DNA of 22,065 nt from Candidatus Methylomirabilota bacterium (lineage in GTDB: Bacteria > Methylomirabilota > Methylomirabilia > Methylomirabilales > Methylomirabilaceae): contig PQAQ01000007.1 of NCBI GenBank assembly GCA_003105305.1, forward strand, positions 1 to 22,065, read 5' to 3'. Made by a program: the position numbers and the translations under genes. Numbering within the stretch: position 1 is the first letter of the stretch; each line of letters starts with the position of its first letter. Under the pieces are notes generated by a model. It saw only the letters and a program-made list of their open reading frames with translations. It did not search any database and was not told where the DNA came from. This document shows positions 1-22,065 of this stretch, piece after piece.

Positions 1-726
1 GGGCGAATTGCGCTCTATGGCGGATATTTTGTCGCCATGCTGCTGCTCGCCGCCTATCTCACCGGTGTCCTGCAACAGGGTATTCTTCCACGCCTTGGCC
101 GCGAGGCAGAGGCCCCTGCCAAAGAAGAATCGTCCGCAAGCGAGCCACAGTCGGCATCGCAGGGATCGGAACAGGCGGCAGCGGCCGCTTCAGATAAGAC
201 GCCTCCTTCCGGATCGACTGAGGCGCAGACGTCCGGCTCGCCGGCGCCGCAGAAATCGGATCCGACGCCGCTCGTAGCGGGACCGACCGCGCCGCGTCCC
301 GGCCAACAGGGATCGGCAATCAGCGATCAGGACAAGGCGCTTGCGGAAAAGCGAGCAGAGCTCCTCCGCCTGGAGGAGGAGATCCGAAAGCGAAAGGAGC
401 AGAATCAGATCGAGGAGAAATGGCTTGCGGAGTTAAAAGCGACCGGCGCGAAGCTGACAAAGGAGCGCGATGCCAGGCGCGAGGCCGGGGTCAGAAAGCT
501 GGCGAAGCTGTACGAGGGGATGGAGCCGGAGGCCGCGGCGTCGATTCTCAGCAAGTTGAAGCAGGATATGGCGACGGAGGTGCTCGCGTCGATGAAGGAT
601 CGACAGGCCTCGAAGGTGCTGGCTGCCATGAGCGGACCCAAGGCGAAAGAGCTCAGCGAACGCCTCGAGGACGCTAGGCTGGATCGAGCTGCCGACCAGG
701 GAAAAGCTGCAGAGGCGACGCGATGA
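1..726 (+). CDS. motE: MotE-like flagellar protein (MgtE N-terminal-like domain), 5' end outside window
   Basis: The reading frame is open from the first base, so the true start lies upstream. The in-frame residues before the first ATG (position 37) are already hydrophobic and belong to a single transmembrane segment ending near base 80 (AMLLLAAYLTGV). A low-complexity Ala/Ser/Pro-rich linker follows. Next come a charged coiled coil (about bases 330-490, with KRAELLRLEEEIRKRKEQ) and a C-terminal alpha-helical domain (about 495-680) with the MgtE-N-like pattern KLYEGMEPEAAASILSKL. One transmembrane helix plus a coiled coil plus an MgtE-N-like domain is the MotE architecture; MotE is known as a periplasmic chaperone for motor proteins and its gene usually lies between fliJ and fliK. 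The position directly before fliK, with an ATGA overlap, fits. The family call is good; the exact function in this organism is inferred. Confidence 0.8.
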   Translation, partial: GRIALYGGYFVAMLLLAAYLTGVLQQGILPRLGREAEAPAKEESSASEPQSASQGSEQAAAAASDKTPPSGSTEAQTSGSPAPQKSDPTPLVAGPTAPRPGQQGSAISDQDKALAEKRAELLRLEEEIRKRKEQNQIEEKWLAELKATGAKLTKERDARREAGVRKLAKLYEGMEPEAAASILSKLKQDMATEVLASMKDRQASKVLAAMSGPKAKELSERLEDARLDRAADQGKAAEATR

Positions 727-2906
727 TCCCACTTCAGATCGCCGACCTGCTCATGTCCGGCGTATCTCAGGGCACCCGGATGCCAACCGGCGCCTCTGGG
801 GGAACGATCGATTTTCTGTCGTTGTTCCAGCGGGCGGTTGAGGTTGACGCCGCGGCGCCGACAACCGATGGGGCGGTTGCGACAGGCATCATCGACGTGC
901 GCGGCATCTCGGCGAGCCCGGAGCGTCTCGTTATGCCCCGATCCTCATCCGATGGAACCGTCGCGAAGGATCCTGCGGCGCCCGTCATCGATCCGGCTGC
1001 GGCGATGCTGATGGCGACCTTCAACCTGTCCGCGCAGAGCGCCCTGCCGGAGCCGCTTGCCGGACCGGCCCTCACCAGTGGTCGTTCACCACAAGTTATG
1101 GCCGACGGATCTGTCGTGGCGACATTCTCGGCGGCGCGCGCGCTGTCGGACCGCGTCCCGGCAATCGATCTCATCGCTGAGGCGACGGCTTATCCTGCGG
1201 CTGATCCGCGTGTGATGAGCCCCGAGGCTGTGGCGGCTGCCGTCATCCCAGAACCCGCGCCGCCTCCGCGACAGGGGTCTGATGTGACGCTGCCGAGCGA
1301 TGTCGAGACTCGCGTCGCCGCGACTGACCGCGCGATGGGCATGCTCCCCCGTGTTGATACGTTGTCACTATCCGACTCGCCAATACCGGTGACCGGTGGG
1401 GACGCGACCATCTCATCCGTTGTGCGCGACGCGCAGGCTTCGAGTGCTGCGCCGCCCGCCGACCCGACGGCTGCCGGATCCGTCAGGCTCGGATTGCCGC
1501 TCCAGCCGGACCGGGCTGTCGTCACGACCGCCGCTCTTCAGCCTGCAACGCGCCATGGGGAGGCTGCGGCGGATTCACAGGCGGATATTGTCAAGGACAA
1601 TGCTGCGCTCAGCGTCATACCGGAACCGGTCGGTCGGTGGTCGGAAGTCGTGGCAACGCCCGTAACGGCAACAACAGAACCGTCCGGTACAGTTCAGCAA
1701 CCGCCGATCGGTTCGCGCGGATCAAGTGGGACACGCCAGTCGACAGCCGACGCAGAGACCCTTGTCGCCTCCGTCAATAGCGCGCGTTCGGGTGCGAACA
1801 TCGGAGGCGAGGACCCCAGCGTGATAGTCGGCGCCGCGGGCGATGAACCGGAGCGCGGTCATGTCAGTAGCCCGGTAAGCGCGAGAGCCGGAGAGAGCTC
1901 GTCGACCCCCTTCGTCTCTCTCCGGCCCCCTCGTTCCGTCGGCGAGGGGGAGATCCGTCGCGAGGAGCCTCGCATGACTCGACTGCCGTCCCTTCCTGTG
2001 TCCGCAGTGCAGGAGGTTCGGAACGGCATCAGTTATTCGAGCCGCGGTGAGGCGACAGGCCAGGCCGGCGATCCGCCGGCGCTGTCGGCCGCGGTAGCGG
2101 TAGAGGATCCGACGAGGGTTGCGGCTGTGCTCTCCGAGGGAGCCGCCGATCGCCCGGCAGTTCGAGGCGTGTCAGCCTCCGAACAGTCGGATGCGCCGGA
2201 GTCTGAGGCGTTCGGCGGCGAGGAGTTCCCCGATCGGCTTCGGACGATACGCGCGGACGGCGACCGAACGGCTGGGCGGCAGGCGCCGCCGAGACTCGAG
2301 GCCGCACAGAACGCTAGGCAGGATCGGCCGGCCTCCGGCTCGGAACGCGAGGACCTTTCGTATGAACGTTCATCGTCTCACTCGAGCGACGGGCGACCGT
2401 TCGACGCCGATCTCGCGTATGTCGCCGCGCCAAAAGGGGAGCCGCTTCGTTCTGGGGCCGACGCGCCGCCGGCCTATCCCAGGACGATCGTCGATCAGGT
2501 GGCCGACCAGATTGCGACGACGGCGCGCATGAGCCCGAGGGCCGAGGGGGAGCGTGTGCGGCTCCGTCTTCATCCCGAGACGCTCGGCGAGCTGGTCATT
2601 GAGGTGTCGTGGAAGGACAGCGGGATCGTCGCCGCCATCAAGACCCAGAGCCGCGTTGCGGGTGAGCTGCTGACCAACGATCTCAGTCGTCTCAGGACCG
2701 CGCTTGGCGAGCAGGGGATCCCGATTTCCGGTCTGGGCGTCCAGGTGGGGTTGGATCTTCGTCAGTGGAGCTATGCCGGGACGGGAACGCACACCTTACC
2801 GTTTGTCCGGCAGGCGCCTGAGGCGCAAGCCGGGCGGGATCGAGAGTCGGCGTCGCCGTCCGCGCGCGCGATGGAGCCGGAGCGACTGATCGACATCAGG
2901 GTCTGA
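723..2906 (+). CDS. fliK: Flagellar hook-length control protein FliK
   Basis: The protein has 727 residues. Most of it is a long, low-complexity, Pro/Ala/Ser/Thr/Asp-rich region with no recognisable fold, as expected for the ruler part of FliK, which is secreted and measures the hook. The conserved C-terminal hook-control domain lies at about residues 595-690, with RLRLHPETLGELVIEVSW followed by the amphipathic stretch around LLTNDLSRLRTALGEQGI. This domain interacts with FlhB to switch export specificity from hook to filament substrates. The length exceeds that of many FliK proteins (often 400-600 residues), and the excess is in the disordered middle. The start overlaps the motE stop as ATGA, implying translational coupling. 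The flgD and flgE genes downstream support the assignment. Confidence 0.92.
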   Translation: MIPLQIADLLMSGVSQGTRMPTGASGGTIDFLSLFQRAVEVDAAAPTTDGAVATGIIDVRGISASPERLVMPRSSSDGTVAKDPAAPVIDPAAAMLMATFNLSAQSALPEPLAGPALTSGRSPQVMADGSVVATFSAARALSDRVPAIDLIAEATAYPAADPRVMSPEAVAAAVIPEPAPPPRQGSDVTLPSDVETRVAATDRAMGMLPRVDTLSLSDSPIPVTGGDATISSVVRDAQASSAAPPADPTAAGSVRLGLPLQPDRAVVTTAALQPATRHGEAAADSQADIVKDNAALSVIPEPVGRWSEVVATPVTATTEPSGTVQQPPIGSRGSSGTRQSTADAETLVASVNSARSGANIGGEDPSVIVGAAGDEPERGHVSSPVSARAGESSSTPFVSLRPPRSVGEGEIRREEPRMTRLPSLPVSAVQEVRNGISYSSRGEATGQAGDPPALSAAVAVEDPTRVAAVLSEGAADRPAVRGVSASEQSDAPESEAFGGEEFPDRLRTIRADGDRTAGRQAPPRLEAAQNARQDRPASGSEREDLSYERSSSHSSDGRPFDADLAYVAAPKGEPLRSGADAPPAYPRTIVDQVADQIATTARMSPRAEGERVRLRLHPETLGELVIEVSWKDSGIVAAIKTQSRVAGELLTNDLSRLRTALGEQGIPISGLGVQVGLDLRQWSYAGTGTHTLPFVRQAPEAQAGRDRESASPSARAMEPERLIDIRV

Positions 2907-2964
2907 CCGGTACGCGGCCGACTGTCCGTCGGCTGACGACCGCATGAACAAAGGAGACGCGAAG

Positions 2965-3723
2965 ATGATACCTGTGCTCGCCGCTATCGGGATCAGCATG
3001 TTGAGTAGGTTGGCGGGAACGGCTGTGACGGCGCTGATAGATGGAGGTCTTGGCGGTGGTGCGACCATCGGTTCAGGCAACGGCTCGTTTGATGCGATCC
3101 TGGAACGGAGTCAGGCGACGACATCGACACCGGCATTGGCGCGCGGCTCCGATACGCTTTCAGCCGGCCGTCCGGTGATGACCGGCGTCGGCGGTGTTGC
3201 CGGCGGCGCCTCCGTCGGTCTGCTGACGTCCCAGATTGCGTCCCAACGGACGACCGCCCCGTTGACCGCGCTCCTCTCGACCCCCCGGATGCCGATGAAT
3301 CCCCGTAGTGTCGAGGCCTTAATCGGTCGGAAGATCGCCGCCAACGGCTCTCTCATCGACCTGCGCCGACCGAGTATCCAGACCCTTCAGTATCGTCTTC
3401 CGACCGCTGCCGCCTCGGTACAGGTCGAGGTACGGGACCTCCAGGGGACGGTCGTCAGGACGGTGCAGCTTGGGTCGCAGCCTGGAGGTCTTCATCAGCT
3501 TCCGTTCGATGGGCGAGGCCTATCGCCGGGCCTCTATCAGTACAGAATCGTCGCCGCCGATACCGCCGGCCTGACAATCGCCGGCGCGAGTACGGCGTAC
3601 GGGCGCGTCACAGGGGTACAGCTCGAGAACGGACAGCCGTTTCTTGCTGTCGGACGCGCGCTCGTTCCGTTGTCGGGCGTGTTTGACGTCAGCGTCGATC
3701 AGCCGTCAGCGTTCGTCGTGTAG
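2965..3723 (+). CDS. FlgD-related protein with a FlgD C-terminal (Ig/Tudor-like) region but no FlgD N-terminus
   Basis: The protein has 252 residues from the ATG at 2965, chosen because AAGGAG lies 8 bases upstream; an in-frame ATG at 2944 has no comparable ribosome site. Residues 1-30 are mildly hydrophobic and Gly-rich (MIPVLAAIGISMLSRLAG), followed by a Gly/Ala/Ser-rich linker. From about residue 115 the sequence parallels the neighbouring FlgD: GRKIAANGS matches GKAVTANGA, VRDLQGTVVRTVQLGSQ matches ISDLQGNPVRTLQLGAQ, and both continue to VTG-x-Q/N-x-ENGQP or EGGQP and a final VPLSG or IPLSA. The N-terminal hook-binding and export motif of FlgD (FMKLLVAQLKNQNPLNPL) is missing. It probably arose by duplication of flgD or by fusion of its cap domain to a new N-terminus. 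Its role is unknown; an accessory hook or rod cap factor is possible. Confidence 0.75.
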   Translation: MIPVLAAIGISMLSRLAGTAVTALIDGGLGGGATIGSGNGSFDAILERSQATTSTPALARGSDTLSAGRPVMTGVGGVAGGASVGLLTSQIASQRTTAPLTALLSTPRMPMNPRSVEALIGRKIAANGSLIDLRRPSIQTLQYRLPTAAASVQVEVRDLQGTVVRTVQLGSQPGGLHQLPFDGRGLSPGLYQYRIVAADTAGLTIAGASTAYGRVTGVQLENGQPFLAVGRALVPLSGVFDVSVDQPSAFVV

Positions 3724-3752
3724 CCGATCGCTCAGGAAAGGAGAGACGTACG

Positions 3753-4451
3753 ATGGAGATTACGAACGGAGGCGCCGCCGGTGCGCAAAGCTCAATTGGG
3801 GCGACCTCCGAGACGGGTTCCCGGTTTGAAAAAGCGCTCGGGAAGGACGCCTTTATGAAGCTGCTGGTGGCCCAACTGAAAAATCAAAATCCGTTGAACC
3901 CGCTGCAGGGCACCGACTTTATCGCCCAGACCGCCCAGTTCACGTCGCTGGAGCAGTTGCAGCAGATTAATACGTCGCTGGCAAAGTTGACCGCCGCATC
4001 GAACGGCGGCAGCAACACGTCGCTGGATGCCGCCCTGGCCGCCGGTTATATCGGAAAGGCAGTGACGGCGAACGGCGCCGTTTTCGACCTTGGTATCGGC
4101 GGCTCGGCCGCACTGAGTTACAGCCTGCCGAGTCCGGCTACGGTGACGATTCAGATCAGCGATCTGCAGGGCAACCCGGTGCGGACGCTTCAACTGGGGG
4201 CGCAGGCGGCCGGACAGGGGTCGATTGCCTTCGACGGCCTCGATGACAACGGGCGCCTGCTGCCGTCCGGACGCTACTCATATAAGGTCACGGCGACCGA
4301 TGCCGCCGGCGGAAGCGCTGCCGGAGCCGGCGCCGTCTCCGGGCAGGTGACGGGCCTGAATATCGAGGGAGGTCAGCCGTTGCTGATCATTAATGGAAGC
4401 CTGATCCCGCTGAGCGCTATCTCGCAGGTGTCGCTCGCCTCACAGGGATAA
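3753..4451 (+). CDS. flgD: Flagellar hook capping (hook assembly scaffold) protein FlgD
   Basis: The protein has 232 residues and is preceded by AGGAAAGGAG. Residues about 26-70 carry the diagnostic FlgD N-terminal motif: a DAFMKLLVAQLKNQNPLNP core followed by GTDFIAQTAQFTSLEQLQQ. The C-terminal half (about 100-232) is the Tudor plus Ig-like region, with SDLQGNPVRTLQLG and FDGLDDNGRLLPSGRYSYKV. FlgD caps the growing hook, lets FlgE subunits polymerise, and is then discarded. Length is normal for the family. It sits between its shortened relative and flgE, which is the classic flgD-flgE order. I see no missing motif. Confidence 0.95.
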   Translation: MEITNGGAAGAQSSIGATSETGSRFEKALGKDAFMKLLVAQLKNQNPLNPLQGTDFIAQTAQFTSLEQLQQINTSLAKLTAASNGGSNTSLDAALAAGYIGKAVTANGAVFDLGIGGSAALSYSLPSPATVTIQISDLQGNPVRTLQLGAQAAGQGSIAFDGLDDNGRLLPSGRYSYKVTATDAAGGSAAGAGAVSGQVTGLNIEGGQPLLIINGSLIPLSAISQVSLASQG

Positions 4452-4465
4452 GAACGGCGATAGAT

Positions 4466-4510
4466 GGGCGCGGTGCGCTGCGCCCTGTTCGGGCAGGATC
4501 AGTCCTGCCC
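4466..4510 (+). promoter_or_regulatory. Two tandem stem-loops in the flgD-flgE gap
   Basis: GGGCGC (4466-4471) pairs with GCGCCC (4480-4485). Immediately after, GGGCAGGA (4491-4498) pairs perfectly with TCCTGCCC (4503-4510) around a 4-base loop. No T-run follows; the strong AAAGGAGG ribosome site of flgE begins about 8 bases after the second stem. A transcript-stability, processing or attenuation element is more likely than a simple terminator. The stems are directly visible; the function is inferred. Confidence 0.5.
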
Positions 4511-4533
4511 CGTTACAAAAGGAGGGATAGTCG

Positions 4534-5796
4534 ATGAGCACATTCAGTACCGCCATCACCGGACTCAAGGCGTATCAAACAGACCTCGGGGTTATCGGCA
4601 ACAACATCGCGAACGCCAACACGACCGGTTACAAAGCAAGCCGGGCGCAGTTCTCCGACCTGCTGGTTCAGACCCTCCAGGGAGCGACCCCGCCGTCGGG
4701 CGGTACCGGCGGAATCGATCCGAAGCAGATCGGCGCAGGGGTGATTGTGGGCGGAATTCAGAATATCCAGACACAAGGGGCGATTGAGCCGACCGGACGG
4801 TCTTCCGATCTCGCCATTCAGGGTGAGGGGTTTTTCGTCCTGAGCAACGGTGAGGGCCAGATCTATACGCGGGTCGGCACCTTTGAGCTCGACGCCACCG
4901 GCAATCTGGTCGATTCCGGAACCGGCCTCAAGGTCCAGGGAATTGATAAGGGCGACATCTCGATTCCGGTGGGGAGCAATAAGGCCAAAGCGACGACAGC
5001 AGTCGAGCTGGCCGGAAACCTCGATGCCAGCGCTGTCGACGACCCGCAGACGCTGACAAAAGACGAAACAGCCCTCGACACCAGCTTTTTTGTCATCGAT
5101 TCCCTGGGCGGCAAACACGAGATCTCCATTCAGTTTACGAAACCATCGGCAAGCGCCGCTACGTGGAATTATTCCGTATCTGCCGTCTCCGGCAGTGGCG
5201 AGACCCCCAGCTTTACCGGTCCAACGTCCGGCAGCTTCACGTTCGCTGTCAGCGGTGCGGATACCGGCAAAGTGGATATGAGTACCATTACGGGTCCAGG
5301 TTCGGCTGGTGGATTCTTTAGCTTTAACCCAGGGAATGCAGCGGCCTCCGGACAGTCAGTCGCAATCGACTTCAGCTATATCACAGGATTCGCGGCGCTC
5401 TCGAACGTCTCGATGAAGCAACAGGACGGGCTGCCGCCGGGCAGTCTCAGCTCCTTCAATGTCGGCGCCGATGGCAAGGTCAATGGGGTCTACAGTAACG
5501 GGCTGGTCACGGTCATCGACACATTGAAAATGGCCAGCTTCTCGAATCCGGCCGGTCTGTTGCGACTCGCCAACGGTCAGTTCGGGGAGACCCCAAACTC
5601 AGGCGTAGCCCAGATGGGCGCCGCCGGGACCGGTGGAAGGGGCACCATCGTCGCAGGCGCCCTGGAGCAGTCGAATGTTGATCTTGGGACTGAACTGGTC
5701 AACTTGATCATCGCCCAGCGCGGCTACGAGTCGAATGCCCAGGTTATTAAAGTCGCGAATGACATTCAGCAGACCACCCTCAATCTGTTGCGGTAG
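4534..5796 (+). CDS. flgE: Flagellar hook protein FlgE
   Basis: The protein has 420 residues with AAAGGAGGG placed about 6 bases before the ATG. The N-terminus (MSTFSTAITGLKAYQTDLGV, then GNNIANANTTGYKASRAQFSDLL) is the conserved rod/hook/HAP helical motif. The C-terminus (VDLGTELVNLIIAQRGYESN, then AQVIKVANDIQQTTLNLLR) is the matching C-terminal helix, so both coiled-coil ends needed for axial assembly are present. The middle, around residues 75-330, has typical FlgE domains (GFFVLSNGEGQIYTRVG and the D2-like Ser/Thr/Gly-rich part). It polymerises under the FlgD cap to form the hook. Length is typical. It ends just before a short palindromic repeat cluster, which separates it from the next gene. 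Confidence 0.95.
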   Translation: MSTFSTAITGLKAYQTDLGVIGNNIANANTTGYKASRAQFSDLLVQTLQGATPPSGGTGGIDPKQIGAGVIVGGIQNIQTQGAIEPTGRSSDLAIQGEGFFVLSNGEGQIYTRVGTFELDATGNLVDSGTGLKVQGIDKGDISIPVGSNKAKATTAVELAGNLDASAVDDPQTLTKDETALDTSFFVIDSLGGKHEISIQFTKPSASAATWNYSVSAVSGSGETPSFTGPTSGSFTFAVSGADTGKVDMSTITGPGSAGGFFSFNPGNAAASGQSVAIDFSYITGFAALSNVSMKQQDGLPPGSLSSFNVGADGKVNGVYSNGLVTVIDTLKMASFSNPAGLLRLANGQFGETPNSGVAQMGAAGTGGRGTIVAGALEQSNVDLGTELVNLIIAQRGYESNAQVIKVANDIQQTTLNLLR

Positions 5797-5803
5797 TACT
5801 AAC

Positions 5804-5870
5804 GGCTATAGGCTGTAGCCTAATAGGCTAAACAGACTACAGCCTAAAAGGCTATAGCCTAACAGGCTAG
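5804..5870. repeat. Cluster of short GGCTATAGCC-type palindromes after flgE
   Basis: This AT/GC-alternating stretch is built from variants of GGCTATAGCC and TAGGCT. GGCTGTAGCC (5811-5820) and GGCTATAGCC (5850-5859) are each near or full palindromes. On a larger scale GGCTATA (5804-5810) pairs with TATAGCC (5853-5859), and GGCTGTAG (5811-5818) pairs with CTACAGCC (5837-5844), leaving a bulge. It has no coding potential and lacks a terminator T-run. A similar AGGCT/AGCCT element occurs upstream of fliA, so it is probably a dispersed repeat family. Confidence 0.7.
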
Positions 5871-5883
5871 ACTTGGTGTTCGT

Positions 5884-7041
5884 ATGGCGCTGATTACAGT
5901 CAAAAGAGAGGTTGCGCCGGGAAGCTTCAGGGTGCTGTACCTGCTGGCCGATCAGACGGGGTGCGGGTGGTATCGTTGTCTGCTGCCCGGGATCTACCTG
6001 CGCAACCTCTATGGAGTCGATTCGAGGGCTGCGACCTCCCTGACCGACGAGGTGAAGGCCTTCGCGCGGGGCGCTGATATCCTGGTGTGTCAGCGGCAGC
6101 TTTCCGATGACGTGCTGGAGTTCGGCCGTGAGCAGAAGGCGTTGGGGAAGACAATCATCTACGAACTCGACGATGACTTCTGGCACCTTCCGGTGAAGAA
6201 CCCAGCGTATCAATATTATCAGGCCGGGGGGCTGGCGAGGCTTGCCGGATTCATTCGCGCGGCTGATGTGGTGACGGTCTCGACGGAGCCGCTCAAGCGG
6301 GTGGTCGACACGATGCACGACCGTGTCGTCGTCCTGCCCAACGCGGTTGATCCCGATCTTGCCGATACCATTGCCGCATCGCGCGTGGCGCAGCCGGCCT
6401 GCCGGGATGCGAAGGTCAGAATTGGCTGGTCGGGATCGAATTTCCATGATGGCGACCTCGACTGCGCGATCGACGCCATTATCACGGTAGCTAAGCGTCC
6501 CGAAGTGCAGTTGATCTTCTTTGGCTGGGCGCCGGAGCGGGTCCGGCGGGAGATACCGGCCGGCAAGCTCGAGGTCTACCCGTTCGTACCGACCAACAAC
6601 TACTATCACGCGATGGCGAGCCTCCGTCTGGATATCGGCCTCGCGCCGCTGCGCGACAACCGGTTCAATGAGGCGAAGAGTAATCTGAAATATCTTGAGT
6701 ACAGTATGTTTAGAATTCCGACTGTGGCCTCTCCCGTCTATCCCTATACCTGCACGATCACTCATGGCGAGGACGGCATCCTGGTCAAAAAGAATCGCCA
6801 CCAGGAGTGGCTCAGGCAGTTGACCTGGCTTGTGGAGGATAAAACGGCGCGAGATCGGCTGGCGCGCAACGCCTATGCGACGGTGAGAGACAGATTTCAT
6901 CTCAAAACGAACGTCAGGCAGTGGCTGGATCTCTACAGGAGTCTTCGCGGTGGGTTCGATCGCGCGGCGGTCTCCGGGTCTCGACCCGTTGCACCGGCAG
7001 ACCGTTCGTTGAATGGCGCCGGTGCGGCGGCTGCCTGTTGA
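5884..7041 (+). CDS. Glycosyltransferase, GT4/GT-B-like, in the flagellar operon
   Basis: The protein has 385 residues. It looks like a GT-B-fold glycosyltransferase: an N-terminal Rossmann-like half with RVLYLLADQTGCGWYRCLLP and IIYELDDDFWHLP, then a C-terminal nucleotide-sugar half with RIGWSGSNFHDGD, QLIFFGWAPE, DIGLAPLRDNRFNEAKSNL and KYLEYSMFRIPTVAS. The KSNLKYLEY motif near residue 268 and the preceding acidic residue are typical of group 1 glycosyltransferases acting on sugar nucleotides. It has no signal peptide or membrane segment, so it should act in the cytoplasm. Its place between flgE and flbD suggests glycosylation of flagellin or another axial protein, but the acceptor cannot be read from sequence. 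There is no clear ribosome site before the ATG, and a repeat cluster precedes it. The C-terminal 25 residues are Ala/Gly/Arg-rich and probably disordered. Confidence 0.8.
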   Translation: MALITVKREVAPGSFRVLYLLADQTGCGWYRCLLPGIYLRNLYGVDSRAATSLTDEVKAFARGADILVCQRQLSDDVLEFGREQKALGKTIIYELDDDFWHLPVKNPAYQYYQAGGLARLAGFIRAADVVTVSTEPLKRVVDTMHDRVVVLPNAVDPDLADTIAASRVAQPACRDAKVRIGWSGSNFHDGDLDCAIDAIITVAKRPEVQLIFFGWAPERVRREIPAGKLEVYPFVPTNNYYHAMASLRLDIGLAPLRDNRFNEAKSNLKYLEYSMFRIPTVASPVYPYTCTITHGEDGILVKKNRHQEWLRQLTWLVEDKTARDRLARNAYATVRDRFHLKTNVRQWLDLYRSLRGGFDRAAVSGSRPVAPADRSLNGAGAAAAC

Positions 7042-7073
7042 CGACCGACATGAAAAGAGACGTGGGTGAGACG

Positions 7074-7265
7074 ATGGTGAAGCTGAGCAGGATTAACGGC
7101 GCGGAGGTGACGGTAAACGCAGAGTTGATCGAGACCATCGAGGCCACCCCCGATACGATCGTGTCGTTGACGACCGGGAAGAAGCTGATCGTTGTCGAGA
7201 GCGTCGATCAGGTCATTGAAAAGGTCATGACCTATCGACGCGCGCTCGCAACGCCACTCTGTTGA
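7074..7265 (+). CDS. flbD: FlbD/SwrD-type small flagellar protein
   Basis: The protein has 63 residues beginning MVKLSRINGAEVTVNAELIE, which matches the short FlbD/SwrD family (typical opening: M-I/V-K-L-T-R-L-N-G, then a beta-rich segment ending in a conserved V-x-E-S-x-x-x-V). TTGKKLIVVESVDQVIEKV fits that second half. This is the small cytoplasmic protein linked to stator function or motor power in SwrD, not the NtrC-type regulator also called FlbD in Caulobacter. An in-frame ATG at 7050 is possible, but the family N-terminus favours 7074. It is followed at once by fliL; in many genomes motA and motB lie between the two, but not here. Confidence 0.85.
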   Translation: MVKLSRINGAEVTVNAELIETIEATPDTIVSLTTGKKLIVVESVDQVIEKVMTYRRALATPLC

Positions 7266-7289
7266 GGCGAGGGACAGGAGGAGCGAAAC

Positions 7290-7838
7290 GTGGCTCAAGA
7301 CGCACAGATTGATGTTCCGGAAATTGGAAATCCGGAGTCGCCAAGCGGCGAGGAAAAGAAGACCCCGGCCGCAGGGGGCGGGAAACTCAAGACTATCGGC
7401 ATGCAGGCCGGGATCTTCATCGCGTTGGCCGGCGCAGCGTTTGGTCTCAATATCTATCTCCTGAAGCCGATGCTGGTGGGGACCGCCAAAGGGCAGGCGC
7501 AGACGGCGGAGAAGCCGAAGGCCGAGCGTCATCCGGGCAAGATTCTGCCGCTTGATCCTGCAATCGTCAATATTGCCGAAACCAACGGACGTCGCTTCCT
7601 GAAGGTCACCGTCCAGATCGAGATCCCGGAAGAGGAGAAAGTCGTCAAAGAGGTAGAGGCGCGCAAGCCGCTCTTGAGCGATCGGTTGATCCAGATTCTC
7701 GCTCGCAAGTCGTTGGAAGAGGTGACCAGCGCGGGAAGCCTGGAAAGCCTCAAGCGACAGATTGCGGATCAGTTCGCCAAGGAGCTGGGGGCCGAACGGC
7801 TGCAGGATGTCTATCTCACCGAATTCGTGATTCAATAA
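7290..7838 (+). CDS. fliL: Flagellar basal-body-associated protein FliL
   Basis: The protein has 182 residues and starts at a GTG with CAGGAGGAG about 6 bases upstream. A charged cytoplasmic N-terminus (about 1-33) is followed by one transmembrane helix (about 36-58, GIFIALAGAAFGLNIYLL) and a periplasmic FliL domain. Family features are LDPAIVNIAETNGRRFLKVTV, the central EARKPLLSDRLIQILARKSLEEV and the final KELGAERLQDVYLTEFVIQ. FliL forms rings around the stator and supports torque and stator stability. Length is normal. It ends this block of genes; a 354-base non-coding gap with a new promoter follows. Confidence 0.93.
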   Translation: MAQDAQIDVPEIGNPESPSGEEKKTPAAGGGKLKTIGMQAGIFIALAGAAFGLNIYLLKPMLVGTAKGQAQTAEKPKAERHPGKILPLDPAIVNIAETNGRRFLKVTVQIEIPEEEKVVKEVEARKPLLSDRLIQILARKSLEEVTSAGSLESLKRQIADQFAKELGAERLQDVYLTEFVIQ

Positions 7839-7971
7839 GGATTAGAGTCTCTCCTTCCATCCTATCCACAGTTGTTCGCGTTCCACAGCCAGGGCCCAGG
7901 TGGCCAATTCTTTTCCAACCGATCAAATTTCATCACCCACGCTATCTCCTTACGATTACTCGGTTCGCGAG

Positions 7972-8013
7972 GTTGCGGTGACTGGGGTGGCGAGGTACTG
8001 GTCGCACTGCAAC
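7972..8013. promoter_or_regulatory. Imperfect inverted repeat, possible activator site upstream of the sigma-54 promoter
   Basis: GTTGCGGTG (7972-7980) and CACTGCAAC (8005-8013) are inverted repeats with one G-T mismatch. The dyad spans about 100-140 bases upstream of the predicted transcription start, the usual position for sites bound by FleQ/FlrC-type enhancer-binding proteins. The arms are far apart and chance occurrence cannot be excluded. Confidence 0.25.
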
Positions 8014-8086
8014 TCCGGTAACGGTATCCGGCCTCCCGGTTCGGTCAAAAATCGCCCCATCTGCCGCGTAATCGTTCTACCCTCGC

Positions 8087-8102
8087 TGGCACTACACTTG
8101 CT
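8087..8102 (+). promoter_or_regulatory. Sigma-54 (RpoN) promoter for the fliM operon
   Basis: TGGCAC (8087-8092) and TTGCT (8098-8102) are separated by 5 bases, so the invariant GG and GC lie 12 bases apart. This matches the RpoN consensus TGGCAC-N5-TTGCW. The predicted transcription start is near 8113, giving an 80-base leader before fliM. Such promoters need an NtrC-family activator, which is not encoded in this window. Confidence 0.82.
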
Positions 8103-8192
8103 ACACGTCTATAGACAGCAATCAGCGAATGAGAGATCGCCAATTGCTGATGACGAATCACCAACAGGAAACCATTAAATACGGCATGTCTG

Positions 8193-9194
8193 ATGAGTGA
8201 ACTCCTGACACAGGAAGAGATCGATTCGTTGTTATCGGCGGCCGCGAAAGGCGCCGTGCCGGCGGCCGCCGCCCCGACACAGCCGAAACGGCAGTTCACC
8301 CGCTACGATTTTCGCCGACCCAATCGAATCTCAAAAGAACAGCTTCAGGCCCTTCAGATGCTTCACGATCGCTTTGCGAAACAGATGGGGGGTTCGTTCT
8401 CGCCGCTTCTGAGAACATTCGTCGAGATCCGGCCAACCCTGGTGGAGCAGATGGCCTACGCCGAATACATTGCGTCGGTCACCTATCCCGCGTGTCTGGG
8501 CGTCTTCGGGATGAGGCCGCTCAAGGGCGGCGCCATTGTGGAGCTTCCGCCGCGGCTGATCTTCTATATCATCGATCGTATCCTCGGGGGGGGAGGGCGC
8601 GTGTCGCACGTAGCGCGGGAGTTGACTGAAATCGAGCGGGCGCTGGTGTCGAAGCTGCTCAGGCGCACGCTGGAGGACCTTCGGGGCGCCTGGAGCCGCG
8701 TCGGCCCCTTCCAGTTTGACCTGCTGAATCTGGAGGTCAACCCCGGCTTCCTTCAGCTCGCTTCGCCCACCGACATGGTGATCCTGATCGGCTTCGACGT
8801 GAAGATAGGCGACGTTGAGGGGATGATGAGCCTCTGCTTCCCTCTCTCGATGCTGGAGCCGGTCATCCCGAATCTCTCGCTCAGACGATGGATCGCCGGA
8901 CACCGTGAGGAAACGGATGAGGGGGCGTCTGCCCAGCTCGTTCAGGCCATGCCGGCCGTCGGTCTCAGCGTCCGCGCGCTGCTCGGATCGATCCCGCTGA
9001 CTATCCATGAGCTGAGCTTCCTCAAGGCGGGCGACATCGTGCGCCTGGATATGGCCCCCTCCTCGCTCGGCGTGCTCGAGGTCGAAGGGGTGCCGAAATA
9101 TGTCGTCAAGGTCGGCACCTCGAACAGAAAGCGGGCCGTCCAGATTGTGGCGGATATCTCGGAAGAGAGGATGACACATGGCGCGCATCGTTGA
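8193..9194 (+). CDS. fliM: Flagellar motor switch protein FliM
   Basis: The protein has 333 residues. The N-terminal LLTQEEIDSLLSA (about 4-16) is the conserved CheY-P-binding peptide. A Pro/Ala-rich linker leads into YDFRRPNRISKEQLQALQML and the CheC-like middle domain (about 45-235), with RTFVEIRPTLVEQMAYAEYI and the GGGGRVSHVARELTEIE loop. The C-terminal SpoA/FliN-like domain occupies about 255-325. FliM forms the middle of the C-ring and sets rotation direction. It is the first gene after the sigma-54 promoter; its own ribosome site is weak. It overlaps the next gene by 17 bases, suggesting coupled synthesis of switch components. Confidence 0.95.
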   Translation: MSELLTQEEIDSLLSAAAKGAVPAAAAPTQPKRQFTRYDFRRPNRISKEQLQALQMLHDRFAKQMGGSFSPLLRTFVEIRPTLVEQMAYAEYIASVTYPACLGVFGMRPLKGGAIVELPPRLIFYIIDRILGGGGRVSHVARELTEIERALVSKLLRRTLEDLRGAWSRVGPFQFDLLNLEVNPGFLQLASPTDMVILIGFDVKIGDVEGMMSLCFPLSMLEPVIPNLSLRRWIAGHREETDEGASAQLVQAMPAVGLSVRALLGSIPLTIHELSFLKAGDIVRLDMAPSSLGVLEVEGVPKYVVKVGTSNRKRAVQIVADISEERMTHGAHR

Positions 9195-10152
9195 TCAGGG
9201 CATTCAGACGGGGTCGGCGGTCGGACCCGTGGCGACCTCGCCGTTAGAGCAGTACGGGACGCTGGTCTGCGAGGCGGCCGCCAAGGTCTTTTCGGCGCTG
9301 TGCGGGCGGCCGGTGCGGCTTACGGTCGATCGAACGGTTCCGGGATCGCCTGCGAGCTTACCCTCGCTTGTGCCCGGATCGTGTGTCGGCATGGCGCTGC
9401 GCGTCAGCCAGGGTCGTTCCGGCATCGTATATCTGATCTGGAGGGCGGACGACGCCATCGCCCTGGCGCAACTCATTCTGGGAGAAGAGCCGACGCCGGG
9501 GGCGGAGGCGTCCGCGGACTATCGCGATGCCCTCTCGGAGGCGGCGAATCAGATCGGCGGAAGTCTCTCGACGGCGCTGCGAACGGCGTTGGGGGCGCCG
9601 GTAACGGTCGAAGCGGGGCCCGTGACGGCGTTAGCCGACGCAGGGGCGTGTCTGGAGGTCTTCCGCGATGAGCCGCCGGCTCCGATGCTGTGTGTGGCGA
9701 GTGTGACGCGTGAAGAGTCGGCGCCGGGGGAGGTGGCACTGATCGTCTCCTCATCTCTGCTGCCGGAAACCGATAAGACCCGGCGTCATGACGACGTTTC
9801 GGTTGCGAAGGAGGGTACAGTGTCTGCAACGTCTGCTGCTGCAGGACCGGTGCCGTTCGCTCCCCTGGCCGGGGGGGAGCGGGCGAGTTCTAACAACGGT
9901 ATCGACATGCTGCTCGATGTCAATCTTCAGGTCAGTGTAGAGCTGGGGCGGACCCGGTTGCAGATTCGGGATATCCTCCAGCTCGGACCGGGATCGATCG
10001 TCGAGTTGGACAAGCAGGCCGGTGACGCGGTTGACATCCTGGTGAACGACAAGCCGATCGCCAAGGGTGAGGTCATTATCATCGACGAAAACTTCGGGGT
10101 TCGGCTGACCAGCATCACCAGCGTGGCCGATCGGATCAAGAATCTGCGATGA
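9178..10152 (+). CDS. fliN: Long FliN/FliY-type switch protein with CheC-like N-terminal domain
   Basis: The protein has 324 residues, two to three times a standard FliN. The C-terminal SpoA domain (about 242-316) is canonical: DMLLDVNLQVSVELGRTRLQ, then ILQLGPGSIVELDKQAGD and DENFGVRLTSI. The N-terminal region (about 20-200) looks like a single CheC/FliM-middle-like domain. It contains D117-x3-E121-x2-N124, the residues that define CheC/CheX/FliY CheY-P phosphatase sites; a proline lies 24 residues after the Asn, close to the usual spacing. A low-complexity linker joins the two domains. The protein is therefore a C-ring component, FliN with a FliY-like addition. Whether it dephosphorylates CheY-P is not shown. 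The start has a purine-rich GAAGAGAGG upstream. Confidence 0.85.
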   Translation: MARIVDQGIQTGSAVGPVATSPLEQYGTLVCEAAAKVFSALCGRPVRLTVDRTVPGSPASLPSLVPGSCVGMALRVSQGRSGIVYLIWRADDAIALAQLILGEEPTPGAEASADYRDALSEAANQIGGSLSTALRTALGAPVTVEAGPVTALADAGACLEVFRDEPPAPMLCVASVTREESAPGEVALIVSSSLLPETDKTRRHDDVSVAKEGTVSATSAAAGPVPFAPLAGGERASSNNGIDMLLDVNLQVSVELGRTRLQIRDILQLGPGSIVELDKQAGDAVDILVNDKPIAKGEVIIIDENFGVRLTSITSVADRIKNLR

Positions 10153-10169
10153 GAACGGCGCGGGATGCG

Positions 10170-10216
10170 AAATCCCCCCGTGCCCCCCTTTATCAAAGGG
10201 GGGTTGGGGGGGATTT
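10170..10216. repeat. C-tract/G-tract palindromic element before fliO
   Basis: The left arm (10170-10191, AAATCCCCCC then CCCCCCTTT) pairs with the right arm (10195-10216, AAAGGGGGG then GGGGGGATTT) at 19 of 22 positions around a 3-base loop. Such AAATCCCCCC...GGGGGGATTT palindromes are a dispersed repeat type seen in several bacterial genomes. The element lies in the gap between fliN and the true fliO start, with no reading frame of its own. A strong stem here may alter translation or transcription across the gap. Confidence 0.8.
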
Positions 10217-10229
10217 GAGAAGGGGGCGA

Positions 10230-10826
10230 ATGGTGCGCAAGGCAGCTCTATGGCTGACGATTCCGCTCTGGTTGCTGACTGCGCTGCCCTGTGCGGCGAG
10301 CGCCGAGCCGCTGCCGGCGACGAGCGCGAGCGAGACGGCGCCCATCGCCGAGTCCCAGCGGCTCGATCTGCCGAGTTATCGCGATCCGGAAAGCTCGCTG
10401 CCCGGCGTCGGTGTGACCTCGCAGATCTTCACCGCGCTCGGGACGGTGCTGGGCATTCTGGCGTTGGGGATCTACCTTTATAAACGGATCGCGATGCGCG
10501 GATCGCGCGGCGCTCGGCGGGACGGAACCATCCAGGTGCTGAGTCGGACCTATCTGGGTCCCAAGGAATCGCTGTGTCTCGTGCGGGTCGGAGGCGATGT
10601 CTTGCTGCTCGGTCAGACGGGCAACGGGATTTCGCTGCTGCACACGCTTCCGTCCGGCGTCGCCGCCGCCTCTTCGGATGCCGATGACGCCACGATCGAC
10701 CCGACAGGCCGGACCGATAATCGGGTTCCGTCGGAATTCGCGCGGGAGCGTGGGGCGGCGCTGGCCGGGCTGGAGAGCCGCCTGAAACGGCTGAACAGGC
10801 TGTGGGGAACGGAGGGTTCGGAGTGA
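10230..10826 (+). CDS. fliO: Flagellar biosynthesis protein FliO
   Basis: The protein has 198 residues from the ATG at 10230, preceded by AGGGGG. An open frame reaches back to 10149, but it would translate the palindromic repeat and hide the signal peptide, so I reject the longer start. Residues 1-25 form a signal peptide (VRKAALWLTIPLWLLTALP, then an Ala-Ser-Ala cleavage site). One transmembrane helix lies at about 66-87 (IFTALGTVLGILALGIYLYK). The cytoplasmic FliO domain follows, with IQVLSRTYLGPKESLCLVRV and VLLLGQTGNGISLLHTL. FliO assists assembly of the FliP ring of the export gate. The order fliN-fliO-fliP is conserved. Confidence 0.9.
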   Translation: MVRKAALWLTIPLWLLTALPCAASAEPLPATSASETAPIAESQRLDLPSYRDPESSLPGVGVTSQIFTALGTVLGILALGIYLYKRIAMRGSRGARRDGTIQVLSRTYLGPKESLCLVRVGGDVLLLGQTGNGISLLHTLPSGVAAASSDADDATIDPTGRTDNRVPSEFARERGAALAGLESRLKRLNRLWGTEGSE

Positions 10827-11554
10827 TGGGGTTCGGATTGCTGCTCGCGGCGGCGCCGGTCGCCGCAGGCCCGTCGTTTGTCCCGCTCCCGCAACTGCCG
10901 CTGGTGACGGGCGGCGCGGGAGGCGCGGAGCCGACGGTCGCCGTGCAGATCGTCATCCTGCTGACGTTGCTGTCCCTGGCGCCGGCATTGGTGATCATGT
11001 TGACCTCGTTCTCGAGGATCATCATCGTCCTTTCCTTTCTGCGAACGGCGATGGGGACCCAGCAGATGCCGCCCAACCAGGTGCTGATCGGGCTCACGCT
11101 ATTCCTCACCTTTTTTGTCATGGCGCCGGTGGGCGAGCAGATCAATCGGGAAGCGCTCCAACCCTATCTGAGCCGACAGCTTTCCCAGGAGACGGCGCTG
11201 GAGCGCGCGATGCAGCCGCTTCGAACGTTCATGTTCAAACAGACGCGGGAGCGAGACCTGGCGCTTATGGTCCATCTGGCGCGGATGGAGCGGCCAAAAG
11301 ATCGCGGGGCGGTGCCGACCCACGTGTTGGTTCCAGCCTACGCCATCAGCGAGTTGCGGACCGCCTTTCAAATCGGGTTTGTGCTGTTTATTCCATTCCT
11401 GGTGATCGACATGGTCGTGTCGAGCGTGCTGATGTCGATGGGGATGCTGTTTCTGCCGCCGCCGGTCATCTCGTTTCCATTCAAGCTGCTGCTGTTCGTC
11501 CTGGCCGACGGGTGGCATCTGGTAGTGCGATCGCTGGTCATGGGGTTCCAGTGA
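10826..11554 (+). CDS. fliP: Flagellar export gate protein FliP
   Basis: The protein has 242 residues from the ATG at 10826, which shares one base with the fliO stop (TGATG); GGAGGG lies 9 bases upstream. A longer frame from a GTG at 10802 would add eight residues before a clean signal peptide (GFGLLLAAAPVAAG) and is less likely. Family features are IVILLTLLSLAPALVIMLTS, FSRIIIVLSFLRTAMGTQQM, PPNQVLIGLTLFLTFFVMAP and, near the C-terminus, FQIGFVLFIPFLVIDMVVSS and MGMLFLPPPVISFPFKLLLF. FliP forms the core of the type III export channel with FliQ and FliR, and all three genes are consecutive here. Confidence 0.96.
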   Translation: MGFGLLLAAAPVAAGPSFVPLPQLPLVTGGAGGAEPTVAVQIVILLTLLSLAPALVIMLTSFSRIIIVLSFLRTAMGTQQMPPNQVLIGLTLFLTFFVMAPVGEQINREALQPYLSRQLSQETALERAMQPLRTFMFKQTRERDLALMVHLARMERPKDRGAVPTHVLVPAYAISELRTAFQIGFVLFIPFLVIDMVVSSVLMSMGMLFLPPPVISFPFKLLLFVLADGWHLVVRSLVMGFQ

Positions 11555-11567
11555 GCGGGAGGATCGT

Positions 11568-11837
11568 ATGAATCCACAGACCGTACTTGACCTGGGCTCG
11601 CAGGCGCTGCAGCTTATCCTGCTGCTGTCGGCACCGATCCTTGCCGCCGGCCTGGTCGTAGGGTTGCTGGTCAGCATTCTGCAGGCGGTGACCTCGATCC
11701 AGGAGGCGACGCTCGCCTTTGTTCCGAAGATCGTGGTGGTGTTTCTGGCGCTGATCCTGTTTCTGCCGTGGATGATGAGGACGATGTTGGCGTTCACCAC
11801 ATCGCTGCTCATTAATCTGCCGCTGTACGGGCGCTGA
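11568..11837 (+). CDS. fliQ: Flagellar export gate protein FliQ
   Basis: The protein has 89 residues, the normal FliQ length, with GGGAGGA before the ATG. It has two hydrophobic hairpin helices: LQLILLLSAPILAAGLVVGL and PKIVVVFLALILFLPWMM. The family motif SILQAVTSIQEATLAFVPKI lies between them. It inserts into the export gate with FliP and FliR. It starts 13 bases after fliP. Confidence 0.95.
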   Translation: MNPQTVLDLGSQALQLILLLSAPILAAGLVVGLLVSILQAVTSIQEATLAFVPKIVVVFLALILFLPWMMRTMLAFTTSLLINLPLYGR

Positions 11838-11885
11838 CGGTCCCATGGTCCGGACCCCCGTGCGCGCGGCCTCAGGAGGCTGACT

Positions 11886-12686
11886 GTGGATCTCGTCGTG
11901 CTGTCCGCCTGGAGCTCGCCGGTGTTTCTGCTGATCCTGTTCCGTCTCGGGGGTATGCTCCTGTCCGCGCCGATCTTTGCCGGGGGGCACGTGCCTGTTC
12001 CCTTCAAGGTCGGTCTCGCGCTCTGCCTGGCCGTCAGTCTCTATCCGCTGCTCGGCAAGGGCGTCCTGCTTGCGCGTGAGATGGCGCCGTGGTCGCTGGG
12101 GTTGAGCATTGTGGGAGAGGTGGCGGTGGGGCTCGTGATCGGGCTCGCGGCGCGGCTGCTGTTTGTCGGCGTGAGTCTGGCGGGGGAACTGGCGGGGGTG
12201 CAGATGGGTCTCGGCATGGCGAATGTCGTCGATCCGCAGTTCCCGCAGCAGGCCTCGGTGGTGGCGCAATTCATGGAGCTGATGACCGTGTTGACCTTCC
12301 TCTCGCTTCAGGGACACCATGCCTTCCTGGAGGCGGTCTGGGCGAGTTTCGAATCGATCCCGCTCGGGACGTTCTCCGGGGCCGCTGCCGCCGGCGCGGC
12401 TTCGGTTCTGGTCGCCCTGTTCGGCAAAAGTCTGGTCCTGGCCGTCAGGCTCTCCTCTCCGATCATGGTGGCGGTGCTGGTGACGAATGTCGCCATCGGC
12501 CTGCTGGCGCGGGTAGTGCCCCACCTGAACTTTTTCGCCTTCGGTCTCTCGATAACCTTTGTTGTCGGTATGCTGGCGCTGCTGGTCTCGCTGCCGCTCC
12601 TTATCCGTCTGGTCGAGATCAGCGCCGGCCAGGTCCGTCCGGAACTGTTTTCGCTGGTACGGAGTCTTTCGCATGCCGTCAGATGA
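11886..12686 (+). CDS. fliR: Flagellar export gate protein FliR
   Basis: The protein has 266 residues and starts at GTG, 6 bases after AGGAGG. It is strongly hydrophobic with several membrane helices: PVFLLILFRLGGMLLSAPIF near the N-terminus, VAVGLVIGLAARLLFVGVSL in the middle and a final FVVGMLALLVSLPLLIRLVE. The conserved GELAGVQMGLGMANVVDPQF segment confirms the family. FliR provides one subunit of the FliPQR core. Its 3' end overlaps flhB by 14 bases, so the two are probably translationally coupled. Confidence 0.95.
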   Translation: MDLVVLSAWSSPVFLLILFRLGGMLLSAPIFAGGHVPVPFKVGLALCLAVSLYPLLGKGVLLAREMAPWSLGLSIVGEVAVGLVIGLAARLLFVGVSLAGELAGVQMGLGMANVVDPQFPQQASVVAQFMELMTVLTFLSLQGHHAFLEAVWASFESIPLGTFSGAAAAGAASVLVALFGKSLVLAVRLSSPIMVAVLVTNVAIGLLARVVPHLNFFAFGLSITFVVGMLALLVSLPLLIRLVEISAGQVRPELFSLVRSLSHAVR

Positions 12687-13752
12687 CGCCAAGGAACGGA
12701 CCGAATCCGCGACCCCAAAACGCCGCCAGGAGGCCAGGTCGCGAGGCCAGATGGCCCGCAGCCAGGAGATCAGCTCCGCAATGTTGCTGCTCAGCAGCAC
12801 CCTGGCCTTTTATCTGTTCGGCGGCTCGCTGCTCAACGGTCTGGTGGGGGTCATGCGTGTGTACCTCGGCCAGGCGATGGGCGGTGAGTTGACGCTTCCG
12901 GGGATTCAGCAGACCATGCTCGGCGCGTCGATTCGGATGGCGATGCTGCTCGCGCCCTTCATGGGGACATTGGTGGCGGTCGCCTACGCCGCCAATGTCG
13001 CACAGGTCGGATTCACCCCCAATACGAGCGCCCTGTCGCTGAAGTGGGAACGGCTGAATCCGATGACAGGCTTCAAACGACTGTTTGCGCCGGGACGGAT
13101 GCTCGTCGAAATCGTCAAGTCGCCCCTGAAATTCGCGCTGGTCGGTCTGCTTGTCTATCGCACGGTCAGCGGCCATCTGGCGGAAATCCCGCTCCTTGTC
13201 GATATGGCCCCGGTCGAGGTATTGACATGGGTCGGTCGACTCTGTTTTCAGCTCGCGCTCCGGGTCAGTCTGGTCTTCGTGGCGCTGGCCGCCGCGGATT
13301 ACGGGTGGCAGCGGTGGCAGTTTGAAAAATCGATTCGGATGTCGCGGCAAGAGGTAAAGGAGGAGATGAAACAGGCCGAAGGCGATCCCGTCGTCAAGGG
13401 TCGAATCAAGGGTTTGCAACGGCAGGCGGCCATGCGGCGGATGATGGCGGATGTCCCGAAGGCCGATGTCGTGGTGGTCAACCCGATCCACTTTGCCGTC
13501 GCCATGCGGTACGAGTCGACCTCGATGGAGGCTCCGACGGTGGTGGCGAAAGGCGCCCTGCTGGTGGCCGAGCGGATCGTGGCGACGGCCAGGGCCCACG
13601 GGGTTCCGATCGTGGAGGATCCGCCGTTGGCCCGCGCCCTCTATAAAAGCGTATCGATCGGCCGGCAGATCCCGATTCACCTGTATAAGGCGGTGGCGGA
13701 GATCCTGGCCTACGTCTATCAGATGACCGGAAAACGAAAGGCGGCCCGATGA
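12673..13752 (+). CDS. flhB: Flagellar export switch protein FlhB
   Basis: The protein has 359 residues from the ATG at 12673; an upstream in-frame ATG lies inside fliR and is rejected because the family begins with a short charged segment (ERTESATPKRRQEARSRGQM). Four membrane helices lie at about 35-210, followed by the charged linker and cytoplasmic domain. The autocleavage site reads N270-P271-I272-H273 rather than the usual N-P-T-H. The rest of the C-terminal domain is standard, including AVAMRYESTSMEAPTVVAKG and GVPIVEDPPLARALYKSV. FlhB switches export from rod/hook to filament substrates with FliK. Confidence 0.95.
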   Translation: MPSDDAKERTESATPKRRQEARSRGQMARSQEISSAMLLLSSTLAFYLFGGSLLNGLVGVMRVYLGQAMGGELTLPGIQQTMLGASIRMAMLLAPFMGTLVAVAYAANVAQVGFTPNTSALSLKWERLNPMTGFKRLFAPGRMLVEIVKSPLKFALVGLLVYRTVSGHLAEIPLLVDMAPVEVLTWVGRLCFQLALRVSLVFVALAAADYGWQRWQFEKSIRMSRQEVKEEMKQAEGDPVVKGRIKGLQRQAAMRRMMADVPKADVVVVNPIHFAVAMRYESTSMEAPTVVAKGALLVAERIVATARAHGVPIVEDPPLARALYKSVSIGRQIPIHLYKAVAEILAYVYQMTGKRKAAR

Positions 13753-15860
13753 ACACGACCTCGATGAACACGACGGTGAAGGCGACTCAGACTGCGCGCC
13801 TGATGCCGCTGCTGCAGGGCGATGTCGTGGTAGCCCTGGCCAGCATCGGCATCCTGCTGGCGATGCTGGTGCCGATCCCGCCGCTCCTGCTCGACCTGTT
13901 GCTGGCCGCCAACGTCACGCTGGCGCTTCTGATCTTCGTCATTTCGCTGTACATCCTGCGCCCCCTCGATCTGTCGGTCTTTCCGTCGCTCCTCTTGGTG
14001 CTGACGCTGTTCCGGCTGTCGCTGAACGTCGCCTCGACGCGCCTGGTGCTGTTGCACGGCAATGAGGGCGCGGCCGCCGCGGGCCGCATCATCAATGCGT
14101 TCGGAAGTTTCGTCGTAGGCGGCAGCTACATCGTGGGCGCGGTCGTCTTCGCGATCCTGGCGGTGATCCAGTTCATGGTCATCACCAAGGGCGCCGGTCG
14201 CATCGCCGAGGTCTCCGCCCGTTTCACCCTCGACGCCATGCCAGGGAAACAACTGTCGATCGATGCCGATATGAACGCGGGGCTGATCAATGAGCAGGAG
14301 GCCAGGGCTCGCCGCATGGAGATCGCACGGGAGGCGGACTTCTATGGGGCCATGGACGGCGCCAGCAAGTTCGTCCGTGGGGACGCGATTGCCGGGATGA
14401 TCATTATCGCCATCAATATCGTGGGAGGGCTCGCCATCGGCGTCCTGCAGAACGGGATGGATCTGATGGCGGCGCTGCAGACCTATACGCTGCTGACCGT
14501 CGGCGACGGGCTGGTGACGCAGATCCCGGCGCTGGCGATCTCCACTGCGGCCGGCATCGTGATGACGAGAGCCGCCTCCGAGGCCGAGCTCAGCGCAACA
14601 TTGGGTCGGCAGATACTCTTTCACCCGAAACCGCTCGGGATTACGGCGGGTGTGCTGTTGTTTGTCGGGCTGATTCCGGGCATGCCGTTTCTGCCCTTTT
14701 TCGTGGTGGCGTCCCTGATCGGAACGGTCGCCTATTCCCGGGTCAAGTCCGGATCCTCGGCAGACGGGCGAACGAGTGAGGAGGAGACCCCGGCGGCGCC
14801 CTCCGGTCCCGAAAAGGTGGAGACGCTTCTGCCGCTGGACCTCTTGACGCTGGAGGTGGGATACGGCCTGATTCCGCTGGTGGACGCGGGCCAGGGCGGA
14901 GACCTCCTCGAGCGGATCAAGCTGATCAGACGGCAATTCGCCCTCGATATGGGGTTCGTCGTCCCGCCCGTAAGGATCCGCGATAACCTCTCCCTCAGGC
15001 CCAACAGCTACAGCGTCAAGATCAAGGGCGTCGAGATCGCACAGGGAGAGGTGATGGTGGGGCATTTCCTGGCCATGGATCCCGGAACGGCTCAGGAGCC
15101 GGTGGACGGAATCGAGACGCAGGAGCCGACCTTCGGCCTGCCGGCGCGATGGATCAGCGGGGCGCTCAAGGAGCGTGCGCAGGTCCTGGGTTATACCGTT
15201 GTCGATCCCTCATCGGTCGTGGCCACCCATCTGTCGGAGGTGATCCGGCGAGAGGCGCGCGAGCTGGTGGGGAGGCAGGAGGTGCAGGCGCTCCTGGATC
15301 ACCTGAAGCAGACCCATCCGGCGCTGGTGGACGGGATCATTCCGGTTCAGCTCTCGCTGGGCATTGTACAGCGGGTCTTGCAGGGGCTGTTGATGGAGGG
15401 GGTGTCGATCCGCGACCTCCCGACGATTCTTGAAGCGCTGGCCGATTACGCCCCCTACAGTAAGGATCCGGTCCTGCTGACCGAGCACGCGCGACAGGCG
15501 CTGGCCAAGTCGATCTGCCGGTCGCTCCTGATGCCGGACGGAGGACTGGCGGTGCTCACGCTCGGTCCGTCCATGGAACAGACACTGGCCGAGGCGATCG
15601 TTCAGAATGAACAGGAGAGCTATCTGGCGCTCGAACCCAGACTCGCGCAGAAGGTGGTTGAGGCCGTCGCGAAAGGGGTGGAACAGTGCCTGCCGCTTGC
15701 GGGGCAACCGGTCTTTCTCTGCACCGCCGGGGTCCGCCCGCACCTGCGTCGCCTGATTGAGCGGTATCTGCCGCAGGTGACGGTGTTGTCATACAACGAG
15801 ATCGGACCTCGCGTCTCTGTGAAGGTCCTCAAGACGGTGGAGCTGAGCGATGCATCTTAA
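13749..15860 (+). CDS. flhA: Flagellar export gate protein FlhA
   Basis: The protein has 703 residues, the usual length, with an ATGA overlap with flhB; a second ATG eight codons in is also possible. The N-terminal half (to about residue 330) has about eight membrane helices and the signature region RLSLNVASTRLVLLHG, FVVGGSYIVGAVVFAILAVI, QFMVITKGAGRIAEVSARFT and LDAMPGKQLSIDADMNAGLI. The C-terminal cytoplasmic domain (about 360-700) docks chaperone-substrate complexes; GYTVVDPSSVVATHLSEVIR and GVSIRDLPTILEALADYA are typical of it. FlhA uses the proton gradient in type III export and forms the nonameric cytoplasmic ring. Confidence 0.97.
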   Translation: MNTTSMNTTVKATQTARLMPLLQGDVVVALASIGILLAMLVPIPPLLLDLLLAANVTLALLIFVISLYILRPLDLSVFPSLLLVLTLFRLSLNVASTRLVLLHGNEGAAAAGRIINAFGSFVVGGSYIVGAVVFAILAVIQFMVITKGAGRIAEVSARFTLDAMPGKQLSIDADMNAGLINEQEARARRMEIAREADFYGAMDGASKFVRGDAIAGMIIIAINIVGGLAIGVLQNGMDLMAALQTYTLLTVGDGLVTQIPALAISTAAGIVMTRAASEAELSATLGRQILFHPKPLGITAGVLLFVGLIPGMPFLPFFVVASLIGTVAYSRVKSGSSADGRTSEEETPAAPSGPEKVETLLPLDLLTLEVGYGLIPLVDAGQGGDLLERIKLIRRQFALDMGFVVPPVRIRDNLSLRPNSYSVKIKGVEIAQGEVMVGHFLAMDPGTAQEPVDGIETQEPTFGLPARWISGALKERAQVLGYTVVDPSSVVATHLSEVIRREARELVGRQEVQALLDHLKQTHPALVDGIIPVQLSLGIVQRVLQGLLMEGVSIRDLPTILEALADYAPYSKDPVLLTEHARQALAKSICRSLLMPDGGLAVLTLGPSMEQTLAEAIVQNEQESYLALEPRLAQKVVEAVAKGVEQCLPLAGQPVFLCTAGVRPHLRRLIERYLPQVTVLSYNEIGPRVSVKVLKTVELSDAS

Positions 15861-17010
15861 GCGATTCCGCGCCGCAACGATGGATGAGGCGTTGCGCCGG
15901 ATTGGGGAAGAGTTGGGTCCGGAGGCGGTCATTCTGCACACCAAGAGCGTCCCGCTGGCCGGCGCGGGTCCGCTTGCGAGGCGACAGGGCGTAGAGGTGA
16001 TGGCGGCGCTGGACGGCGATCCCCCTTCCAGGGTGTCGGGTGTCGGATGTCAGGTATCGAGTGCAAAGAGAGAGTCTCAACCTCCGTCCTCCACACCCTC
16101 CACCCTCGACCCTCCACCCACAACTCGTAACGATGCCGACGCGCTGTGGCGCGAGCTCGCGCAGGTCAAAGGGATGGTGTCCGGACTGTACGGCCGGGGG
16201 TACCTGCCGCCCGATTTGCCGGAGGCGCTCGGCCGGGCGTACTGGTCGCTGCTGGCCCAAGAGGTGGAGGAGGGCGTGGCCCATCGGTGGATTATCTCGA
16301 TACGGGACCGACTGCGGGAGGCGGCTTCATCCGAGCCGACGCCGGTGTCGACGCTGCTCGCCGAGGTGCTGGCGCGGGAGATCGTCGGCACGCCGCCCGC
16401 TGTCGTGCGGAACGGGCGTCGCGTGGTGGCGCTGGTCGGTCCGACCGGCGTCGGCAAGACGACGACCATCGCGAAGCTCGCGGCCGGCTGTCGGTTTCGA
16501 GAGGGGAAGCGGGTCGCGCTGATCACGACCGACACCTATCGGATCGCCGGCGCCCAACAGCTCAAGAGTTACGCCGAGCTGATCGGCCTGTCCTACTGTG
16601 TGGCGCCGCATCCGGATGACCTGAAGCGGGCGCTGGCGAACGAGCGCGACGCCGATGTGGTCTTCATCGATACGGTCGGACGAAGCGCACGGCGGCCGGA
16701 CCAGTTGGAGGAGTTGGCGAACTACGTTCGCGGCGACGACGGCTGCGAGGTGTCGCTGGTCCTGAGCGCGACGACCAAGCGGGCCGACCTGCTGCAGGCG
16801 GTCGAAGGGTACCGGCCGCTTCGTTTCACATCGATTATCGCCACCAAGCTCGATGAGACCGCCGCCGTAGGGCCGGTGTTGGAGGCCGCGCTGACGGCGG
16901 CCGCCCCGATTTCGTATCTCACGACAGGTCAAGAGGTGCCGGACGACATCGAAGAGGCGCAACCGGTCCGGCTTGCGCAACGTCTGGTCGACGGACAGGC
17001 GGGGGGGTAG
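15850..17010 (+). CDS. flhF: SRP-type GTPase FlhF (flagellar placement)
   Basis: The protein has 386 residues, with an 11-base overlap with flhA. The basic N-terminal B domain (HLKRFRAATMDEALRRIGEE, then LGPEAVILHTKSV) is followed by a linker, an N domain and the G domain. GTPase motifs: P-loop G197-PTGVGK-T204, G3 D274-TVGR-278 (the common form is DTAGR), and G4 T332-KLD-335; ITTDTYRIAGAQQLKSYAEL is the SRP-family insertion region. FlhF sets the site and number of polar flagella. The linker at about residues 58-94 encodes a repeat-derived stretch (see the repeat at 16034-16116) with SGVGCQVSS and Pro-rich sequence unlike its surroundings; the frame is kept. FlhG follows immediately. Confidence 0.95.
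   Translation: MHLKRFRAATMDEALRRIGEELGPEAVILHTKSVPLAGAGPLARRQGVEVMAALDGDPPSRVSGVGCQVSSAKRESQPPSSTPSTLDPPPTTRNDADALWRELAQVKGMVSGLYGRGYLPPDLPEALGRAYWSLLAQEVEEGVAHRWIISIRDRLREAASSEPTPVSTLLAEVLAREIVGTPPAVVRNGRRVVALVGPTGVGKTTTIAKLAAGCRFREGKRVALITTDTYRIAGAQQLKSYAELIGLSYCVAPHPDDLKRALANERDADVVFIDTVGRSARRPDQLEELANYVRGDDGCEVSLVLSATTKRADLLQAVEGYRPLRFTSIIATKLDETAAVGPVLEAALTAAAPISYLTTGQEVPDDIEEAQPVRLAQRLVDGQAGG
16034..16116 (+). repeat. Two heptameric tandem repeat arrays inside flhF
   Basis: Four 7-base units (TGTCGGG, TGTCGGA, TGTCAGG, TATCGAG) occupy 16034-16061. A pyrimidine-rich array follows, with CCCTCCA, CCCTCGA and CCCTCCA at 16096-16116 and more degenerate copies just upstream. The strand asymmetry and low complexity are unlike the surrounding coding sequence. 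The insert falls in the variable B-N linker of FlhF and preserves the frame, so it is probably a tolerated insertion of non-coding-type repeat DNA. Confidence 0.7.
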
Positions 17011-17015
17011 AGCAA

Positions 17016-17867
17016 ATGCAGGATCAGGCATCAAAGCTTCGCGACAGCGCAACCGCCACCGACTGCAGGCTTCGGACGATTGCGATCACCAGCGGCAAGG
17101 GGGGCGTCGGGAAGACCTCCCTGGCGGTGAATCTCGGCCTGATGTTGGCGGGGGAAGGCCGTCGCGTCGCCCTCCTTGACGGCGATATGGGTCTGGCAAA
17201 CGTTGATGTGATGTTGGGGTTGACGCCGGAATTCACGCTTCGCCATGTCGTCGAGGGACAAAAGGAGCTTCACGAGATCATGCTTCCGGGGCCGAACGGC
17301 CTGTACGTGATTCCGGCCAGCCGTGGGATCGAGGAGATGGCCCATCTCGCCCCAGCGGACCAGGCCGCGCTGCTGGAGCGGCTGGGACAACTGGAGGGGA
17401 TGGTTGACATCCTGCTGCTGGATACCGCGGCAGGGATCTCGCCCAACGTACTCAGTCTGATCCTGGCGGCCGATGAGGCGATCGTCGTCACGAGTCCGGA
17501 GCCCACCGCCATCACCGACGCGTACGCGGTGATCAAGGTCCTGTCCCGCCATCGCGCCGATCCGCGCGCGGGCATCCTGGTGAATATGGCGGACGGATCG
17601 GCTCAGGCAGAGGAGCTGTTCGAAGAGTTGCGGCGGGTGATCCGCCATTTTCTCAAGGTGGACGTTCGGTTTGTGGGTCATGTGCTCCGGGACGAGTGCG
17701 TCGGACGGGCGGTCTGCGAGCAGAAGCCGTTTTCGATCTGCTTCCCGTATGCCAGAGCATCGCGGTCGCTGGCCGATCTGGCGAGAACGCTCGTCGTTCC
17801 AGGTCCGCGCGAGCCGCAACCGGAGCCGTTCTGGGATCGGATGGCGCACTGGGCGGCGCAATTATGA
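17016..17867 (+). CDS. flhG: MinD-like ATPase FlhG (flagellar number control)
   Basis: The protein has 283 residues. A deviant Walker A motif S26-GKGGVGKT-34 (signature Lys28 and Lys33) defines the MinD/ParA group, followed by LLDGDMGLANVDVMLGL and the Walker B-like region VDILLLDTAAGISPNVLSL. The N-terminal DQASKLR (residues 3-9) matches the DQAxxLR helix by which FlhG stimulates the FlhF GTPase. FlhG limits flagellar number and helps assemble the C-ring. The start lies 6 bases after the flhF stop. The C-terminus is slightly extended (WDRMAHWAAQL) and amphipathic, possibly a membrane-targeting helix. Confidence 0.94.
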   Translation: MQDQASKLRDSATATDCRLRTIAITSGKGGVGKTSLAVNLGLMLAGEGRRVALLDGDMGLANVDVMLGLTPEFTLRHVVEGQKELHEIMLPGPNGLYVIPASRGIEEMAHLAPADQAALLERLGQLEGMVDILLLDTAAGISPNVLSLILAADEAIVVTSPEPTAITDAYAVIKVLSRHRADPRAGILVNMADGSAQAEELFEELRRVIRHFLKVDVRFVGHVLRDECVGRAVCEQKPFSICFPYARASRSLADLARTLVVPGPREPQPEPFWDRMAHWAAQL

Positions 17868-17878
17868 GCGGCAGGTGG

Positions 17879-17949
17879 ATAGGCTGAAGGGGCGCAGAGT
17901 GAAGGCTTGAAGGAGGAATTCTCTAAGACCCTTCAGCCTCATAGCCTAT
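17879..17949. repeat. Inverted repeat with a Shine-Dalgarno-like site in the loop, upstream of fliA
   Basis: AGGCTGAAGGG (17881-17891) pairs perfectly over 11 bases with CCCTTCAGCCT (17929-17939). A second arm, AGCCTAT (17943-17949), can also pair with ATAGGCT (17879-17885). The loop contains AAGGAGG (17910-17916), about 31 bases before the first fliA ATG and so too far for direct use. The AGGCT/AGCCT units recall the repeat after flgE. It may be an inserted small repeat that separated fliA from its original ribosome site, or a regulatory structure. Confidence 0.65.
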
Positions 17950-19342
17950 GAGTGAGGAACAAATGGAGATTACGCGAGACGAATGGCGGGCTTACCGCCG
18001 TACGAAGGATCCCGGGCTGAGGGATCGGCTGATCACGGCGAACATCCGCCTTGTGCGCCAGGTCGCCGGTCGCCTCTCGCTGCAACTGCCGTCATGTGTG
18101 GAGTTGGACGATCTGGAGAGCGCCGGCGCGGTGGGCCTCGTGAGCGCCGTCGAGCACTACGATCCGGAGCAGCCGTCGGAGTTCGCCACCTACGCTCAAC
18201 ATCGGATTCGCGGCGCGATTCTCGACGATCTCAGGGCACAGGATTTCGCGCCGCGCTCGCTTCGGGCCAGGGCGCGGGAGATTCAGCAGACGCTGTTTCG
18301 GTTGGAGGGCAGCCTGGGACGGGAACCCGACGACGACGAGGTCGCGGCGGCGCTCGGCATAGACCGGGACAGCTACTGGCGCGTGCTGGGCGAGATCCGG
18401 GGGATGGTGCTGATGTCGCTCGACGAGCCCGGCGTCGAGGCCGACGGCGCGGAAAGCGATCGGCTCGTGTGGGAGCTCCCCGACTCGACGTCCGGCGATC
18501 CGTCTACCATTGTCGCGTCAAAGGAACGGGTGCGGCTCCTGGGCAAGATCATCGAGGCGCTGCCGAAGCAGGAGCGGCTCGTGCTGACCTTGTACTATGT
18601 TGAGGAGCTGACTATGAAGGAGATCGGCCGGGTGCTCGAGGTCTCGGAATCGCGCGTCTCGCAGATCCACACCGCCGCCGTCCTCCGGATGCGGGCCAGA
18701 CTCTCGCAGGTCAAGCTCCGACGGGACGACCTGATCCACGAGGAGAGCGCGAGTTTCACCCTTCGCGAACTGGTGCTGGCCCTCTTCGTGAGCATGAGCC
18801 TGCTGGTCGGGGGGTGCGCGTCGTTGTCGGGGCCGCCCCCGCCGCGGACGGTCGTAATCCCCAGAGAGGGCCGGACCGTCGTCCTGCCGGCGCCGGAGAC
18901 GGTCGAGGATCGTCCGCTGGTCGAGGAGGTGGCGCGACTCTTCGTGCTCGAGATGTCGCATGCCGGGATCGACGTTCGGGGGCCGGACTGGGTGCGGGAC
19001 GAGGCCAGATCACACGGCTGGGATTGGCACGCGGATCAGTGGCCGCGCCTGAATGACCCCGCCCTCCACGCGCAGACCCCCGGATCCGAATCCGGCGGGA
19101 TCGATTGGGCGGCGCTGGGGGTCAGACGTGTCCTCGTCGTTGCATTGCAGGGTGTCGACCAGCATTGGGACGGAACGGTCCGAGTGACGAGGGTCGGGTT
19201 GGAGGCAAGGCTCGTCGCCGTGCCGTCCGGGACGGTGCTGTGGGCCGGAAAGGTCGCGCCGGGGAGCGCCGGGACGGCCGGGTGGTCGTTTGAGCGGGCG
19301 ACACGCATCGCGGTGCGACAGTTGGCGGACACTTTTCGGTAA
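17948..19342 (+). CDS. fliA: FliA (sigma-28) in one frame with a C-terminal lipoprotein-like region
   Basis: The protein has 464 residues, whereas FliA is normally about 230-260. Residues 1-256 are a full sigma-28 factor: region 2 with LITANIRLVRQVAGRLS and EFATYAQHRIRGAILDDLRA, region 3, and region 4 with LPKQERLVLTLYYVEELTMK and VLEVSESRVSQIHTAA. With no stop codon the frame continues into a hydrophobic helix (about 271-290, LVLALFVSMSLLVGGC) ending in a lipobox-like cysteine (C290). A periplasmic-type domain follows to residue 464, with VLVVALQGVDQHWDGTVRV and EARLVAVPSGTVLWAGKVAP, loosely like CsgG/TolB-N-type lipoproteins. Internal starts (GTG 18773, GTG 18788, ATG 18794) lack a well-placed ribosome site. 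An alternative fliA start is ATG 17963, which has GTGAGG 5 bases upstream. It may be a real fusion, or two genes whose separating stop was lost. Confidence 0.85.
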   Translation: MSEEQMEITRDEWRAYRRTKDPGLRDRLITANIRLVRQVAGRLSLQLPSCVELDDLESAGAVGLVSAVEHYDPEQPSEFATYAQHRIRGAILDDLRAQDFAPRSLRARAREIQQTLFRLEGSLGREPDDDEVAAALGIDRDSYWRVLGEIRGMVLMSLDEPGVEADGAESDRLVWELPDSTSGDPSTIVASKERVRLLGKIIEALPKQERLVLTLYYVEELTMKEIGRVLEVSESRVSQIHTAAVLRMRARLSQVKLRRDDLIHEESASFTLRELVLALFVSMSLLVGGCASLSGPPPPRTVVIPREGRTVVLPAPETVEDRPLVEEVARLFVLEMSHAGIDVRGPDWVRDEARSHGWDWHADQWPRLNDPALHAQTPGSESGGIDWAALGVRRVLVVALQGVDQHWDGTVRVTRVGLEARLVAVPSGTVLWAGKVAPGSAGTAGWSFERATRIAVRQLADTFR

Positions 19343-19357
19343 CGCGTCGCGGACGAG

Positions 19358-19669
19358 ATGGACAGCCTTTCGAGAATCAACGAGTCGATACCGGACGTCG
19401 GGGCGGCGGAGCGGGTGAGCGAGGCGCGCCGGCAGGCCGGAGAGCGACAGAAGGGGGCCGCGCGGCGGCGGGCCAAGCGGACACCATCGGCGGCGGCGTC
19501 CGGCGATGGAGGCGGGTCGCGCGCGGGGCAGGAGGGCGACCGTCCCGTTCAGGCGGACTCCGGCGAGATGCGGCCGACCGATCAGGAGCGTTCGGAAGCG
19601 TGTTATGGCCGAAACAGGACCGTCGCGCCGATCCTGCCGAAGGGTCGGGTCATCGATATCGCGATCTGA
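19358..19669 (+). CDS. Small hydrophilic protein of unknown function
   Basis: The protein has 103 residues and is not recognised. It is highly charged and low in hydrophobic residues, with an Arg/Lys/Ala-rich middle (EARRQAGERQKGAARRRAKR) and no membrane segment or signal peptide. The C-terminus ends RVIDIAI, similar to the short V-D-I endings of small proteins found beside fliA in other flagellar clusters. Its place between fliA and the DUF2802-like gene, on the same strand with short gaps, supports a real gene; the ribosome site is weak. It may be a DNA/RNA-binding or disordered accessory protein, but no function can be assigned. Confidence 0.5.
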   Translation: MDSLSRINESIPDVGAAERVSEARRQAGERQKGAARRRAKRTPSAAASGDGGGSRAGQEGDRPVQADSGEMRPTDQERSEACYGRNRTVAPILPKGRVIDIAI

Positions 19670-19691
19670 ATCACGATCGGAGGAGGGGGAG

Positions 19692-20267
19692 ATGAGCGCG
19701 TGGGATGCGTCAATCGTCAGGGAGTTGGATACCTATCTGTTCACGCTCGGAGCGCAGGAGGCAGCCGTACTCGGTTCGCTGGCCATCGCGTTGGTCGCCG
19801 CCTGCACGGCGTTCGTGCTGTTGAGACGACAACGTCACGAGACGACCCCGCAGGCTGAGGTCGGCGGTGTGAAGCCGTCCGATGTGGCGCCGCAGAAAGT
19901 CGATGGCGTGGCGGCGGCTCAGGCGGAGCTTCGAGAGCTGGTTCGGGAGTTCTCGGCGCTGGCGGCGCAGGTGTTGCGAACGGTCGACCGGCATCAGGCG
20001 CCGCCGAGGCTGCCGGAGGCCGGAGGGGCGGCCTTGCAGCTACTTGACCTGGGGCTGAGCCCGGCAGACGCGGCTCGGGCGACCGGGATGAGCATGGGGG
20101 AGGTGGCGCTGCTCATGAATCTGCGAAAGGTAAAAGCGTCGACGCTTCGCCTCCCGGCCATGTCGTCGATCGGAGGAGAGGAATCGACCGATGAGTCGAT
20201 CGGCGGCCACGGCGCCGGAACCGGCAGGCCGGTCTGGGGGAACGAGGATGGACGTCAGGTGGGCTGA
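19692..20267 (+). CDS. DUF2802/DUF6115-like membrane-anchored protein
   Basis: The protein has 191 residues from the ATG at 19692, chosen because AGGAGGGGG precedes it; the open frame extends upstream to 19506 but without family sequence. One N-terminal membrane helix lies at about 25-46 (VLGSLAIALVAACTAFVLLR), followed by a coiled-coil-like stretch with AAAQAELRELVREFSALAAQ. A small helix-turn-helix-like motif (LLDLGLSPADAARATGMSMG, then EVALLMNLRK) is typical of DUF2802-type proteins found downstream of fliA in flagellar operons. Its function is unknown. The C-terminal 40 residues are Gly/Ser-rich. Its end overlaps the next gene. Confidence 0.8.
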   Translation: MSAWDASIVRELDTYLFTLGAQEAAVLGSLAIALVAACTAFVLLRRQRHETTPQAEVGGVKPSDVAPQKVDGVAAAQAELRELVREFSALAAQVLRTVDRHQAPPRLPEAGGAALQLLDLGLSPADAARATGMSMGEVALLMNLRKVKASTLRLPAMSSIGGEESTDESIGGHGAGTGRPVWGNEDGRQVG

Positions 20268-21129
20268 GCGCCACGCGGGGGCGACGAGCGCGACCGATCA
20301 TCGGGGCAGATCGGGTTGGCCTGAAGAGGGATCTGGCGGACCCGACTTTCCCCGTCTGCTGACGGAGGCCGGCCTGCGTCACACGATCGCGGCCGCGTCC
20401 GAAGGCCTGCCGGAGACGGCGGCGCGGGCCGTGCGCACCGTTCGCCATGGCGACACGCTGTCGGGTCTGGTCCAGGCGGCGTTGCGCGAGGCCGGGATAC
20501 CGGCGAACGCGAGCGCGCTGTACCGCGCGGTCGGCGTCGTCGCCGACGCCAATCGTCTAGCGGACCCCGACCGCATCCGTCCCGGCCAGGCCATTGACCT
20601 GTCCGCCGTCATCCCCAACGCGGTACCGAACGAGCGGGCCGGCGACATCCGTCTCGACGACGAAGGCGTCCATGGGATCCGCGATGCGGCCCTCGGCATC
20701 CTGCGCGGCCTGAAGACATTTATGCAATCGTTTGCTGGTCGATTCAGCTCGTCATTCGGCGCCCGGATCGATCCGGTGACCGGATTGAGGGCGTTTCATG
20801 CCGGCGTGGACATCAGGATGCCGGCCGGATCGCTCGTGTATCCTGCGGCGCCTGGACGGGTCATCTTCAGCGGCCGGACGGCCGGATACGGCAATCTGGT
20901 GATCCTGGCGCATGCGGGGGGATTTACGACCTCCTACGGCCACAACGCGTCCAATCTGATCCCCGCCGGAACGGTCGTGGATCGGGGAATGCCGATCGCC
21001 GTTGTCGGCGCGACGGGCAGGGCCACCGGACCGCATCTGCACTTCGAACTTCGCAAGGACGGCCACCCCATCAATCCGGATGTCACAGCTCGGGCATTGG
21101 AGGATCACGGTGGAGCGCAAGATCTGTAA
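20191..21129 (+). CDS. LysM-containing M23 peptidase in the flagellar operon
   Basis: The protein has 312 residues. A LysM peptidoglycan-binding domain lies at about 79-150 (VRTVRHGDTLSGLVQAALRE, later NRLADPDRIRPGQAIDLSAV). The M23 (LytM-type) peptidase domain covers about 190-300. Its zinc ligands are intact: H203 and D207 in FHAGVDI, and H282/H284 in PHLHFEL, with YGHN between them. It should cleave peptidoglycan peptide bridges. No signal peptide or membrane helix is visible in the first 60 residues, so its export route is unclear. It starts at ATG 20191 (GGAGGAGAGG 9-10 bases upstream), overlapping the previous gene by 77 bases; ATG 20248 is an alternative. It is likely involved in rod penetration of the cell wall, as FlgJ is elsewhere. 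Confidence 0.85.
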   Translation: MSRSAATAPEPAGRSGGTRMDVRWAERHAGATSATDHRGRSGWPEEGSGGPDFPRLLTEAGLRHTIAAASEGLPETAARAVRTVRHGDTLSGLVQAALREAGIPANASALYRAVGVVADANRLADPDRIRPGQAIDLSAVIPNAVPNERAGDIRLDDEGVHGIRDAALGILRGLKTFMQSFAGRFSSSFGARIDPVTGLRAFHAGVDIRMPAGSLVYPAAPGRVIFSGRTAGYGNLVILAHAGGFTTSYGHNASNLIPAGTVVDRGMPIAVVGATGRATGPHLHFELRKDGHPINPDVTARALEDHGGAQDL

Positions 21130-21760
21130 GGGAGTGAAGGCGGAAATCGGATTTGCCGATTCCCCTGTCTCAATGGTTGGGACGATTGTCGATGTCAATT
21201 CGCAGAGGCTTGTAGTCTCGCTGACGCAGGATCAGGGCGCGGGTCGGTCGGCGGCGACGCCCAAAACGAATCGCCTCGGCGGAGTGCGGGTAGTCGCAAC
21301 CGCCAACGACGCCCTGTATCGTTTTACCTCGACCCTGCTTCAATCGTCGGATTCCCTGCTGTATCTGTCGTTTCCCGGAGAGGTGCAACGGGTTCAGCGG
21401 AGGGAAGACGTCAGACAACCCTGCCTGATCGACGTAGAAGTCAAAATACCGAGGGGCGAGCGGGTTCCTTCAAGGCGTGCGCGGGCCACAGCGGTGAATA
21501 TCAGTTGCGGCGGACTGCTCATCATCTTCGACGGACGCCTTGAGGTTGGGGATGCCGTCGCGCTGTCGATGGAGCTTCCGGACGGCGGGCCGCTTGCCGA
21601 GGTGGCCGCGCGCGTCGTCCGGACTGAGCCGTATTCGCATCGCGGACAGGAGCTGATGAGGGTTGCGCTCCGTCTCGAGCGGCTGCAGCCCGCGGACCGG
21701 AAGCGACTGACGCAGTTCATCACGAAATGCCAGGTGAAAGCGCGAGCGACGTCGTTGTAG
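21110..21760 (+). CDS. YcgR-like PilZ c-di-GMP-binding flagellar protein
   Basis: The protein has 216 residues from the GTG at 21110, which has GGAGG 6 bases upstream; a longer open frame to 21002 lies inside the peptidase gene. The N-terminal half is YcgR-N-like beta-structure (MVGTIVDVNSQRLVVSLTQD, then FTSTLLQSSDSLLYLSF). The PilZ domain starts near residue 90 and has both c-di-GMP motifs: R98-xxx-R102 (RREDVR) and N130-x-S132-xx-G135 (NISCGG). It probably links c-di-GMP to motor function, as the YcgR brake does. It overlaps the peptidase stop by 20 bases and is the last gene of the operon, before a strong hairpin. Confidence 0.88.
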   Translation: MERKICKGVKAEIGFADSPVSMVGTIVDVNSQRLVVSLTQDQGAGRSAATPKTNRLGGVRVVATANDALYRFTSTLLQSSDSLLYLSFPGEVQRVQRREDVRQPCLIDVEVKIPRGERVPSRRARATAVNISCGGLLIIFDGRLEVGDAVALSMELPDGGPLAEVAARVVRTEPYSHRGQELMRVALRLERLQPADRKRLTQFITKCQVKARATSL

Positions 21761-21802
21761 CAGCGGCCGATCCGCGGGCTGTGACTCGCGGATCGGCCGC
21801 TG
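21761..21802. terminator. Perfect 16-bp hairpin at the end of the operon
   Basis: CAGCGGCCGATCCGCG (21761-21776) pairs exactly with 21787-21802 around a 10-base loop, directly after the PilZ stop codon. There is no T-run on the plus strand. The next gene converges from the right, so it may serve as a bidirectional terminator or RNA 3'-end stabiliser. Confidence 0.75.
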
Positions 21803-21830
21803 CGCGTTCGGACGCTTCCCTCACTCCCCG

Positions 21831-22065
21831 TTAAAACTCCTCGAAGCCGCCATGCGCGGCATCGGTCCCAGTGGCCGCCGCGACGGCCTGACGCCCGCGG
21901 CCGGTCGCAGACGCCGCGTCGCTCTTGCCCCGCGCCTTGCCTTTCAGGGGAATCACCTTGCCGGCGCTCTCGATGACGGTCGCTGAGGCGGCGGTTCCGG
22001 CGCCGGATTGCGCCGAGCGCGCCAATGTAAACTTCGCGACTTGGGCCGACAGCTCCTCGGCCTGC
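21831..22065 (-). CDS. Methyl-accepting chemotaxis protein, C-terminal part only
   Basis: Only about 77 C-terminal residues are present; the gene continues past the right edge. The visible start of the frame reads QAEELSAQVAKFTLARSA, the normal end of an MCP signalling helical hairpin. An Ala/Gly/Ser/Thr-rich linker of about 55 residues (VIESAGKVIPLKGKARGKSD and onward) leads to the final GGFEEF. The last five residues, GFEEF, fit the x-aromatic-x-x-aromatic consensus of CheR/CheB-tethering pentapeptides (NWETF in enteric Tar/Tsr). The protein is a membrane or cytoplasmic chemoreceptor; its sensory part cannot be seen. Confidence 0.82.
   Translation of the reverse strand, partial: QAEELSAQVAKFTLARSAQSGAGTAASATVIESAGKVIPLKGKARGKSDAASATGRGRQAVAAATGTDAAHGGFEEF

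Follow-up and report, generated by a model that had tools for sequence, protein, structure and literature searches.

In a flagellar gene cluster of a Candidatus Methylomirabilota bacterium, the gene for the sigma-28 factor FliA runs on without a stop codon into a second part with a lipobox and an exported-type domain, and this single open frame is kept across a clade, together with the conserved lipobox and a junction that is coding. FliA is the textbook example of a soluble flagellar sigma factor, released upon secretion of FlgM. The fused gene lies in what we call the window, i.e., the whole 22,065-nucleotide stretch of DNA that was analysed (contig PQAQ01000007.1). Judging from the sequence, its product is probably one preprotein made of FliA, a linker and a lipoprotein with its own signal, which would be inserted in the membrane and cleaved at C290 to leave a tail-anchored FliA. 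If this is true, late flagellar transcription is placed at the membrane, the only recognised FliA of the lineage is the cytoplasmic half of a lipoprotein precursor, and the sigma factor becomes a by-product of lipoprotein processing. The arrangement raises the question of whether a sigma factor that shares its chain with a lipoprotein signal sequence can function in place or be set free.

The plus-strand frame from 17948 to 19342 is an uninterrupted open reading frame of 464 amino acids with no internal stop (Table 1; residues are counted from the beginning of this frame). The initial annotation, made from the sequence alone, had described a complete sigma-28 factor that continues into a hydrophobic helix, the motif LLVGGC and a lipoprotein-like domain, and each of these elements was recovered: residues 29–253 score 237.4 bits against the FliA_WhiG model TIGR02479 (cut-off 189.6), sigma-70 regions 2, 3 and 4 are all matched in Pfam, and hydrophobicity peaks at residues 275–293 (Kyte-Doolittle mean 2.26, as against 1.29 for the best stretch elsewhere in the protein), within which LLVGGC290 sits. 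The lipoprotein signal sequence begins about 265 residues into the chain and not at the N-terminus as in ordinary lipoprotein precursors, and the layout reads as that of such a precursor whose n-region became a whole sigma factor. The frame is indeed open from 17948, where the gene had been taken to start, but the true start is likely the ATG at 17963 (residue 6), giving a product of 459 amino acids, because GAGGA lies just 5' of this codon and, in two related genomes (G006 and G009), the corresponding ATG lies three codons downstream of an in-frame TGA. Since the genes upstream are flhF- and flhG-like, the fused gene occupies the usual position of fliA.

Table 1 Positions of the parts of the fused gene and of its upstream neighbours in the window
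Feature	Position	Strand	Basis
flhF-like gene (SRP54-type GTPase), upstream context	15850..17010	+	Domain and position
flhG/fleN-like gene (ParA-type ATPase), immediately upstream	17016..17867	+	Domain and position
Putative ribosome-binding site GAGGA ahead of ATG 17963	17954..17958	+	TGA in G006/G009 three codons 5' of the same ATG
FliA (sigma-28) part, residues 6-262	17963..18733	+	TIGR02479 above cut-off and Pfam regions
Sigma-70 region 2	18029-18244	+	Pfam
Sigma-70 region 3	18278-18439	+	Pfam
Sigma-70 region 4	18551-18694	+	Pfam
Junction, residues 263-274 (IHEESASFTLRE)	18734..18769	+	R273 invariant in 24/24; low dN/dS
GAGGAG spanning codons 265-266, Shine-Dalgarno-like	18740..18745	+	No in-frame start within 20 nt downstream in the window genome
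Predicted h-region of lipoprotein signal sequence, residues 275-289	18770..18814	+	Hydropathy
Lipobox LVGG-C, residues 286-290, predicted signal peptidase II site before C290	18803..18817	+	C290 invariant in 24/24
Exported-type domain, residues 291-464 (174 residues)	18818..19339	+	Distant GNA1162 likeness, below cut-off
TAA stop of the fused gene	19340..19342	+	ORF end

The surrounding flagellar cluster holds a glycosyltransferase group 1 gene (PF13692, PF00534; window 5884-7041) and, downstream of an M23 peptidase gene, a PilZ-domain gene (PF07238; window 21002-21760). A small open reading frame after the fused gene (19358-19669) terminates in GRVIDIAI, and the frame at 723-2906, FliK-like by eye, terminates in RLIDIRV. 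Small frames with the endings GRLIDIAI and GRLIDIAV are found in the related genomes G009 and G004, respectively, and only a short frame with GGRLIDIAI remains in G006.

A search of 60 genomes returned the full-length fused protein from the window genome and from three others of the same genus (G004, G006 and G009), at 75–79% identity and with no stops in the three congeners; the G006 assembly is one contig of 2.75 Mb. The remaining 11 genomes of the genus gave weak matches only (25–35% identity), and flagellin genes are borne by the same four that have the fusion. Each of these four contains a single FliA_WhiG match above the cut-off, which is the fused gene. There is therefore no spare copy, and the presence of a second, normal FliA in the genome is ruled out.

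The fusion extends to metagenomic relatives. When the lipoprotein part was searched against a large protein collection, 16 proteins of 429–466 residues were retrieved, all with sigma domains (one of them, P0002, is the window's own protein and was left out of alignments A4 and A7), and a search with the FliA part restricted to longer proteins yielded at least five further fused relatives (P0045-P0049) among the best 120 of 178 matches. We aligned 24 distinct fused proteins, namely the window protein, the three congeners, 15 from the first search and five from the second; P0018, P0020 and P0022, discussed below, were excluded from this count. Although pairwise identity falls as low as 62% in FliA and 51% in the lipoprotein part, C290 and R273 are both invariant in all 24. 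The lipobox itself reads LVGGC in 15 proteins, LIGGC in three, LLAGC in three, VLAGC in two and ALAGC in one. Sigma regions 2, 3 and 4 were matched in each of the 19 fused proteins of alignment A4 (Pfam, E ≤ 1), and the cysteine is present in all 20 rows of alignment A8, which combines four fused proteins, P0018 and 15 separate relatives. A search for homologues sharing the fusion, suggested in the initial annotation, has thus been answered by three congeners and by metagenomic relatives; because the frame is open over its full length in them, its openness is not due to chance.

The junction itself evolves, as far as substitution patterns indicate, as translated coding sequence. Across the four genomes, codons 264-276 have a pS of 0.62 and a pN of 0.10, corresponding to a dN/dS of 0.083; the three sigma regions range from 0.06 to 0.17, and residues 318–358 give 0.09. 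The end of FliA (codons 253-263) is looser, with a dN/dS of 0.97 computed over 11 codons only. Within the linker, a near-invariant FTxREL core is found among the 24 fused proteins. The proposal that the two parts form a single polypeptide is thereby strengthened: the frame is uninterrupted in every one of the four genomes of the genus that have a recognised FliA, 24 fused proteins exist, and amino-acid selection acts on the junction.

Control by FlgM appears to be in place. FlgM was found above its cut-off in all four fusion genomes, which are the only ones of the 15 genomes of the genus to have it, and in nine of the 60 genomes overall. With FlgM still encoded, a tether would therefore add to normal anti-sigma control and not replace it, and the idea of the tether as a FlgM substitute is ruled out. 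In all five genomes examined, flgM is preceded by a sigma-28-like motif, TYAAG-N15-RCCGAT (the motif was read off these upstream regions after looking, and was not predicted); a relaxed form of it has nine matches in 558,522 strand-bases of the examined loci, the five flgM ones included. The presence of FlgM, together with the motif ahead of its gene, points to an ordinary circuit that is still in operation. The 400 nt preceding each of the four main flagellin genes contain no RCCGAT, an alignment of the flagellin upstream regions gave no clear sigma-28 site, and the strict enterobacterial (E. coli-type) sigma-28 pattern had zero matches in 10 genomes, the four fusion genomes among them. The portion of PMC11264602 consulted contains nothing on the flagella of Methylomirabilis.

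These observations are compatible with the following course of events. As the signal sequence leaves the ribosome, the chain would enter the inner membrane such that FliA stays on the cytoplasmic side and the lipoprotein domain ends up on the outer side, an orientation suggested by the positive residues and FliA before the h-region and by the C-terminal part after it. Lgt would then lipidate the cysteine, signal peptidase II would cut at C290, and the lipoprotein would move on to the envelope, whereas FliA would retain the former signal sequence as a C-terminal membrane tail; counted from residue 6, the cut would produce a FliA of 284 residues with a 15-residue hydrophobic tail. This tailed FliA might act from the membrane, or a site-2 protease of the RseP type might free it, and FlgM would inhibit it as usual. 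Membrane tethering and signal peptidase II cleavage are, in our view, likely, and gating of late flagellar genes by the fusion is put forward as a hypothesis. With respect to the machinery, LspA is encoded in three of the four fusion genomes (it was not found in the window's own, an assembly that is ~80% complete) and M50 peptidases, the site-2 class to which RseP belongs, in all four. To our knowledge, no signal peptidase II substrate tested so far carries ~265 residues of folded cytoplasmic domain ahead of its signal sequence, and none with such a long cytoplasmic domain occurred among the literature matches listed.

A more far-reaching version, which we regard as unlikely but worth formulating, is that lipoprotein maturation serves as a checkpoint for late flagellar genes, with export and signal peptidase II cleavage of the outer half acting as a site-1 cut that is followed by RseP-type release, or with anchored FliA handing FlgM to the export gate. 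Were this the case, the assembly of an envelope or basal-body lipoprotein would be wired directly to a sigma factor, on top of FlgM secretion. The FliA–FlgM complex meets the flagellar export apparatus during FlgM secretion, according to the relevant part of PMC5809477, and by way of speculation a membrane-held FliA might therefore serve this hand-over step.

The fusion could also be neutral, i.e., a polyprotein whose parts are promptly separated by signal peptidase II and other proteases, leaving an ordinary soluble FliA and no new regulation. The retention of FlgM and of its sigma-28-like promoter would fit this account, as would the distribution of LspA and of the M50 peptidases; against it, the linker is under selection and has a nearly invariant FTxREL core, which hints at a role beyond that of a passive joint, although the n-region of a signal peptide could by itself account for part of that conservation. 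We judge a neutral outcome to be unlikely, and note that it overlaps with the preferred preprotein reading, in which regulation is left open, and that the probabilities we attach to the several readings do not sum to one.

Another alternative is an uncleaved signal anchor, whereby the fusion would stay whole, with FliA inside and the outer lipoprotein domain sensing envelope or basal-body assembly. The conservation of the junction and helix is what a sensor-transducer would demand, and ECF sigma factors that carry both a membrane segment and an outer domain on the same chain do exist, as sections of PMC8999054 and PMC5826349 describe. Yet C290 and the lipobox are kept in every fused protein, the cysteine persists in all rows of alignment A8, and the h-region is short, as it would be expected to be in cleaved lipoprotein signals, all of which makes a permanent anchor quite improbable.

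Alternatively, internal initiation may yield a functional lipoprotein separately, with the fused chain as a minor or discarded by-product. G009 offers the best candidate, an ATG at codon 263 with GGAGG 5 nt upstream that could plausibly start a free lipoprotein in addition to the fused product, and methionine occurs at residue 262, 263 or 264 in three of the 24 fused proteins (P0013, G009 and P0008, in that order); in the other three genomes, however, codon 263 is ATC. In three genomes GAGGAG spans codons 265-266 (GAAGAG in G006), a stretch that is possibly a relic of the former ribosome site of the lipoprotein gene, but no in-frame ATG, GTG or TTG follows within 20 nt in any of the three genomes other than G009, and P0017 and P0045-P0049 have other residues at these positions. 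Past residue 240, the sole in-frame ATG, GTG or TTG that the four genomes have in common is ATG248, inside region 4 of FliA; it is preceded by no ribosome site in any of the four, and residue 248 is valine in five of the 24 fused proteins. A codon-by-codon comparison of the four genomes revealed no common internal start with a ribosome site, G009 alone having one. Methionine is absent between residues 253 and 289 in 17 of the 24 (GTG and TTG starts can be checked at the DNA level in four of the 24 only). The initial annotation had seen no ribosome site for a separate start of the second part, and in the window none precedes an in-frame start near it. Synonymous change among the four genomes is low over codons 253-263 (window 18704-18736), which rank 5 of 344; this could be chance or an overlapping signal, and counts in favour of an internal start. 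We consider separate initiation as the main source of the lipoprotein to be improbable.

That we are dealing with an assembly or sequencing error, or with a decaying gene, is virtually inconceivable, for although the window belongs to a draft assembly (80% complete, 274 contigs), the identical open frame is found in three other genomes and in metagenomic contigs, which rules out a stop lost in one assembly, and the low dN/dS of the sigma regions and of residues 318–358 speaks against decay.

As evolutionary history, by contrast, a lost stop between two genes, which had been offered as the simpler explanation, is right. Two relatives outside the clade encode the lipoprotein separately, in a different frame, by a gene that directly follows fliA and overlaps it: in G034, of the same order, fliA ends in TGA and the lipoprotein frame starts 11 nt before this stop, and in G050 the two genes overlap as TGATG. 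Their lipoproteins match profile A5 with E values of 4.9e-73 and 1.0e-64 (both sequences were included when the profile was built) and the window protein alone with 1.1e-9 and 1.4e-6, respectively. Stops between the two parts in related genomes had been named as evidence against a single polypeptide; they are seen in these two genomes, outside the clade, and are absent from all four within it. The fusion is therefore derived from overlapping neighbour genes, presumably joined when the stop codon of fliA and the start codon of the adjacent lipoprotein gene disappeared, and it probably arose once. In a tree of the FliA domain (19 fused and six separate sequences), the fused form occupies one side of a branch with 99/99 support, in an analysis for which the program warned of long branches. 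The lipoprotein profile matched eight of 95 genomes of the phylum, the four fused ones, G034 and G050 with separate genes, G059 partially and G042 weakly, and two further genomes (G020 and G029) have a fliA with a stop and no lipoprotein match anywhere. With its relatives, the clade allows the states before and after the fusion of overlapping neighbour genes to be compared cleanly.

The partial match in G059 has a peculiar layout. Past the TAA stop of fliA (locus L012, ~2275-2420), reading on in the same register gives a stretch with a lipobox (TRGAGGHALTVVLAGC) that is not preceded by any canonical start codon; the cause would be either an indel in the assembly or an unconventional start.

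The lipoprotein also has many standalone relatives, with 27 matches, 22 of them 203–212 residues long. Three of the 27 lie near the fused clade (63–66% identity). P0022 is a fragment that lacks the start, and P0020, listed at NCBI under Candidatus Methylomirabilis sp., is a frame-shifted fragment of a gene like that of G009. The third, P0018, is a fragment of 209 residues whose first residues belong to the tail of FliA, and it may represent an exception to the fusion rule. Neither Pfam nor profile searches assigned the second part to a family with confidence. It bears a distant likeness to GNA1162 (PF05643), ~60 residues of which align with the second half of the exported-type domain, but the domain fails the PF05643 gathering cut-off of 25.9: weak matches occur in six of 19 fused proteins (best E 0.11), and P0019 and P0021 score 15.3 and 12.8 bits. 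The GNA1162 structure (PDB 4hrv) was the only profile match, with an E value of 0.023 for profile A8 and 0.037 for profile A5. P0019 also faintly resembles the MXAN_6521 lipoproteins (E 0.03, below cut-off).

Compared with known FliA proteins, the window protein is conventional in its first half, with regions 2, 3 and 4, a TIGR02479 score above the cut-off, flhF- and flhG-like neighbours and FlgM in the genome, and differs in running on in frame into a lipoprotein, whereas all 20 FliA-like genes checked in other phyla stop 3–15 codons past the end of the match (these came from 32 fetched loci, the 12 with partial or weak matches being left out). A screen of 104 proteins uncovered seven FliA/WhiG-family sigma factors with a C-terminal membrane segment (P0051-P0055, P0117 and P0129, the last labelled Chloroflexi), none of which has a lipobox by the pattern used. 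By eye, P0117 and P0129 have a further outer domain of ~200 residues, a second hydrophobic stretch and an LPVTG motif. Membrane tethering of the family may thus have arisen more than once. Other fusions also came to light: P0096, P0098 and P0102 are frames of 604–624 residues that combine flagellin domains (PF00669, PF00700) and a C-terminal FliA domain in one chain, P0079 joins the FliA domain to a response-regulator receiver (PF00072), and P0097, P0099-P0101, P0103 and P0106 join it to an integrase-type N-terminal domain (PF02899).

Among ECF-type sigma factors, fusions to membrane regulators are already known. In the sections of the literature that deal with them, IutY is a sigma factor fused to a regulatory extension and released by Prc and RseP (PMC8999054), and the ECF52 and ECF53 groups (e.g., SCO4117) carry a C-terminal extension with membrane helices and an outer domain, with proteolytic release proposed for ECF52 (PMC8999054, PMC5826349). 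The window protein resembles them in having a sigma domain with a C-terminal extension and a membrane segment (residues 275–293), but those proteins are ECF-type, a class whose sigma domain consists of regions 2 and 4 only, and have anti-sigma-like or zinc-finger parts, whereas this one is flagellar, with region 3 matched, and no anti-sigma family occurs in its extension among the Pfam matches at E ≤ 1 of the window protein and 19 fused proteins. The same sections mention no lipobox; the membrane segment of the window protein is a predicted lipoprotein signal sequence. Cleavage by signal peptidase II and then by RseP or a site-2 protease is described, in part of PMC10202637, for the signal peptides that give rise to Enterococcus pheromones, where a short peptide is released, and not a sigma factor as would be the case here. 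No natural FliA–lipoprotein fusion or membrane-anchored FliA appeared among the matches listed in a search of titles and abstract openings in the open-licence literature. There is also an engineered parallel: in the relevant portion of PMC3866087, a sigma-32 tethered to the E. coli inner membrane (3L-Pf3-sigma-32) works and supports growth, and an artificial 3L-Pf3-FliA is more membrane-associated and stable. As proposed for the window protein, these constructs hold a sigma factor at the inner membrane, but their tether is engineered and N-terminal, whereas that of the clade described here would be natural and C-terminal.
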